Shown piece by piece: positions 1-64,000 of a DNA stretch of 64,000 nucleotides (position 1 is the stretch's first letter; every line of letters begins with the position of its first letter). The position numbers were made by a program, and so were the translations under genes. The notes beneath the pieces were generated by a model. That model did no database searches. It saw only the letters and a list, made by a program, of their open reading frames with translations, and was not told where the DNA came from. The DNA comes from Ancylobacter tetraedralis (GTDB lineage Bacteria > Pseudomonadota > Alphaproteobacteria > Rhizobiales > Xanthobacteraceae), in contig NZ_JACICD010000001.1 of assembly GCF_014195655.1 (NCBI RefSeq), positions 224,682 through 288,681 on the forward strand. The letters are read 5' to 3'.

Positions 1-1031
1 GCGGGCTCGGCGCGGGCGCGGCCCATGCGGACCCGGGCGAACTGGCCGGGAACGAGCCGGCCGTCCTTGTTGTCGAACACCGCGCGCAGGCGGAACGTGC
101 CGGTCGTGGTCTCGACCTGGTTGTCGACCAGCTGGAGATGGCCGGTGACCGGCTTGCCGCCGGTGGTGGCGGTGACGATCTCGACCGGAATGCGGGCGAT
201 CTCGCCCAGCACGTCGCCGGTCCCGAGCGTGGCGAGCGCCTCGCCCACCGCGTTTTCATCGGCCGCGAAGCCGACATAGATCGGATCGACCGAGACCAGC
301 GTGGTCAGCACCGGCGAGGTCGGGCCGGCGGCGACGAGATTGCCGACCGTGACGTCGATGCGACCGACGCGGCCATCCACCGGCGCGCGCACCTCGGTAT
401 AGCCGAGATCGAGCCGGGCGGTGTGGACGGCGGCTTCCGCGGCGCGCAGATTGGCCTTGGCCTCGTTGTGATTGTTGGTGCGCTGGTCGATGTCCTGCAC
501 CGAGACGACCTTGGCGTCGACCAGCTTCTGGCCGCGTTCAAGCTCGTTCTTGGTGAGCAGCACGCGCGCCTCGGATGCGGTCGCCTGCGCCTCGGCGCGG
601 TCCAGCGCGGCCTTGAACGGCTCGGGGTCGATGGTGAACAGCAGGTCGCCCTGCTTCACCAGCGCGCCTTCGCGGAAGTGCACGGACTGCACCGCACCGG
701 CGACGCGCGGACGCACCTCCACCCGCTCGACCGCCTGCAGGCGGCCGGAGAACTCGTCCCACTTCATGGTGTCGCGGTTTTTCAAGACCGCGACCGACAC
801 CGGCACGCCCTGCGGCGCCTGGACCTGCGCGGGGGCGGGGTCGGTGGCGAGCGCCGCGCTGATCGGCCAGGCGAACCACACGGCGGCGGCAGTCGCGGTG
901 GTGGCGAGGCTGATGGCAAGGCCGGCATCGCGCCAGCGGCGGCGGGCGGGCGGCGCGGCACGATCGCGGGCGATTTCGGCGCGTACGATCTCCGGCACGG
1001 CGACATGGTTGCGGGTGCGATCATCGGTCAT
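1..1031 (-). CDS. RND efflux periplasmic adaptor (membrane fusion protein), 3' truncated by window edge
   Basis: Periplasmic adaptor of a tripartite RND efflux pump, linking an inner-membrane transporter to an outer-membrane channel. About 343 residues are visible. A cytoplasmic N-terminus is followed by one hydrophobic anchor (about residues 29-52), then the typical barrel/lipoyl/hairpin order: VEVRPRVAGAV, then FREGALVKQGDLLFTIDP, an Ala/Glu-rich helical hairpin, and the returning lipoyl half with LGYTEVRAPVDGRVGR. The ATG lies 17 bases after the stop of the upstream hydrolase-like gene, so the two are probably cotranscribed. The transporter gene should follow beyond base 1. The family is clear; the substrate cannot be told. 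Confidence 0.9.
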   Translation of the reverse strand, partial: MTDDRTRNHVAVPEIVRAEIARDRAAPPARRRWRDAGLAISLATTATAAAVWFAWPISAALATDPAPAQVQAPQGVPVSVAVLKNRDTMKWDEFSGRLQAVERVEVRPRVAGAVQSVHFREGALVKQGDLLFTIDPEPFKAALDRAEAQATASEARVLLTKNELERGQKLVDAKVVSVQDIDQRTNNHNEAKANLRAAEAAVHTARLDLGYTEVRAPVDGRVGRIDVTVGNLVAAGPTSPVLTTLVSVDPIYVGFAADENAVGEALATLGTGDVLGEIARIPVEIVTATTGGKPVTGHLQLVDNQVETTTGTFRLRAVFDNKDGRLVPGQFARVRMGRARAEP

Positions 1032-1048
1032 GGCAAAGTCTCCCGGCC

Positions 1049-1876
1049 TCAGGCCTGAACGGTGCGGACGGCGGCGGCAGGTGCGGGCGCCGTCAGGAAT
1101 GTGGTGAACAGCGGCAGCAGCGTCTGCGCCCAGGGGGGCAGGCTGGCCGCATCCGGCGGGCCGTCCGGCGGCCAGTCGGAGGGATCGGAAACGACGTGGC
1201 TCTGCACCGGCACGCCACAACTGCCGAGGCGCTGGCCATATTCAACGCTCTCGTCATGCATCGGACAATCGTCCGAGGTGAGGATGAGCGCGGGGGCGAT
1301 GCCGGCCAGGCGCCGCGAACCGAGCGGCGCGGCATAGGGGTGGGCGGCCTTGTCGGCGGTGCCGAGATAGAAATGCCAACCATCCGCCCATTTGCAGCCC
1401 GCCTCGCCCACGGCCGCGGCACGGATCGAGTGCGAGCCGAGGCACGGATCCAGCATGGGCGAAATGAGGATCTGCCCGGCAATGGGCGGGCGGTGCTGAT
1501 CACGCGCCATCAGCGTGAGGGCGGTGGCGATGTTGGCCCCCGCCTCCTCGCCGGCCACGAACAGCCGGGCGCCGCGGCCCGCCCAGCGCGCCCGCTGGCG
1601 ATAGAGCAGGTCGAGCGCGGCGAAGCTCACATTGAGCGCGGCGGGAAAGGGATGCTCGGGCGCCAGCGGATAATCGATCGAGACGACCACGGCGCCGGCC
1701 TCCGCCATGGTGCGGCAGATCATGGCGCCGCAGTCTAGATCGCCGCAGGTGAAGGTGCCGCCATGCAGGTGCAGCACGAGCGGGGTCGGGCGCAGCGCCG
1801 CGCCGGCCCGGTAGACGCGGACCGGCAACGCCGTCCCGTCCAGATCCAGCTTGTCCTCGGTCCACAGCGCCGACAT
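1049..1876 (-). CDS. Alpha/beta hydrolase of the HSL family lacking the catalytic serine
   Basis: A 275-residue protein with the hormone-sensitive-lipase fold. The oxyanion motif HLHGG (38-40) and the family block SIDYPLAPEHPFPAA are intact. At the nucleophile elbow, where GDSAG is expected, it reads GEEAG (109-113), so the serine at 111 is glutamate. The usual C-terminal catalytic histidine (HGF-like) is also not recognisable; SDDCPMHDE sits where the catalytic aspartate motif lies. It is probably a pseudo-enzyme, or a binding or regulatory protein. The ATG at 1876 is preceded by AAGGTGAG; an in-frame GTG at 1996 would add 40 residues of poor quality. First gene of the efflux operon and divergent from the LysR gene. 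Confidence 0.8.
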   Translation of the reverse strand: MSALWTEDKLDLDGTALPVRVYRAGAALRPTPLVLHLHGGTFTCGDLDCGAMICRTMAEAGAVVVSIDYPLAPEHPFPAALNVSFAALDLLYRQRARWAGRGARLFVAGEEAGANIATALTLMARDQHRPPIAGQILISPMLDPCLGSHSIRAAAVGEAGCKWADGWHFYLGTADKAAHPYAAPLGSRRLAGIAPALILTSDDCPMHDESVEYGQRLGSCGVPVQSHVVSDPSDWPPDGPPDAASLPPWAQTLLPLFTTFLTAPAPAAAVRTVQA

Positions 1877-1987
1877 GTCGCTCACCTTGGAAATCGGGGC
1901 GCGCGGACGCTCCCGGATCTCACCTGTTGCAGTGCGGCGAAACTTAGTCTCGTGCTCAGGGTGAAAAAATAGCTGAATCTGGATTAC

Positions 1988-2009
1988 ATTGTTCACCTAT
2001 GGAAACAAT
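1988..2009. promoter_or_regulatory. Inverted repeat, candidate LysR operator
   Basis: ATTGTT and AACAAT form perfect 6-bp arms separated by 10 bases, in the gap between the divergent hydrolase/efflux operon and the LysR gene and 13 bases before the LysR ATG at 2022. Size and position suit an autoregulatory LysR site. Seen as sequence; function inferred. Confidence 0.45.
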
Positions 2010-2021
2010 GGCGAGGTTGTC

Positions 2022-2975
2022 ATGGACCAGATTGCGGCGATGCGCGCCTTTGTCCGCGTGGTGGAGGCGGGCACCTTCACCCGCGCCGCCGACCTCCTGG
2101 ACAGCCCCAAGCCGACCGTCACCAAGCTGATCCAGCAACTGGAGGCGCATCTGCGCACCAAGCTGCTCAACCGCACCACGCGGCGCGTCGGGGTGACGCC
2201 GGACGGCGCCGCCTATTACGAGCGCGCGCTCGCGCTGCTGTCCGATCTCGACGAACTGGACGGCTCCATGATGCGTTCGCAGGCCACCCCCTCGGGGCGG
2301 TTGCGGGTCGATGTGCCGTCCTCGCTGGCGCTCTATGCGCTCATTCCCGCCTTGCCCGACTTCATCGCGCGCTATCCCGACATCCAGCTCGACATGGGCG
2401 TGTCCGACCGGCCGGTGGATCTGGTGGCCGAGAATGTCGACTGCGCCATTCGCGGCGGCAGCCTCACGGACCCGACGCTGATCGCCCGGCGCATCGGCCA
2501 GGTGCAACTCGTGCCCTGCGCCGCGCCGGACTATATCCGCCAGTACGGCCTGCCGCTGCATCCGCGCGAGCTGGAGAGCGGGCACCGCGTGGTCGGTTAT
2601 TTCAGCGCCCGCACCGGGCGGCCGGTCAGTTTCGAGATGATGCGCGGCGACGAGCATTACGATCTCGACCTGCCCCATGCGGTGGCGGTCAACGATTCCA
2701 CCGCCTATCTCGCCGCCGGCCTCGCCGGACTTGGCATCATCCAGGGGAGCGAGCCGATGGTGAGGCCCTATATGGAGGCCGGGCGGCTGGTGCGCGTGCT
2801 GCCGGACTGGGAGTGCGAGGCGATCACGCTGCACGTCGTCTATGCCCCCAACCGGCATCTTTCGAGCCGGCTGCGGGTCTTCGTCGACTGGGCTGCCGAA
2901 CTGTTCGCGAGCGGCGCCGCCCATCGACGCCGCGCCGCCTCGCTGCTGATGGCCACCGATCCGGGTGGCGGCTGA
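2022..2975 (+). CDS. LysR-family transcriptional regulator
   Basis: Transcription factor of 317 residues. The N-terminal winged helix begins MDQIAAMRAFVRVVEAGTF and has the recognition stretch SPKPTVTKLIQQLEAHL (about 28-44). The C-terminal effector domain runs from about residue 90 (PSGRLRVDVPSSLALYALIPAL). This is the AaeR/CrgA-like subgroup often found divergent from efflux or detoxification genes. The ATG at 2022 fits the family N-terminus; a TTG at 1989 would add 11 residues and overlap the operator. It probably controls the divergent hydrolase-RND operon and itself. Confidence 0.92.
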   Translation: MDQIAAMRAFVRVVEAGTFTRAADLLDSPKPTVTKLIQQLEAHLRTKLLNRTTRRVGVTPDGAAYYERALALLSDLDELDGSMMRSQATPSGRLRVDVPSSLALYALIPALPDFIARYPDIQLDMGVSDRPVDLVAENVDCAIRGGSLTDPTLIARRIGQVQLVPCAAPDYIRQYGLPLHPRELESGHRVVGYFSARTGRPVSFEMMRGDEHYDLDLPHAVAVNDSTAYLAAGLAGLGIIQGSEPMVRPYMEAGRLVRVLPDWECEAITLHVVYAPNRHLSSRLRVFVDWAAELFASGAAHRRRAASLLMATDPGGG

Positions 2976-2976
2976 C

Positions 2977-2991
2977 GCGCGCTTCGCGCGC
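2977..2991. terminator. Short GC hairpin between convergent genes
   Basis: GCGCGC-TTC-GCGCGC, a perfect 6-bp stem in the 26-base space between the LysR stop and the stop of the facing ABC ATPase gene. No T tract follows, so factor-independent termination is doubtful. Confidence 0.3.
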
Positions 2992-3001
2992 CGGCCGGCG
3001 G

Positions 3002-3730
3002 TCAGTGGATGACGCCGAGGAACTGCTTGAGCTCGGGCGTCGCCGGGTTGGCGAACACCTTTTCCGGCGGCCCGATCTCGTGCACGCGGCCCTGGTGCAT
3101 GAACACGACGCGCGAGCACACGTCGCGGGCGAAGCGCATCTCGTGCGTCACCATGAGCAGCGTCATGCCCTCGCTGGCGAGTTCCTTCACCACGCTCAGC
3201 ACCTCGTTGACCAGTTCGGGGTCGAGCGCCGAGGTGATCTCGTCGCAGAGCAGGGCGATGGGCTGCATGGCGAGCGCGCGGGCGATGGCGACGCGCTGCT
3301 GCTGGCCGCCCGAGAGCTGGTCGGGATAGGCATCGAACTTGTGGGCGAGGCCCACCCGCTCCAGCATCTTCTTCGCCATCACCTCGGCCTCGGCCTTCGG
3401 TGTCTTCTTCACCACCGTCTGCGAGAGCATGACATTGCGGCCCGCGGTGAGATGGGGGAACAGGTTGAACCCCTGGAAGATCATGCCGACCTTCAGCCGC
3501 AGCGCCTTGAGGTGCAACTCGTCCGGCAACAACTGGGCGCCTGCCACCGAGATGGAGCCCTCGTCGATGGTCTCCAGCCCGTTGATGCAGCGCAGCAACG
3601 TGGATTTGCCGGAGCCCGATTTGCCGATAATGGCGATGACTTCGCCCGGTGCGACATCGATATTGATGCCCTTGAGCACTTCATTGTCGCCGAAGCGCTT
3701 CTTCACTTCAGTGATTTCGATGAGCGACAT
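3002..3730 (-). CDS. Polar amino-acid ABC transporter ATP-binding protein
   Basis: Cytoplasmic ATPase (242 residues) of the GlnQ/ArtP/HisP class that powers uptake of polar amino acids. Visible motifs are Walker A GKSGSGKS (36-43), the Q-loop in IFQGFN (Gln86), signature LSGGQQQR (139-146), Walker B LLCDE (160-164) and the switch histidine in VTHEM (196). The start codon lies inside the 3' end of the upstream permease gene (23-base overlap), which implies translational coupling. Last gene of the operon that begins with the GntR regulator at 6687. Confidence 0.95.
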
Positions 3731-4367
3731 TGAGCTTCCTCTCGAGGATCTGGGAGGACTTGGAAAGCGGCCAGCACAGGCAGAAATAGATCAGGGCGAC
3801 GAAGCCATAGACCGTGAAGGGCTCGAACGTGGCGTTCGTGACCATCGTCCCGGCCTTGGACAATTCCACGAAGCCGATGATCGAGGTGAGCGCCGTGCCC
3901 TTCACCACCTGCACGGAGAAGCCGACGGTGGGCGGCACGGCGACCCGCAGCGCCTGCGGCAGGATCACCCAGCGCATCTGCTGCAGATAGCCCATGCCCA
4001 GGCTGGAAGAGGCCTCCCACTGGCCCTTGGCGACGGATTCGACGCAGCCGCGCCAGATCTCGGTGAGGAAGGCCGCCGACCACAGGATCAGCGCCAGCCC
4101 CGCCGCCAGCCAGGCCGGCACATCGATGCCGAACAGGCCAAGGCCGAAGAAGGTGAGGAACAGCTGCATCAGCAGCGGCGTGCCCTGGAAGATCTCGACA
4201 TAGGCCCTGACGAAACCTCGCCCCCCGCGGCTCTTGCCGATGCGCGCGAATAGCAGCGCCATGCCGACCAGACTGCCGCCGATGAAGGAAACGAGGGAGA
4301 GAAGCACGGTCCAGCGCGCCGCCAGCAAGAGGTTGCGCAGGATGTCCCAGGTGGTGAAATCGCTCAT
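3708..4367 (-). CDS. Amino-acid ABC transporter permease (HisM/GlnP class)
   Basis: Inner-membrane permease of 219 residues with about five hydrophobic segments. The cytoplasmic EAA loop ESVAKGQWEASSSLGMGYLQQM docks to the ATPase. The family marker EIFQGTPLLMQLFL follows the second segment, as in HisQ/HisM-type permeases. It lies between the second permease gene (10-base gap) and the ATPase gene (overlap). With the other permease it should form the heterodimeric channel; the amino-acid preference cannot be read from sequence. Confidence 0.93.
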   Translation of the reverse strand: MSDFTTWDILRNLLLAARWTVLLSLVSFIGGSLVGMALLFARIGKSRGGRGFVRAYVEIFQGTPLLMQLFLTFFGLGLFGIDVPAWLAAGLALILWSAAFLTEIWRGCVESVAKGQWEASSSLGMGYLQQMRWVILPQALRVAVPPTVGFSVQVVKGTALTSIIGFVELSKAGTMVTNATFEPFTVYGFVALIYFCLCWPLSKSSQILERKLNVAHRNH

Positions 4368-4377
4368 GCGCGCCTCC

Positions 4378-5049
4378 TCACCGGGCTGCTCGACGGGGGA
4401 AGATGGTCCAGCCGAGGCCGCGCAGCAGCTGGCGCAGACCGATGGCGAGGGCGAGGTAGATCAGGGTGGCGACGAAATAGGATTCAAACGCCCGGAAACT
4501 GCGCGACTGGATGAAATTGGCCGCGAAGGTGAGGTCCTCCGCCGCGATCTGCGACACCGCCGCCGAGCCCAGCATGACGATGACGATCTGCGAGGACAGC
4601 GCGGGCCAGATGCGTTGCAGCGCCGGCACCAGAACCACGTACCAGAAGGTCTGGATGCGGCTCATGCCGAGGCTCGCGCCCGCCTCGAACTGGCCGCGCG
4701 GCGTCGCCTGGATGCCGGCGCGGATGATCTCGCAGCCATAGGCGCCGAGATTGATCACCATGGCGAGATTGGCCGCTTCCAGCTCGCCCATGCGCACCCC
4801 GAGGGCCGGCAGGCCGAAGAAGATGAAGAACAGCTGGATCAGGAACGGCGTGTTGCGGATCAGCTCCACATAGGTGGCGACGATCGCCCCGAGCCAGCGC
4901 GGCCCGAGCGCGCGCGCCCAGGCGCAGGCAATGCCGAGCGACACGCCGAGAATGCCGCCCACCAGCGTCAACTCGACCGTGATGAGAATGCCTTTCACCA
5001 GGACTGGCCAATAGTCGAACAGCCAGCCGAAATCGAACGCGTAGTTCAT
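4378..5049 (-). CDS. Amino-acid ABC transporter permease (HisQ/GlnP class)
   Basis: Second inner-membrane permease, 223 residues. It has hydrophobic segments near 14-36 and 50-75, the marker ELIRNTPFLIQLFFIFF, and the EAA loop GIQATPRGQFEAGASLGMSRIQ. It is a paralogue of the 3708-4367 product and forms a transmembrane heterodimer in this family. A 95-base gap separates it from the binding-protein gene, and no strong terminator is apparent there. Confidence 0.93.
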   Translation of the reverse strand: MNYAFDFGWLFDYWPVLVKGILITVELTLVGGILGVSLGIACAWARALGPRWLGAIVATYVELIRNTPFLIQLFFIFFGLPALGVRMGELEAANLAMVINLGAYGCEIIRAGIQATPRGQFEAGASLGMSRIQTFWYVVLVPALQRIWPALSSQIVIVMLGSAAVSQIAAEDLTFAANFIQSRSFRAFESYFVATLIYLALAIGLRQLLRGLGWTIFPRRAAR

Positions 5050-5144
5050 GCCTGAACTCCCGCTGATGCGGCGGTGAGGGGGAGGCGGGCCACGCGGCCC
5101 GCCGAGGGATCAGCCGTCACAGTTCCCCGGCTGCGGAGCCGTCC

Positions 5145-5945
5145 TCACAGGTCGGCGGGCAGCTTGGCGCCGAGCCACTTCTCGGAAATGGCGTCGAGCG
5201 AGCCGTCCTTCTTGGCGGCGGCGATGATGGCGTCGACCTTGGCCAGCAGCGCCGGCTCGTTCTTGTTGAGGCCGATATAGCAGGGCGAGTTCTTGATCAG
5301 GAACTTCAGCTCCGGCTTCTTCGGCGGGTTGCGCGCGAGGATGGCGGCGGCCACCACGTTGCCCGTCACCACCACGTCGACCTGGCCCGAGAGGAAGGCG
5401 GAGATGGTGCCGTTATTGTCCTCGTAGCGCTTGATGGTGGCATCGGCCGGGGCGAACTTGGTGAGTTCCAGATCCTCGGTGGCGCCGCGGGTGACGGCGA
5501 TGGTCTTGCCGGCCAGATCCTTGGCCTCGCTCACCTTCACGTCGGCGGGCGCGAAGGCGCCGGAGAAGAACGGCGCATAGGCCGTGGAGAAGTCGATCAC
5601 CTTCTCGCGCTCGGGATTCTTGCCCAGCGAGGAAATGACGAGGTCGACCTTGTTGGTCTGCAGATAGGGAATGCGGTTGGCGCTCGTCACCGGCACCAGA
5701 TCGACCTTCACGCCAAGCTTCTCGGCGATCAGCCGGGCGACGTCGACATCATAGCCCTTGGGCGCCATGTCGGCACCGACGCTACCGAAGGGCGGGAAGT
5801 CCTGCGGCACCGCGATGCGGATCAGCTTGCTGGTCTCGATGGTGGCGAGCGCGTCTGCCCGGGCGAGCGACAGCTGCGCGAGCGGCGCCTGCGCGGCGGC
5901 CAGCAGCGCGCCGGCGGCGAGGGCGATGAGGGTGCGACGGTTCAT
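5145..5945 (-). CDS. Periplasmic amino-acid-binding protein of the ABC transporter
   Basis: Solute-binding protein (family 3, SBP_bac_3) of 266 residues. The N-terminus MNRRTLIALAAG continues into a hydrophobic stretch with an Ala-rich cleavage region near 25-32, so it is exported. The mature part begins ATIETSKLIRIAVPQDFPPF, followed by family blocks GYDVDVARLIAEKLG, DLVISSLGKNPEREKVIDFS and IAVTRGATEDL. The ATG at 5945 is 4 bases from the GntR stop and gives the signal peptide; a longer frame would only add an Arg/Pro leader. It delivers substrate to the two permeases downstream. Confidence 0.93.
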   Translation of the reverse strand: MNRRTLIALAAGALLAAAQAPLAQLSLARADALATIETSKLIRIAVPQDFPPFGSVGADMAPKGYDVDVARLIAEKLGVKVDLVPVTSANRIPYLQTNKVDLVISSLGKNPEREKVIDFSTAYAPFFSGAFAPADVKVSEAKDLAGKTIAVTRGATEDLELTKFAPADATIKRYEDNNGTISAFLSGQVDVVVTGNVVAAAILARNPPKKPELKFLIKNSPCYIGLNKNEPALLAKVDAIIAAAKKDGSLDAISEKWLGAKLPADL

Positions 5946-5949
5946 GCGG

Positions 5950-6687
5950 TCAATCCTTTTTCTCGAACGAGGGGGCAGGGGTGTGATGATGGGGAACGGA
6001 AGGCGCGTTGCCGGCAAAGGTCGACGGCGACAGAAGCTCGCGAAGCCCCGCGAGCGGATCGGGCTTGGCGGTGAGGTCGAGGCCGGCCTCGACCTTGCCG
6101 ATATGCTCGTCCATCAGCCGGGCGGCACGGGCGAGATCGCCCGCCTCCATGGCCGCGACGATGTCTTCGTGATCGTGGCTCGACTCTTCCGCCTTCTCCG
6201 TCGGCTGGTAGAGCATCGAGATCAGCGTGGTGCGCGCCGTCAGGTCGCGGATGATCTCGGTCAGCAGGCGGTTGCCGAGCGCGTCGGCGAGGTGGATGTG
6301 GAAGTCGCCCAGCAGGCAGGCACGGGACGAGACATCGCCGGTCTCGATGGCCGCGCGCTCGATGGCGACATGTTCCCGGAGGCTCTCCAGCACCGCGGGG
6401 GGCACCTCCCGCACGGTCTGCAGCAGGCCGGTCTCGATGACGCGGCGGGTCTGGAACGCCTCGCGCGCCTCCTCGGCCGAGGGCTCGACCACGAACCAGC
6501 CGCGCCGGGCGCTGACCTGCACCACGCCGCGCGTCTCCAGCCGCATCATCGCCTCGCGCACGCGGGTGCGGGACACGCCGAACAAGTCGGCGAGCTTCTG
6601 CTCGCCCAGCCGCGTGCCGGGATTGATGCGGCCGGCGAGGATGGCGGAGAGGATCGCCTCCTCGATATTGGCACTGGCGGGGTTCAT
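5950..6687 (-). CDS. GntR-family (FadR subfamily) transcriptional regulator
   Basis: Repressor-type regulator of 245 residues. The N-terminal winged helix has the core LGEQKLADLFGVSRTRVREA (27-46). It is followed by an all-helical FCD domain with the metal-ligand pattern of the family (DFHIHLADALGN, SHDHEDIVAAME, MDEHIG). It is the first gene of the transporter operon and only 4 bases from the binding-protein gene. The palindrome at 6702-6713, 14 bases upstream of the ATG, is the obvious operator, so the operon is probably self-regulated and induced by the transported amino acid or a metabolite. Confidence 0.92.
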   Translation of the reverse strand: MNPASANIEEAILSAILAGRINPGTRLGEQKLADLFGVSRTRVREAMMRLETRGVVQVSARRGWFVVEPSAEEAREAFQTRRVIETGLLQTVREVPPAVLESLREHVAIERAAIETGDVSSRACLLGDFHIHLADALGNRLLTEIIRDLTARTTLISMLYQPTEKAEESSHDHEDIVAAMEAGDLARAARLMDEHIGKVEAGLDLTAKPDPLAGLRELLSPSTFAGNAPSVPHHHTPAPSFEKKD

Positions 6688-6701
6688 GGCTTGCTCACAA
6701 A

Positions 6702-6713
6702 CTTGTATACAAG
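6702..6713. promoter_or_regulatory. GntR operator CTTGTATACAAG
   Basis: Perfect 12-bp palindrome just upstream of the GntR start. FadR-subfamily regulators commonly bind short palindromes of the form TTGTATACAA, so the assignment is strong by position and sequence. Confidence 0.75.
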
Positions 6714-7073
6714 CTGGAAAGCAAGCGGCGTGCCAAGGTTTCGGTACAGCCGTGGCAACGGACGCGCCGCACGCGCGCGGCGGCCGGCTGGCCGACCGCC
6801 CTCCAAATATAACCTTATTTTTCAATTGGTTGATGGGGGGCTGCTGTTCGCGCGCGGCCTGGCCTCGCCGCATCGGCGTCCGCAGGCCCGCGGCTGCCGC
6901 TTTCGCGCGCGCCACCCGCCGTCCTGCCACATCTTTGGTCAGTCCTGCTAATCGCGACGTCGCGCGGCGAGGAGGAACGGCATACCTCGCGCGATCCGTA
7001 TGCCCACCCGGCCCTTCCCGGAACCGTCCTGCGTCCTTTCGGCCGGCCTCGCGCCGGGAGGCCGGCCGGGACG
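6714..7073. other. Non-coding gap upstream of the GntR-led operon
   Basis: A 360-base interval without a credible gene. A short AT-rich island at about 6803-6830 stands out from the GC-rich surroundings and could hold the promoter of the operon on the minus strand, but no convincing -35/-10 pair was found. The rest lies beyond the 3' end of mutB and shows nothing recognisable. Confidence 0.5.
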
Positions 7074-9230
<2,157 letters not shown>

Positions 9231-9300
9231 CGTGGCCTCCTCGCATCGGGCGTCCGCTTTGGCGGATGCCGCGTCCGGGCCTTGGCGGCCCCGCTTGTAC

Positions 9301-9669
9301 TCACGCCCGTTTGGCGACCCATGAGCCCGAGCAGGCGGGCTTGGGCGAGGTCCAGTCCCCCGAGGCGGTGTCGCCGCGCACCAGCCCGGTGGCTTTGACG
9401 CTCTGGCCGCTATGGGCGAGATTCATGCGGATCAACCCGGCCCGGTTGATGCCGCCGGTCGCCTTCACCGGCCAGAAGCCGGCATAGGTGACCTCGCCGT
9501 TCTTCACCCGCATCTTGAAGTCGTAATTGGTGTTGCAGGCGCCATCCTCGGCGGAGGTCGTGACGGTCCAGATGCCGTCATGATGAGTGTCGCTCGCCCA
9601 TGCCGCGCCGACGGGCGTCGCCATCGCGGCCACCGTGAGGAGGAGGACCGGCTTCAACGCAAAGGACAT
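9301..9669 (-). CDS. Small secreted protein of unknown function within the mut operon
   Basis: A 122-residue protein with an N-terminal signal peptide (hydrophobic core about 6-18, cleavage near GAAWAS). The mature part is beta-rich: [55 protein letters not shown]. Two cysteines could form a disulfide in the periplasm. It sits between mutA (22 bases) and mutB (70 bases) on the same strand, although nothing in it suggests a role in cytoplasmic propionate metabolism. I do not recognise a named family with certainty. The start gives a proper signal peptide; a longer open frame upstream only overlaps mutA. Confidence 0.75.
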
Positions 9670-9691
9670 GCTGCTTCCCTTTCGCTCCTGT

Positions 9692-11611
9692 TCATGCCGC
9701 ACCGGGCGTCGCATCAGTATCGCCCGCTTTGCCGCCGGCGCCACCCCCGATACCGGTGGGGATACCAAGCCGTCGATGCGCCTCACCCAGCGTCGCGATG
9801 AGGTCGGCGCCGACGAAGATGAAGCCGTCAACGCCGGCGGTGCGCCAGTCGCCTTCGTCCGCGCCCGGCCGCCCGGCCAGAAGTACGGTGTCCGCGCCGG
9901 CCTCCTTGAGCGCGGCCACCGCCGCCCGGCCCCATCGCGCATAGACTTCGTCCGAGGAGGCGAGGCAGGCCAGCCGGGCGCCGGAGGCGCGGAAGCCGTC
10001 CGCCAGTGCCACGGCGTCGGCGAAGCCGTCCCCCACGGGTGCCGCGATGCCGCCCGCCTCCAGGAAGGCCTTGGCGAAGCCGGCGCGGGCGGTGAAGTCG
10101 GCCGGCGCGCCAAGGGTGGCGAGGAAGGCGGTCGGCGCCGGGTGCGCGCGCTCGGCCGCGTCGCGCAGGCGCTCGAACGGCTCGGCGAGGCGGTGCGGCA
10201 GCAGCGGCTCGCACAGGAGCGCGCCCTCCGCCGGCGCCGCCGCTGTCATCTGGCGGGCCGGCGCCAGCACGTTCGGCACGCCTTCGCCCAGGGCCGCGAA
10301 TTCCGACGTGCCCGTGAGGGGCAGGCGACGGGTGGCGATGTCCTGCATCCGCGCGGCACGGGCGGTGGCGAGGCGCCGGGCCCATCCGCCCGAGGTCAGG
10401 CTTTCCACCATGCCGCCCTCCTGTTCGATGGCGCGGAACAGCGCCCAGGCGCTCGCGGCGAGCGTTTCGGTGCGCTCCTCGATGGCGCCCGCCCCGGCGC
10501 CGGGGTCGGCGACGCGATGAATGTTGGATTCGGCGAGGAGGATCAGCTGCGTGTTGCGGGCGAGGCGGCGGGCGGCGTCATCGGGCAGGCCGAGCGCCTG
10601 CGTGAAGGGCAGCACGGTGAGGCTGTCCGCGCCGCCGACGCCGGCGGCGAAGGCGGCGATGGTGCCGCGCAGGAGGTTCACATAAGGGTCGCGCCGGGTG
10701 AGGGAACGCCACGCCGTTTCCATGTGGACCGCCACCGGCCCGGCCTCGACGCGGCAGGCCGCGAGCATCGCCGTCCATAGAAGGCGGAAGGCGCGCGGCT
10801 TGGCCTGCGTGCCGAACTGGTCGACATCGGCGGTCAGCGTCACCTCGATGGCGCCGGCGGCGGCCTCCAGCGACAGGCCGGCGGCCTCCAGCGCCCGCAG
10901 ATAGGCGGCGGCGGTTGCCAGCACGGCGGCGAGTTCCTGCGCGTCGGTGGCGCCCGCCGCGTGGTGCAGCCGCCCGTCCGCCCGCACCATCGGGGCCGTG
11001 AAACCACGGGCGGTGAGCGTGCCGACCGTCTGGCCGAGCCGGGCGGACAGCGCCTCCCATTCGATCGGCGCGGCCCCGAGCGCGGCGAAATCGCCGATCG
11101 GATCGAGCCCGAAGCGGATGTCGAGCCTGGCGGGGTCCTGCTTCTCGAACAGGCGGGCGAGCGCGAGGGCGATGTCGCGCGCCTGATAGTGCCCGGCCTC
11201 GACGCGCAGGGTGACGAGATCGGGCAGCACCCCGGCGAGCGCCTGCAGCAGTTCCTCGTGCCGGGCCGGCAGGCCGAAGCCGGCCGCGGAGGGGGCGGAG
11301 GCGAAGACGAGGCTCGCCCCGTCCGCCCCGCCGTCGAGATCCTCCAGCAGCTGCGCGTTGGCGGCCGCCGGGTCGGCATGGTCGATCCGCGCGATCACCC
11401 GCCACGGCGCCCCGGCCGGCCGGCCGGCGATGGGCGCGGCGTTCGGCCGGCGCGCCGGCAGGGCGTCGAGCGTGATGCCATCGGCCGTGCGCGTGACCAT
11501 GCGCTTGTCATAGGGAGCGCCCTTGAGCACGCCGTCGACCAGCTTCAGCCAGTCCTCGCGGCGCGCGGCCGGGAAGGCGGCGAGATCAGGCATAGGCGTT
11601 GCGTGGTCCAC
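9692..11611 (-). CDS. mutA: Methylmalonyl-CoA mutase small subunit
   Basis: Non-catalytic partner of MutB, 639 residues. It shares the mutase barrel fold (RNTQLILLAESNIHRVADPGAGAGAIEERTETLA), but its C-terminal cobalamin-like domain lacks the DxHxxG cobalt ligand motif, as is normal for this subunit. GTG start with an AGGGAG site seven bases upstream; an internal ATG six codons later is possible. It lies 22 bases after pccA, in the direction of transcription, so carboxylase and mutase are probably co-expressed. Confidence 0.94.
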   Translation of the reverse strand: MDHATPMPDLAAFPAARREDWLKLVDGVLKGAPYDKRMVTRTADGITLDALPARRPNAAPIAGRPAGAPWRVIARIDHADPAAANAQLLEDLDGGADGASLVFASAPSAAGFGLPARHEELLQALAGVLPDLVTLRVEAGHYQARDIALALARLFEKQDPARLDIRFGLDPIGDFAALGAAPIEWEALSARLGQTVGTLTARGFTAPMVRADGRLHHAAGATDAQELAAVLATAAAYLRALEAAGLSLEAAAGAIEVTLTADVDQFGTQAKPRAFRLLWTAMLAACRVEAGPVAVHMETAWRSLTRRDPYVNLLRGTIAAFAAGVGGADSLTVLPFTQALGLPDDAARRLARNTQLILLAESNIHRVADPGAGAGAIEERTETLAASAWALFRAIEQEGGMVESLTSGGWARRLATARAARMQDIATRRLPLTGTSEFAALGEGVPNVLAPARQMTAAAPAEGALLCEPLLPHRLAEPFERLRDAAERAHPAPTAFLATLGAPADFTARAGFAKAFLEAGGIAAPVGDGFADAVALADGFRASGARLACLASSDEVYARWGRAAVAALKEAGADTVLLAGRPGADEGDWRTAGVDGFIFVGADLIATLGEAHRRLGIPTGIGGGAGGKAGDTDATPGAA

Positions 11612-11633
11612 GGCGGGGCTCCCTCGGCTTTCC

Positions 11634-13649
<2,016 letters not shown>

Positions 13650-13661
13650 TCTTGCTCCATT

Positions 13662-13955
13662 CTAATTAACTCCCCGACGCTCTTGTAAAATTTCAGTTAC
13701 ACGACCGGGATTTATGTTAAATATCGCGGCGATCTGGGCCGCAGTAAGGTCTGTCGTATCTGCAAGCTCTATGACATTGTTCTTTGTATTGATAGTCACA
13801 GGGTTCGACCGGGTTGGGCTCTTCCTAACTGGCGCCCGTCGAAACAGGTTGCCAATTGCCTCGCCAATCGCGTGAGCATCTTCCTGATTTCCCTCTTGAA
13901 TCAGCTTGCGATAAAGGTCGATTAGGATACGGCGGGCATGCGGAATATTGCTCAT
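13662..13955 (-). CDS. Small AT-rich helix-turn-helix protein lodged in the pcc operon
   Basis: A 97-residue protein without a known name. The N-terminal half is helical (MSNIPHARRILIDLYRKLIQEGN), followed by a basic linker (RRAPVRKSPTR). The C-terminus LTAAQIAAIFNINPGRVTEI (about 67-86) reads like a helix-turn-helix of the 'replication/phage regulator' style. Base composition is visibly lower in G+C than the flanking pccA and pccB, and codon use differs (ATA, TTA, AGG-type codons), which suggests acquisition. It fits exactly between pccB (68 bases) and pccA (12 bases) on the same strand. ATG chosen over a TTG five codons upstream. Confidence 0.7.
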   Translation of the reverse strand: MSNIPHARRILIDLYRKLIQEGNQEDAHAIGEAIGNLFRRAPVRKSPTRSNPVTINTKNNVIELADTTDLTAAQIAAIFNINPGRVTEILQERRGVN

Positions 13956-14023
13956 GGAAAAATACCCCAAGGGAATGGAAGTAAATTTCTGGCCGGATTC
14001 CGATTGCGTGTAAATAGGTCGTA

Positions 14024-15556
14024 CTAGAGCGGCAGATTGTCGTGCTTCTTCATGGGCGTCTCGACCTTCTTGGAGGCGAGCATGGACAGCGCGCGGGCGA
14101 GGCGCTTGCGGGTCGAGCGGGGGGTGATGACCTCGTCGATATAGCCGCGCTCGGCCGCCACGAACGGCGAGAGGAAGCGCTGCTCATATTCCTTCGTGCG
14201 CTCGGCGATCTTCTCGGGATCGTCGATATCGGCGCGGAAGATGATCTCCACCGCGCCCTTGGCGCCCATGACCGCGATCTGCGCGGTCGGCCAGGCGTAG
14301 TTCACGTCGCCGCCGACATGTTTGGAGGCCATCACGTCATAGGCGCCGCCGAAGGCCTTGCGGGTGATCACCGTCACCAGCGGCACGGTGGCCTGGCTAT
14401 AGGCGAAGAGCAGCTTGGCGCCGTGCTTGATGAGCCCGCCATATTCCTGCGACGTGCCGGGCAGGAAGCCGGGCACGTCGACCAGCGTGACGATCGGGAT
14501 CTCGAAGGCGTCGCAGAAGCGCACGAAGCGGGCGGCCTTGCGCGAGGCGTCGCTGTCGAGCACGCCGGCCAGCACCATTGGCTGGTTGGCGACGAAGCCC
14601 ACCGTGCGCCCCTCGATGCGGCCAAAGCCCGTGAGGATGTTGGCGGCGAAGCCTTGCTGGATCTCGAAGAAATCGCCCTCGTCGGTGAGCTTCCCGATCA
14701 GCTCCTTCATGTCATAGGGCTTGTTCGGGTTGTCCGGCACCAGCGTGTCGAGCGAGGCGTCCAGCCGCTCCGCCTCGTCGAAGCTCGGCCAGTGCGGCAC
14801 GCCGGACTGGTTGTTGGCGGGCAGGAAGTCGATCAGCCGGCGCATCTGAAGCAAGGCTTCGACATCGTTCTCATAGGCGCCGTCGGCCACGGAGGACCTG
14901 GTGGTGTGCACCTTGGCTCCGCCCAGTTCCTCCGATGTGACGGTCTCGTTGGTGACGGTCTTCACCACTTCCGGGCCGGTGACGAACATGTAGGAGGTGT
15001 CGCGCACCATGAAGATGAAGTCGGTCATGGCCGGCGAATAGACGTCGCCGCCCGCGCAGGGGCCCATGATGACGGAGATCTGCGGGATGACGCCGGAGGC
15101 CAGCACGTTGCGCTTGAACACCTCGCCATAGCCGCCGAGCGCCGCCACGCCTTCCTGGATACGCGCGCCGCCGGCATCGAACAGGCCGATGATGGGCGCG
15201 CGGGTGCGCAGCGCCATGTCCTGGATCTTGGTGATCTTCGCGGCATGCGCTTCCGAGAGCGAACCGCCGAACACGGTGAAGTCCTTGGCGAAAACGAACA
15301 CCTTGCGCCCGTTCACCGTTCCCCAGCCGATGACGACGCCATCTCCCGGCGTCTTCACCTTGGCCATGCCGAAATCGGTGCAGCGATGCTCGACGAAGGT
15401 GTCGAATTCCTCGAACGAGCCGGTGTCGAGCAGGAGCTCGATGCGCTCGCGGGCCGTGAGCTTGCCGCGCGTGTGCTGGGCGTCGATGCGCCGGACGCCG
15501 CCCCCGAGGCGGGCGCCGGCGCGGCGCTGTTCGAGCTCGTCGAGAATATGCTTCAT
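14024..15556 (-). CDS. pccB: Propionyl-CoA carboxylase beta subunit (carboxyltransferase)
   Basis: Carboxyltransferase of 510 residues, the usual length, starting [12 protein letters not shown]. It has both crotonase-like halves, with markers [52 protein letters not shown] and [11 protein letters not shown], the last typical of acyl-CoA carboxylase beta chains. It moves CO2 from carboxybiotin on PccA to propionyl-CoA. First gene of the minus-strand propionate operon, divergent from the PccR regulator, with AT-rich inverted and direct repeats upstream at 15631-15675. Confidence 0.96.
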
Positions 15557-15630
15557 GGGGCGTTCCCTCGGACGTTTGTCGCCGTCGCGGCCACGTGCTT
15601 CGCTTCTAGGCCCTTGCGGGACAAAAGATA

Positions 15631-15675
15631 AGCTGTGAAAATGCGGATCGTGAAATTGTAAAAAATTCACAAAAT
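15631..15675. promoter_or_regulatory. AT-rich repeats in the pccB/pccR divergent region, candidate PccR operator
   Basis: Contains TGTGAAAA (15634-15641), GTGAA (15650-15654) and an inverted TTCAC (15666-15670) ending in ACAAAAT. PccR of Rhodobacter is reported to bind paired TTTGCAAA elements. The minus strand here reads TTTTGTGAA close to that form, with two mismatches in the core. Location 75-120 bases upstream of pccB fits an activator site. Confidence 0.4.
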
Positions 15676-15690
15676 CGATGGAGGGCACGT

Positions 15691-15802
15691 CTCCCGCTCC
15701 CCAATGGGGAGAGGGGTGGGGTGAGGGGCCTGCGCCGCGCCGCCATCGTGTCGCCCCTCACCGACCCGCTTCGCGGGCCACCTATCCCCGACAGGGAGAG
15801 GC
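15691..15802. repeat. Compound palindromic intergenic element
   Basis: Several nested hairpins: GGTGAGGGGC (15720-15729) with GCCCCTCACC (15753-15762), CCCGC-TTC-GCGGG (15765-15777), and flanking CTCCCC/GGGGAG pairs. The wording (CCCTCACC, ACCCGCTTCGCGGG, CTCCCC...GGGGAGAG) matches the dispersed palindromic elements common in alphaproteobacterial genomes. It sits directly in front of the pccR RBS. Confidence 0.65.
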
Positions 15803-15835
15803 AAAGGCGAAAGTCATCTGCGGGAGAAGGCCATC

Positions 15836-17284
15836 ATGTCCAAGAAGGTGTTTGCCGGCCACGCGGTGCGCAACGTGCGTGAGCGGCTCGGCCTGACCCA
15901 GATCGATTTCTCCCGGCGGCTGTCGCTGTCGCCGAGCTACATCAACCAGATCGAGAGCAACCAGCGCCCGGTGACGGCGGCAGTGCTGCTCGCGATCAGC
16001 CGCACCTTCGATCTGGATATTACACGCTTCGGCGCCGACGATCTCGATCGTATCGTTGCGGATCTGCGCGAGGCGCTGGCCGACCCGGTGTTTCGCGGGC
16101 TGGAACCGAGCCTGCAGGACCTGAAGAACGCCACCACCCATGCCCCGGCCTTCGCGCGCGCCTTCCTGCGCCTGCACGGCGCCATGCGCCGGCTGGAGGA
16201 GCGCCGCGCCGCGCTGGACGACGCGGTCATCTCCGTCGCGCGCGAGGTGGACGGCGCCGCCGTCCCCGAGGAGGCGCGCAACCTCGCTCCCTATGAGGAG
16301 GTGCGCGACCATTTCCACTATATCGACAATTACGTCGACGGTCTCGACCGCGCGGCGGAGGCGCGCAGCGCCGCGCTCGACCTGTTCGCGCGCGAGGATG
16401 CGGTGGCGCTGCTCACCCGGCATCTGCGCCAGCAGCACGATATCGTGGTGGACATGGCGCCGGCCGAGGATCTGGATGCGCCGCTGATCCGCTATGACCG
16501 GCATCGCCGCGCCGCCACGCTCGCGCGCGCGCAGGGCCGCGCCAGTCAGGCCTTCCGCCTCGCCACGCTGATCGCCCGCTTCGAGCAGAGCGATCTCATC
16601 GACCAGCATGTGAGCGATGCCGGCTTTCGCAGCACCACCGCGCGCGAGGTCTGCCGGCTGTCGCTGCAGAACTATTATGCCGGCGCGCTGATCCTGCCCT
16701 ATCGCCGCTTCGCCCGCCTCGCCCGCGAGAAGCGGCACGATCTCGATCTTCTCGCCGCCGTCACCGGGGCGAGCCTCGAACAGGTGTGCCACCGCCTTTC
16801 CACCCTGCAGCGGCCGGGCGAGAAGGGCGTGCCGTTCTATTTCCTGAAAGTCGACCGCGCCGGCAACGTCATCAAGCGCCACAGCGCCACGCGCTTCCAG
16901 TTCGCCCGCTATGGCGGCGCTTGCCCGGTGTGGAACGTGCACGAGGCCTTCGAGCAGCCGGCCCGCACGCTGGTTCAGGTGGGCGAGATGCCCGACAGCC
17001 TGCGCTATCTGTGCCTGGCGCGCGGCGCCTCCCGCCCCCCGCTCCGCCACGGCCAGCGCGAGCGGCGCTACGCGTTGGGGCTGGGCTGCGAAATCTCCTA
17101 TGCCGGCGAGATCGTCTATGCCGACGGGCTGGACCTCAAGGCCGCCCAGGCGGCGCCGCTGGGCGTCAATTGCCGCATCTGCCCGCGCGCCGCCTGTCCC
17201 GAGCGGGCCTTCCCGCCGCTCGACCGCGAGATCGTGCTCGATCCCGACCGGCGCGGCGTGGTGCCGTTCTCCGTGCGGGAATAG
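15836..17284 (+). CDS. pccR: Short-chain fatty acyl-CoA-responsive XRE regulator (ScfR/PccR family)
   Basis: A 482-residue regulator. The N-terminal XRE helix-turn-helix reads LTQIDFSRRLSLSPSYINQI (about 20-39). The middle is a long helical and IrrE-like region. The C-terminal DUF2083 domain carries RHSATRFQFARYGGACPVWN and the Cys motif NCRICPRAACPERAFPP. In Rhodobacter a member of this family, PccR, activates propionyl-CoA carboxylase genes and senses short-chain acyl-CoA; the same gene order here supports that role. A GGGAGAAGG RBS fixes the ATG. It probably binds the intergenic repeats at 15631-15675. Confidence 0.88.
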   Translation: MSKKVFAGHAVRNVRERLGLTQIDFSRRLSLSPSYINQIESNQRPVTAAVLLAISRTFDLDITRFGADDLDRIVADLREALADPVFRGLEPSLQDLKNATTHAPAFARAFLRLHGAMRRLEERRAALDDAVISVAREVDGAAVPEEARNLAPYEEVRDHFHYIDNYVDGLDRAAEARSAALDLFAREDAVALLTRHLRQQHDIVVDMAPAEDLDAPLIRYDRHRRAATLARAQGRASQAFRLATLIARFEQSDLIDQHVSDAGFRSTTAREVCRLSLQNYYAGALILPYRRFARLAREKRHDLDLLAAVTGASLEQVCHRLSTLQRPGEKGVPFYFLKVDRAGNVIKRHSATRFQFARYGGACPVWNVHEAFEQPARTLVQVGEMPDSLRYLCLARGASRPPLRHGQRERRYALGLGCEISYAGEIVYADGLDLKAAQAAPLGVNCRICPRAACPERAFPPLDREIVLDPDRRGVVPFSVRE

Positions 17285-17509
17285 TGCGCAACGCGTGGCC
17301 GCGGCGACGGACGGGCGAGGGTGGAAGGGGACATGAACTCCGCTGAACCGGCGTGATCCGGCGCCTCCCGCGGTCACGCTTTCTCGTTGTTCACTCGACG
17401 TTACGTAAGGAATATTGGCCGAATATTCAAGAATTCCCGCAACAATTTCGCCCGAAGACAGTGATATCCGCTGGGTCATCTCCGGGGGGGCCGGACATGT
17501 GCTTGGGGG

Positions 17510-18298
17510 GTGAAAGTGAGAAAGCTGTGGCTGGGCGGGCTGCTCGTGCTGTCCCTCGCGGCGGGGGGCAGCATCCCCGCCGATGCTGACGGGAAGGGCG
17601 GCCTGCCGGTGGATCTCGAACTGGTCATCGCGGCCGACGTGTCGACCTCGATGGATCGCGTGGAGAAGGATCTGCAGCGGGACGGCTTCATTGCCGCCTT
17701 CCGCGACGCGCAGGTGCATCGGGCCATCGCGCTCGGCCCGCTCGGACGCATCGCCGTGACCTATATCGAATGGGGCGGCTCCGACCGGCAGAGGGTCGTG
17801 GTTCCCTGGACACGGATCGACAGCCCGGAGGCGGCACGGGCCTTCGCCGACCGTCTCGCCGAAGTCTCGCCGGGCCGGCTGACCTACGGCACCAATATGG
17901 GCGACGCCATTGTGTTCGGCCTCGGCCAGCTCGGCCAGTCGGGCTTCGCCGGCACCCGCAAGGCGATCGACATATCGGGCGACGGCAAGAGCAATCGCGG
18001 CCGTCCGCTTCACCTCGCGCGCGCGGCCGCGCTTGCCCGGGGCGTGGTCATCAACGGCCTGCCGATCGTCTATGACGACGAAGCCCCCGAGACCGTGTCC
18101 TTCGTGGAGACCCCCGACGGCAAGGTTCCGCCCGAGGAACTGATCGATTATTTCCTGCAGGAGGTCATCGGTGGCCCCGGCGCCTTCGTCATGCCGGTGA
18201 TGAACCGCCAGCTCTATGGCGAGGCGATCCGCGCCAAGCTGGTGCGCGAGATCGCCGATGGGCCGATGGAGCCGCGCTTCTCGGCGGCGCCGCGCTGA
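17510..18298 (+). CDS. Exported DUF1194 (VWA-like) protein
   Basis: A 262-residue protein with an N-terminal signal peptide (LWLGGLLVLSLAAGGSIPADA). The DUF1194 domain begins PVDLELVIAADVSTSMD; DVSTS (43-47) corresponds to the metal-ion-dependent adhesion site of von Willebrand A domains, with later motif parts YGTNMGDAI and DISGDGKSN. The function of the family is unknown; binding of a protein partner in the periplasm is the usual inference. GTG start at 17510; another GTG at 17516 has better spacing to the GGGGGG tract. It stands alone, followed by a convergent regulator gene. Confidence 0.85.
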   Translation: MKVRKLWLGGLLVLSLAAGGSIPADADGKGGLPVDLELVIAADVSTSMDRVEKDLQRDGFIAAFRDAQVHRAIALGPLGRIAVTYIEWGGSDRQRVVVPWTRIDSPEAARAFADRLAEVSPGRLTYGTNMGDAIVFGLGQLGQSGFAGTRKAIDISGDGKSNRGRPLHLARAAALARGVVINGLPIVYDDEAPETVSFVETPDGKVPPEELIDYFLQEVIGGPGAFVMPVMNRQLYGEAIRAKLVREIADGPMEPRFSAAPR

Positions 18299-18319
18299 AG
18301 CCCCTTCGCGTACGGGCTC

Positions 18320-19072
18320 TCAGCGTGGTTCGCGCGGATAGACGATGATCGACAGATAGGTCATCGGCCGCACCAGCAACTGCTCCGGCCCGTGCGTGGC
18401 GGCGGAATCGAACAGCAGCGAATCGCCCGGCCGCAGGTGATAGGAGCGGTCGCCGTGGCGGTAGACCACCTCGCCCGACAGCATGTGGATGAACTCCACG
18501 CCGGCATGGGCGAAGCCGGTATAGGGCACGGCCTCCTCGCTGAGCGTGATGAGATAGGGCTCCACCGCCACCTCGCCGCCCAGCGCGTGGCCGAGCAACT
18601 CATACTGGTGCCCCACCTTGGTGCCGCGCCGCTCGATATGCACGCCCTGTCCGGCCGGCACGAAGGAGCAGTCCCGCTTCTCCTCGAAACTGGAGAACAG
18701 GGTGGAGATCGGCACGTTCAGCACGTTTGAAATCGCCTGCAACGTGGAAAGCGAGGGGGAGATCAGCCCGTTCTCGATCTTGGACAGCATGCCGACCGAG
18801 ATGCCGGCCGCGCTGGCGAGATCGGAGACGGTGAGGTCGAGGTCGCGGCGGATCGCCCGAACCTGAAGGCCGAGCGCCTGTTCCAGCGTGCGCTCATTGG
18901 CGCCCGGCGCGCCTGAGCCCGTGCGCAGATCGTCGGCGGCCGGCTCGATTCCCGTGGTTTCCGCCGACGCGGCGCTCTTGGCCGCACCCTCGCTCTTGCC
19001 CTCGCTCTTGGCCGCACCCTTGCCCGCCCCTTTGGCCGTATCCTTGCCCCGCTTCTGCTGCGCCTCGCCCAA
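18320..19072 (-). CDS. XRE-family regulator with C-terminal cupin sensor domain
   Basis: About 250 residues. A Lys/Ser/Gly/Ala-rich N-terminal extension with repeated KSEG units precedes the XRE domain (LTVSDLASAAGISVGMLSKI) and a cupin (PYTGFAHAGVEFIHMLSGEV, YHLRPGDSLLFDSAATHGPEQL). Such proteins sense a small carboxylate or amine in the cupin. The TTG at 19072 has a GGAGGG site nine bases upstream; a second TTG at 19123 is possible. The gene is divergent from sthA, so transhydrogenase may be its target, but this is only positional. Low-complexity N-terminal length may vary between relatives. Confidence 0.82.
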   Translation of the reverse strand: MGEAQQKRGKDTAKGAGKGAAKSEGKSEGAAKSAASAETTGIEPAADDLRTGSGAPGANERTLEQALGLQVRAIRRDLDLTVSDLASAAGISVGMLSKIENGLISPSLSTLQAISNVLNVPISTLFSSFEEKRDCSFVPAGQGVHIERRGTKVGHQYELLGHALGGEVAVEPYLITLSEEAVPYTGFAHAGVEFIHMLSGEVVYRHGDRSYHLRPGDSLLFDSAATHGPEQLLVRPMTYLSIIVYPREPR

Positions 19073-19244
19073 TGTCCGATTCCCTCCCCAGTCCTCCCAC
19101 GATGGGACCGCGATCGCCGGCAAAAGCCAAGCCCCGAATCCGGCGCTTCATGGTGGTCGCGCGCCGAATTGTCATGTCTCCTTGGCATTCATCGTGCATC
19201 GACGAAAGCCCTGTTTCCCTTTTGCCAGCGAGCACCCGGTCTCC

Positions 19245-20639
19245 ATGTACGACTTCGATATGATCGTGATCGGCAGCGGCCCCTCGGGTCGGCGTGCCGC
19301 GGTGCAGGCCGCCAAGATCGGCAAGTCGGTTCTCGTCGTGGAAAAGGGCCGCCGCGTCGGTGGCGTTTCGGTGCATACCGGCACCATCCCCTCCAAGACC
19401 CTGCGCGAAACCGTGCTCAACCTCTCCGGCTGGCGCGAGCGTGGTTTCTATGGCCGGTCCTACCGGGTGAAGCAGGATATCGGCGCGGCGGACCTGCTGG
19501 CGCGGCTGCACAAGACACTCGACCATGAAGTCGAGGTGCTTGAACACCAGTTCAGCCGCAACGGAGTGAAGACCGCGCGCGGCGAGGCGCGGTTCGTCGA
19601 TCCGCACACGGTCGAGATCACCGAGGAGAACGGCGATGTCGACCTCGTTACCGGCGCGCATGTGCTGATTGCGGTCGGCACCCGTCCGTTCCGCCCGGAT
19701 TATGTGCCGTTCAACGCGACGAGCGTGTTCGACAGCGACGAGATCGTCGACCTGCCGCGCCTGCCGCGCAGCCTGGCGGTGATCGGCGCGGGCGTGATCG
19801 GCGTCGAATATGCCTCCATCTTCAGCGCGCTCGACGTGTCGGTGACGCTGATCGAGCCGCGCAACAGCTTTCTCGACTTCATCGACAAGGAACTGATCGA
19901 GGAATTCACCCACGAATTGCGCGACCGCAATGTCGGCCTGAGATTTGGCGCTGCCGTCAGCAAGATCGAGCTGGGTGCCGACGAGCGCCCCATCTGCCGG
20001 CTCGCCGACGGGCGCACGGTGCATACCGACATGCTGCTCTTCGCCGCCGGCCGCGTGGGCGCCACCGACCGGCTCGATCTGGAAAATGCCGGGCTTGCCG
20101 TGGATCATCGCGGCCGCATCGCGGTGGAGCCGCGCACCTTGCAGACGGCGGTGCCGCATATCTATGCCGCCGGCGACGTGATCGGCTTTCCCAGCCTCGC
20201 CTCCACCTCCATGGAGCAGGGCCGCGTCGCCGCCTGCCATGCCTTCGGTCTGGAGCCGCCGCCGCCGCCGGAATTCTTCCCCTACGGCATCTATTCGGTG
20301 CCCGAAATCTCCACCGTGGGCATGACCGAGGAAGAGGTGCGCCGCCGGCAGATCCCCTACGAATGCGGCATCGCCCGCTTCCGCGAGACCTCGCGCGGCC
20401 ACATCATGGGGCTGAATAACGGGATGATGAAGATGATCTTCTCGGTGAAGTCGCGCCGCCTGCTCGGCGTGCACATCGTCGGCGAAGGCGCCACAGAGCT
20501 GATCCATATCGGCCAGGCGGTGCTCAACCTGAAGGGCACGATCGACTACTTCATCGAGAACACCTTCAACTACCCGACCCTCGCCGAGGCCTACAAGATC
20601 GCCGGGCTGGATGCCTGGAACCGCATGCCGAGGGCGTGA
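19245..20639 (+). CDS. sthA: Soluble (Si-specific) NAD(P)+ transhydrogenase
   Basis: Cytoplasmic FAD enzyme of 464 residues transferring hydride between NADPH and NAD+. It has the FAD loop GSGPSGRRAA near the N-terminus, the NAD(P) loop VIGAGVIGVEYAS and the second FAD block TAVPHIYAAGDVIG. It belongs to the disulfide-reductase superfamily. The redox-active CxxxxC is absent and the sequence reads HTGTIPSKTL instead, the hallmark that separates SthA from lipoamide dehydrogenase. Length agrees with E. coli SthA. The upstream open frame without Met-supported homology is ignored. Confidence 0.93.
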   Translation: MYDFDMIVIGSGPSGRRAAVQAAKIGKSVLVVEKGRRVGGVSVHTGTIPSKTLRETVLNLSGWRERGFYGRSYRVKQDIGAADLLARLHKTLDHEVEVLEHQFSRNGVKTARGEARFVDPHTVEITEENGDVDLVTGAHVLIAVGTRPFRPDYVPFNATSVFDSDEIVDLPRLPRSLAVIGAGVIGVEYASIFSALDVSVTLIEPRNSFLDFIDKELIEEFTHELRDRNVGLRFGAAVSKIELGADERPICRLADGRTVHTDMLLFAAGRVGATDRLDLENAGLAVDHRGRIAVEPRTLQTAVPHIYAAGDVIGFPSLASTSMEQGRVAACHAFGLEPPPPPEFFPYGIYSVPEISTVGMTEEEVRRRQIPYECGIARFRETSRGHIMGLNNGMMKMIFSVKSRRLLGVHIVGEGATELIHIGQAVLNLKGTIDYFIENTFNYPTLAEAYKIAGLDAWNRMPRA

Positions 20640-20640
20640 G

Positions 20641-20664
20641 GGTGGGGCTCAGCCTCACCCCACC
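20641..20664. terminator. Hairpin between convergent sthA and folD
   Basis: GGTGGGG (20641-20647) pairs with CCCCACC (20658-20664) across a 10-base loop, directly after sthA and overlapping the folD stop. No T tract on either strand; it may act in both directions. Confidence 0.35.
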
Positions 20665-21524
20665 AGCCGCTTCGCCGCCGTCAGCGTGTTTGCCAGGAGG
20701 CAGGCGATGGTCATCGGGCCGACGCCGCCGGGTACGGGCGTGATGGCGCCGGCAATGCCCTGCGCCTCCTCGAAGGCCACGTCGCCGACCAGCCGCGTGC
20801 CGCCGTCCGGCTTCGGAACGCGGTTGATGCCGACATCGATCACCGTGGCGCCCGGTTTGATCCAGTCGCCCTTGATCATCTCCGGCCGACCGACCGCGCC
20901 GATGAGGATATCCGCCCGCCGGCACACGGCGGGGAGGTCGCGGGTGCGCGAATGGGCGATGGTGACGGTGGCGTCCTCGCGCAGCAGCAATTGCGCCAGC
21001 GGCTTGCCGACAATGTTGGAGCGCCCTACCACCACAGCCTCCAGCCCGGCGAGGCTGCCGAGCGTGTCCTTGAGCAGCATCACGCAGCCGAGCGGCGTGC
21101 AGGGCACCAGCGCGTCCAGCCCCACCGCCAGCCGTCCGGCATTCACCACATGGAACCCGTCCACGTCCTTGGCCGGATCGATGGTGGCGAGCACCGCCTG
21201 CGCGTCGATATGCGCCGGCAGCGGCAACTGCACGAGGATGCCGTGCACGGCGGGGTCGGCGTTGAGCGCGCGCACCAGTGCCAGCACGTCGTCCTGCGAC
21301 GTTTCCGCCGGCAGCCTGTGCTCGAACGAGGCCATGCCGGCCTCGATCGTCTGCCGGCCCTTGTTGCGCACATAGACCGCGCTGGCGGGGTCTTCCCCCA
21401 GCAGCACCACGGCAAGGCCGGGCGTCACCCCGGTCGCCTGCCGGAAGGCGGCGACCTCGGTGGCGATGCGGGCGCGCAGTGTCTCGGCGAAAGCTTTTCC
21501 GTCGATGAGGCGGGTCTCGATCAT
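20655..21524 (-). CDS. folD: Methylenetetrahydrofolate dehydrogenase / methenyltetrahydrofolate cyclohydrolase
   Basis: Bifunctional enzyme (289 residues) oxidising 5,10-methylene-THF to methenyl-THF and hydrolysing it to 10-formyl-THF. Catalytic Tyr51 and Lys55 lie in [10 protein letters not shown]. Other markers are [11 protein letters not shown], the nucleotide-binding [13 protein letters not shown] and C-terminal [15 protein letters not shown]. It is the last gene of the run soxB-D-A-G-purU-folD, 10 bases behind purU, so it handles the one-carbon unit released by sarcosine oxidase as well as general folate metabolism. Confidence 0.96.
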
Positions 21525-21534
21525 CAGGGCCTCC

Positions 21535-22404
21535 TCAGTCGCGGAACACGACGGTCTTGTGGCCGTTGGTCAGCACCCGGTCGTCGAGGTGCCAGGCGAG
21601 TGCCCGCGCCAACACGCGGCGCTCGATGTCGCGGCCCTTGCGCACGAGGTCCTCGGCGGAATCCTGATGGGTGATGCGCTCGACATCCTGCTCGATGATC
21701 GGACCTTCGTCGAGATCGGAGGTCACGTAATGCGCCGTGGCGCCGATCAGCTTCACGCCCCGCGCATGCGCCTGATGATAGGGCTTGGCGCCCTTGAAGC
21801 CGGGCAGGAAGGAATGGTGGATGTTGATGCAGCGGCCCGACAGCTTGGCCGAGAGCCCGTCGGACAGCACCTGCATGTAGCGCGCCAGCACCGCGAGCTC
21901 CGCGCCGGACGTCTGGAACAGCTCCCATAGCTGGGCTTCCTGCTCCATCTTGGTCTGCTTGGTGATGGGCAGGTAGTGGAAGGGAATGCCGTCGAAATCG
22001 AGATGGGCGTAGGTCTCGCGCGGGTAGTTGGCGATGATGCCGACGATCTCCATCGGAATCTCGCCGATGCGCCAGCGATAGAGCAGGTCCGCCAGGCAAT
22101 GGTCGAACTTGGAGACGAGCAGCATGACCTTGCGCGTGGTACCGCGCTGGCGCAGGCGCCAGTTGAAGGCGAATGGCTGCGCCACCGCCTCGAAATCCGA
22201 TTTCAGCGCCTCCAGCGAGCCTGCATCGCCCGGCCGGTCGAACATAACGCGCATGAAGAAGCGGCCGCTCTCCGTGTCGTCGAACTGCTGCGCCTCGAGG
22301 ATGTTGCCACCATGCTCGAACAGGAAGGTGGCCACGGCCGCGACGATGCCGGGCCGATCGGGGCAGGAGAGGGTGAGGACGTGGGGCGTGGTCATATCGC
22401 TCAT
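21535..22404 (-). CDS. purU: Formyltetrahydrofolate deformylase
   Basis: Hydrolyses 10-formyl-THF to formate and THF; 289 residues. An N-terminal ACT domain ([21 protein letters not shown], to about 80) regulates a C-terminal formyltransferase-fold domain with the catalytic Asn-His-Asp set visible in [20 protein letters not shown] and [13 protein letters not shown]. The ATG at 22404 matches the normal family N-terminus; the longer frame is an Arg/Pro leader. With FolD and sarcosine oxidase it frees THF and exports C1 units as formate, a linkage seen in many sox operons. Confidence 0.95.
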
Positions 22405-22498
22405 CGGAATACTCGTCGGTCTGCCGGCGGCGCGGTGTCGCGCTCGGCCGGCTTTTACGGGAGAAGCGGGGGTCCGTGAAGCGCGCACCGCGCCGCAC

Positions 22499-23107
22499 TC
22501 AACCTCGGTCGTCCAGTTCGAAGCCGTATTCGGCGGCGCTGGAGACCAGGAAGCGCAGCAGGGCCGCCTCGAAGCTGCGCGCGACCAAGAGGCGCCATGT
22601 CGCCTCCTCGCGCCGCCACAGGGTGATGCCGATATGCGCCAGCACCGTCGTCGCCGCCATTCCCGGCAGGAACACGCGCGGGTCGAGGTCGATCAGCGCG
22701 CCCTTGGCGAGCGTGTCGGCCACTTTCGGGCCGGTGAGGTCGAGGGTGACGACGGCATCGCTCTGGTCGGTAATGGCGGCCAGCGGGCCGAGCGCGGCCC
22801 TCAAGGTGCCGGCGATGTCGCGATCGAGACCCGACAGTGCCAGCCAGCGCCCCGGCGCGGTGCCGATGAGCGTGCGCGCTCCGGCGAAGACCGCGCGCGA
22901 GGCGCGCGGCAGCTCCAGGCCCAGCGCGCCCCGCACGGCCTCGGCGAGCGCGTCGTCGTCGCCCTTCCGGGCGGCGAGGGTGGCGATGGAAAGCCCATCG
23001 ATGCGGCGGGCGGTGACACCCAACGTGCCCGCCACGCCGTAATGGCCGGCAGTGGCCACCGCGTCGAAGGGCAGGGTGTCCAGCGGATGAGACGAATGAT
23101 CAGCCAC
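22499..23107 (-). CDS. soxG: Sarcosine oxidase gamma subunit
   Basis: Gamma chain of heterotetrameric sarcosine oxidase, about 202 residues, usual for the family. Typical stretches are [32 protein letters not shown] and the conserved C-terminus [16 protein letters not shown]. The GTG at 23107 overlaps the soxA stop by eight bases, implying coupled translation. The subunit is structural and contacts the alpha chain. Confidence 0.9.
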
Positions 23108-26063
23108 GGAGCCGCTCCCCTTCCGGATCGATGAAGCCCGGCGCGCAGATTTCCACCTCGATGTCCCCCCCGCGCACCGGGTCATAGGCGCGCACGCGCT
23201 CGCCGATGCGCTCGGGACCGCGCTGGAGGAGGCCGAGGCCGATCCAGTGACCCAGATGGGGCGAATGGGCCACCGAGGTCATGTAACCCTCGTCATTCTC
23301 GAGGCTCGCGGCCGCCCCGATCTTGAGGAAATGCGCGCCGGCGCGCAGGCGCTGGCTGGGGTCCACCGGCTTGAAGCCGACAAAGGTCGGCCGCTGCGGA
23401 TCCACCAGCCCGGGACGGCCGGCCATGACACGGCCGATATAGTCCTTCTTGGTGGATGCCATGCGCCCGAAGCCGAGGTCGCGCGCCGTGGTCTGGCCGC
23501 TCAGTTCATTGCCGGACACATGCCCCTTCTCGATGCGCATGACGCCGAGCGCCTCGATGCCATACGGCGTGATGCCGAACGCCTCGCCCGCGCTCATCAG
23601 CGCCTGCGCCAGCGCGGCGCCATGCCGGGCCGGCACGGCGATCTCGAAGCCCAGCTCGCCGGAGAAGGACAGGCGGAACAGCCGCGCCTTCACCCCGCCC
23701 AGCACGGTGCCCTCGATGGCGCCCATGAAGGGCAGTCCGTCATTGGACACGTCCACTCCCGCATCGACCACGCGGGCCAGCACGTCGCGGGCGCGCGGCC
23801 CGGCGAGCGCGATCTGCGCCCATTGCTCGGATACCGAGGCGATGCTGACATCGAGTTGCGGCCACAGCACCTGCAGGCAGAATTCGAGATGCTGGTAGAC
23901 CTTGGCGGCGTTGGCCGTGGTGGTCGTCATCACGTAATGCTCGGCCCCCAGCCGTGCCGTGGTGCCGTCATCCATCACCAGCCCATCCTCGCGCAGCATC
24001 ACGCCGTAGCGCGCCTTGCCGATGGCCAGCGTCGAGAAGGTGTTGATGTAGAGCCGGTCGAGCAGGGTGCCGACATCGGGCCCCTGCAGGTCGATCTTGC
24101 CGAAGGTGGAGACGTCGATGAGCCCGACCGAGGCGCGCACCGCTTTCACTTCGCGGTTCACGCTCTCCAGCCAGTCGGTTTCGCCCGGGCGGGGGAAATA
24201 CTGCGCCCGCAGCCAGGCACCGGTTTCGATGAACACCGCGCCGCGTGCCTTCGCCCATTCATGGGTCGGGGTCAGGCGGACGGCGCGGAAGTCCTTGCCC
24301 CGATGGTGCCCGCCCAGCGCGCCGAGCGACACCGGCGTGTAGGGCGGCCGGAAGATGGTGGTGCCGGTCTCGGGGATCGAGGCGCCGGTGAGGCTCGCCA
24401 TGATGGCGAGGCCGGTGACGTTGGAGGTGCGGCCCTGGTCGGTCGCCATGCCGAGCGTGGTGTAGCGCTTGAGATGCTCGACCGAGCGGAAGCCTTCCTT
24501 GTAAGCGATGGTGATGTCCTTCGCCGTCACGTCGTTCTGCAGATCGACGAAGGCCGGACCCCTGGAATCCGCCACATGCCAGAACGGGGTGATGGCGACG
24601 CTCTCCTCCGCCACGGCCGGCACGTCGGGCAGCGGCACGGGGAAGCCGAGCGCCTCTGCGGCCTCCGCGCCCTGCGCCGCGCCGTCGGTCAGCGCCGCGC
24701 CAAGGGAGAAGGCGCCGCTGGCAGCGCCCGCCACGGCGAGCAAGGGCGGCACGATGCCCGGCACGAAGGCGGCGATGGCCTCGTCCCAGGCCGGCTTGCC
24801 GCCGTGATGGCAGGTGAGATGGACATTGGGCGACCAGCCGCCCGACACGGCCAGCGTGTCGACCGCCAGCCGTTCCGTGCGCCCGTCCGCCACGATATCG
24901 ACCGCGGTGAGCCGCTTGCCATGGGTGGCGGTGACGCGCCCGTCGAGCAGGGTGCGGATGCCCTTCGCTTTCGCCTGCTGCACGAGGCTGGCCGCCACCG
25001 CCTTGCGCACGTCGACGATCGCAGCCACCTCGATGCCGGCCGCCTTGATTTCGAGGGCGCCGCGCCAGGCGTCGTCATTATTGGCGAATACCGCGACGCG
25101 GTGTCCCGGCGCCACGGCGAAGCGGTTGACATAGGTGCGCACCGCGCCCGCCAGCATCACGCCCGGCCGGTCATTGCCGCCGAACACGATGGGCCGCTCG
25201 GTCGCGCCCGCGGCCAGCACGGCGCGGCGGGCATGGATGCGCCACAGCCGCTGGCGCGGCTGGAAGGGCGGGGGCACCGGCAGGTGGTCGGCCACGCGTT
25301 CCAGCGCGCCATAAGTGCCGGAATCATAGACGCCGAACACGGTGGTGCGGGTCATGAGGCGGACATTGGGCAGGCTGGCCAGCTCGGCCGTGACCCGCGC
25401 GGCCCATTCCGCCGCCGGTTTGCCGTCGATCTCGCGCGTCTCGGCATTGAGCCGGCCGCCGGCGAGGAAATCCTCATCCGCCAGGATCACCCGCGCGCCG
25501 GCGCGTCCCGCCGCGAGCGCCGCCATCAGCCCGGCCGGGCCGGCGCCGATCACCAGCACATCGCAGAAGGTGCTGGCCTTCTCGTAAGGGTCGGGGTCGG
25601 CCGCCTCGGCCATGCGCCCCAGCCCTGCGGCGCGGCGGATGATGGGCTCGTAGACCTTCTCCCAGAAGGCGGCGGGCCACATGAAGGTCTTGTAGTAGAA
25701 GCCCGCCCCGAGGAAGGGCGAGAGCAGCTGGTTGACGCTCAGAAGGTCGAGATCGAGCGAGGGCCAGCGGTTCTGGCTCTGCGCCTCCAGCCCGTCGAAC
25801 AGCTCGGCCACGGTGGCGCGGGTATTGGGCTCGCGCCGCGCGCCGGCGCGCAGCTCGACCAGCGCGTTCGGCTCCTCCGCCCCCGCCGAGACGATGCCGC
25901 GCGGGCGGTGATATTTGAACGAGCGGCCGACCAGGCGCACGTCGTTGGCCAGCAGCGCCGAGGCCAGCGTGTCGCCGGCATGGCCGCCATAGCTCCGGCC
26001 GTCGAAGGTGAAGGCGAGGGAACGCGCGCGGTCGATGAGACCGCCCTTGGCGAGGCGGCTCAT
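23100..26063 (-). CDS. soxA: Sarcosine oxidase alpha subunit
   Basis: 987-residue alpha chain. The N-terminal part carries a 2Fe-2S-ferredoxin-like fold (FTFDGRSYGGHAGDTLASALLAN). The NAD+-binding oxidoreductase domain holds VLVIGAGPAGLMAALAAGRAG. The C-terminal half is a GcvT-like THF-binding aminomethyltransferase domain (GLIDVSTFGKIDLQGPDVGTLLDRLY, GSLGFEIAVPA-like block, PYGIEALGVMRIEKGHVSG). In the complex, sarcosine oxidation at the beta chain passes the methylene group to THF bound here. The start overlaps the soxD stop. Confidence 0.96.
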   Translation of the reverse strand: MSRLAKGGLIDRARSLAFTFDGRSYGGHAGDTLASALLANDVRLVGRSFKYHRPRGIVSAGAEEPNALVELRAGARREPNTRATVAELFDGLEAQSQNRWPSLDLDLLSVNQLLSPFLGAGFYYKTFMWPAAFWEKVYEPIIRRAAGLGRMAEAADPDPYEKASTFCDVLVIGAGPAGLMAALAAGRAGARVILADEDFLAGGRLNAETREIDGKPAAEWAARVTAELASLPNVRLMTRTTVFGVYDSGTYGALERVADHLPVPPPFQPRQRLWRIHARRAVLAAGATERPIVFGGNDRPGVMLAGAVRTYVNRFAVAPGHRVAVFANNDDAWRGALEIKAAGIEVAAIVDVRKAVAASLVQQAKAKGIRTLLDGRVTATHGKRLTAVDIVADGRTERLAVDTLAVSGGWSPNVHLTCHHGGKPAWDEAIAAFVPGIVPPLLAVAGAASGAFSLGAALTDGAAQGAEAAEALGFPVPLPDVPAVAEESVAITPFWHVADSRGPAFVDLQNDVTAKDITIAYKEGFRSVEHLKRYTTLGMATDQGRTSNVTGLAIMASLTGASIPETGTTIFRPPYTPVSLGALGGHHRGKDFRAVRLTPTHEWAKARGAVFIETGAWLRAQYFPRPGETDWLESVNREVKAVRASVGLIDVSTFGKIDLQGPDVGTLLDRLYINTFSTLAIGKARYGVMLREDGLVMDDGTTARLGAEHYVMTTTTANAAKVYQHLEFCLQVLWPQLDVSIASVSEQWAQIALAGPRARDVLARVVDAGVDVSNDGLPFMGAIEGTVLGGVKARLFRLSFSGELGFEIAVPARHGAALAQALMSAGEAFGITPYGIEALGVMRIEKGHVSGNELSGQTTARDLGFGRMASTKKDYIGRVMAGRPGLVDPQRPTFVGFKPVDPSQRLRAGAHFLKIGAAASLENDEGYMTSVAHSPHLGHWIGLGLLQRGPERIGERVRAYDPVRGGDIEVEICAPGFIDPEGERLRG

Positions 26064-26368
26064 GGGGCGTCTCCCGGGACGTTTCCTGCCGCGTCTCCCG
26101 CCGCGTCTCGCGCATCACGGGCGAGGCGCGCGCCGGCAATGGCGTGGGTGAGCGTGTTGCGCTCCACCTTCACCCACTGGCGGCAGCCATAGGCGTGATA
26201 CCACCATTCCTGATGCGCCCCGGCGGGATTGTCGCGCAGGTAGACGTAATCGAAGAAGCGGTCCGGCGCGTCCGGCGCGGCGGGATCGGGGCGGGTGAGC
26301 GTCGCGTCGCCGAGATAGCTGAATTCGTGGGCGTCGCGCTCGCCGCAATAGGGGCAGGGGATGCGCAT
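26060..26368 (-). CDS. soxD: Sarcosine oxidase delta subunit
   Basis: Small zinc-binding delta chain, 102 residues. The N-terminus MRIPCPYCGERDAHEF and later HAYGCRQW provide the three cysteines and histidine of the zinc site. The family block YVYLRDNPAGAHQEWWYHAYGC is intact. The ATG overlaps the soxB stop by one base. The C-terminus carries an Ala/Gly/Asp-rich tail (about 83-102) with repeated RDA/GDA units that look dispensable. Confidence 0.94.
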   Translation of the reverse strand: MRIPCPYCGERDAHEFSYLGDATLTRPDPAAPDAPDRFFDYVYLRDNPAGAHQEWWYHAYGCRQWVKVERNTLTHAIAGARLARDARDAAGDAAGNVPGDAP

Positions 26369-27618
26369 CAGTGCAGGTTCGGCTGGGCGCCGACTCCCTT
26401 CTCGTCGATGAGATGGCCGGTGCGGAAACGGTCGAGGCGCATCAGCCGCGCCACCTCGTGCGGCTCGTTGCGGGCGATGAGATGGGCGAAGCACCAGCCG
26501 GAGGCCGGGGTCGCCTTGAAGCCGCCATAGCACCAGCCGGCATTGAGATAGAGGCCGGGCAGCGGCGTGCGATCGATGATGGGCGAGCCGTCCATCGACA
26601 TGTCCATGATGCCGCCCCACATGCGCAGGAGCCGCACCCGGCCGATGCGCGGCATCAGCGCCATGCCGCCCTCGGCCACATCCTCGACCACCGGCAGGTT
26701 GCCGCGCTGGGCGTAGGAATTGTAGCCGTCAATGTCGCCGCCGAACACCAGGCCGCCCTTGTCGGACTGGCTGATGTAGAAATGCCCGGCGCCGAAGGTG
26801 ATGACGCCGTCGATCGCCGGCTTCAGCCCTTCCGAGACGAAGGCCTGCAGCACATGGCTCTCGATCGGCAGCCGCAATCCGGCCTTTGACGCGACGCGCG
26901 TCGTCGAGCCCGCCACCGCGAGCCCCACCTTGCCGGCACCAATGGGCCCGCGCGTGGTTTCCACCCCGAGGATGCGATCGCCCTCGCGGAGGAAGCCCGT
27001 GACCTCGCAGTTCTGGAGGATGTCGACGCCGAGGCGATCCGCACCCCGCGCGTAGCCCCACACCACGGCATCATGGCGCGCGGTGCCGGCGCGCTCCTGG
27101 AGCAGGCCTCCCTGAATGGGGAACCGCGCATTGTCGTAATCGAGGAACGGGTACATGGCCCGCACCTCGTCGCGGCCCAGAAGCTGCGAATCCACCCCGC
27201 TCAGTCGCATGGCATTGCCGCGCCGCGCATAGGCGTCGCGCTGCGCATCGGAATGATAGAGGTTGAGGATGCCGCGCTGGCTGACCATCGCGTTGTAGTT
27301 CAGTTCCTGCTCCAGCCCTTCCCAGAGCTTCATCGACCATTCGTAGAACGGCTCGTTGCCCGGCAACAGGTAGTTGGAGCGGATGATGGTGGTGTTCCGC
27401 CCGGCATTGCCCGAGCCGATATACCCCTTTTCGATCACCGCGACATTGCGGATGCCGTGCTGGCTGGCGAGGTAATAGGCCGTGGCGAGGCCATGGCCGC
27501 CGCCGCCGACGATGATCACGTCATAGGCCGGCTTCGGCGTCGCCGCGCGCCAGGCCGGCTTCCAACCGGACTGGCCGGAGAGCCCGTTCGTGAGAATGCT
27601 GAGCCAGGAATAGCGCAT
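26368..27618 (-). CDS. soxB: Sarcosine oxidase beta subunit
   Basis: Catalytic beta chain, 416 residues. It has the FAD loop IIVGGGGHGLATAYYLA. The segment GTARHDAVVWGYARGADR contains the histidine that holds FMN covalently in this family. LRMWGGIMDMSMDGSPIID and LNAGWCYGGFKATPASG are conserved substrate-site blocks. It oxidises sarcosine to glycine, methylene-THF (or formaldehyde) and H2O2. First gene of soxBDAG-purU-folD; the divergent LysR gene starts 107 bases upstream. Confidence 0.96.
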   Translation of the reverse strand: MRYSWLSILTNGLSGQSGWKPAWRAATPKPAYDVIIVGGGGHGLATAYYLASQHGIRNVAVIEKGYIGSGNAGRNTTIIRSNYLLPGNEPFYEWSMKLWEGLEQELNYNAMVSQRGILNLYHSDAQRDAYARRGNAMRLSGVDSQLLGRDEVRAMYPFLDYDNARFPIQGGLLQERAGTARHDAVVWGYARGADRLGVDILQNCEVTGFLREGDRILGVETTRGPIGAGKVGLAVAGSTTRVASKAGLRLPIESHVLQAFVSEGLKPAIDGVITFGAGHFYISQSDKGGLVFGGDIDGYNSYAQRGNLPVVEDVAEGGMALMPRIGRVRLLRMWGGIMDMSMDGSPIIDRTPLPGLYLNAGWCYGGFKATPASGWCFAHLIARNEPHEVARLMRLDRFRTGHLIDEKGVGAQPNLH

Positions 27619-27674
27619 GCGGGGGCCTTACCTATGTTCCAAACAGCTATAATCCGGCTGGAGGATGCTGATAA

Positions 27675-27691
27675 TATAAGTTTCAGTTATA
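27675..27691. promoter_or_regulatory. Inverted repeat TATAA-N7-TTATA, candidate LysR operator for sox
   Basis: Perfect 5-bp arms at 27675-27679 and 27687-27691 in the short AT-rich gap between soxB and its divergent LysR gene. This fits the T-N11-A form of LysR boxes. Confidence 0.5.
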
Positions 27692-27725
27692 CATCGCCGA
27701 TCCCTTCGCGAGTGACGCCGTCGCC

Positions 27726-28691
27726 ATGGCCGACAACCTCCCCTTCGATCTCCGGGCGCTGGAAATCTTCCTCGCGGTCTGCGAGGCCGGCACCATGGCG
27801 CAGGCGGCGCGGCGGCTCGGGCTCACCCAGCCGGCCGTCTCGCAGGCGGTTGCCGAGATGGAGCGGCGCATCGGCATCGCGCTGTTCGACCGCTCGGCGC
27901 GCCCGCTGGCGCTCACCGTGGCGGGCGGCGCGCTGCGCCAGAGAGGAAGCGCGCTCTTGTCCGAGGCGCGGCAGATCGCGCCGCTCGTGCGCGAGGCCGA
28001 GCATGCCCGCCTGCCGCTGCTGCGCGCGGGCCTCGTCGATTCGCTCTCGCGCGTGCTGATCACCCCGCTGGCGCGGGCACTGGACGAGAAGGCGGAGCAG
28101 GTGTCGCTGCTGTCCGGGCTCACCGCCTCCCATGGCGGGGCACTGCTGACGCGCCAGCTCGATCTTCTGGTCGGGGCGGGCGATCTCGACGATATCGAGG
28201 GGCTGGAGCGCTGGCCGCTGCTTACCGAGCCCTATGTGCTGCTGATGCCCGCGCATCTGCCGCGCCCCGGCCGGACGGGGGATCTGGAGGAACTGGTCCG
28301 CCAGCTCCCGCTGGTGCGCTTCTCCGCCCGCTCGCAGACCGGCATGGAAGTGGAGCGGCATCTGCGCCGCCTGCGGCTCGACCTGCCGCGCCGCATGGAA
28401 TTCGACACGCCCTATGGCGTCACCGCCAGCGTCACCGACGGGATGGGCTTTGCCATTACCACGCCGCTCTGCCTGTTCGAGGCGGGGCTGGGGCTGGAGG
28501 GCTTCGCCTGCTGGCCGCTTCCCGGCCCCGGATTGACGCGTCACCTCACGCTGATCGCCCGCCGGCAGGAACTCGGCCGCCTGCCCCGGGAGATCGCCGA
28601 TTTCTGCCGCGCGCAGCTGCGCCTCGCGGCGCCCGCCGTCGGCGCACTGGTCGGCGAGAAGCTGGCGGAGGCGTTCCGGGTGGAAGCGTAA
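27726..28691 (+). CDS. LysR-family regulator, probably of the sarcosine oxidase operon
   Basis: A 321-residue transcription factor. The winged helix begins FDLRALEIFLAVCEAGTMAQ, with recognition stretch LTQPAVSQAVAEMERRI. The periplasmic-binding-protein-like effector domain begins near residue 95 (LPLLRAGLVDSLSRVLITPL). Divergent placement from soxB, 107 bases away with an intervening dyad, makes it the likely activator of soxBDAG-purU-folD; the ligand may be sarcosine or glycine betaine derivatives. A strong hairpin follows the stop. Confidence 0.9.
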   Translation: MADNLPFDLRALEIFLAVCEAGTMAQAARRLGLTQPAVSQAVAEMERRIGIALFDRSARPLALTVAGGALRQRGSALLSEARQIAPLVREAEHARLPLLRAGLVDSLSRVLITPLARALDEKAEQVSLLSGLTASHGGALLTRQLDLLVGAGDLDDIEGLERWPLLTEPYVLLMPAHLPRPGRTGDLEELVRQLPLVRFSARSQTGMEVERHLRRLRLDLPRRMEFDTPYGVTASVTDGMGFAITTPLCLFEAGLGLEGFACWPLPGPGLTRHLTLIARRQELGRLPREIADFCRAQLRLAAPAVGALVGEKLAEAFRVEA

Positions 28692-28696
28692 TGGGA

Positions 28697-28727
28697 GGCT
28701 CCCTCTCCCCGACGGGGAGAGGGAGCC
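28697..28727. terminator. Strong bidirectional hairpin
   Basis: GGCTCCCTCTCCCC and GGGGAGAGGGAGCC pair perfectly over 14 bp with a GAC loop, filling the space between the convergent LysR and ketosynthase stops. Its CTCCCC/GGGGAG core resembles the palindromic element at 15691-15802, so it may be a short member of the same repeat family serving as terminator. Confidence 0.65.
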
Positions 28728-28735
28728 GGCTCCGC

Positions 28736-29950
28736 TCAGCCGTTATACCGCCTCAGTGCCAGCACCGCGTTGAGCCCGCCAAAGGCGAAGCTCGACGAGA
28801 TGGCGGTCTCGATCGGCGCCGTTCGGGCGGCGTTGGGCACGCAGTCGATATCGCAATCGGGGTCGAATTCGCGATAGCCCATGGTCGGCGGCAGGAAGCC
28901 CTCGCGCAGAGCCAGCACCGTGGTCACGCAGTCCAGCGCGCCGGATGCATTCATGGTGTGCCCATATTGGGATTTCGACGAGGAGACCGGCAGCTTGGCC
29001 AGGTGATCGCCGAATACCTGCCGCAGCGCCGCCGTCTCGGTCTTGTCGTTCAGCACTGTCGCGGTGCCGTGGGCGCTGACATAATCGACCGCCTCCGGTT
29101 TGACGCCGGCATCCTCCAGCGCGAAGCGCATGGAGGCCGCCGCGCTCGCCATGTCGGGGGCGGTGATGTCCATGCCGTCGGCGCTCATGCCGAAGCCGAT
29201 CATCTCGGCATGGATGGTGGCGCCGCGGGCGATGGCGCGGTCCATGTTTTCCAGCACCACGGCGCCGCCGCCCTCGCCGATGACGAGGCCGCCGCGATCC
29301 TTGGAGAAGGGCCGGCAGCCCTCGGCGGCGAGCACGCGCAGCGCTTCCCAGCTCTTCAGCATGCCGAAGGTGATCTGCGATTCGGCCCCGCCGGCCACCG
29401 CGACATCCAGCATGCCCGAGCGGATCATGTGGAACGCGGTGCCGATGGAGTGCGACGCCGAGGAACAGGCCGAGGCGATGGAGAAGGAGGGCCCGTGAAT
29501 GCCGAGATCCATGGTGACATGGCTCACCTGGCCGCTCGGCATGGCGCGCGGCACGGTGAAGGGATGCGGGCGCGGCGCCTTCTCCGCATAGAGCTTGTGG
29601 TAGCTGTCATCGACCGCGTGGAAGCCGACCGAGGCGGCGAAGATGGCCCCGGCGCGATGGCGTGCCACGCCTTCCAGGGCCGGGCCGGCATCCCTCAGGG
29701 CCTGCCGGGCGACGACGACGGCGAATTGCGAGGTGCGGTCGATCAGCCCGAGCTGGCGCGGCTCGAAATGCGCCTCCGGCGCGAAGCCGCGGACCTCGGC
29801 GGAGATCTTCGTCTTCATCGAGGTGACGTCGACGCCCTGTGTCGGGCCGATGCCCACCGTGCCGGCGCGCAGGCCCGCCAGATGAGCGGCAATGTCGGGC
29901 CCGAGCGCGGAGAGCGAGCCGAGGCCGGTGATCGCGACGCGGGCCGTCAT
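28736..29950 (-). CDS. Beta-ketoacyl-ACP synthase, orphan, paired with an ACP
   Basis: Thiolase-fold condensing enzyme of 404 residues with an intact catalytic triad: Cys162 in SIASACSSASH, His294 in SAHGTATVLNDKTE, Lys326 and His331 in SSSKSQYGHTMNASG. It extends acyl chains by decarboxylative condensation of malonyl-ACP. The sequence is FabF/NodE-like, but several positions differ from housekeeping FabF. Its ATG overlaps the stop of the ACP gene by four bases, so it probably works with that ACP. No dehydratase, reductase or thioesterase is adjacent, so the product cannot be inferred. Confidence 0.9.
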   Translation of the reverse strand: MTARVAITGLGSLSALGPDIAAHLAGLRAGTVGIGPTQGVDVTSMKTKISAEVRGFAPEAHFEPRQLGLIDRTSQFAVVVARQALRDAGPALEGVARHRAGAIFAASVGFHAVDDSYHKLYAEKAPRPHPFTVPRAMPSGQVSHVTMDLGIHGPSFSIASACSSASHSIGTAFHMIRSGMLDVAVAGGAESQITFGMLKSWEALRVLAAEGCRPFSKDRGGLVIGEGGGAVVLENMDRAIARGATIHAEMIGFGMSADGMDITAPDMASAAASMRFALEDAGVKPEAVDYVSAHGTATVLNDKTETAALRQVFGDHLAKLPVSSSKSQYGHTMNASGALDCVTTVLALREGFLPPTMGYREFDPDCDIDCVPNAARTAPIETAISSSFAFGGLNAVLALRRYNG

Positions 29951-30234
29951 CCGGCGGACGCGGCCCCGGCCGTGCGGCCATGGCTGGCGGCAACCAGCTC
30001 GGCCACATGGTCGACCAGCGCGCCGACGGTGACATTGTTGCCGTTCAGCGGTCCGTCATTGGGAATTTCGATGTCGAAGCGGCTCTCCAGCTTGAAGATC
30101 GTCTCGATGAGGTCGAGCGAGGAAATGCCGAGTTCCGCCACCGGCGTCTCCCGCGTCAGGAGGGTCGCATCGACACCCACTTCGTCCGCGATGAAGGCGA
30201 CGATTTCGGTGACGGTGGGATCGTCTGTCTGCAT
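29947..30234 (-). CDS. Acyl carrier protein partner of the orphan ketosynthase
   Basis: A 95-residue carrier protein. The phosphopantetheine site is GISSLDLIETIF, with Ser39 as the attachment serine; ISSLD replaces the usual DSLD. Four-helix pattern with an acidic helix II (LDLIETIFKLESRFDIEIP), followed by an unusual Asn-rich loop NDGPLNGNNVTVGALVDHV. Not AcpP-like in length or sequence. Translationally coupled to the ketosynthase, with a palindrome-rich region upstream. Confidence 0.88.
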   Translation of the reverse strand: MQTDDPTVTEIVAFIADEVGVDATLLTRETPVAELGISSLDLIETIFKLESRFDIEIPNDGPLNGNNVTVGALVDHVAELVAASHGRTAGAASAG

Positions 30235-30308
30235 GGTCTGCCCAAAGTCCGCTCTTCTGCGCCGCCGGCCGCTCGGGCCGGCAGCATGGGATCGCTCTTG
30301 GTAGCACA

Positions 30309-30367
30309 ATGTCCGGCGCGCCGGACATGGGCGTCAATTGACTGACATATGTGTCGGCCGCATGTCA
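30309..30367. promoter_or_regulatory. Palindrome cluster upstream of the ACP-KS pair
   Basis: A perfect 20-bp palindrome ATGTCCGGCGCGCCGGACAT (30309-30328) is followed by the 10-bp palindrome GTCAATTGAC (30333-30342) and by TGACAT/ATGTCA arms (30343-30348, 30362-30367). The half-site ATGTC recurs in three of these. It lies 75-133 bases before the ACP start and looks like a regulator-binding region; the regulator is not adjacent. Confidence 0.5.
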
Positions 30368-30434
30368 CCCCCGCCACGTTTGCGCATCCGGAATTCGCGC
30401 TCCACCGCGCTCCACCCAGCCTCAGGCGGAGCCG

Positions 30435-33338
30435 TCAGAAGCGCCAGCTGAGCCGGGCCTGGATCGCGTTGACCGTCACGCTGTCGGCATACTGGCCGAC
30501 ATAGGCGACGCCGACGCTGGTGCGCTCGCTCACCAGCAGTTCGGCGCCGAGTTCCAGCAGCGCGGTGTTCTGCGCCAGCGGCACGCCGGCCACCGAGAAG
30601 GTCGCGCCCGGCAGGTTCTGCAGTTCGAGCCGCGCCTCGGGCGTGGTGTCCCCGAAGGCATATTGCCAGGCGAGCGAGGCCTGCGGCTTGAGCACCATGC
30701 CGCCGGGCAGTTCCAGCGCGGTGGCGAGGCGCAGGCCGAGCGAGGAATAGCCGACATCGAGCGAGCCGGACGCCCCGTTCACGCCGTTCAGCGCGCCGCT
30801 TTCGCTGAAGCCGTCCGTGTCGAGATGCACATAGGCGAGGCCGGCGAAAGGCTCGACCGCCAGTCCCTGCACCGCAAAGCCATAGCCGACCTCGCCGAAT
30901 ACCTGCGCGGTCGAGCCGTCATAGGCGGCGCTCGCCTGCTGGGCATAGCCGGGGAAGGCGATGGTACGCGAGGCATCGACGCTGTTGAAGGCATAGGTCG
31001 CGCCGAGCCGCAGGTTCCAGGCGCCGGCACGGGTGCCGGCATAGAGCGCCAGCAGCCCGCTATCGACATCCGACGTGGAGAGCAGCGCCGAACTGCTGGA
31101 ACTGGACCGGGTATAGCCGGCGGCGAGGCCGACCAGCCAGTCGGAGACCGGCACGTCGGCGCCGACCATGAACCCGCCGATCGTGGCATCCACATCGGCG
31201 GTGGTCGACCCGCCCGCATAGTCGCTCCACCCGCCGAAGCCCTGCGCCCAGACCGTGCCGGCGAAGGGGGCCGGCTCCGCTACCGGGGCCTTGGTGGGGA
31301 AGGGCGCGGCGGCCGCGCTCTTGGGCGTCGCGCCATAGGCGAGGGCCGGGCCGCCATAGCCGAGCGCGCCGGTCGGGCCGGCTGCGCCCTGATAGGCGCC
31401 CTGTCGCAGGCGGCCGAGGATCGCCTGCCGGCTGTACAGGCCATCGCCGATCATCACCGAGCGCGCGCTGGCATAGGATTCGCCCGACAGCGCGCCCAGC
31501 GCGAGCGGAAGCTGCGCGGCGTCGAGCGCGTAGAGCGGGCTCAGCCCCGCCGGCAGTTCGAGCAGCAGCGGCCCGCTGCTGTTGTTGACGACACGGTCGA
31601 TGGCGCGGCCGACCGCCTGCTGGTTCGGCGTGCTGTTCGCCTGCCCGCCCAGATTGGAGGCGACGCCCAGTGTCACGGCGTTGGCGCCATAGTTCAGGCG
31701 GGTCGCGAACATCGCCGGCAGCCCGGACGTTGCGAAGGTGTCGAAGCTGCCGGTGACCTCCTGCGTCGCGGTCAGCAGCGTGGAGGACTTGGCGATGCTG
31801 GTGCTCTGGAAGCTGGCCGCCAGCGTTCCCGCCAGCCGCGCCGTGTCGGTCTGCACGCTGTCGTTGCTGGTGCCGTCCAGCCGGAGCACCAGCGTGCCGG
31901 CCGCCGTCTGCGCGAAAGTGCCGCTGATGGCCTGCACCGTGCCCGCGCCCGCGCCGCTGATCCCGAGCCAGCCGCTATTCTCGAACCGGCCCTGCAGGCC
32001 GGAGGCGAGGTTCACCTGCCCGTCGATGACACCGGTATTGACGACGGCGGTGCCGAGCGCGTCCGGGCCGCTCGACAGCGCGGTGGCGCCGGCGCTCGCG
32101 GTGAGGCTGCCGCTGTTCAGCAGTGTGCCGTAGCTCCCGTTCATCCGCACGCCGGTGCTGTCGCTGCCGGTGACGGTGATCGTGCCCTTGTTGCTGATCA
32201 CGCCATAGGTCTCGGCGGCGATGCCGGTGGCATTGGCACCCGAGACCAGGATGCTCGACCGGTTGATCACGTCGTCCCCGCCGGGATTGGTGGCGATGCC
32301 GGTCGCCCCGTTCGCGGCCACGGTCAGCGGCGCATCGTTGCGGATCGGGTTGTAGATGCCGGGAAGGGTGGCGAGATAGCCGTTGACGGTGCCATTGGTG
32401 ATGTAGATGCCGATGACATTGTCGCCATAGGCCGAGTTCGCCGAGACGGACTCGCCGGGAATGTCGATCTCATACCAGGTGACCGTTCCGTCCGCCGCCA
32501 GATGCATCACGGCGGGGTGGACGGCGCCGTCGGCGCTGACCCAGTTGGTGACGAGATTGTATTCGCCCGCCCGGCCGGCGCCGGTGATTCCCTCGAAATG
32601 GGTGCCGATCGAGGCGGGGTGGTCGTAGCTCACATAGGTGCCGGTGCTCTGATCGTAGATGTAGCCGTGCTCCGCCCCGAGCGCGCCGCCTGGCTCGACC
32701 ATGGCATAGCCGCCGGCGATCTTGTCGCCATAGACGCCATAGGCCGTGGTGCTGGCATTGGTGATGACGAGCGGCGCATAGGTGCCGGTGCTGATCGTGT
32801 AGATGAACGCCTTGCCCTGATCGAGATCGGTATCGTAGTCGCCGACGACTTGGTTGCCGAACGTGCTGTGTGCGATGGTGAAGAGCGTATCGGAACCTGG
32901 ATAGGCGAGCGGGGTGATCGACTGCCCCGGTGCCGCCGCGCCATCATAGAGGTAGCTCAGGTCATAGGGCGCCGAGGCCGTGGTCTGGTAGCTGCCCACC
33001 GTGCGCAGGATGCCGCCGGGATTGCCGAAGCTCGGCCCATAGGGCGAGGAGCTGGTCGCGCCGGGATAGTTCACGCCGTCGGCGGTGGAGACCGGCATGG
33101 GCGACCAGGCCTGCGTCACCATGTTGTAATAGAGCCCGCCGGTCGCGGTGCCGATCGTGTAGTTGCCGACGATGTTGTCGCCGCGAATGCCGGTAAGGAA
33201 CGTGCCGGTGGTGCCGAAATTCAGCGTCTCGTAGACCGTTTGCGCGGCGGCCACATGCGCGAAGCCGTCGATGCCGAAGCCTGCCACGGCCATTAGCAAC
33301 AGCCGGGGCGCACCGGCCCCACCAAACAATGCTCTCAT
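30435..33338 (-). CDS. Autotransporter (type Va) with beta-propeller-like passenger
   Basis: A 967-residue outer-membrane protein. The signal peptide ends near AHVAAAQ. The passenger (about 35-330) is built of HAF-like repeats (GDNIVGNY, GNQVVGDYD, GDKIAGGYA, GDNVIGIYI) suggestive of a propeller. A serine/threonine/glycine-rich beta-helical stretch follows (about 330-560). The C-terminal autotransporter barrel (about 690-967) begins AGTVWAQGFGGWSDYAGG and ends in SWRF, with the terminal phenylalanine needed for BAM assembly. Surface adhesion or binding is the likely role; no protease motif was seen. Monocistronic. Confidence 0.88.
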   Translation of the reverse strand: MRALFGGAGAPRLLLMAVAGFGIDGFAHVAAAQTVYETLNFGTTGTFLTGIRGDNIVGNYTIGTATGGLYYNMVTQAWSPMPVSTADGVNYPGATSSSPYGPSFGNPGGILRTVGSYQTTASAPYDLSYLYDGAAAPGQSITPLAYPGSDTLFTIAHSTFGNQVVGDYDTDLDQGKAFIYTISTGTYAPLVITNASTTAYGVYGDKIAGGYAMVEPGGALGAEHGYIYDQSTGTYVSYDHPASIGTHFEGITGAGRAGEYNLVTNWVSADGAVHPAVMHLAADGTVTWYEIDIPGESVSANSAYGDNVIGIYITNGTVNGYLATLPGIYNPIRNDAPLTVAANGATGIATNPGGDDVINRSSILVSGANATGIAAETYGVISNKGTITVTGSDSTGVRMNGSYGTLLNSGSLTASAGATALSSGPDALGTAVVNTGVIDGQVNLASGLQGRFENSGWLGISGAGAGTVQAISGTFAQTAAGTLVLRLDGTSNDSVQTDTARLAGTLAASFQSTSIAKSSTLLTATQEVTGSFDTFATSGLPAMFATRLNYGANAVTLGVASNLGGQANSTPNQQAVGRAIDRVVNNSSGPLLLELPAGLSPLYALDAAQLPLALGALSGESYASARSVMIGDGLYSRQAILGRLRQGAYQGAAGPTGALGYGGPALAYGATPKSAAAAPFPTKAPVAEPAPFAGTVWAQGFGGWSDYAGGSTTADVDATIGGFMVGADVPVSDWLVGLAAGYTRSSSSSSALLSTSDVDSGLLALYAGTRAGAWNLRLGATYAFNSVDASRTIAFPGYAQQASAAYDGSTAQVFGEVGYGFAVQGLAVEPFAGLAYVHLDTDGFSESGALNGVNGASGSLDVGYSSLGLRLATALELPGGMVLKPQASLAWQYAFGDTTPEARLELQNLPGATFSVAGVPLAQNTALLELGAELLVSERTSVGVAYVGQYADSVTVNAIQARLSWRF

Positions 33339-33385
33339 GGTCGCCCGCCCCCGAATCGCTGGCTGATCGCCAGCGTATGCGCGCG

Positions 33386-33419
33386 AGCCTATCGCGCGCG
33401 AAGGGGCGGGCGATAGGCT
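33386..33419. repeat. 10-bp inverted repeat upstream of the autotransporter
   Basis: AGCCTATCGC (33386-33395) and GCGATAGGCT (33410-33419) are perfect inverted arms around 14 bases. It sits between the GH1 stop and the autotransporter start (48-81 bases upstream of the latter), so it could be an operator or a terminator for the GH1 gene. Confidence 0.5.
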
Positions 33420-33466
33420 ACAAGGCCTTCAGGTTCCCAACGAATTTTGGTCGCATGTCCTCAATC

Positions 33467-34921
33467 TCAGGGAGAGGTGCCGCCGGCGCGGGCCTGGATG
33501 AGCTGCGCGAGGGCGAGTAGCGAGGTTTTCGGCGTGCGTGCCTGCGTGGCGAAATCCACATGCGTCACGCCGAAACGGCGGCGCTCGCCCTCCGCCCATT
33601 CGAAATTGTCGAGCAGCGACCAGACGAAATAGCCGTTCAGCCCGCAGCCCTGCGCGATGGACTCCGCGCAGGCGTCGAGATGGGCGCGGATATAGGCGGT
33701 GCGCTGCGGGTCGGCGACCACCCCGCCGGCCGGCGCGGGGTCGTCATAGCAGGCGCCGTTCTCGGTGATGAAGGTGGTGGGGTTGCCATACTCGTCGCGC
33801 AGCCGCGTCATCACCTGCACCAGCCCCTGCGGGCTGATCGGCCAGCCCAGCGCGGTGAGCGCCGTGCCGGGCGGAACCGCGCCATAGCCCGCCTGCGCGA
33901 GGAAGGCGTTCGCGTCGTGCTGGATATAGGACGGGCCGTAATAATTGACGCCGAGGAAGTCGATCTTTTGCTGGATCGTCGCCATGTCGCCCGGCCGCAC
34001 CAGAGGAGCGAAGACCGGCTCGAACCCGGCGGGGTAGCGGCCGTGGAACAGCGGGTCGAGATTGATGGTGTTCCAGCACGCGTCGAAGCGGCCCGCCGCC
34101 GCCACGTCCTCCGGGGCCTTCGACGCGGGGAAGATCGGCTGCAGCGAGAACACCGTGCCGAGCTTCAGGTCCGAGCGCAGCGCCCGCAGCGCGGCGATGC
34201 CGGTGCCCTGCGCCAGATTCTGGTGGTGCTGGGCGCTGACATAGCTCTCCCAACCGGTGAGGCCCGGCGCGTGATTGCCGAAACCATGGCCGAAAATGGC
34301 ATGCACCGAGGGCTCGTTGAGCATCGCCCAGGGCTTCACCCGGTCGCCGAGGCGGGCCACAGTGGCGTGGGCATAATCGGCGAACCAGTTCGCGATATCG
34401 CGATTGTGCCAGCCGCCACGGTCCTGCAGCGCCTGCGGCAGGTCCCAGTGATAGAGGCAGGCCATGGGCAGGATGCCGCGCGACAGCAGCTTGTCCACCA
34501 GCCGGTCGTAGAAATCGAGCCCGGCCGGGTTCACCGGGCCGGTGCCCTGCGGCATCACGCGCGGCCAGGCGATGGAGAAGCGATAGGCCTGGAGACCCAT
34601 CTGCGCCATCAGATCCACGTCGCCGGCATAGCGGTTGTAGTGGTCGCAGGCCACGTCGCCATTGGTGCCATCGGCGATGCGGCCGGGCGTGTGCGAGAAG
34701 GTGTCCCAGATCGAGGGCTGGCGCCCGCCCTCCTTCACCGCGCCTTCGATCTGGTAGGCCGAGGTCGAGGCGCCGATGAGGAAGCCGGGCGGCAGGCGCG
34801 GCGCCCCGGCCGCGGGCGTGCCGGCGGGGGAAATTCCGGCCTGCGCCGCGAGCCGGGAGGACAGCGCCGGCAGGGCGGCCGTGGCGGCAGCGGAGGCTAG
34901 GAAGTCACGGCGGCGGAGCAT
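33467..34921 (-). CDS. Tat-exported GH1 beta-glucosidase
   Basis: Retaining beta-glucosidase of glycoside hydrolase family 1, 484 residues. Acid/base Glu203 lies in AMLNEPSVH and nucleophile Glu387 in TFITENGA. SAYQIEGA, YHWDLPQAL and GVNYYGPSYI are family blocks. The N-terminus MLRRRDFLASAAATAALPAL is a twin-arginine signal, so the enzyme is folded in the cytoplasm and sent to the periplasm, unusual for GH1 enzymes that mostly stay cytosolic. It lies 47 bases after a GntP-type permease gene on the same strand, probably forming one operon. Confidence 0.93.
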   Translation of the reverse strand: MLRRRDFLASAAATAALPALSSRLAAQAGISPAGTPAAGAPRLPPGFLIGASTSAYQIEGAVKEGGRQPSIWDTFSHTPGRIADGTNGDVACDHYNRYAGDVDLMAQMGLQAYRFSIAWPRVMPQGTGPVNPAGLDFYDRLVDKLLSRGILPMACLYHWDLPQALQDRGGWHNRDIANWFADYAHATVARLGDRVKPWAMLNEPSVHAIFGHGFGNHAPGLTGWESYVSAQHHQNLAQGTGIAALRALRSDLKLGTVFSLQPIFPASKAPEDVAAAGRFDACWNTINLDPLFHGRYPAGFEPVFAPLVRPGDMATIQQKIDFLGVNYYGPSYIQHDANAFLAQAGYGAVPPGTALTALGWPISPQGLVQVMTRLRDEYGNPTTFITENGACYDDPAPAGGVVADPQRTAYIRAHLDACAESIAQGCGLNGYFVWSLLDNFEWAEGERRRFGVTHVDFATQARTPKTSLLALAQLIQARAGGTSP

Positions 34922-34968
34922 GGGCTTGGTCCTTGGCGCTGGCGGGGCGGTCCAGGGTGTCGGATGTG

Positions 34969-36297
34969 TCAGTGGCAGACGAGGCGGAACGCCATCAGCA
35001 GGAGGAGCGCAACCGCCCCCTGCACGCCGGTCGCCAGCGAGAAGCGGGCGAGCGTGGTGCCGGCCGGCAGGCGCGCGGCTTGTCCCACCAGCCAGAACAA
35101 CCCGTCATTGATGTGGCTGACGCTCATCGCCCCGGCGCCGATGGCCAGCGCGGCGAGCGCCCGCCCGGCGGAATCGCCGAGGCCGAGTGGGCCGACCAGT
35201 TCCATCATCATGCCGGCGGCGGTGATCGCCGCGACCAGCGAGGAGCCCTGCAGGGTCTTGACGATGGCGGCGAGCGCGAAAGGCAGGAGGAGCGCCAGCG
35301 CGCCGGATGGAGCGAACCCGATGAGCCGCTCGGCGTTCATTTCCGCCATGCCGGTTTCCTGCGCGATCTTCGACAGGCCGCCCGCCGCGCCGATGAGCAG
35401 CACCAATGGCGCGGCCTTCGCCAGCGCTCGGCCGGCCCAGCCCTGCTCGCTGAAGCCGCCCTTTTCCCGGTGCCAGCCGAGCAGCAGCAGCAGGCCGACG
35501 CCGACAAGGAGCAGCACCACCGGCCGGCCGAGCGCGATGAGGAATTCGCGGTTCGAGCCGCCGCCCAGCGGCTCGGAGGCGATGTCGCCGAGCGACTGGG
35601 TGACGAGCAGGGCGACGAGCGCCGCGCTGGTGATGCCTAGTGCGAAGGCGCCGCGACGCGGGGCGTGCAGGCTCTCGCCGTCCATCGCCCCGGCCGTGTC
35701 GACCCGGTGCGCCGCGCCGCTGGTGCGCTGCGCCAGCAGGAGGCCGGTCGCCACCGCCACCAGCGCGGCCGGCAGGCCGAAGGCGAGCGTGGTGGTCCAG
35801 TCGGCGGCGAGGATTGTGGCGCTCGCCAGCATGACGGGCGAGAGGATGAGCAGCCCATGGCTGCCCGACAGCGACAGGCCGAGCACCAGCGCGGAGCGCG
35901 GGCTGTCCTCGCCGATGCCGCGCCGCAGCGGACCCAGCACCGCGAAGGCCGCCGCCGGGGTGGAGGCGAGGCCGGCGATGAGCCCGATCAGCGCCAGCGG
36001 CAGCGACGGGCGCGCTCGCCCGGCCGCCGCGCGCTGCAGCCAGGCGGTCGCGCCGCTGGCATCGGCGATCTCCGCCATGAACGCGGCGGCGACGACGGTG
36101 AGGCCGAGCGTGTTCATGCCCTGCGCGAAGCCGAGCCCGAACGCCTTGCCGACGCCGCTGGTCGACATGCCGGCGGCATAGCCGAAGCCGATGGCGGCGA
36201 GGGTGAGGGCGAGGAAGGGCTGGACCCGCCCGCGCTGGATCGCCAGCGCGAGGAGCGCCAGCACGACGGCGAAAGAGGCGGCCTGAGAAAGCGACAT
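34969..36297 (-). CDS. GntP-family gluconate/sugar-acid permease
   Basis: Integral membrane protein of 442 residues with about 12 hydrophobic segments. Its GntP/Gnt:H+ symporter markers include VVAAAFMAEIADASGAT, GLIAGLASTPAAAFAVLGPL, LQGSSLVAAITAAGMM and SHINDGLFWLV near the C-terminus. It imports gluconate or related hydroxy acids with protons. The ATG at 36297 is chosen because it opens directly into the first membrane segment. Divergent from the GH5 gene; followed by the exported GH1 gene. Confidence 0.88.
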   Translation of the reverse strand: MSLSQAASFAVVLALLALAIQRGRVQPFLALTLAAIGFGYAAGMSTSGVGKAFGLGFAQGMNTLGLTVVAAAFMAEIADASGATAWLQRAAAGRARPSLPLALIGLIAGLASTPAAAFAVLGPLRRGIGEDSPRSALVLGLSLSGSHGLLILSPVMLASATILAADWTTTLAFGLPAALVAVATGLLLAQRTSGAAHRVDTAGAMDGESLHAPRRGAFALGITSAALVALLVTQSLGDIASEPLGGGSNREFLIALGRPVVLLLVGVGLLLLLGWHREKGGFSEQGWAGRALAKAAPLVLLIGAAGGLSKIAQETGMAEMNAERLIGFAPSGALALLLPFALAAIVKTLQGSSLVAAITAAGMMMELVGPLGLGDSAGRALAALAIGAGAMSVSHINDGLFWLVGQAARLPAGTTLARFSLATGVQGAVALLLLMAFRLVCH

Positions 36298-36422
36298 GTG
36301 CGGGTAAAGCCGGGGCGGGGACAGATGCCTTCGCTTAACCCGTGGCGCGGGCGCTGTCACCGGGGCATGAGGGCACGTTCCGCCATTGCCCGCGGGCGAC
36401 GGCTTGACTAGTTTGCCCGCCC

Positions 36423-37799
36423 ATGATCGCCCGCGCTCTCTTCATCGCTGCCGTGCTGGCTCTGGCCGCCGGCCCATCCCCGGCCGGCCAATCCCTCGCC
36501 GGGACGGTGTCCGCCGGCGTCGGCACCGCGCCGGTTGCCGTGCCCGCAACAACGTCGCCGCCGGCCGCGCCTGGTGCCTCCGCGCTTGGTGCCTCCGCGC
36601 CGGATGCCGCCGCGCCGCCGGCGCCTGCCGCACCCTCGTCCGTACCCGGTTTCATACGCGCGGAGGGCACGCGCTTCGTGCGGCCGGACGGCTCCACCTT
36701 TCCGATCCGCGGCATGAGTTTCGGCAACTGGCTGCTGCCGGAAGGCTACATGTTCAAGTTCAAGGTCCAGCGCTCGCCGCGCGAGATCGAGGACGTGATC
36801 GAGTATCTCGCCGGTCCGCAGGAAGCCGCCCGCTTCTGGAAGGATTTTCGCGACGTCTATATCCAGGAGGCGGACCTCGCCTTCCTGCAGGCCGCCGGCT
36901 TCACCACCGTGCGCGTGCCGCTGCACTGGAAATTCTTCCTCGACCCGGCGGACCCCTCGAAGGTCGATCCCGAGGGGGAAGGCTGGGCGCTGCTCGACCG
37001 GGTGGTCGGCTGGGCACGGGCGCATGACATCAAGCTCATCCTCGACATCCATGCCGCCCCCGGCGGACAGACCGGGGTGAACCATGACGACGGCGTCGGC
37101 TACCCGCTCACCTTCTACGTGCCGGAGTTCAGGCGCCGCACCATCGCCCTGTGGCAGGCCATCGCCACGCGCTATCGCGACGAGCCGACCGTGCTGGCCT
37201 ATGACCTGCTCAACGAGCCGATCTCGCCCTATAGCGACACGGATTATCTCAACCCGCGCCTGGAGCCCTTCTACAAGGAGATCGCCGCGGCAATCCGCGC
37301 GGTCGATCCCAACCACCCGATCATCCTCGCGGCGGCGCAGTGGAGCACCAATTTCAGTGTGTTCGGCCCGCCCTTCGCCGATAATCTCGGCTACACCTAC
37401 CACAAGTTCTGGGCGAGCCCGGAGCGGCGGGAGGTGCAGGATTACGTGAACTTCGCCAATCGCTGGGGCGTGCCGATCTTCCTCGGGGAGACGGGCGAAC
37501 TCACCGACGAGTGGAACGCCAAGTACCGCGCGATGAACGAGAAATTCGGCATCGGCTGGAGCTTCTGGACCTACAAGAACCTCGATTCCCGCTCCACCGT
37601 TGTCTCCATCGCCAAGCCCGAGGGCTGGGACGCCATCGCCGCCTTCGGCTCGGTGCCGCGCGCGCAATGGGACAGCCTGCCCAGGCCCTCGCGTGAGGCC
37701 GTGGCGGCGACTCTGCGCGCCTATATCGAGAACGCGAAATTCGCCAATGCCGAGGTAAACCGCGGCTATGTCGCCTCGCTCGGGCTGAAGGCGCCGTGA
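36423..37799 (+). CDS. Exported GH5 glycoside hydrolase (cellulase-like)
   Basis: A 458-residue secreted hydrolase. Signal peptide MIARALFIAAVLALAAGPSPAG is followed by a Pro/Ala-rich stretch (about 33-75), then a GH5 barrel. Catalytic acid/base Glu265 lies in AYDLLNEPIS and nucleophile Glu356 in PIFLGETGEL. Conserved His of IRGMSFGNW-type N-terminus, TVRVPLHWK and LDIHAAPGGQ are present. It probably cleaves a beta-glucan such as an exopolysaccharide or plant cell-wall glucan. The linker suggests a stalked or cell-envelope location; no carbohydrate-binding module is visible. Confidence 0.9.
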   Translation: MIARALFIAAVLALAAGPSPAGQSLAGTVSAGVGTAPVAVPATTSPPAAPGASALGASAPDAAAPPAPAAPSSVPGFIRAEGTRFVRPDGSTFPIRGMSFGNWLLPEGYMFKFKVQRSPREIEDVIEYLAGPQEAARFWKDFRDVYIQEADLAFLQAAGFTTVRVPLHWKFFLDPADPSKVDPEGEGWALLDRVVGWARAHDIKLILDIHAAPGGQTGVNHDDGVGYPLTFYVPEFRRRTIALWQAIATRYRDEPTVLAYDLLNEPISPYSDTDYLNPRLEPFYKEIAAAIRAVDPNHPIILAAAQWSTNFSVFGPPFADNLGYTYHKFWASPERREVQDYVNFANRWGVPIFLGETGELTDEWNAKYRAMNEKFGIGWSFWTYKNLDSRSTVVSIAKPEGWDAIAAFGSVPRAQWDSLPRPSREAVAATLRAYIENAKFANAEVNRGYVASLGLKAP

Positions 37800-37842
37800 T
37801 AGCCGGATGCCGTCATTCCGGACGCCGCATGAATGTGACGCC

Positions 37843-39357
37843 ATGACCAATCACCTCATCGATCTCCTCCGTTCCCGCCAGCCGGACCTCTCGCGGCCCT
37901 TTGCCGAGGCGCCGGACGGCACGGTCTACACCTATGCCGACCTCGAACGGCGCTCGGCGCAATACGCCAATGCCCTGATCGCGCTGGGCCTCGCGCCCGG
38001 CGATCGGGTGGCGCTGCAGGTGGAAAAGAGCCTAGAGGCGATCTTCGCCTATCTCGGCACGGTGCGGGCGGGTGGCGTGTTCCTGCCGCTGAACACCGCC
38101 TATACCGCGCCGGAGGTCGCCTATTTCCTCAGGGATGCCGTGCCGGCGGTCTTCGTGTGCGATCCCGCGAGCCTGCCCACGCTGGCCCCGGTGGCGGCGG
38201 CGGCCGGCGTCGGCTCGGTGCTCACGCTGGACGCGCAGGGCCGGGGCAGCCTCGCGCAGGCGGCCGACGCGGCCCCGACCACCTTCGCCGACGTGCCGCG
38301 CGCCGCCGACGATCTCGCGGCGCTGCTCTACACCTCCGGCACCACCGGCCGCTCCAAGGGCGCCATGCTCACCCACGGCAATCTCGCCTCCAACGCCTTC
38401 GCGCTGGTCGAGACCTGGCGCTTCACGGCCGATGACGTACTGATCCACGCCCTGCCGATCTTCCACACCCACGGCCTGTTCGTCGCCACCAACGTAACGC
38501 TGGCGGCCGGCGCCTCGATGATCTTTCTGGCCAAGTTCGACCCCGATGGGATCCTGAAGCTGATGGGCCGGGCCAGCGTGCTGATGGGCGTGCCGACCTT
38601 CTATGTCCGGCTGCTGAAATCCCCCGTCCTCACGCCCGCGGCGGCGGCGGGCATGCGCCTGTTCATCTCCGGCTCGGCGCCGCTGCTGGCGGAGACGCAC
38701 CGGGAATGGAGCGCCCGCACGGGCCACGCCATTCTCGAACGCTACGGGATGACCGAGACCGGCATGAACACCTCCAACCCCTATGCGGGCGCGCGCCTCG
38801 CCGGCACGGTTGGCCTGCCGTTGCCGGGGGTGAGCGTGCGGGTGGTCGACCCGGTGAACGGGCGGGAACTCATCATCGGCGCCATCGGCATGATCGAGGT
38901 GAAGGGCCCGAACGTGTTCACGGGCTATTGGCGGATGCCGGAGAAGACGGCGGCCGAGTTCCATGACGGCTGGTTCGTCACCGGCGATCTCGGGCGGATC
39001 GACGCGGCGGGCTATGTGCAGATTGTCGGGCGCGGCAAGGACCTCGTCATATCCGGCGGTTTCAATGTCTACCCCAAGGAAGTGGAGGGCGAGATCGACG
39101 CGCTGGACGGCGTGATCGAGAGCGCGGTGATCGGCGTGCCGCATGCCGATTTCGGCGAGGGGGTGACGGCGGTCGTGGTGGCGCGCCCGGGCGCCGGGCT
39201 CGACGAGGCGTGCGTGCTGGCCGCGCTGGAAGGCCGGCTCGCCCGTTACAAATGCCCCAAGCGGGTGTTCTTCGTCGACGACCTGCCGCGCAACACCATG
39301 GGCAAGGTGCAGAAGAACCTGCTGCGCGAGCAGTACAGAGAGATCTATGCGCGTTGA
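37843..39357 (+). CDS. matB: Malonyl-CoA ligase
   Basis: Adenylate-forming enzyme (504 residues) making malonyl-CoA from malonate, ATP and CoA. The P-loop is LLYTSGTTGRSKGAM. The malonate-specific block ERYGMTETGMNTSNPYAGAR matches characterised MatB enzymes. The hinge GYVQIVGRGKDLVISGGFNVYPKE and the C-terminal catalytic lysine in PRNTMGKVQKNLL (target of acetylation control in Rhodopseudomonas) are intact. The ATG at 37843 restores the normal N-terminus. No malonyl-CoA decarboxylase (matA) or MatC is adjacent; the gene may supply malonyl-CoA for lipid synthesis. Confidence 0.92.
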   Translation: MTNHLIDLLRSRQPDLSRPFAEAPDGTVYTYADLERRSAQYANALIALGLAPGDRVALQVEKSLEAIFAYLGTVRAGGVFLPLNTAYTAPEVAYFLRDAVPAVFVCDPASLPTLAPVAAAAGVGSVLTLDAQGRGSLAQAADAAPTTFADVPRAADDLAALLYTSGTTGRSKGAMLTHGNLASNAFALVETWRFTADDVLIHALPIFHTHGLFVATNVTLAAGASMIFLAKFDPDGILKLMGRASVLMGVPTFYVRLLKSPVLTPAAAAGMRLFISGSAPLLAETHREWSARTGHAILERYGMTETGMNTSNPYAGARLAGTVGLPLPGVSVRVVDPVNGRELIIGAIGMIEVKGPNVFTGYWRMPEKTAAEFHDGWFVTGDLGRIDAAGYVQIVGRGKDLVISGGFNVYPKEVEGEIDALDGVIESAVIGVPHADFGEGVTAVVVARPGAGLDEACVLAALEGRLARYKCPKRVFFVDDLPRNTMGKVQKNLLREQYREIYAR

Positions 39358-39358
39358 G

Positions 39359-39405
39359 GGGTCGGGCGTTCGGCAGGACGGATGCTCCGCCGTGCTATCC
39401 GACCC
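39359..39405 (+). terminator. Long stem-loop after matB
   Basis: GGGTCGG (39359-39365) pairs with CCGACCC (39399-39405), closing an inner GC-rich hairpin region. It begins two bases after the matB stop; no T run. Confidence 0.3.
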
Positions 39406-39470
39406 GAATGGGGCGCGTTACCCGGCGATTCGACCGGACATCAACTTGAAATCGACTTTGGATTGGCTGG

Positions 39471-41075
39471 ATGAGCGGAACCTCGACATCACACACGACC
39501 GTAAAGTCCTCGCCGTTCACTCGCGTTGAAGTTGCTGTCGTCGCAGCTATCGCCTTGGTCGCGTGCGTCGCCGTGGGGCTGCGCTACGGGCAGGACGCCA
39601 ATTGGGACCTGCGCAATTACCATTATTATGGTGCCTATGCGTTTCTGCATGGGCGGCTCCGGGTCGACGTCGCGCCGAGCCAGTTGCAGACCTGGTTCAA
39701 CCCGCTGCAATCGCTGCCGACCTATTTCCTGTTGAGCTATGTCCCGCCCCGGATTGCGGCGAGCGTTCTCTCGGCCCTGTCGGCGTTCCCGATCGTGCTG
39801 GTCGTTCTGATCGCCGGATACGGGCTGACGCCGCAACAGCGCGTGGACACCTTGCTGCGGCGAGGTGTGGCGGGGCTGGCCGGCATCGGCGCCTTCGTGT
39901 CGCCGATGTTCCTATCGGAGCTGGGCACGACCTTTTCCGATACGCTCGGCTCGGCGCTGCTGCTGGCGGCGATCTTGGCCGTGCTGGCTGGGCGCTTCGC
40001 CGCGCGCGCCCATTTCATCGCCGGGCTTTTCTTAGGGCTGGCGCTGGCGCTGAAGCTGACGAGTGTATTCTTCGTGGTGGCTTGGGTCGCCGCCGTCGTG
40101 GTCGTGGAACGCCGGCGCTTCTTCCGGCCGGTGGTGCTTGCGGGCCTCGGCGCGGCGCTCACCTATGTTCCGCTGGGCGGGGTGTGGAGCGCCTATATGT
40201 TCCACAAGTTCGGTAACCCGCTTTTCCCGCTCTACAACAACGTCTTCAAATCTGCCTTTTATGAGCCGATCGCCATGTCGGACTCGCGGTTCCGGCCGAA
40301 CGGGATCGCCGATGCATTGCGCTATTTCTGGGAGTGGCCGGCCGGCCTGCATCCCTCGGCCGAAGTCGGCTTCGCCGACATGCGCTTCACCCTGCTGCTC
40401 ATCCTCATGCCCCTCGTCGCGGCGGTCCTGATCGACCGGCGGATGGCACGCGGGCCCGCAGAGGAGGGCATCTTCGATCCGCGGGCGCGCGCCTTCCTGC
40501 TGACCTTCTGCATCGTCTCCTTCCTGATCTGGCTGCCGCTGTTCGGCATCCAGCGCTATGTTGTCGCCCTCGAGCAACTGGCCCCGCTGGTTGTGATCAT
40601 TCTCCTGTCCTGCCTCCTGCGCCGCCGCGCGGTGCTGCTGGGGGCGTCCGGCCTGGCCATACTGTGGATCGCTCTCTCCACGGTGCCGGCGAACTGGGAG
40701 CGCGTTCCCTTCACGGCGGACTGGTTCGAGGTGAAGGTGCCCGACGCGCTCCGGCAGGAGAACACGATGTTCATAATGCTGTCGGTCGAAGCCACCGCCT
40801 ATGTCATTCCCTTCCTTCCGCCTTCAGACGTCTTCGTGCGCATCGAGGGAAACATGCCGATCACGCCGGAAACCGGCCTGGGCCGGGTCATCGCCGGTAA
40901 GCTGGGGGCCCATGGCGGCGAGGTGCGCACCCTCGCGCCGTCGGGCTATGAGCAGACCCAGTCCGAAGCCCGCCTGGCCGCCTATGGGCTGCGCCTCGAT
41001 CCCGGCGATTGCGTCGACATCACCAGCAAGTTTGGCGAACTCGTCTCATGTCGACTTGTCCGGGTGGGGTCGTGA
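39471..41075 (+). CDS. Polytopic GT-C-type glycosyltransferase-like membrane protein
   Basis: A 534-residue membrane protein with about ten hydrophobic segments and a C-terminal extracytoplasmic domain (about 440-534). The first extracytoplasmic loop holds GQDANWDLRNYHYYGAYAFL, the Asp-containing signature of a GT-C-like family using polyprenyl-phosphate sugar donors. It heads a three-gene set with a GT2 synthase (49-base gap) and GtrA. Likely role: transferring a lipid-carried sugar to an envelope glycan on the periplasmic face. Acceptor unknown. Confidence 0.78.
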   Translation: MSGTSTSHTTVKSSPFTRVEVAVVAAIALVACVAVGLRYGQDANWDLRNYHYYGAYAFLHGRLRVDVAPSQLQTWFNPLQSLPTYFLLSYVPPRIAASVLSALSAFPIVLVVLIAGYGLTPQQRVDTLLRRGVAGLAGIGAFVSPMFLSELGTTFSDTLGSALLLAAILAVLAGRFAARAHFIAGLFLGLALALKLTSVFFVVAWVAAVVVVERRRFFRPVVLAGLGAALTYVPLGGVWSAYMFHKFGNPLFPLYNNVFKSAFYEPIAMSDSRFRPNGIADALRYFWEWPAGLHPSAEVGFADMRFTLLLILMPLVAAVLIDRRMARGPAEEGIFDPRARAFLLTFCIVSFLIWLPLFGIQRYVVALEQLAPLVVIILLSCLLRRRAVLLGASGLAILWIALSTVPANWERVPFTADWFEVKVPDALRQENTMFIMLSVEATAYVIPFLPPSDVFVRIEGNMPITPETGLGRVIAGKLGAHGGEVRTLAPSGYEQTQSEARLAAYGLRLDPGDCVDITSKFGELVSCRLVRVGS

Positions 41076-41124
41076 CGGTTAAGCATGGCTTGGTCCTGCC
41101 GCCAAAAGATTGGGGAAGCCCACC

Positions 41125-42123
41125 GTGCCTGATGCTGTGAGCCTGTCGCGCGGTATCTCGCCGCGCATCGCCGTGATCATTCCTTGCTACAACGAGGAGT
41201 TGACCGTCGGCACGACCGTATCCGGCTTCCGCCGGGCGCTGCCCGACGCCACGGTCTATGTCTGCGACAACAATTCCAGCGACCGGACCGCCGACCTCGC
41301 GCGGGAGGCCGGGGCGGAGGTGATGAGCGAACTGCGGCAGGGAAAGGGCCACGCGATGCGGCGCATGTTCGCCGATGTCGACGCCGATCTCTATGTGCTG
41401 GTCGACGGCGACGCCACCTATGATCCCGATGCCGCGCCGGCCATGCTGGAGCGGGTGATCGCGGAAAATCTCGATTTTCTCAACGGTGCGCGCATTGCCG
41501 AAGCCCAGGCCGCCTACCGTGCCGGCCACCGTTTCGGCAACTGGGCGCTGACCTCGCTGGTGCAGTTCATCTTCGGGCGGCAGTTCTCCGACATGCTGTC
41601 GGGCTACAAGATCTTCTCACGGCGCTTCGTGAAGTCCTTCCCGGCCATGTCGCACGGTTTCGAGATCGAGACCGAGCTGACCGTGCATGCGCTGGGGCTG
41701 CGGATGCCCTGCGCGGAGGTGCCAACCGTCTATATCGAGCGGCCGGCCGGCTCCTTCAGCAAGCTGAAGACCTATCGCGACGGCGCGCGCATCCTGCGCC
41801 TCATCGCCAATCTGGTGCGCAACGAGCGCCCCATGCTGTTCTTCGGCGTGGCGGCGGCGGTGCTGGGGGTCGCAGCTTTCGTGCTCAGCATTCCGTTGTT
41901 CTATACCTATGTCGAGACCGGCCTGGTGCCGCGCCTGCCCACCGCCATCGCGGTGGTCGGGCTGTCGATCGTCGCCGTGCTCAGCCTGTTCTGCGGCCTC
42001 GTCCTCGACATGAGCACGACCAGCCGGCATGAGATGAAGCGGCTCGCCTATCTCGCCATTCCGCCCGTGCGCCCGCTCGCGCCCGGCAGGGGCGGGAGCC
42101 GGCGAGACGGCGAGGACGCCTGA
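41125..42123 (+). CDS. GT2 family polyprenyl-phosphate glycosyltransferase
   Basis: About 332 residues. An N-terminal GT-A domain (RIAVIIPCYNEELTVGTTV, then DATVYVCDNNSSDRTADLA and the DXD-type VLVDGDATYDPDA) is followed by two C-terminal membrane spans (about 235-300). This is the dolichyl/undecaprenyl-phosphate sugar synthase layout (GtrB-like): it charges undecaprenyl phosphate with a hexose on the cytoplasmic side. The GTG at 41125 has a GGGGAAG site just upstream; a TTG at 41110 is the alternative. The stop overlaps the gtrA start (TGATG). Confidence 0.9.
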   Translation: MPDAVSLSRGISPRIAVIIPCYNEELTVGTTVSGFRRALPDATVYVCDNNSSDRTADLAREAGAEVMSELRQGKGHAMRRMFADVDADLYVLVDGDATYDPDAAPAMLERVIAENLDFLNGARIAEAQAAYRAGHRFGNWALTSLVQFIFGRQFSDMLSGYKIFSRRFVKSFPAMSHGFEIETELTVHALGLRMPCAEVPTVYIERPAGSFSKLKTYRDGARILRLIANLVRNERPMLFFGVAAAVLGVAAFVLSIPLFYTYVETGLVPRLPTAIAVVGLSIVAVLSLFCGLVLDMSTTSRHEMKRLAYLAIPPVRPLAPGRGGSRRDGEDA

Positions 42124-42533
42124 TGGCGGTCTCCCGGCTCGCGCTCAAGGAATTCTTCCGCTTCGGCTGCGTCGGCGGGCTGGGCTTTGTCGTCAATGCC
42201 GGCGTGACCTATGCCGCGAGTGCGCTGGTGAATCTCTATGCCGCCGGCCTCATCGGCTGGTTCGCGGCGGCCAGCTGCACCTGGTTCTTCAACCGCATCT
42301 GGACCTTCGCCCACCGGGCAAAACGGCCGCTGCTGCGCCAGTTTCTCGATTTTCTCGGCGCCAATTTCATGGGGTTCCTCGTCTATTACGGAACCTACTC
42401 GGCGCTGATCGCCGGCTGGCCGCTCGCCAGCGATCACCCCGTGCTGGCGGTGGCCGCCGGCTCCATTGCCGGGCTGGCGATCAATTTCACGCTCTCGCGC
42501 CGCTTCGTCTTTCGCGGCACGGTCGAGAAATAG
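42123..42533 (+). CDS. GtrA-family membrane protein (putative lipid-linked sugar flippase)
   Basis: A 136-residue protein with four hydrophobic segments and GtrA features: FFRFGCVGGLGFVVNAGVTYA, the central SCTWFFNRIWTF and C-terminal NFTLSRRFVF. Members help translocate undecaprenyl-phosphate-glucose across the inner membrane. The start overlaps the GT2 stop by one base, so it is translationally coupled. With its two upstream genes it completes a make, flip and transfer cassette. Confidence 0.9.
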   Translation: MAVSRLALKEFFRFGCVGGLGFVVNAGVTYAASALVNLYAAGLIGWFAAASCTWFFNRIWTFAHRAKRPLLRQFLDFLGANFMGFLVYYGTYSALIAGWPLASDHPVLAVAAGSIAGLAINFTLSRRFVFRGTVEK

Positions 42534-42569
42534 CGCAGGCGGCCTGCCGAGGCCTCCGACGCTCGGCGT

Positions 42570-42845
42570 TCAGCCCTTCAGCTTGCCCAGAACCTCGATC
42601 AGTTCGGAGACCTTCTGGCGCTGCTGGTCGGCATCGCCCGAGCGGATGGCGTGCTCGACGCAATGGGCGACATGGTCGCGCAGCACCTCTTCCTCCACCT
42701 TCTTCAGCGCCGCCCGCACCGCCGCCACCTGGGTGACGATGTCGATGCAATAGCGGTTGTCCTCCAGCATGCGCGAGAGGCCGCGCACCTGCCCCTCGAT
42801 TCGGCTGAGGCGCTTCAGGCAAGCGTTGCGTGTGTCATCCTGCAT
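42570..42845 (-). CDS. csoR: CsoR-type copper-sensing repressor
   Basis: Small all-helical metalloregulator (91 residues from this ATG). The copper ligands occur with exact CsoR spacing: Cys in NRYCID, then His (+25) and Cys (+29) in DHVAHC; the nickel/cobalt RcnR and formaldehyde FrmR patterns do not fit. It binds DNA as a tetramer and lets go with Cu(I). Divergent from the copper ATPase, with two operators between them. The ATG at 42845 coincides with the predicted transcription start (a leaderless message is possible); an in-frame ATG at 42854 lies inside the operator. Confidence 0.9.
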
Positions 42846-42847
42846 GC

Positions 42848-42905
42848 TTGCCATATACCCATGCGGGGTATATATCGCAAGGGTCATATACCCCGCATGG
42901 GTATA
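42848..42905. promoter_or_regulatory. Divergent csoR/copA promoters with two CsoR operators
   Basis: Operator 1 has arms ATATACCC (42853-42860) and GGGTATAT (42866-42873). Operator 2 has TATACCC (42887-42893) and GGGTATA (42899-42905). The 19-base core TATACCCATGCGGGGTATA of operator 1 is the exact reverse complement of operator 2. Plus-strand promoter: TTGCCA (42848-42853), 17 bases, TATATC (42871-42876). Minus-strand promoter: TTGCGA (42880-42875), 17 bases, TATATG (42857-42852). Operator 1 sits between the -35 and -10 of both, and operator 2 covers the start of the copA leader. GC-centred TACCC/GGGTA dyads are typical CsoR sites. Confidence 0.8.
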
Positions 42906-42916
42906 AGGAGGGTGCC

Positions 42917-45442
<2,526 letters not shown>

Positions 45443-45451
45443 CAGGCTTCG

Positions 45452-46291
45452 CCCGGCTCGCCTTCCGCTATCGCTGCAGGCGTCCGGGACACAAGGTGTT
45501 CCGTCGAAAAGCGGTGCGCCGCTCATGGTCGCCGCAACGATGGCCCCTGTTCCCCGGACAAGTGGCGCGCAAGCGCCGCGCCGATCCGGGGTCCAGCGCG
45601 AGGGGCTCCTGCCGACGGCAGGCTCGATCGGTACGCCGTGCCGTCTGAGCCTCGATGCCGCAAGTATCATGAGGCGCCCTTGCGGGCGGAGTCGTGCGCT
45701 GGGTCCCGGCTCGCCTTCCGCTACCGCTGCAGGCATCCGGGACACAGGGTGTTCCTCGGGACAAGCGGTGCGCCGCTCATGGTCGCCGCAACGATGGCCC
45801 CTGTTCCCCGGACAAGCGGCGCGCAAGCGCCGAGCCGATCCGGGGTCCAGCGCGAGGGGCTCCTGCCGACGGCAGGCTCGATCTCCATCTCAATCCAGCA
45901 GCCGATTCGCCAGATCTTCCCATCCGGGATTGTCCGTCTCGATCAACTGGAGCTTCCACTCCCGGCGCCAGCGCTTGAGGCGGGCCTCGCGCGTGCGTGC
46001 CTCGTCGATCAACGTATAGAATTCGACGTGGACCAACAGCCGGACCCCGTAGCGTGCCGTGAAGCCGGGGACCTCACCGGAGCGATGCTGCGCCATGCGA
46101 CGGGCAAGGTCGTTGGTGACGCCGACATAAAGCGTCCCGTTGCGCCCGCTGGCGAGGATGTAAACGGCGTACCGCTCCATGCGAGACCTCCACTACTGAA
46201 GGTATCATGAGGAGCCCTTGCGGGCGGAGTCGCGCGCTGGGTCCCGGCTCGCCTTCCGCTATCGCTGCAGGCGTCCGGGACACAGGGTGTC
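45452..46291. repeat. Degenerate long direct-repeat array between copA and dadA
   Basis: Three copies of one unit of about 220 bases. Copy 1 (45452-45629) lacks its left end. Copy 2 (45665-45883) is complete, from TATCATGAGG to GGCAGGCTCGATC. Copy 3 (46203-46291) is cut off on its right. Copies 1 and 2 share about 178 bases with few differences. Each contains the palindromic run GGCGCGCAAGCGCC-like and CCGGGACACA...GTGTTCC segments. A GIY-YIG gene lies between copies 2 and 3 with only 6 and 22 bases of spacing. The array fills nearly the whole interval between the copA and dadA stops. Confidence 0.85.
45890..46180 (-). CDS. Single-domain GIY-YIG endonuclease
   Basis: A 96-residue protein of the UPF0213/GIY-YIG type. 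YAVYILASGRNGTLYVGVT carries the two tyrosines of the motif (here YVG in place of YIG). The catalytic arginine lies in DLARRMAQHRSG and the metal-binding glutamate in REARLKRWRREWKLQLIE. The family cuts DNA by a single-metal mechanism; the cellular role of free-standing members is unclear. The gene stop is 6 bases from repeat copy 2 and the start 22 bases from copy 3, which suggests the gene travels with, or acts on, these repeats. Confidence 0.9.
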   Translation of the reverse strand: MERYAVYILASGRNGTLYVGVTNDLARRMAQHRSGEVPGFTARYGVRLLVHVEFYTLIDEARTREARLKRWRREWKLQLIETDNPGWEDLANRLLD

Positions 46292-46309
46292 CCGGCCCCG
46301 CACGGTCCT

Positions 46310-47605
46310 TCATTCCGCCGCCATGCGCAGCATCGGCGCGGGGGCGTCGATCGGCAGGGCTGCCTCCACCTTGGCGGCGATAATCTCGGCGGTGGCGCAG
46401 GAGAGCGTCCAGCCCAGATGCCCGTGGCCGGTATTGTAGAACACGCCGGGCTTCGCACCGGCGGCAACGCGCGGCATCAGGTCCGGCATCATGGGGCGCA
46501 GGCCCGCCCACGGCACCGCGCGCTCGGTCGACACGCCCGGGAACAGCTTGCGCACCCAGTCGGTCAGCGGGCGGATGCGATCGGCGCGGATGTCGCGGTT
46601 CTCGCCGTTGAACTCCGCCGTGCCGGCGACGCGGAAGCGGTCCTTGCCGAGGCGCGAGGTGACGATCTTGGTCTTGTCGTCCAAAAGGCTCACCCAGGGC
46701 GCCGCCTTCTGGCTCTGCTCGTCCTCCAGCATCACGGTGATCGAGTAGCCCTTCACGGGATAGACATTCACCCGGTCGCCGAACTGGGCGGCAAGGGCGC
46801 GCGAGCCGACGCCGGCGCAGACCACGGCCGCGTCGAAGGCCAGCGTCTCGTGGGTCGGCGTGCCATCTTCCCGCGCCGGGGCGAGGGTGAGGCTGATCTC
46901 GACGCCCGTGCCGCCCGCGCCAGCGCCGGTGTGCCGCACCCGATCGACGCTCGCCTCGTTGATGAAGCGCACGCCCTTGGCGCGGCAGACCTCGGCGAGG
47001 CCGAAGGTGAACTTGTGGATGTCGCCGGTGGAATCGGAGGGGGTGTAGAAGCCACCGTAGAAGCTGCCCTGCAAGGTCGGCTCGATGGCGCGGATCTCGG
47101 CCGGCGTCACCTCGCGGCGCTCCAGCCCGCCCTGCGCATAGAGCGTGGAGACGGCGCGGGCGCTGTCCTGGGCGGCCTTGTCGCGGTAGATGTGCAGGAT
47201 GCCGCGCGTCTCGTGGTTGAAGTCGATACCCTCGCGCGCGGCGATGTCGAACATGTAGCGGCGCGCCTGGATGGCGAGGCGCGTGGTCTCCACCGTGTTG
47301 GCCGTGTAGTTCGGAATGTTGGCGAGGAATTCGGCCATCCAGCTATATTTATGCCAGGAGGGCTTGGGGTTCATCAGCAGCGGCGCGTCGGGGGTGAGCA
47401 TCCACTTGATGCCCTTGAGCACGGTGGCCCAGGAATTCCACACCTCGGCATTGGAGGCCGAGAGCTGGCCGCCATTGGCGAAGGAGGTCTCCATCGCCGC
47501 ATAGCGCTGGCGATCGATGACGGTGACGTCATAGCCCTTCTCGTTGAGGGCATAGGCAGTGGTGATGCCGGTGATACCGGCGCCGATAACGGCGATCTGG
47601 CGCAT
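46310..47605 (-). CDS. dadA: D-amino-acid dehydrogenase (DadA-type FAD oxidoreductase)
   Basis: Peripheral inner-membrane flavoenzyme of 431 residues, removing the amino group from D-amino acids and passing electrons to the respiratory chain. FAD loop QIAVIGAGITGITTAYALNEKG at the N-terminus (3-24); other blocks are SFANGGQLSASNAEVWN, GILHIYRD, VNVYPVKGYSIT, WAGLRPMMPDLMP and the C-terminal NTGHGHLGWTLSCATAEI. The tandem glycine riboswitch upstream means glycine, rather than D-alanine, is the signal, so glycine or a close relative may be its substrate here. No alanine racemase gene adjoins it. Confidence 0.92.
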   Translation of the reverse strand: MRQIAVIGAGITGITTAYALNEKGYDVTVIDRQRYAAMETSFANGGQLSASNAEVWNSWATVLKGIKWMLTPDAPLLMNPKPSWHKYSWMAEFLANIPNYTANTVETTRLAIQARRYMFDIAAREGIDFNHETRGILHIYRDKAAQDSARAVSTLYAQGGLERREVTPAEIRAIEPTLQGSFYGGFYTPSDSTGDIHKFTFGLAEVCRAKGVRFINEASVDRVRHTGAGAGGTGVEISLTLAPAREDGTPTHETLAFDAAVVCAGVGSRALAAQFGDRVNVYPVKGYSITVMLEDEQSQKAAPWVSLLDDKTKIVTSRLGKDRFRVAGTAEFNGENRDIRADRIRPLTDWVRKLFPGVSTERAVPWAGLRPMMPDLMPRVAAGAKPGVFYNTGHGHLGWTLSCATAEIIAAKVEAALPIDAPAPMLRMAAE

Positions 47606-47674
47606 GGAGAGCTCCCGCGCTGGAGGACGACGAAGCCCGAACACCGGTGTTTCCACCTTGGCGCTCCGGCCGGC

Positions 47675-47900
47675 TGTCCCCATCTGTCGCGGTACCTGAG
47701 AGCTCGCCCCGAGACAGACGGCGGCGCCGTCCGGAAATCCCGGGCTTCCCCTTCGGTGGACGTCCCAGCACCGTTAGACGGGCGCCGACGCCTCTCTCCA
47801 GATCGTCCTGATCATGCGGTCCTTGGTGCCTGAGAGTTTCCTGGGGGGTTGCTCCGTCGGCGCCGACACGTGTCCTGGGAGGACTGTCAGTCTCTCCCGC
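47675..47900 (-). promoter_or_regulatory. Tandem glycine riboswitch upstream of dadA
   Basis: Two aptamers in series on the minus strand. Aptamer 1 (about 47900-47785): GCGGGAGAGAC, GGCGCCGACGGAGCAAC, CCAGGAAACTCTCAGGCACC, AAGGACCGCATG, closed by TCTGGAGAG. Aptamer 2 (about 47794-47675): GGAGAGAGGCG, CACCGAAGGGGAAGCCC, GAGCTCTCAGGTACC, GCGACAGATGGGGAC. These are the conserved glycine-aptamer cores in the right order with a short linker. About 70 bases follow to the dadA ATG, including GGTG-GAAA-CACC and a GGGAG RBS next to GAGCTCTC, a segment repeated from aptamer 2, so control of initiation is plausible. Confidence 0.92.
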
Positions 47901-48021
47901 ATGACCATTAGCAGACGTCTATATGCATCGCACAAAAGCATGCCCGCTTCAAGGGCGGTTCCGTCGGCGCGCGGATCCTTGCGCGCGACTTCCGCATGGC
48001 TGCTCCGCCGGCGAAACGGCC

Positions 48022-48918
48022 CTACCGCGTCGCCGCGTCCAGCCCGAGGTCGAGGATCGGCGCGGAATGGGTGATCCAGCCGACCGAGATGAGATCCACC
48101 CCGCTCGCGGCGATGGGCCCCACCGTCTCCCGAGAGACGCGGCCCGACGCCTCGGTGAGGGCGCGCCCGCCGACGATGGCGACGGCCTGCGCCAGCATGG
48201 CGGGGGTCATGTTGTCGAGCAGCACCGCGTCGACTCCCTCCGCCATCGCCTCGTCCAGCTGGGCGAGCGTGTCGACCTCCACCTCGATCTTCACGAGATG
48301 CCCGGCATGGGCCTTGGCGCGCCGGATGGCGATGGCGACGCCGCCGGCCACCGCGATGTGGTTGTCCTTGATCAGCACCGCATCATCCAGCCCGAAGCGG
48401 TGGTTGGAGCCGCCGCCCGCCTTCACCGCGTGCTTCTCCAGCGCGCGCAGGCCGGGCGTGGTCTTGCGGGTGCAGACGATCTGCGCATGCCCGTGCCGGC
48501 GGGCGATCTCGACGAGGCCGGCCGTGGCGGTGGCGATGCCCGACATGCGGCAGGCGATGTTCAGAGCCACCCGCTCGGCGGTGAGGATCGAGCGCGCCGC
48601 GCCCGACAGCCGCAGCACCTCATCGCCGGGCACCACCACGCTGCCATCGCCGCGCGTGACCGCAACCGTGAGCGCGGGGTCGATCAGCGCGAAGGCGATC
48701 ACCGCCGCATCGATGCCGGCGATCACGCCCGGCTGGCGCGAAGCGATCACCGCCTCGAAGCGGGCATCGGCCGGCACCACCGCATCGGTGGTGACATCCC
48801 CGGCGCGGCCGAGGTCCTCCAGCAGCGCGGCGCGCACGAGGGGCTCGACCAGCAGGCGGGGCAGGGGGGGCAGATGGGGCAGGGGGGAAAGCGTGGTGGT
48901 GGGAGAGGGCGAGGTCAT
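48022..48918 (-). CDS. nadC: Nicotinate-nucleotide (quinolinate) pyrophosphorylase
   Basis: Converts quinolinate and PRPP to nicotinate mononucleotide, CO2 and pyrophosphate; 298 residues. Conserved blocks: [71 protein letters not shown] and [13 protein letters not shown]. The ATG at 48918 follows normal length; a longer frame is a Pro-rich leader. Third gene of nadA-nadB-nadC, 82 bases behind nadB with a palindrome in the gap. Confidence 0.95.
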
Positions 48919-48946
48919 GGGCCTACTCGTCTCGGGATGATTTGGG

Positions 48947-48962
48947 CACCCGCCGGCGGGTG
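48947..48962. repeat. 16-bp perfect palindrome between nadB and nadC
   Basis: CACCCGCCGGCGGGTG, extended imperfectly by GGGC on the left and GGCGCCC on the right, 29 bases before the nadC start. It may be an intra-operon hairpin tuning nadC expression or a small repeat. Confidence 0.4.
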
Positions 48963-49000
48963 GGCGCCCCTGGCAAGGAGCGCCATCGGCTCCGGCCGGC

Positions 49001-50536
49001 TCAGGCCACCTGCCGCACATGGGTGGGGCGGGCGGCGGCCAGCGCACTCTCCGAATGGCGGGCGAGGGCGGCGGGGGCGGGATGATCGGTGCGGAAATGC
49101 CCGCCCCGGCTCTCGGTGCGGTGTAGCGCGGCTTCCGTGACCATTCTTGCGACGAGCGAAAGGTCGTCGCCATCCCGCGCGTTCAGCTCGCCGAGCCGCT
49201 GCACCGCGGCGTCCAGCATCGACGCCTCGCGGACCACGCCGACATGACTATCCATCAGCGCGCGGATTTCCGCACGGGCGGACGAGCCGACCGGGGCCGG
49301 GGAGGGCGCGCGGGCGATTCCCGCGCCGGCCTCGCTGCCGGCAATGTCGGCGGCGATCCATTCGGCATAGGCCAGCGCCTCCAGCAGCGAGTTGCTGGCG
49401 AGGCGATTGGCGCCGTGCAGGCCGGTCGAGGCCACCTCGCCGCAAGCCCACAGGCCCGCCACGCTGGAGCGACCGCAATCATCCACGTTGATGCCGCCCA
49501 TGTGGTAATGCGCCGCCGGCCGCACCGGAATGGGCTGGTGCGCCGGATCGAGCCCGTGCGCGCGGCAGAGCGCGGCGACGCCGGGAAAACGCCGCCCCAC
49601 ATCCGTCCGCCGCGCGTCGAGCACCACGTGGCGGCCTGCCGCGTTCTGCGCGAAGATGGCGCGGGCGACCACGTCGCGCGGGGCGAGTTCCTGCCCCGGC
49701 ACCTCCATCATGAAGCGCTCGCCGCGATCGTTGAACAGCTTCGCCCCCTCGCCGCGCAGCGCCTCGGTCGCCAGCGGCATGGGTGCGGGGCCGCCCAGAA
49801 GATCCGCCCCGGCCGGATTGGCGGCGGTGACGATCGCGGTCGGGTGAAACTGCACGAATTCCAGGTCGCGCAGCATGGCGCCTGCCCGCGCCGCGAGCGC
49901 GAGGCCGGAACCGACGGCGCCGAGCGGGTTGGTGGTGGAGGCGTAGAGCCCTCCCAGCCCGCCGGTCGCCAGCACCACCGCACGGGCCGGCAGGCCGGTC
50001 ACACGCCCGGCACGGTCGCGCAGGGCGATGCCGCGCACGGTGCCGGCCTCGTCGGTGAGCAACTCGCTGGCGCGCACGTCCTCGATCACCGCGATCGTCG
50101 GGCAGGCGCGCGCGGCCTTCACCAGCGTTTCCAGCACGAGGCGCCCGGTGCCGTCGCCCCCGGCATGAACGATACGGCGGCGCGAATGGGCGGCCTCCAG
50201 CCCGAGCGCGAGGGCGCCATCGGGCGCGCGGTCGAACGGCGTGCCCAGTTGCACCAGCCAGTCGATGGCACCGGGCGCCGCCGCCACGATGCGCCGCGCC
50301 ACCTCGGGTTCGGACAGGCCGGCGCCGGCCTTGAGCGTATCGATGGCGTGATAATCGGGCCGGTCATCATCGCCCAGCGCGGCGGCGATGCCACCCTGCG
50401 CCCAGCCGGTGGCGGCCTCGGCGCCGAGCGGGGCGGCGACAATGAGCGTGACGGGAAGCGGCGCAAGGCGTAGCGCGGTGGCGAGGCCGGCGACCCCGCC
50501 GCCGACCACGACGATATTCTCGGGCGAATGGCGCAA
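49001..50536 (-). CDS. nadB: L-aspartate oxidase
   Basis: FAD enzyme oxidising L-aspartate to iminoaspartate for NAD synthesis; about 511 residues. The FAD loop IVVVGGGVAGLATALRLA begins near residue 7. The succinate-dehydrogenase-like blocks HAGGDGTGRLVLETL, FVQFHPTA, GPAPMPLATEALRGEGAKLFNDRGERFM and AAHYHMGGINVDDCGRSSVAGLWACGEVASTGLHGANRLASNSLLE are present in order. The TTG at 50536 with AAGG nine bases upstream, just after the nadA stop, is the best start; no ATG is available near the domain border. Confidence 0.94.
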   Translation of the reverse strand: MRHSPENIVVVGGGVAGLATALRLAPLPVTLIVAAPLGAEAATGWAQGGIAAALGDDDRPDYHAIDTLKAGAGLSEPEVARRIVAAAPGAIDWLVQLGTPFDRAPDGALALGLEAAHSRRRIVHAGGDGTGRLVLETLVKAARACPTIAVIEDVRASELLTDEAGTVRGIALRDRAGRVTGLPARAVVLATGGLGGLYASTTNPLGAVGSGLALAARAGAMLRDLEFVQFHPTAIVTAANPAGADLLGGPAPMPLATEALRGEGAKLFNDRGERFMMEVPGQELAPRDVVARAIFAQNAAGRHVVLDARRTDVGRRFPGVAALCRAHGLDPAHQPIPVRPAAHYHMGGINVDDCGRSSVAGLWACGEVASTGLHGANRLASNSLLEALAYAEWIAADIAGSEAGAGIARAPSPAPVGSSARAEIRALMDSHVGVVREASMLDAAVQRLGELNARDGDDLSLVARMVTEAALHRTESRGGHFRTDHPAPAALARHSESALAAARPTHVRQVA

Positions 50537-50549
50537 CGCAGGAAGCCTT

Positions 50550-51638
50550 TCAGGAAATGGCGAGCATGCGCTCGACCGCGCGGCGGGCCCGGTCGGCAAT
50601 GGCCGGGTCGATCTCGACCGCGTGGGTCATCGTCTCCAGTGCCCGGCGGATATTGGGCAGCGTGATCCGCCGCATGTGCGGGCACAGGTTGCAGGGGCGC
50701 ACGAACTCGATGTCGGGGTGGTTCACTGCGACATTGTCGGCCATCGAGCACTCGGTGATGAGCACCACGCGGGCCGGCTTCTCGTCGCGCACGTAATCCG
50801 CCATCCCGGCGGTGGAGCCGGCATAGTCCGCCTCTGCCACCACCTCGGGCGGGCATTCGGGATGGGCGAGCACGACGATGCCGGGATGGGCTTCGCGCAG
50901 ATCGCGAATATCCTGCGGGTTGAAGCGCTCATGCACCTCGCAATGGCCCTTCCAGGCGATCAGCTCGAGCTCCGGCACCTGTTTCTGCACATTCTGCGCG
51001 AGATACTCGTCCGGCAGCATGAGGATGCGGTTGACGCCCCATTCCTTCGCCACGGCGCGCACCACCTTCACCGCGTTGCCGGAAGTGCAGCAATAATCGC
51101 TCTCGGCCTTCACCGCGGCCGAGGTGTTGACATAGGTGATCACGGGCACGCCGGGATAATGCTGGCGCAGCAGGCGGATATCTTCCGCCGTGATGCTCTC
51201 GGCCAGCGAGCAGCCCGCCTGCATGTCCGGCATCAGAACGGTCTTGGAGGGGTTCAGCAGCTTGGTCGTCTCGGCCATGAAGTGCACGCCGGCCATGACG
51301 ATGACGTCGGCGTCGATCGTCACCGCCTCGCGGGCCAGCGCGAGGCTGTCGCCGACGATGTCCGCCACCGTGTTGAAGATTTCCGGCGCCTGGTAATTGT
51401 GCCCGAGCACCACGGCGTTGCGCTCGCGCTTGAGCCGCTCGATGGCCTCCACGTCGCGCGCGATCCGCGGCCACTCGGCCAGGGTGATGTGGCGCGACAC
51501 CCGCGCATAGAGATGAGCCAGCGGCAGCGTGGAGGCGACGTCGCGCGCGACGGCAGGCGCGACGGCAAGCGCGGCAACGGAAACCGGGGCGAGGTCCTCG
51601 GCCGGCTCGACACGGGCGGCGGGGTTCATGTCCAGCAT
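50550..51638 (-). CDS. nadA: Quinolinate synthase A (4Fe-4S)
   Basis: Condenses iminoaspartate with dihydroxyacetone phosphate to quinolinate; 362 residues. [57 protein letters not shown] and the C-terminal [17 protein letters not shown] supply the conserved cysteines for the oxygen-sensitive cluster. A GGGAGGG RBS lies upstream of the ATG at 51638. First gene of the nad operon, preceded by two identical-form dyads (51650-51734). Confidence 0.96.
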
Positions 51639-51649
51639 CGCACCCTCCC

Positions 51650-51734
51650 TTATGCTCTTTTTGAGTATAATATGGGTCAAAGAAGACCGGGCGACGTGCC
51701 CGGCATTTCGAGCTTATGCTAGGACTGAGTATAA
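51650..51734. promoter_or_regulatory. Two matching operators upstream of nadA
   Basis: Site 1 (51650-51670) and site 2 (51714-51734) share TTATGCT, five variable bases, then TGAGTATAA; each is a near-perfect dyad (TTATgCT against AGTATAA). They are 64 bases apart and enclose the nadA promoter region. Alphaproteobacterial NAD genes are known to be controlled by NrtR- or NadQ-type repressors with paired dyads; which protein binds here cannot be told, as no such gene is adjacent. Confidence 0.7.
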
Positions 51735-51752
51735 GGGGTTGTCAACTGTTCG

Positions 51753-52298
51753 TCACAAAGCCGATGAAGGTGGCGGGGGCGGTTCCAGTGGGGCATCGCC
51801 GCTGGCGGGCGGGGTGGCGCCATGCCGGCGCACGGGCACGCCGGCGCGGGCTTCGATGAAGCGCTCGATCGGCAGCGCCAGCACCAGCAGCATCAGGGTG
51901 ACGGCGATGCCCATGACGATGAGGTGCCAGGAGGCGAGGGCGCAGGCGATGCCGAGCGCCGCCGTCACCCACACGGTGGCGGCCGTGGTGAGGCCATGCA
52001 CGCGGCTGGAATGGCGCTTGTGCAGCACCACCCCGGCGCCGAGAAAGCCGATGCCGGTCATGATGCCCTGGATGATGCCCTGCACCACGCGGCTGGTGGC
52101 GTCGGGATGGCCGGCAATGCCATCGACCCGCATCGCGGTAAGGGCGACCAGCGCCGCGCCCATCGCGACCAGGCCGAGCGTGCGCATGCCGGTCGGCTTG
52201 CCGCGCAGGTCGCGGTTGATGCCGATGAGCATGCCGCAGACCGCCGCCACCAGCAGGCGGAACAGGGCCTCAATATCGTGTGGCGACATCAGGTCCAT
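51753..52298 (-). CDS. MgtC/SapB-family membrane protein
   Basis: A 181-residue protein with four to five hydrophobic segments in the conserved MgtC layout: LFRLLVAAVCGMLIGINRDLRGKPTGMRTLGLVAMGAAL, GIIQGIMTGIGFLGAGVVLH and HGLTTAATVWVTAALGIACALA. The C-terminal domain of long MgtC is missing; instead there is a short Pro-rich tail. Members are linked to magnesium starvation and ATP-synthase control. Apparently monocistronic; the gene ends 19 bases before the nadA operator. Confidence 0.9.
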   Translation of the reverse strand: MDLMSPHDIEALFRLLVAAVCGMLIGINRDLRGKPTGMRTLGLVAMGAALVALTAMRVDGIAGHPDATSRVVQGIIQGIMTGIGFLGAGVVLHKRHSSRVHGLTTAATVWVTAALGIACALASWHLIVMGIAVTLMLLVLALPIERFIEARAGVPVRRHGATPPASGDAPLEPPPPPSSAL

Positions 52299-52407
52299 GG
52301 CGATCTCTTGGGGCGATGGTCGTCGCGGCAGGCGACGTTCGTCCACGTGACGTGCGCCGATGCCGCCACCCGGTCAAGCGCCCGCCCGCCCGTGCGTGCC
52401 GCCGCGA

Positions 52408-52866
52408 TCAGTCGGTCCGGCCGATCCGGGCGATCAGCGCCTCGACCGCCTGCGCGTAACCCTCCGGCCCAAGGCCGAAGACGCAGCCCGTCACCACGGC
52501 GGAGAGCGGCGAATGATGGCGGAAGGGCTCGCGCGTGAACACGTTGCTCACATGCACCTGGATCGCCGGTTTCGCGATGGCGGCGAGCGCGTCGCGCAGG
52601 GCGATGGACGTGTAGGAGAGGCTGCCGGCATTGATGACGATGCCGTCCGCCGTGCCGCGCGCCTGCTGCACCCAGTCGACCAGTTCGCCCTCACAGTTCG
52701 ACTGGCGGAAATCGACGCTGCCGCCCTGCGCCTGCGCGCGTGCGCGGCAGGCCTGCGCGATGTCGTCCAGCGTCAGCGCGCCATAGGGCCCGTGCGGGTC
52801 GAGCCCGTAGAGATTGGTGTTGGGCCCGCTGAGGATCAGGATATGGACCGGCCGGGGCGCGCTCAT
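52408..52866 (-). CDS. AroQ-like (type II dehydroquinase fold) protein with altered active site
   Basis: 152 residues, the type II dehydroquinase length and fold: ILILSGPNTNLYGLDPHGPYG, NCEGELVDWVQQA, NAGSLSYTSIALRDAL, QVHVSNVFTREPFRHHS. The catalytic tyrosine (HGPYG), the asparagine (NAG) and His in HVSN are kept. The catalytic Arg expected at the GxREP position is Asp (GLDP), the histidine of THTS is Tyr (SYTS), and the Glu before HxS is Gln. It is unlikely to be the housekeeping shikimate enzyme. Last gene of the catabolic operon, its ATG overlapping the GlcG-like stop. Confidence 0.85.
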   Translation of the reverse strand: MSAPRPVHILILSGPNTNLYGLDPHGPYGALTLDDIAQACRARAQAQGGSVDFRQSNCEGELVDWVQQARGTADGIVINAGSLSYTSIALRDALAAIAKPAIQVHVSNVFTREPFRHHSPLSAVVTGCVFGLGPEGYAQAVEALIARIGRTD

Positions 52867-53288
52867 GGGGTCTGATCCTGCGCGCCGATGGCGGCCAGCC
52901 CCGCGCGGGCGACCTCCACATCCTGCGCCCCCGTGCCCGAGCCGACGCCGATGCCGCCGACGCACGTGCCGTCAAGGAGGATGGGCAGCCCGCCCTCGAG
53001 ATTGGTCAGGCGCTGCCCGGCGGCCAGCGACAGCTTGATCTCGTCCGCCGGGTTCAGCCGCGCGGAGGGCTGGCGGTGCGAGGCGGCGGTGATTGCCTTG
53101 GACAGCGAGGTCTCGCGCGACAGCAGCCTGGCGCCGTCCATGCGAACGAAAGCCAGCAGGTTGCCGCCCTCGTCGACGATGGTGATGTTCTGCGGCACGC
53201 CAAGTTCGTTCGCCCGGGCGACGGCGGCGGCCAGCATGACGAGCGCGCCGGCATGGGTCAGCTTGAGCGCGGGACGGGTGAACGGCAT
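52863..53288 (-). CDS. GlcG/HbpS-family protein
   Basis: About 141 residues of the GlcG/HbpS (heme-degrading/adduct-binding) family: LTHAGALVMLAAAVARANELG, NITIVDEGGNLLAFVRMDGA, SLSKAITAASHRQPSA and GLPILLDGTCVGGIGVGSGTGAQDVEVARAGLAAI. The function is poorly defined; these genes recur in catabolic operons and may be ring-cleavage or tautomerase-like accessories. Cytoplasmic here (no signal). The ATG at 53288 has GAGG eight bases upstream; one at 53306 is possible. Coupled to the AroQ-like gene by a 4-base overlap. Confidence 0.83.
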   Translation of the reverse strand: MPFTRPALKLTHAGALVMLAAAVARANELGVPQNITIVDEGGNLLAFVRMDGARLLSRETSLSKAITAASHRQPSARLNPADEIKLSLAAGQRLTNLEGGLPILLDGTCVGGIGVGSGTGAQDVEVARAGLAAIGAQDQTP

Positions 53289-53312
53289 GGGACTGGCCTC
53301 GCTCATCAGGGG

Positions 53313-53990
53313 CTATCGATCGCCCGGCACGCCATAGGACGGCGCCGTGGTGGGGTCGAGCGCGCGGGTGACATAGGCGTCCATCTGCGGCTTCCACAGC
53401 GCCCATAGCGCGGCAAGCTCGGCCATCACGTCGCCCTCCGACCAGTCGATCCGCAGATCCGCGACCGGCCACGCCACCGTGTCGACGATCAGGAGGCCGG
53501 CCGAGTGCACCGGCCCGGCTTCGCCGCCGGCCGCCACGCCCGCCTGCATCGCCGCCACCAGCCGGTCGCCGAGATCGGCCTCGGGCAGCGCCTCGAAGGC
53601 CGCGACCATCGCCGCCGGCACGTCCGTCGAGGCGAGCAGGTTGCCCGCTGCCGCCACGTCCCGGCCATGGGCGATGGCGTGGGTGCCGAGCGTCTTCGCC
53701 CCCGAATGGCCGGCGGCCGGCCCCTGGCGGCCCAGCACGACGACCTGCCGGTAGTCGAAGAACGGCGCTTCCTGCGCGAAGCGCGCCAGCACCTCGTCGG
53801 GCGACAGGCCGCTCGCCAGCAGATCGAGCCCCTTGGGGCCGAGCGTCGGGTCGGTGATGTTCTGCGTGGAGACCACGCCGATGCCGGCGCGGGCATGGGC
53901 GCAGCGCGCCGCCACTGCCGGCGAGGAGGAGGAGACGGCGATGCCGAACCGGCCGGTGGCGGCGCAGCGGGCGGAGATGGAGAAGGTCAC
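53313..53990 (-). CDS. DUF1028 Ntn-hydrolase-like protein
   Basis: 225 residues of DUF1028. It begins MTFSISARCAATGRFGIAVSSSSPAVAARC and continues GIGVVSTQNITDPTLGPKGLDLL, QVVVLGRQGPAAGHSG and NLLASTDVPAAMVAAFE. Members have an Ntn-hydrolase fold and are frequently encoded next to RidA and amidase genes, suggesting hydrolysis of an amide or similar bond during degradation of nitrogen compounds. GTG start with GGGAGG upstream, 13 bases after ridA. Confidence 0.87.
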   Translation of the reverse strand: MTFSISARCAATGRFGIAVSSSSPAVAARCAHARAGIGVVSTQNITDPTLGPKGLDLLASGLSPDEVLARFAQEAPFFDYRQVVVLGRQGPAAGHSGAKTLGTHAIAHGRDVAAAGNLLASTDVPAAMVAAFEALPEADLGDRLVAAMQAGVAAGGEAGPVHSAGLLIVDTVAWPVADLRIDWSEGDVMAELAALWALWKPQMDAYVTRALDPTTAPSYGVPGDR

Positions 53991-54003
53991 GCGCGCCTCC
54001 CGC

Positions 54004-54423
54004 TCAGGCGGCGTCGGGGATGACGGCCGTCACCTCGATCTCGACCAGCCATTCCGGCCGGGCCAGCGCCGAGACCACGAGGCCGGTGGAGACCGGGAAC
54101 ACGCCCTTCAGCCACTTCCCCATCTCCTGGTACACCGCCTCGCGGTGGCGGATGTCGGTGAGGTAGATCACTACCCGGCAGATGTGGCTGAGGTCGCTGC
54201 CCGCTTCCTCCAGCAGCATCTTGATGTTGGCCATCGCCTTCTCCGCCTGCTTGCCGGCATCGCCGACATGGAGGCTCTCGCGCGTGTCGAGGTCCTGCGC
54301 GATCTGCCCGCGCAGAAACACCATGGTGCCCCGCGCCACCACGGCCTGGCACAGATCATTGTCGAGCTTCTGCTCGGGATAGGTGGCCCGGGTGTTGAAG
54401 GGGCGGATGCGCGTGTGGACCAT
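54004..54423 (-). CDS. RidA/YjgF-family imine deaminase or hydrolase
   Basis: 139 residues. VFLRGQIAQDLDT, GKQAEKAMANIKMLLEEAGSDLSHICRVVIYLT and RPEWLVEIEVTAVI are the RidA-family blocks, but the canonical catalytic Arg of the C-R-hydrophobic region reads ALARPEW, so it may be one of the Rid subgroups other than RidA. Such enzymes hydrolyse reactive enamines/imines or aminoacrylates, like RutC in pyrimidine degradation. Cytosolic, fifth gene from the 3' end of the operon. Confidence 0.88.
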   Translation of the reverse strand: MVHTRIRPFNTRATYPEQKLDNDLCQAVVARGTMVFLRGQIAQDLDTRESLHVGDAGKQAEKAMANIKMLLEEAGSDLSHICRVVIYLTDIRHREAVYQEMGKWLKGVFPVSTGLVVSALARPEWLVEIEVTAVIPDAA

Positions 54424-54462
54424 GGCGGGGTTCTTTCGGGGGTAAGGCTCTTTCGGGGGCGG

Positions 54463-55680
54463 TTAGTCGGTCAGGTCGAGCGGTTCGCTCAAGCGGGCGG
54501 CGAGGCGCTCCATCATGCGGCACGCGGCGGCGAGTTCGTCGAGGCCGATCCACTCGTCCGCCTTGTGCGCCCGGGCGATGTCGCCCGGCCCGCAGACCAG
54601 GGTGGCGATACCGGCCGCATGATAGAGGCCCGCCTCCGTGCCGAAGGCGAGGGTCACGGGTGGCTCGCGGAAATCGGCCAGCGCGGAAACAAAGCCCAGC
54701 GCGGCGCTGTCCGCTTGCGTGTCGAGCCCGGGATAATCGCTGAGCGTCTCCACCACGATGTCCGCCTCCGGGGCCTGCACGTGCAGTCGCGCGCGGGCCT
54801 CCGTCAGGATCGCATCAAGGGCCGCGTTGAGGGCGCCGATATCGGTGCCGGGCAGGGTGCGTGCCTCGAATTCGAGCGTCGCGCGGTCCGGCACCAGGTT
54901 GAGGGCGCTGCCGCCATGAAGGGAGCCGACATGCAGGCTCGCATAGGGCGGCTCGAAGGCGGCGTCGGTGGTGGCGCGCAGCGTGCGGCCGAGCGCGAAC
55001 AGCCCGCTCGCGACCTCGGTGGCGGCTTCCACCGCATTGGCGGCGCGGTGCAGCAGGGCGGAGTGCCCGCCGCGCCCGGTGACGGTGACGCGGCGGGCGA
55101 ACTTGCCCTTGTGCGCGCGGGCGACCTTCATCCCGGTCGGCTCGCCGACGATGCAGAGAACCGGGGGCACGGGCAGGTTCGCCACCTCCCGCACCACATC
55201 GGGCGCGCCGAGGCAGCCCAGTTCCTCGTCATACGAGAAGCACAGATGCACCGGCGTCGCGGTCGCCGCCCGCGTGAAGGCACCGACCTGCGCCAGCACG
55301 ACGGCGAGGAAGCCCTTCATGTCGGTGGCGCCGCGCCCATAGAGGCGGCCGTCGCGAATGTCGGCGCGGAACGGCTCGCTCGCCCAGTCCTGCCCCGCCA
55401 CCGGCACCACGTCGGTATGGGCGGAAAGCACGATGCCCGGCCGCTCCGTTGGGCCGATCGTGGCAAGGAGCGAGGCCTTGTCGCCGGCTTCATTCGGGAT
55501 GAGCCGGCTGGCGATGCCGTGACGGGCGAGATGATCGGCGATGAAATGGAGGATCGGCAGGTTCGTGCCGGCGCTGACCGAGGGAAAGGCGATGAGCTGG
55601 CCGAGCAGGTCGATGACGGCGCCGTCCGGCATGCCGGGCGCACCTCCTGCCAGATCTCGCGCCCGCGCCTCGCTCGGCAT
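54463..55680 (-). CDS. ArgE/DapE-type metallo-deacylase (M20 family)
   Basis: 405-residue M20 metallohydrolase resembling acetylornithine deacetylase. Zinc ligands: His in VLSAHTDVVPV, Asp in LYGRGATDMKGF, the catalytic/ligand pair in CFSYDEELGCLGA, and C-terminal His in IARAHKADEWIG. GGRGGHSALLHRAANAVEAA marks the dimerisation domain. Given the neighbours it probably removes an acyl group from a catabolic intermediate rather than from N-acetylornithine. The start gives 3 bases' gap from the flavin reductase stop. Confidence 0.88.
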   Translation of the reverse strand: MPSEARARDLAGGAPGMPDGAVIDLLGQLIAFPSVSAGTNLPILHFIADHLARHGIASRLIPNEAGDKASLLATIGPTERPGIVLSAHTDVVPVAGQDWASEPFRADIRDGRLYGRGATDMKGFLAVVLAQVGAFTRAATATPVHLCFSYDEELGCLGAPDVVREVANLPVPPVLCIVGEPTGMKVARAHKGKFARRVTVTGRGGHSALLHRAANAVEAATEVASGLFALGRTLRATTDAAFEPPYASLHVGSLHGGSALNLVPDRATLEFEARTLPGTDIGALNAALDAILTEARARLHVQAPEADIVVETLSDYPGLDTQADSAALGFVSALADFREPPVTLAFGTEAGLYHAAGIATLVCGPGDIARAHKADEWIGLDELAAACRMMERLAARLSEPLDLTD

Positions 55681-55683
55681 GCG

Positions 55684-56175
55684 TCAGGCGACCTCGAGTT
55701 TGTGATAGGCGCGGTTGGAATAGACCAGCGGCTTGGCCGCGTCGCTCGCCAGCGCCAGCACCTCACCGGCGATGATGTGATGCGTGCCGAACTCGAACAC
55801 GCCGGCGATCCGGCAGTCGAAGCGGCACAGCGCCCCCATCAGCACCGGCGAGCCGGTGTGCAGCCGCTCCCACTGAGCCACCGCGAAGCGGTCTTCCGCC
55901 AGCTCGGGGATCAGGCCGGCGAAGCTGTCGGCCACCCGGTGCTGGCCATGCGCGAGGATGTTGGCGGCAAACACGCCGTTGGCGATCAGCGTCGGCAGGG
56001 TGCGGCTGCCCTTGTTGAGGCAGAACAGCACCGAGGGCGGTTCCATCGACAGCGAGCAGAGCGAGGAGACGGTGACGCCCGCCCGTCCCGCCTCGCCGTC
56101 CGTGGTGACCACGGTCACGCCCGAGGCCGTGCGGCCCATGGCTTCGCGAAACAGGGCGACGTCGATCCCGCTCAT
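55684..56175 (-). CDS. Flavin reductase (HpaC-like)
   Basis: 163 residues of the flavin-reductase-like domain, which uses NAD(P)H to supply free FADH2 to a partner monooxygenase: FREAMGRTASGVTVVTTDGEAGRAGVTVSSLCSLSMEPPSVLFCLN, FAANILA and GSPVLMGALCRFDCRIAGVFEFGTHHIIAGEVLA are conserved. The start overlaps the monooxygenase stop by four bases, the tight coupling usual for two-component flavin monooxygenases. Confidence 0.93.
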   Translation of the reverse strand: MSGIDVALFREAMGRTASGVTVVTTDGEAGRAGVTVSSLCSLSMEPPSVLFCLNKGSRTLPTLIANGVFAANILAHGQHRVADSFAGLIPELAEDRFAVAQWERLHTGSPVLMGALCRFDCRIAGVFEFGTHHIIAGEVLALASDAAKPLVYSNRAYHKLEVA

Positions 56176-57626
56176 TTCCCGGTCCCCATTACCTGGTCCG
56201 ACAGGCCGGCCGCCTTGCGCACGAAGTCGAGCGGGCCGGAAAAGTCGAAGGCGTTGTACACCGCATTGAGATGGTTGAAATGCGGCGCCTGCGCGAACTG
56301 CACGAAGGTCAGGCGGTGGCCGGCATAATCGGAATTGAGCAGGTCGCGGGCGAAGGCGAGCAGCTTGCGCCGGTCCTCGGATTCCCACTGCTTGTTCAGC
56401 GAGTAGAATTTCTTCAGCCACTCGCCCGAGCCTTCCGCCTCGAAGGCGGCGGCGTTCGGCGTCACGCAGATCTGCCCGCCGCACAGTTCGCGGGCGATGT
56501 GCATCATCGCCGGCAGGTTGGCGCAGGCGTGGATGCGCCCGGCATAGAGCATCGACTGGTTGGGCATCAAAAGCCCGCCGGGGCTCTTCTCCGCCAGCGT
56601 GATGGATGCGGTGAGGTGGGCGTTGATGCCCTCGCGGTAGCACACGAGATCGGCGAGCTTCTCGCGCACCGATTGCAGCTTTTCGAGCCCGGTCTGCCGG
56701 GCGTTGAACATCGCCGCGCCGATCATCATGTCGGCGACGTAGAGCAGGCGGTGCACATAGGGGAAGGCCGAGTAGCGGTGCAGCGTCGCGCGCACGAACT
56801 GCGCCGCCTTGGTGTGGCGGTAGAAGAACACGTTCTCCCAGGGGATCAGCACGTTGTCGAAGATGACCAGCGATTCCACCTCGTCGAACCGGTTGGCGAG
56901 CGGGTAGTCCTTCGGATTGGTGCGGCCGGCGAAGGAGGAGCGGCAGATCTGCCGCACGCCCGGCGCGCCCATCTCGATGATGCCGCCCACCGCGTAATCG
57001 GACAGCGTCTCGTTGGTCCACGCGCCGACGGTTGGCTTGAGGAAGGCCTGGTCGGCATAGGCCGCGGCGGTTTCGTATTTGGCGCCGCGGATGATGATGC
57101 CCGCGTCTGTCTCCTTCACGACATGCACCATCATGTCGGGATCCTGATCCTGCGGGGCGAGCGAACGGTCGCCCTTGGGATCGGTGTTGGCCGAGACATG
57201 GAAGATGTCGTTGTCGAAGATGTTCTGCACGTGCCGGTCGACATTGTCGGCGAAGCGGGGGTCAAACTCCGCCAGCACGTCGCGCCCGTCCATGAGCGAC
57301 CAGACTTCGCCGATCGTCTCGTCGCCGACGCGGGTCACCACGCCGCCAATGTCCTGCATGACCGCATCGACGGCGGCGATCTTGTCGCTCCAGTCCTTCG
57401 TCTCGCGCGGCGGCTTGTAGAAGATGGTGTTGCGCTTGTTGTCCTCGACATAGGTGAGGCGGTCCTGGTAGCGCGCCTCATGCGCCATGTCGTACATGCG
57501 CGCCCGCACGTCGACGATCGGCTTGAAGGAGGGATGCTGGGTGACATCCTTCACCCGCTCGCCGTCCATCCAGATCTCGCGGCCGTCCTGGAGACCCTGC
57601 CGGTACGCGTCGCCTGTGCGGATCAT
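56172..57626 (-). CDS. FADH2-dependent monooxygenase, HpaB family
   Basis: 484-residue oxygenase with an acyl-CoA-dehydrogenase-like fold. MIRTGDAYRQGLQDGREIWMDGERVKDVTQHPSFKP is the classic HpaB start. Further blocks are DPDMMVHVVKETDAGIIIRGAK, SSFAGRTNPKDYPLANRFDEVESLVIFDNVLIPWENVFFY and GGQICVTPNAAAFE. The family hydroxylates phenols (4-hydroxyphenylacetate, chlorophenols) or pyrrole-2-carboxylate with FADH2 from a separate reductase. First gene of the operon, divergent from its LysR gene. Substrate unknown; none of the usual homoprotocatechuate genes follow, so it is not the ordinary hpa pathway. Confidence 0.9.
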   Translation of the reverse strand: MIRTGDAYRQGLQDGREIWMDGERVKDVTQHPSFKPIVDVRARMYDMAHEARYQDRLTYVEDNKRNTIFYKPPRETKDWSDKIAAVDAVMQDIGGVVTRVGDETIGEVWSLMDGRDVLAEFDPRFADNVDRHVQNIFDNDIFHVSANTDPKGDRSLAPQDQDPDMMVHVVKETDAGIIIRGAKYETAAAYADQAFLKPTVGAWTNETLSDYAVGGIIEMGAPGVRQICRSSFAGRTNPKDYPLANRFDEVESLVIFDNVLIPWENVFFYRHTKAAQFVRATLHRYSAFPYVHRLLYVADMMIGAAMFNARQTGLEKLQSVREKLADLVCYREGINAHLTASITLAEKSPGGLLMPNQSMLYAGRIHACANLPAMMHIARELCGGQICVTPNAAAFEAEGSGEWLKKFYSLNKQWESEDRRKLLAFARDLLNSDYAGHRLTFVQFAQAPHFNHLNAVYNAFDFSGPLDFVRKAAGLSDQVMGTGK

Positions 57627-57674
57627 GCGGTGCTTCCTTTTCCTGTCAGGAAATATTGCGCTTTCCCCATGGAT

Positions 57675-57739
57675 CGATAAAATATTATCGTTCGTTCCTC
57701 GAAATAGAAAATTCTGATGCGAGATAGAGAATTCGGATG
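57675..57739. promoter_or_regulatory. Dyad and paired direct repeats in the divergent promoter
   Basis: CGATAA-N4-TTATCG (57675-57690) is a perfect dyad. Two 16-base direct repeats, ATAGAaAATTCtGATG (57704-57719) and ATAGAgAATTCgGATG (57724-57739), start 20 bases apart, two helical turns. The second ends on the LysR start codon. The region probably holds the recognition and activation sites of the LysR protein for the monooxygenase operon. Confidence 0.6.
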
Positions 57740-58681
57740 AATGTCTCGCTCCGCGCGCTGCGCTACGTGGTGACAACCGCCGATTTCGGCAACCTGACCG
57801 AGGCGGCACGGCACCTCAACGTGTCCCAGCCCTCGATTTCGGCCGCCATCGCGCAGTTCGAGGCGGAATGCGGCGTGCAGCTCTTCGTGCGCCATCATGC
57901 CAGGGGCGTCACCACCACCATGGCCGGCACCCGCATCATCAACGAGGCGCGGCTGCTGCTGAACCATGCGCGGGATTTCGGCCAGAACGCGCGGGCGATG
58001 GCCGACGAGGTGCGCGGCGAGATCGCGGTGGGCTGCTTCTGGACCGCCGCCACCCATTTCATGCCGGGCCTGCTCACGCGCTTCGCGCAGAGCCATCCGG
58101 GCATCACCGTGCGCCTCGATGAGGGCGACCAGCAGCAGATCCTCGATGCGCTGGTGTCGGGGCGCACCGAGCTCGCTCTCTCCTACGAATTCGCGCGGCC
58201 CGAGGAGGTGGTGGCCGAGCCGCTCGCCGAACTGCCGCCCTATGCCGTGCTGCCCGCCGACCATCGGCTCGCGCAGCGCGAGCGCATCAGCCTCGCGGAG
58301 CTTGCCGGCGAGCCCTTCATCCTGCTCGACCTGCCGCACTCGCGGGACTATTTCATGAGCCTGTTCCGCGCGGCGGGGGTGGAGCCGCAGATCGCCTTTC
58401 GATCAAGGGTCTACGAGCTGACGCGTGGGCTGGTCGGGCAGGGGCGGGGCTACACCATCCAGAACGTGCTGCCGCGCACGCAGATCACCCATGATGGCGG
58501 GCGCGTCGCCGCCGTGCCGTTGACCGACCGGCTGGAGCCGGTGCGCCTTGTCAGCCTCAAGCTGCGCCGGCAGGCGCCGCGCCCGGCGGTGGAAGTGTTT
58601 GCCCGCCATCTCGCGGCGTCCTTCGCGCCGGGTGGGCTGTTCGAGCCGGGCACGCTCTCGCCGCATGCCACGGTCCGCTGA
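57737..58681 (+). CDS. LysR-family regulator of the catabolic operon
   Basis: 314-residue regulator. The winged helix starts MNVSLRALRYVVTTADFGNLTEAARHLNVSQPSISAAIAQFE. The effector domain from about residue 90 (GEIAVGCFWTAATHFMPGLL) includes DEGDQQQILDALVSGRTELALSY, recalling LysR proteins of aromatic and amino-sulfonate degradation. Divergent from the HpaB-like gene by 110 bases with repeats between. It probably activates the operon in response to its substrate. A hydroxyacid dehydrogenase gene follows 147 bases later on the same strand. Confidence 0.92.
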   Translation: MNVSLRALRYVVTTADFGNLTEAARHLNVSQPSISAAIAQFEAECGVQLFVRHHARGVTTTMAGTRIINEARLLLNHARDFGQNARAMADEVRGEIAVGCFWTAATHFMPGLLTRFAQSHPGITVRLDEGDQQQILDALVSGRTELALSYEFARPEEVVAEPLAELPPYAVLPADHRLAQRERISLAELAGEPFILLDLPHSRDYFMSLFRAAGVEPQIAFRSRVYELTRGLVGQGRGYTIQNVLPRTQITHDGGRVAAVPLTDRLEPVRLVSLKLRRQAPRPAVEVFARHLAASFAPGGLFEPGTLSPHATVR

Positions 58682-58828
58682 GCGGGCGCACGGGTCCCGC
58701 CGGGCACGGGCGCGCCGAGCCCGCCGCGTTTCACTGGCAGGAAACGTCACCCCCGCGACAGGCTGGCGGCGCCGGGGCATTCAGGCTATCAGGCCCATCC
58801 AGGGTGGGAAGCGAGAGGAAGGCGCGCG

Positions 58829-59764
58829 ATGAGCCGTGAGGCGCTGGTTTTCTACAGCCCGGTCGATAGTTCGGCGGCGTGGCGCGAGGCGCTGACCGCC
58901 GAGCTTCCCGACCTCGATTTCCGCGTGGACCCCGAGGTGGGCGACCCCGCCGATATCCGCTATGCCCTTGTCTGGCTGCCGCCGCGCGGCTTCTTCGCGC
59001 GCTTTCCCAATCTTCAGCTCGTCACCAATCTGGGCGCGGGCGTCGATGCGCTGCTCGGGCGCGATGATCTCGTGCCCGTCAGGTTTTCCCGCCTCAACGA
59101 TCCCGGCATGACGGCGATGATGACGAGCTATGTCGTCTTCGCCGTCACCCGCTACGCCCGCGACATCCCGGTATTCGAGCGGGCCAAGCGGCGCGGCGTG
59201 TGGGACTATGTCCATCCCCGCCCGCTGGCCGACATCAAGGTCGCGGTGCTGGGGCTGGGGGAACTCGGCGCGCCGGCGGCGCGGGCGCTGGCCGGCATGG
59301 GCTACACCGTCACCGGCTGGTCGCGCTCGCCGAAGGACATTCCCGGCGTCGCCTCCGAGACCGGGCGGGAGGGGCTGGAGCGGGTGCTCGCGGATAACGA
59401 GATCATCGTCAGCCTGCTGCCCCTGACGCCGGATCTGCGCGGCATTCTGGGCGCGCGGGAATTCGCGCGGATGCCGAAGGGCGCGAAATTCATCAATGCC
59501 TCGCGCGGCGCTGTGGTCGACGAGGCGGCGCTGATCGGCGCCCTGCGCTCGGGCCAAGTCGCCGAGGCGACGCTGGACGTGTTCGAGACCGAGCCGCTGC
59601 CGCCCGATCATCCCTTCTGGACGCTCGACAACGTGCTGATCACCCCGCACCTCGCCAGCATCACGGTGCCTAAGCTGGCCGCGCGCGACGTGGCGCAGAG
59701 CATCCGCCGGATGCGGCAGGGACTGGCGCCGCTGCACGAGGTCGATCCCGCCCGCGGCTACTGA
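58829..59764 (+). CDS. D-2-hydroxyacid dehydrogenase (glyoxylate/hydroxypyruvate reductase GhrA-like)
   Basis: 311-residue NAD(P)-dependent reductase of glyoxylate/hydroxypyruvate. Rossmann loop VAVLGLGELGAPAARALAGMG. The catalytic trio is Arg in FINASRGAVVDE, Glu in LDVFETEPLPPDHP and His in ITPHLASIT. The first block PSPVDSS-type N-terminus (FYSPVDSSAAWREAL) and PNLQLVTNLGAGVDALL are GhrA-like. It could reduce an oxo acid released by the adjacent catabolic operon, but it may simply be a neighbour. Its stop runs into the facing GGDEF/EAL gene. Confidence 0.9.
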   Translation: MSREALVFYSPVDSSAAWREALTAELPDLDFRVDPEVGDPADIRYALVWLPPRGFFARFPNLQLVTNLGAGVDALLGRDDLVPVRFSRLNDPGMTAMMTSYVVFAVTRYARDIPVFERAKRRGVWDYVHPRPLADIKVAVLGLGELGAPAARALAGMGYTVTGWSRSPKDIPGVASETGREGLERVLADNEIIVSLLPLTPDLRGILGAREFARMPKGAKFINASRGAVVDEAALIGALRSGQVAEATLDVFETEPLPPDHPFWTLDNVLITPHLASITVPKLAARDVAQSIRRMRQGLAPLHEVDPARGY

Positions 59765-61959
59765 TGCGCCGCCAGCGGATCCTCGGTGGGTAGGTCCTTG
59801 GTGGGCAGGTCCTCGGCCAGTGAGCCCTTTGCCAGAAGGTCCTGGGCGTCGGTCGGGCGGTGGAACAGGAAGCCCTGGTACATCATCGCGCCGAGCTCGC
59901 GCAGCTTGGTGAGCTGGATCTCCTCCTCCACCCCCTCGGCGACCAGTTCGAGGCCGAGCGATCGGGCGATCGAGATGGCCGCCATCATGAGCGCCTTGTC
60001 GATCGGGTCGCTCAGGAGGTCGCGGGTCACGCTCCAGTCGATCTTGATGCCGTCGACCGGCAAGCGCTTCAGCGCCTCGAACGAATTGTAGCCATTGCCG
60101 AAATCGTCGAGATAGACATAGATCCCGCGCCCGCGCAGATCGGAGAGAAAGCGCGCGATCTCGGCAATGTCTTCAATTCCCTCGCTTTCCGTCACCTCGA
60201 TGCGGAAGGCGCTTTCCACGCCCGGATGCAGGTCCAGCAGGTCCATCAGACTGCGCTGGAAGGCCGGGTCGGTCAGCGAGCGGGCGCCGATATTGGCGGA
60301 GACATAGTGGCCGGCCCCGCGCTCGATGAGGTGGATCGCCAGATCCATCACATGCCGGCAGACCCAGCTGTCGATCCGGCCCATCAACCCGAGCCGCTGG
60401 GCCGCCGGCAGGAATTCCGCCGGCTGGCAATAGGTGCCGTTCTCGTCCACCAGCCGGATCAGCGCCTCATAGCCGAGCGGCTGGAGGTCGGCATCGACGA
60501 TGGCCTGCAGATGCAGGTGGAAACGGCCGAGCTCGAAACCGAGCCGGATCCGCTCCGCCCAGCTGAGCCGCTGGCGGGTGTTGCTCACCTTGGGGTCGCC
60601 GAGATCGTAGAGCTGCACGCGGTCGCGGCCGGATTCCTTCGCGACATAGCAGGCGGTGTCGGCGGCCGCGATCAGGCTGGAGACGGTCTTCGCATTGCCG
60701 TTGCCACGCACAAGACCGATGCTGAGCCCGAGCGTGAAGGCCCGGCCGCTCACGTGGAACGGACTTTCGCGCACGGTCGTGTTGAGCCGCCGGGCAATGC
60801 GCAGCGCATCGCTCTCCTCGATATTGCTGAGCACCAGGGCGAACTCGTCGCCGCCGACCCGCGCCAGCATGTCGTCGCTGCGCAGCTGGGCGCGCAGGAC
60901 ATGGGAGAGCTCGCGCAGCACCTCGTCGGCGGCCGCGTGACCCACGGCATCGTTGACGCCCTTGAAGTGATCGATGTCGATCATGCCGACCCAGAGACTG
61001 CGCGGCTCGCCGTCGCGCAGATACTGGTTGAGCCGCTCCTCCAGCGCGAAGCGGTTGGGCAGGCCGGTGAGCAGGTCGCTGCGCGCCTGCAGGGCGACGA
61101 GGCGGGCGAATTCCGCCAGGGCCTCGCTCTGCTGGCGCAGTTGCTCGCGCATGGTGATCAGCTCGCTCTCGCGTCGCTTCTGCGCGGTGAGATCGGTCCA
61201 GATGCCGACCGCGCAGCCCGTCCCTATCCGCCGCAGGCTGGCCAGCATCCAGTGGCCATCGCGAAGGGGAACCTCCACGCGCTGCTCGCCGGTCTCGCGG
61301 AACTGCGTGAGAAAGGTGTCGGCGAAGGCGGCGTCCACCTCGTCCGCGAACATACCCCGGCGTCGCGCCTCGGCGATGCGCTCGGAAAGCGTGCCGCCCA
61401 CCGCGATCTCGACGCCCGCCTCGGCGAAGCGGCGGCGCATGCCGTCATTGGCGAGCAGGATCCTCTCATCGGTATCGAGCAGCACGAAGCCCTCGCCGAC
61501 GCCGTCAATCGCCTCCAGCAGCTGGGCCTCGGCGGCCTTCAGCCGGGTAATGTCGCTCCACACGCAGATCGTGCCGCCATCGGGGGTGCGATTCTCGCGC
61601 ACCTGCACCCAGCCGCCCGTCTGCAGTGGGATGTCGAAGGGTTCGCCATCGGCTGCCGCATGGCGGCGCATGCGTTCGGCGATCGCGTCATCGCCTCGCG
61701 GCTCATGGGAGGCGCCGTCCGGCACCGAGGCGAGAGCGAAGAAACTGAGGCCGTGCAGGTCGCCAAGCGGCTCAAGGAGGGGAAACAGTTCCAGAAAGCG
61801 GCGATTATGGGCAACCAGTCTGTCCTGGGCGTCGAACAGCGCGAACCCGTCGGCCATGGCGTCGACCGCCGCCATCAGCCGGCTCCGCTCGCGGCCGTCT
61901 GCCGTGTCGTCCGCACGCGACGATCCAGCATAGGACCGGCCCGGATGCCCAGTATTCAT
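59758..61959 (-). CDS. PAS-GGDEF-EAL cyclic-di-GMP signalling protein
   Basis: 733 residues without membrane segments. Two PAS-type sensory units (about 25-140, 140-265) are followed by a coiled segment, a GGDEF domain (VGMIDIDHFKGVNDAVGH; RVGGDEFALVLSN) and an EAL domain (YEALIRLVDENG, SANIGARSL, EVTESEG, DDFGNGYNSFEALKRLPVDGIKIDW, VAEGVEEE, YQGFLF). GGDEF and EAL residues are all in place, so both synthase and phosphodiesterase activity are possible. A degenerate LAKDLPT/EDLPTKD tail ends the protein. The ATG at 61959 has AGG-type spacing; one at 62013 is alternative. Tail-to-tail overlap with the dehydrogenase gene. Confidence 0.92.
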   Translation of the reverse strand: MNTGHPGRSYAGSSRADDTADGRERSRLMAAVDAMADGFALFDAQDRLVAHNRRFLELFPLLEPLGDLHGLSFFALASVPDGASHEPRGDDAIAERMRRHAAADGEPFDIPLQTGGWVQVRENRTPDGGTICVWSDITRLKAAEAQLLEAIDGVGEGFVLLDTDERILLANDGMRRRFAEAGVEIAVGGTLSERIAEARRRGMFADEVDAAFADTFLTQFRETGEQRVEVPLRDGHWMLASLRRIGTGCAVGIWTDLTAQKRRESELITMREQLRQQSEALAEFARLVALQARSDLLTGLPNRFALEERLNQYLRDGEPRSLWVGMIDIDHFKGVNDAVGHAAADEVLRELSHVLRAQLRSDDMLARVGGDEFALVLSNIEESDALRIARRLNTTVRESPFHVSGRAFTLGLSIGLVRGNGNAKTVSSLIAAADTACYVAKESGRDRVQLYDLGDPKVSNTRQRLSWAERIRLGFELGRFHLHLQAIVDADLQPLGYEALIRLVDENGTYCQPAEFLPAAQRLGLMGRIDSWVCRHVMDLAIHLIERGAGHYVSANIGARSLTDPAFQRSLMDLLDLHPGVESAFRIEVTESEGIEDIAEIARFLSDLRGRGIYVYLDDFGNGYNSFEALKRLPVDGIKIDWSVTRDLLSDPIDKALMMAAISIARSLGLELVAEGVEEEIQLTKLRELGAMMYQGFLFHRPTDAQDLLAKGSLAEDLPTKDLPTEDPLAAHQ

Positions 61960-62176
61960 TATACCTGCCTTAGTCCGTCCACCCTCTACCTCGCATGTCG
62001 TATTCGGCAACATGACGAGACATCATTCGTTCACACATGGATGCAAGCACCCAGCGTTCACGTGGCCGTGCATTTCAGTATTATTCTGCGCACGGAGCAA
62101 GCCATCCGCCATAAATGATTTGAAAATTGGCCAATAACGTTTCCAGATTGAAACTATTTTTCCGGAGAGTGTACGG

Positions 62177-62332
62177 ATGACGGTGGGCGACGGCCTTCGG
62201 CGCGGGTGGACGCGCTGGGCGATGATCGGCGCTGGCGCCGTGGCGGTCGCCGCGACGATCGGCCTGTGGGCGCGTCACGGTGCCGCCGTTTTCTTCGACA
62301 TGGTGGCGGCCGGCTTCGCCTATTGCTTCTGA
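62177..62332 (+). CDS. 51-residue single-span membrane protein upstream of sco
   Basis: Small protein of 51 residues: charged N-terminus (MTVGDGLRRGWTR), one membrane span (about 14-32, MIGAGAVAVAATIGLWARHG) and a C-terminal hydrophobic AVFFDMVAAGFAYCF ending in Cys-Phe. A CCGGAGAG site lies seven bases before the ATG. Coding is supported by RBS, composition and position 39 bases before the Sco gene, and similar tiny proteins accompany cytochrome oxidase assembly genes in relatives. A helper in oxidase assembly or metal delivery is a guess. Confidence 0.6.
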   Translation: MTVGDGLRRGWTRWAMIGAGAVAVAATIGLWARHGAAVFFDMVAAGFAYCF

Positions 62333-62371
62333 GGTGCGGTCGTCCCGCGCTCCCGTGAGGTCTCGCCCGTC

Positions 62372-62962
62372 ATGATGCAACGTCGCGTTCTCGTCCTTCT
62401 CGCTGTCTTCGTCGTTGGTGCCGTGGCGATCGTGGCGGGCGCGCTGGCTTTTCTGCCGCGCGGCGCCGCGCCGGTGGCGAGCGCCAGTGCCGTTGGCGGG
62501 CCGTTCCGGCTGGTCGACCAGGACGGTCGTGCGGTGACGCAGGCCGATTTCGCGGGCGAGCCCTTCCTCGTGTTCTTCGGCTTCACCCACTGCCCGGATG
62601 TGTGCCCTACGGCGCTCTACGACCTGTCGCAGCTGTTCGAGGCGCTGGGGCCGGATGCCGACAAGGTCCGCGGCCTGTTCGTGACCGTCGATCCCGAGCG
62701 CGACACGCCCGAGGTGATGAAGTCCTATCTCGGCAGCTTCGATGCCCGCATCCGCGGCCTGTCGGGTTCGCCCGAGCAGGTCGCGGCGATCATCCGCGCC
62801 TACCGCGTCTATGCCAGGAAGGTGCCGACCGGCGACGGCGACTACACGATGGACCACACCGCCATCGTCTATCTCATGGGCAAGGACGGCAGCTTCATCG
62901 CGCCGTTCAACCTCAAGCGCCCCCCTGAGGAGGCGGCCGCCGACCTGCGGCGCTATCTCTAG
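62372..62962 (+). CDS. SCO-family copper chaperone for cytochrome oxidase
   Basis: 196-residue membrane-anchored, periplasm-facing thioredoxin-fold protein. The N-terminal segment is hydrophobic (about 5-28). The copper-binding site is intact: Cys74 and Cys78 in FTHCPDVCPT and His162 in TMDHTAIVYLM. LVFFGFTHC and VDPERDTPEVMKSYL are SCO blocks. It delivers copper to the CuA site of cytochrome c oxidase or acts as a thiol reductase on it. Two adjacent ATGs (62372, 62375). Its 3' end overlaps the facing glycosyltransferase gene by 50 bases. Confidence 0.95.
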   Translation: MMQRRVLVLLAVFVVGAVAIVAGALAFLPRGAAPVASASAVGGPFRLVDQDGRAVTQADFAGEPFLVFFGFTHCPDVCPTALYDLSQLFEALGPDADKVRGLFVTVDPERDTPEVMKSYLGSFDARIRGLSGSPEQVAAIIRAYRVYARKVPTGDGDYTMDHTAIVYLMGKDGSFIAPFNLKRPPEEAAADLRRYL

Positions 62963-64000
62963 GGCGCTTTCGGGCGAGGTGCAGGCGCCGGCGTGGCAGC
63001 CGCGCCAGCCCGTGATCGGTCTTCTCCCAGAGCTGCGGATCGGTGACGAGCTGGATCGCCGCGCGCCAGGCAGCCAGCGACATCATCAGCCAATAGGCCG
63101 GCACCAGCGGCAGCACGCGCCAGAGGCCGGTCAGCCGCCGCCGCCGCATGCCGATGGCGGTGCAGAGCAGGGCGCTCGAATAGCCGATCGCGAACACCCC
63201 GATGCCCAGCCCCTCGACAGCGACCAGCGAAAGCTCGTCGGGATGCGGGCGGCCGAAGGCGAGGTCGCCGATGAGCACGGCGAGGAAGAAGGGGTGCACC
63301 AGTGCCGCGGCCAGCCCGCCGCCCATGAGGCATACGAAGGCCGCGCCACTGCCGGGCCCCGCCTCGCGCAGCAGGGCGAGCGGCCGGCGCCCATGCACCA
63401 GCAGGGTCTGCATCCAGCCCTTGTACCAGCGGGTGCGCTGGCGCAGCCAGGCGTGAAAGCGGCGCGGCGCCTCCTCGCCGGTGGTGGAATCGATCACTGC
63501 CGCCTTCCAGCCATGCCGGACAAGCCGCACGCCGAGATCGGCATCCTCGGTCACGTTGTAGGGGTCCCAGCCGCCAATCTCCTCCAGCACCTCGCGGCGG
63601 AAATGGTTTGAGGTTCCCCCGAGCGGAAAGGGCAGGCGGCAGCCGCCGAGCAGCGGCAGCAGCACGTCGAAATGGCCGGCATATTCGGCGGCGAACTGCC
63701 GGGTGATCCAGCTGTCGGCCACATTGTCGATGGCGATCCGCGCCTGCACGCAGCCGATTTCCGTCCCGGCCCGGCTGGCGAACAGCGCGCAGACCCGGCG
63801 CAACTGGTCGGGATCGGGAATGTCCTCGGCGTCAAAAATGCCCACGATGCTGCCGCGGGCGAAGGGCAGGGCGGCGTTGAGCGCCTTTGGCTTGGTGCGC
63901 GGCCCCGCGCCGGGCGCGATCAGCACCTCGAAGCCGGGCCGGTTCGCATGGCCCGCAAGGGCGGCTGCGGTTTGCGGATCGTCGGCTTCGATGACGAGGA
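62913..64000 (-). CDS. Membrane GT2 glycosyltransferase (cellulose-synthase-like), 5' truncated by window edge
   Basis: About 362 C-terminal residues are visible; the gene starts beyond 64000. The catalytic part holds VIEADDPQTAAALA, PRTKPKALNAALPFARGSIVGIFDAED (with the acidic donor-binding motif), GGTSNHFRREVLEEIGGWDPYNVTEDADLGVRL and the QRTRWYKGWMQTL motif of processive GT2 enzymes. Three C-terminal membrane spans follow. It polymerises a sugar at the inner membrane, probably for an exopolysaccharide; which one is unknown. The gene converges on sco and shares 50 bases with it. Confidence 0.87.
   Translation of the reverse strand, partial: LVIEADDPQTAAALAGHANRPGFEVLIAPGAGPRTKPKALNAALPFARGSIVGIFDAEDIPDPDQLRRVCALFASRAGTEIGCVQARIAIDNVADSWITRQFAAEYAGHFDVLLPLLGGCRLPFPLGGTSNHFRREVLEEIGGWDPYNVTEDADLGVRLVRHGWKAAVIDSTTGEEAPRRFHAWLRQRTRWYKGWMQTLLVHGRRPLALLREAGPGSGAAFVCLMGGGLAAALVHPFFLAVLIGDLAFGRPHPDELSLVAVEGLGIGVFAIGYSSALLCTAIGMRRRRLTGLWRVLPLVPAYWLMMSLAAWRAAIQLVTDPQLWEKTDHGLARLPRRRLHLARKRPRDSAAGRRPPPQGGA

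Follow-up and report, generated by a model that had tools for sequence, protein, structure and literature searches.

A seven-gene operon and its divergent regulator

Seven co-directional genes occupy positions 52408–57626 on the minus strand of the window, i.e. the whole 64-kb stretch of DNA analysed here from the soil bacterium Ancylobacter tetraedralis. From first to last they encode an HpaB-type FADH2-dependent monooxygenase (56172–57626), its flavin reductase partner (55684–56175), an ArgE-type M20 amidohydrolase (54463–55680), a RidA-like protein (54004–54423), a DUF1028 protein with a GTG start (53313–53990), a GlcG/HbpS-like protein (52863–53306) and an AroQ-fold protein (52408–52866). 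All open reading frames were confirmed by checking start and stop codons, including the start of the reductase gene, and each product exceeded the gathering score of its Pfam families (HpaB_N and HpaB, Flavin_Reduct, Peptidase_M20 and M20_dimer, Ribonuc_L-PSP, DUF1028, HbpS-like and DHquinase_II, respectively). The HpaB and reductase genes overlap by 4 bases, as do the GlcG and AroQ-like genes, and the intervening gaps measure 3, 39, 13 and 6 bases. A LysR gene (57737–58681, plus strand) is divergent from the operon. The preliminary description of a unit on one strand with spacings from −4 to +39 bases and a divergent LysR gene was accurate in all these respects. It had overlooked a gene for a GhrA-like D-2-hydroxyacid dehydrogenase (58829–59764, plus strand; 2-Hacid_dh_C match) that accompanies the cluster.

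The divergent promoter region (57627–57736) contains the block ATATTTTA followed, after 2 bases, by GATC, an arrangement kept in all 18 aligned rows (window and 17 relatives). In a phmmer search against solved structures, the LysR protein matched 6m5f, which is titled HinK, with 242.7 bits at 38–39% identity and 3fzv with 243 bits, whereas the next solved LysR protein, a C-terminal fragment, scored 93.8 bits. According to the review PMC8231116, HinK is a LysR regulator responding to imidazole-4-acetate (ImAA). The similarity suggests that the window encodes a regulator of the HinK type as found with hin2.

Conservation of the gene set

The locus survey was enlarged stepwise from 71 to 79, 104 and finally 126 fetched loci. 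The HpaB clade was present in 77 of these, 63 of them flanked by 8 kb or more in both directions and 14 with short flanks; since one locus had been fetched twice (L160 and L007), 62 distinct full HpaB loci remained. RidA was found near HpaB in 57 of the 62, DUF1028 in 52, the flavin reductase in 47, the AroQ-like protein in 42, the GhrA-like protein in 41, M20 in 32 and GlcG in 31; five loci were without both RidA and DUF1028. Near-identical Ancylobacter and Bradyrhizobium loci were retained in these counts. Subtraction of 15 Ancylobacter-type rows left RidA in 43, DUF1028 in 38, the reductase in 33 and M20 in 23 of 48. Because HpaB itself served to retrieve the HpaB loci and some of them are closely related, they are not independent, and most relatives were fetched by the very genes counted; plasmid annotations were used as distributed and are incomplete. 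In the four loci opened for HpaB proteins that fall outside the clade (29% identity), neither RidA nor DUF1028 nor M20 was detected within 8 kb by annotation and tblastn. Co-occurrence of the gene set exceeds chance, and the initial view of a catabolic operon is borne out.

Properties of the encoded proteins

The HpaB-type protein scored below both HpaB equivalog cut-offs (221.5 versus 480.2 bits for HpaB-1 and 161 versus 885.2 bits). Of the three residues of Thermus HpaB that we take to bind the phenol hydroxyl, Arg100 was kept in 77/77 clade rows, whereas Tyr104 was replaced by Glu or Asp and His142 by Ser in every row. The operon's pair has its fold and two-component make-up in common with the HpaBC 4-hydroxyphenylacetate 3-monooxygenase and the TftD/HadA phenol hydroxylases. 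Unlike these, the HpaB-type protein belongs to a separate clade, has phenol-binding residues replaced and is linked to hydrolases that fit an N-heterocycle. The early judgement that 4-hydroxyphenylacetate is an improbable substrate is well borne out by these scores and replacements. The reductase matched RutF and HpaC models below cut-off, RutF being its best NCBIfam match (148.2 versus 254.75 bits).

Alignments with solved Rid proteins revealed a Ser/Cys/Phe-Thr-Gly motif in the RidA-like protein in place of the arginine of Rid deaminases, which was absent in 63/63 rows. We assume this residue, Arg105 in RidA, to be the one that binds 2-imino acids. The RidA-like protein scored 34.5 bits against a RutC cut-off of 169.1. 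In the DUF1028 protein Thr2 is invariant (55/55 rows), and its AlphaFold model (pLDDT 88.9) matched the DUF1028 structure 2imh as well as, weakly, proteasome and HslV subunits, consistent with an Ntn-hydrolase fold. A literature search on DUF1028 yielded nothing. The M20 protein exceeded the cut-offs of PRK07522 (446.9 versus 412 bits) and TIGR01892 (358.2 versus 297.7 bits) and carries metal-site motifs with the presumed ligands. An N-formylaspartate deformylase would be a better fit than the generic deacylase named initially.

The AroQ-like protein fell below the TIGR01088 cut-off (159.1 versus 169.85 bits) and above two subfamily cut-offs (162.7 versus 130 and 154.4 versus 146 bits). What we presume to be the lid arginine was Asp in 41/46 rows and Arg in none of the 46, and the presumed active-site histidine was Tyr in 46/46. 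By equivalog score, lid arginine and active-site histidine alike, the protein does not appear to be an AroQ type II dehydroquinase. The GhrA-like protein reached 200.9 bits against a GhrA model cut-off of 403.

Links to hin2 and histamine genes

In Pseudomonas putida U and P. aeruginosa PAO1, hin2 (the hinFLHG operon) acts in histamine catabolism and leads from ImAA to aspartate. As described in PMC6467879 and PMC8231116, it encodes the FAD-monooxygenase HinF (EC 1.14.13.5), the enamine deaminase HinL, the amidase HinH and HinG (EC 3.5.1.8), alongside the aspartate ammonia-lyase HinI. Gene order and names suggest that HinH is a DUF1028 protein and that HinF belongs to the FMO family. Among 24 loci fetched by an FMO-like oxygenase (in 20 genomes opened out of 31 with a match, and on four plasmids), RidA was present in 24, DUF1028 in 23 and an ArgE-type M20 in 18. 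The FMO-linked RidA proteins have the matching motif (Ser in 27/31, Thr in 31/31 and Gly in 31/31 rows); together with the Ribonuc_L-PSP match, this common motif makes the RidA-like protein of the window a probable counterpart of HinL. AroQ-like, GhrA-like and GlcG genes were found in 0/35 FMO loci and GST in 1/35.

In FMO loci the genes follow the hin2 sequence of oxygenase, RidA-family protein, putative amidase and putative peptidic-bond hydrolase. The window has a HinK-type LysR regulator in common with hin2 and, as predicted, the end product aspartate, to which hin2 leads according to the literature. Unlike hin2, the window has an HpaB-type oxygenase and a flavin reductase for the single HinF, its M20 gene precedes the RidA gene, and AroQ-like, GlcG and GhrA-like genes are added. 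With the FMO of L106 as query, no match was found in the 64-kb window, nor in the organism's own genome at 1e-120, and HpaB and its reductase appear to occupy the place of the single-component FAD monooxygenase. An own-genome match to TIGR04046 (G000:C2, 685 bits) was not taken as HinF. It is probably another family member because three oxygenases in the HinF slot score only 337–378 bits, below the TIGR04046 cut-off.

Several relatives connect the module with histamine itself. A Shinella gene near RidA, DUF1028 and ArgE matched histamine dehydrogenase 6de6 with 1516.8 bits over 693 aa, and in Parasedimentitalea a match to histamine dehydrogenase (1253.2 bits) lies in the same locus as the operon's HpaB type. 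The plasmid-borne histamine dehydrogenase clusters of Rhizobiaceae and Rhodobacterales (Shinella L105, Leisingera L147 and Haematobacter L106) contain RidA and DUF1028 as in the window, L105 and L147 also an ArgE-type M20, a LysR gene and an ABC importer with an extracellular binding protein. Unlike the window, all three encode histamine dehydrogenase and aldehyde dehydrogenase. An FMO-type oxygenase is part of L106 and L147 and lies 42 kb away on the plasmid of L105. The dehydrogenase search matched 36 genomes, of which 10 were opened, and 102 plasmid records, of which three were opened via that search. On histamine dehydrogenase plasmids (identity at least 76.5%), DUF1028 occurred within 10 kb in at least 14 of 18 records; with the dehydrogenase as query at no less than 70% identity, seven loci were retrieved, three of which (L151, L152 and L154) lack RidA and DUF1028. 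An Arthrobacter locus combines a copper amine oxidase, nearest to solved phenylethylamine oxidases, and an aldehyde dehydrogenase with FMO, RidA, DUF1028, M20 and aspartase. A class III aminotransferase and an aldehyde dehydrogenase are found in L192 and L204 and likewise downstream of HpaB in Bacillus badius, aspartase lies near HpaB in L073, L078 and L082, and formate genes of the FdhD and FdhF types occur in relatives.

In the DUF1028 tree, the starred branches force at least six changes of the HpaB label. The DUF1028 proteins from the histamine dehydrogenase plasmids of Shinella and Roseateles fall in a starred clade of 25 rows, 23 of which are HpaB-linked (rows shown). As judged from these sequences, the single-component FAD oxygenase and HpaB are exchanged on one shared module. 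Both types co-occur in three loci (L080, L082 and L203), and HpaB may therefore act otherwise there. Histamine dehydrogenase, aldehyde dehydrogenase, class III aminotransferase, aspartase, HutD and the importer binding protein all lacked a match in the 64-kb window. In the own genome, no histamine dehydrogenase was found at E≤1e-200, three of the 20 candidates having been scored, and no binding protein of the histamine-locus importer type; a single aspartase/fumarase relative has 42% identity.

Discussion

The gene content and its conservation, the resemblance of the regulator to HinK, the linkage between the module and histamine dehydrogenase homologues and the exchange of oxygenases point to an operon that resembles the second half of the histamine pathway, i.e. 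a Pseudomonas-like hin2 (hinFLHG) in which HpaB and a reductase would substitute for HinF. Most probably its substrate is ImAA, an intermediate of histamine catabolism, or an imidazole acid closely similar to it, and the products are aspartate and formate. From sequence and context we infer the following steps. The flavin reductase would supply FADH2, with which the HpaB-type oxygenase, the proposed imidazole-4-acetate hydroxylase, would hydroxylate C5 of the imidazole to give imidazolone-4-acetate. The lactam would be opened to N-formiminoaspartate by the HinH-like DUF1028 protein, presumably an Ntn-type hydrolase acting through its N-terminal Thr2, and the HinL-like RidA protein would hydrolyse the formimino C=N bond, yielding N-formylaspartate and ammonia. 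The HinG-like M20 protein, as N-formylaspartate deformylase, would finally release formate and aspartate. The HinK-type LysR protein may sense ImAA and govern the divergent promoter. The early guess of an N-heterocycle opened by an oxygenase and hydrolases probably holds. Because the nearest relative found is the histamine hin2 operon, the best candidate is an imidazole, namely imidazole-4-acetate, rather than the pyrrole- or pyridine-carboxylates or N-acylated phenols named as examples.

ImAA breakdown needs none of the AroQ-like, GhrA-like and GlcG proteins, and their presence may indicate a modified imidazole as substrate. The HpaB branch could act on a modified or neighbouring imidazole acid, such as imidazole-lactate or a methylated imidazole-acetate, and still finish with the hydrolytic steps of the ImAA route, while the AroQ-like, GhrA-like, GST and GlcG proteins add steps. 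We regard this as possible but clearly the less probable reading. The frequency of AroQ-like and GhrA-like genes in HpaB loci against none in 35 FMO loci, the three loci with both oxygenases and a Rieske oxygenase in some loci are in its favour. Against it, the HinK-type regulator and the repeated swapping of the two oxygenases on a common module speak for an identical substrate. Moreover, taxa and flank length differ between FMO and HpaB loci, which may account for part of the accessory difference, and the Pantoea stretch covered contains the accessory genes but neither of the oxygenases. Also rather unlikely, in our estimation, is that the arginine-less RidA and DUF1028 proteins serve an undescribed imidazole pathway other than that of ImAA, joining the histamine route at the ring-opening module. 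HpaB and reductase would then work with a polyamine-type importer and with the AroQ-like, GhrA-like, GST and GlcG proteins, DUF1028 being the lactam hydrolase and RidA the formimino hydrolase.

More distant substrates fare worse. PMC6165268 lists pyrrole-2-carboxylate monooxygenase as one of the two-component flavin enzymes of group D. HpaB could form 5-hydroxypyrrole-2-carboxylate, DUF1028 open the lactam and RidA convert 2-iminoglutarate to 2-oxoglutarate, which would account for oxygenase, reductase, lactam hydrolase and Rid protein. This route was demoted because the linkage to M20, aspartase and histamine dehydrogenase emerged; it leaves these, the aldehyde dehydrogenase, the formate genes and the HinK-type regulator unexplained, requires a Rid protein that lacks the arginine presumed to bind 2-imino acids, and is very improbable. 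Resemblance to the pyrimidine-degrading Rut pathway, as proposed initially, lies in the co-occurrence of a Rid-family protein with a flavin-dependent oxygenase and its RutF-like reductase. Yet the oxygenase family and the hydrolases differ, the Rid protein lacks the catalytic arginine, the RutA, RutB, RutD and RutE families are absent among the matches listed for nine genes, and the genomic context consists of histamine genes. With RutC and RutF scores far under and below cut-off and a RidA-DUF1028-M20 set apparently matching hin2, the operon is not Rut-like by descent, and a pathway for uracil or related pyrimidines is hardly conceivable. Equally implausible is a hydroxylase of the 4-hydroxyphenylacetate or phenol type: the HpaB and flavin reductase folds agree with it, but the equivalog scores and the replacement of two of three presumed phenol-hydroxyl binders do not, and the ten neighbouring proteins scanned included no ring-cleavage dioxygenase, in contrast to out-of-clade HpaB loci on Rhodococcus and Bradyrhizobium plasmids. 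Homarine or trigonelline catabolism, our first lead, was abandoned; we found nothing in the literature linking either compound to these genes.

If breakdown of ImAA by the HpaB branch is true, the committed ring hydroxylation in histamine and imidazole-acetate catabolism has at least two unrelated, interchangeable solutions on a shared hydrolytic module. DUF1028 and the arginine-less Rid branch would acquire concrete functions. ImAA catabolism would then reach numerous Alphaproteobacteria associated with soil or plants, along with some Bacillota, in which it would be invisible to HinF-type searches.

Operon and genomic setting

Profile searches assign the seven genes at 52408-57626 on the minus strand to HpaB (an HpaB-type FADH2 monooxygenase), a flavin reductase, an ArgE-type M20 protein, a RidA-family protein, a DUF1028 protein, an HbpS-like protein (GlcG) and a protein with type II dehydroquinase fold (AroQ-like). 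The preliminary description of a tightly spaced single-strand catabolic operon is borne out: the gaps between the genes are -4, 3, 39, 13, 6 and -4 bases, with start and stop codons checked. Family searches place a divergent LysR gene at 57737-58681 (plus strand) and a GhrA-like gene of the 2-hydroxyacid dehydrogenase family at 58829-59764 (plus strand). Directly after the latter lies a PAS-GGDEF-EAL ORF of cluster C19 (59758-62013, minus strand; Pfam on the copy in neighbourhood L010). Upstream in related Ancylobacter loci (L008-L012), the homologue of this ORF is located beyond an ABC importer and HutD sits beside the LysR gene; importer and HutD thus appear to have been lost in the window strain and in A. 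amanitiformis, its nearest named relative (HpaB identity 99%). On the other side of the operon, the minus strand also carries neighbouring nadC-, nadB- and nadA-like ORFs (48022-51680, from reading of translations), separated from the operon by an MgtC-family gene (51753-52346, family search).

Distribution and gene company of HpaB

In the family sample, HpaB was found at E<=1e-100 in 25/198 genomes; these 25 include 10 of the 12 listed members of the same genus. A named-genome scan, confined by its search patterns to close relatives, yielded 71 loci from Alphaproteobacteria, Betaproteobacteria-labelled bins, one Arenicellales bin and three Bacillota, and 15 plasmid records held a match above 50% identity. 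Among 62 distinct full-flank loci (one duplicate removed), the genes seen near HpaB were RidA (57 loci), DUF1028 (52), reductase (47), AroQ-like (42), GhrA-like (41), a PotD-type binding protein (36), M20 (32), GlcG (31), GST (26) and HutD (16); neither RidA nor DUF1028 was present in five loci. Leaving out 15 Ancylobacter-type rows (n=48), the counts were RidA 43, DUF1028 38, reductase 33, AroQ-like 28, GhrA-like 27, M20 23 and HutD 3. None of four loci examined with HpaB proteins from outside the clade had RidA, DUF1028 or M20 nearby.

Locus L060, from a bin labelled Bordetella parapertussis (HpaB 71%), is arranged like L059 from a Betaproteobacteria-labelled bin, and its label may be wrong. 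On a Paracoccaceae plasmid (L083, 9001-10425), a less closely related HpaB (37%) neighbours a carboxypeptidase G2-like M20, RutC-like and NtaA-like genes and a polyamine-type importer, perhaps another catabolic variant.

Conserved residues and folds

Residues were compared at positions to which functional roles are commonly ascribed. In all 77 aligned HpaB rows, the counterpart of Thermus HpaB Arg100 is kept, while Tyr104 is replaced by Glu or Asp and His142 by Ser. The RidA-like protein lacks the Arg of Rid deaminases in 63/63 rows and has an invariant Thr-Gly. The AroQ-like protein carries Tyr instead of the active-site His in 46/46 rows, and its lid position is Asp in 41 and Arg in none. 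Position 2 of DUF1028 is Thr in 55/55 rows. The DUF1028 model (pLDDT 88.9) resembles 2imh, another DUF1028 protein (TM 0.80), and weakly the proteasome and HslV subunits (TM about 0.4-0.5), which supports a predicted Ntn hydrolase with a Thr nucleophile.

Different oxygenases on a common module

The plasmid loci combine RidA and DUF1028, and in most cases ArgE, with HpaB, with an FMO-like NAD(P)/FAD oxidoreductase, with both, or, at one locus, with a Rieske protein together with FMO, the unrelated single-component FAD oxygenase, presumably of HinF type. The 24 FMO-fetched loci contained RidA (24), DUF1028 (23) and M20 (18), usually in the order FMO-RidA-DUF1028-M20. A DUF1028 tree of 91 rows (52 HpaB, 30 FMO, three both, six neither) requires nine changes of the HpaB label, at least six of them forced by starred branches. 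Komagataeibacter (HpaB) is sister to Acetobacter (FMO; 100/99), and Oceanicella (HpaB) to L207 (FMO plus histamine dehydrogenase; 96/81). By these label changes and mixed pairs, the two oxygenase systems, HpaB with its reductase and FMO, substitute for one another on a shared module. A starred 25-row clade, whose listed rows include Ancylobacter L019 and L020, unites 23 HpaB-linked rows with Shinella and Roseateles rows, whose plasmids carry histamine dehydrogenase.

Rieske oxygenases occur in L040, L064, L085 and L107, the last weakly similar to glycine betaine monooxygenase. Klebsiella accounts for 475/733 plasmid records matching the FMO-type oxygenase (E<=1e-60) and 105/270 with DUF1028.

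Proposed link to histamine and imidazole-4-acetate

Several plasmid loci with RidA and DUF1028 hold aldehyde dehydrogenases (ALDH) and a 690-residue 'FAD-dependent oxidoreductase'. The Shinella copy scored 1516.8 bits over 693 aa against histamine dehydrogenase 6de6, and that of Parasedimentitalea, which shares its locus with an operon-type HpaB, 1253.2 bits; against trimethylamine dehydrogenase they reached 527 and 541 bits. DUF1028 lay within 10 kb of a histamine dehydrogenase homologue (at least 76.5% identity) in at least 14 of 18 plasmid records. Among dehydrogenase-fetched loci, RidA and DUF1028 were near in 4/7 at 70% identity or more (absent from L151, L152 and L154) and in 0/6 at 56-62%.

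An Arthrobacter cluster combines copper amine oxidase, ALDH, LysR, FMO, RidA, DUF1028, M20 and aspartate ammonia-lyase; the oxidase has phenylethylamine oxidases as its best solved relatives, which makes histamine no more than a candidate substrate. In Bacillus badius, genes for permeases, an aldehyde dehydrogenase and a class III aminotransferase come after reductase, HpaB, FAD synthetase, RidA and DUF1028; L192 and L204 each contain both ALDH and a class III aminotransferase. The FMO-type cluster of Burkholderia multivorans has FdhD and an FdhF-type gene as neighbours, and FdhD is present in L197. In Pseudalkalibacillus, a carbamoylase-type M20 and an aspartase scoring above its curated cut-off come after the module. 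In a Bacillota bin, reductase and HpaB are separated by an arginase-family gene, which would fit a formimino compound.

The regulator was compared independently of the neighbourhood searches. Against solved structures, the window LysR scored 243 bits with 3fzv and 242.7 with 6m5f, the next match, a C-terminal fragment, reaching 93.8; Foldseek with its model returned 6m5f, titled 'Crystal structure of HinK', as top match. HinK is described as a LysR regulator recognising imidazole-4-acetic acid (ImAA), and the hin2 cluster hinFLHG (PA5393 to PA5390 in PAO1) as leading to aspartic acid (PMC8231116). For P. putida, HinF is given as an FAD-monooxygenase (EC 1.14.13.5), HinL as enamine deaminase, HinH as amidase, HinG as EC 3.5.1.8 and HinI as aspartate ammonia-lyase (PMC6467879).

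By our proposal, HpaB and its reductase would convert ImAA to imidazolone-acetate, DUF1028 would open this to formiminoaspartate, the RidA-like protein would yield formylaspartate, and M20 would release aspartate and formate. Several observations count against it. HpaB and FMO occur together in three loci. The accessory genes find no place in the scheme; AroQ-like, GhrA-like and GlcG, each known from HpaB loci, were found in 0/35 FMO loci. The PotD-type binding protein, present in 8 of 31 genomes searched, is absent from the window strain and A. amanitiformis. Searches for histamine dehydrogenase, ALDH, aspartase, FMO and HutD found nothing in the 64-kb window, and the strain's own genome likewise had no histamine dehydrogenase match at E<=1e-200.

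Among the open-licence PMC papers listed by literature searches, several of them capped, none pointed, by its title or the opening of its abstract, to an HpaB-type imidazole-acetate oxygenase, and the term DUF1028 occurred in no paper, which is weak evidence of absence. We propose that the HpaB operon represents a new form of the histamine/imidazole-acetate pathway.
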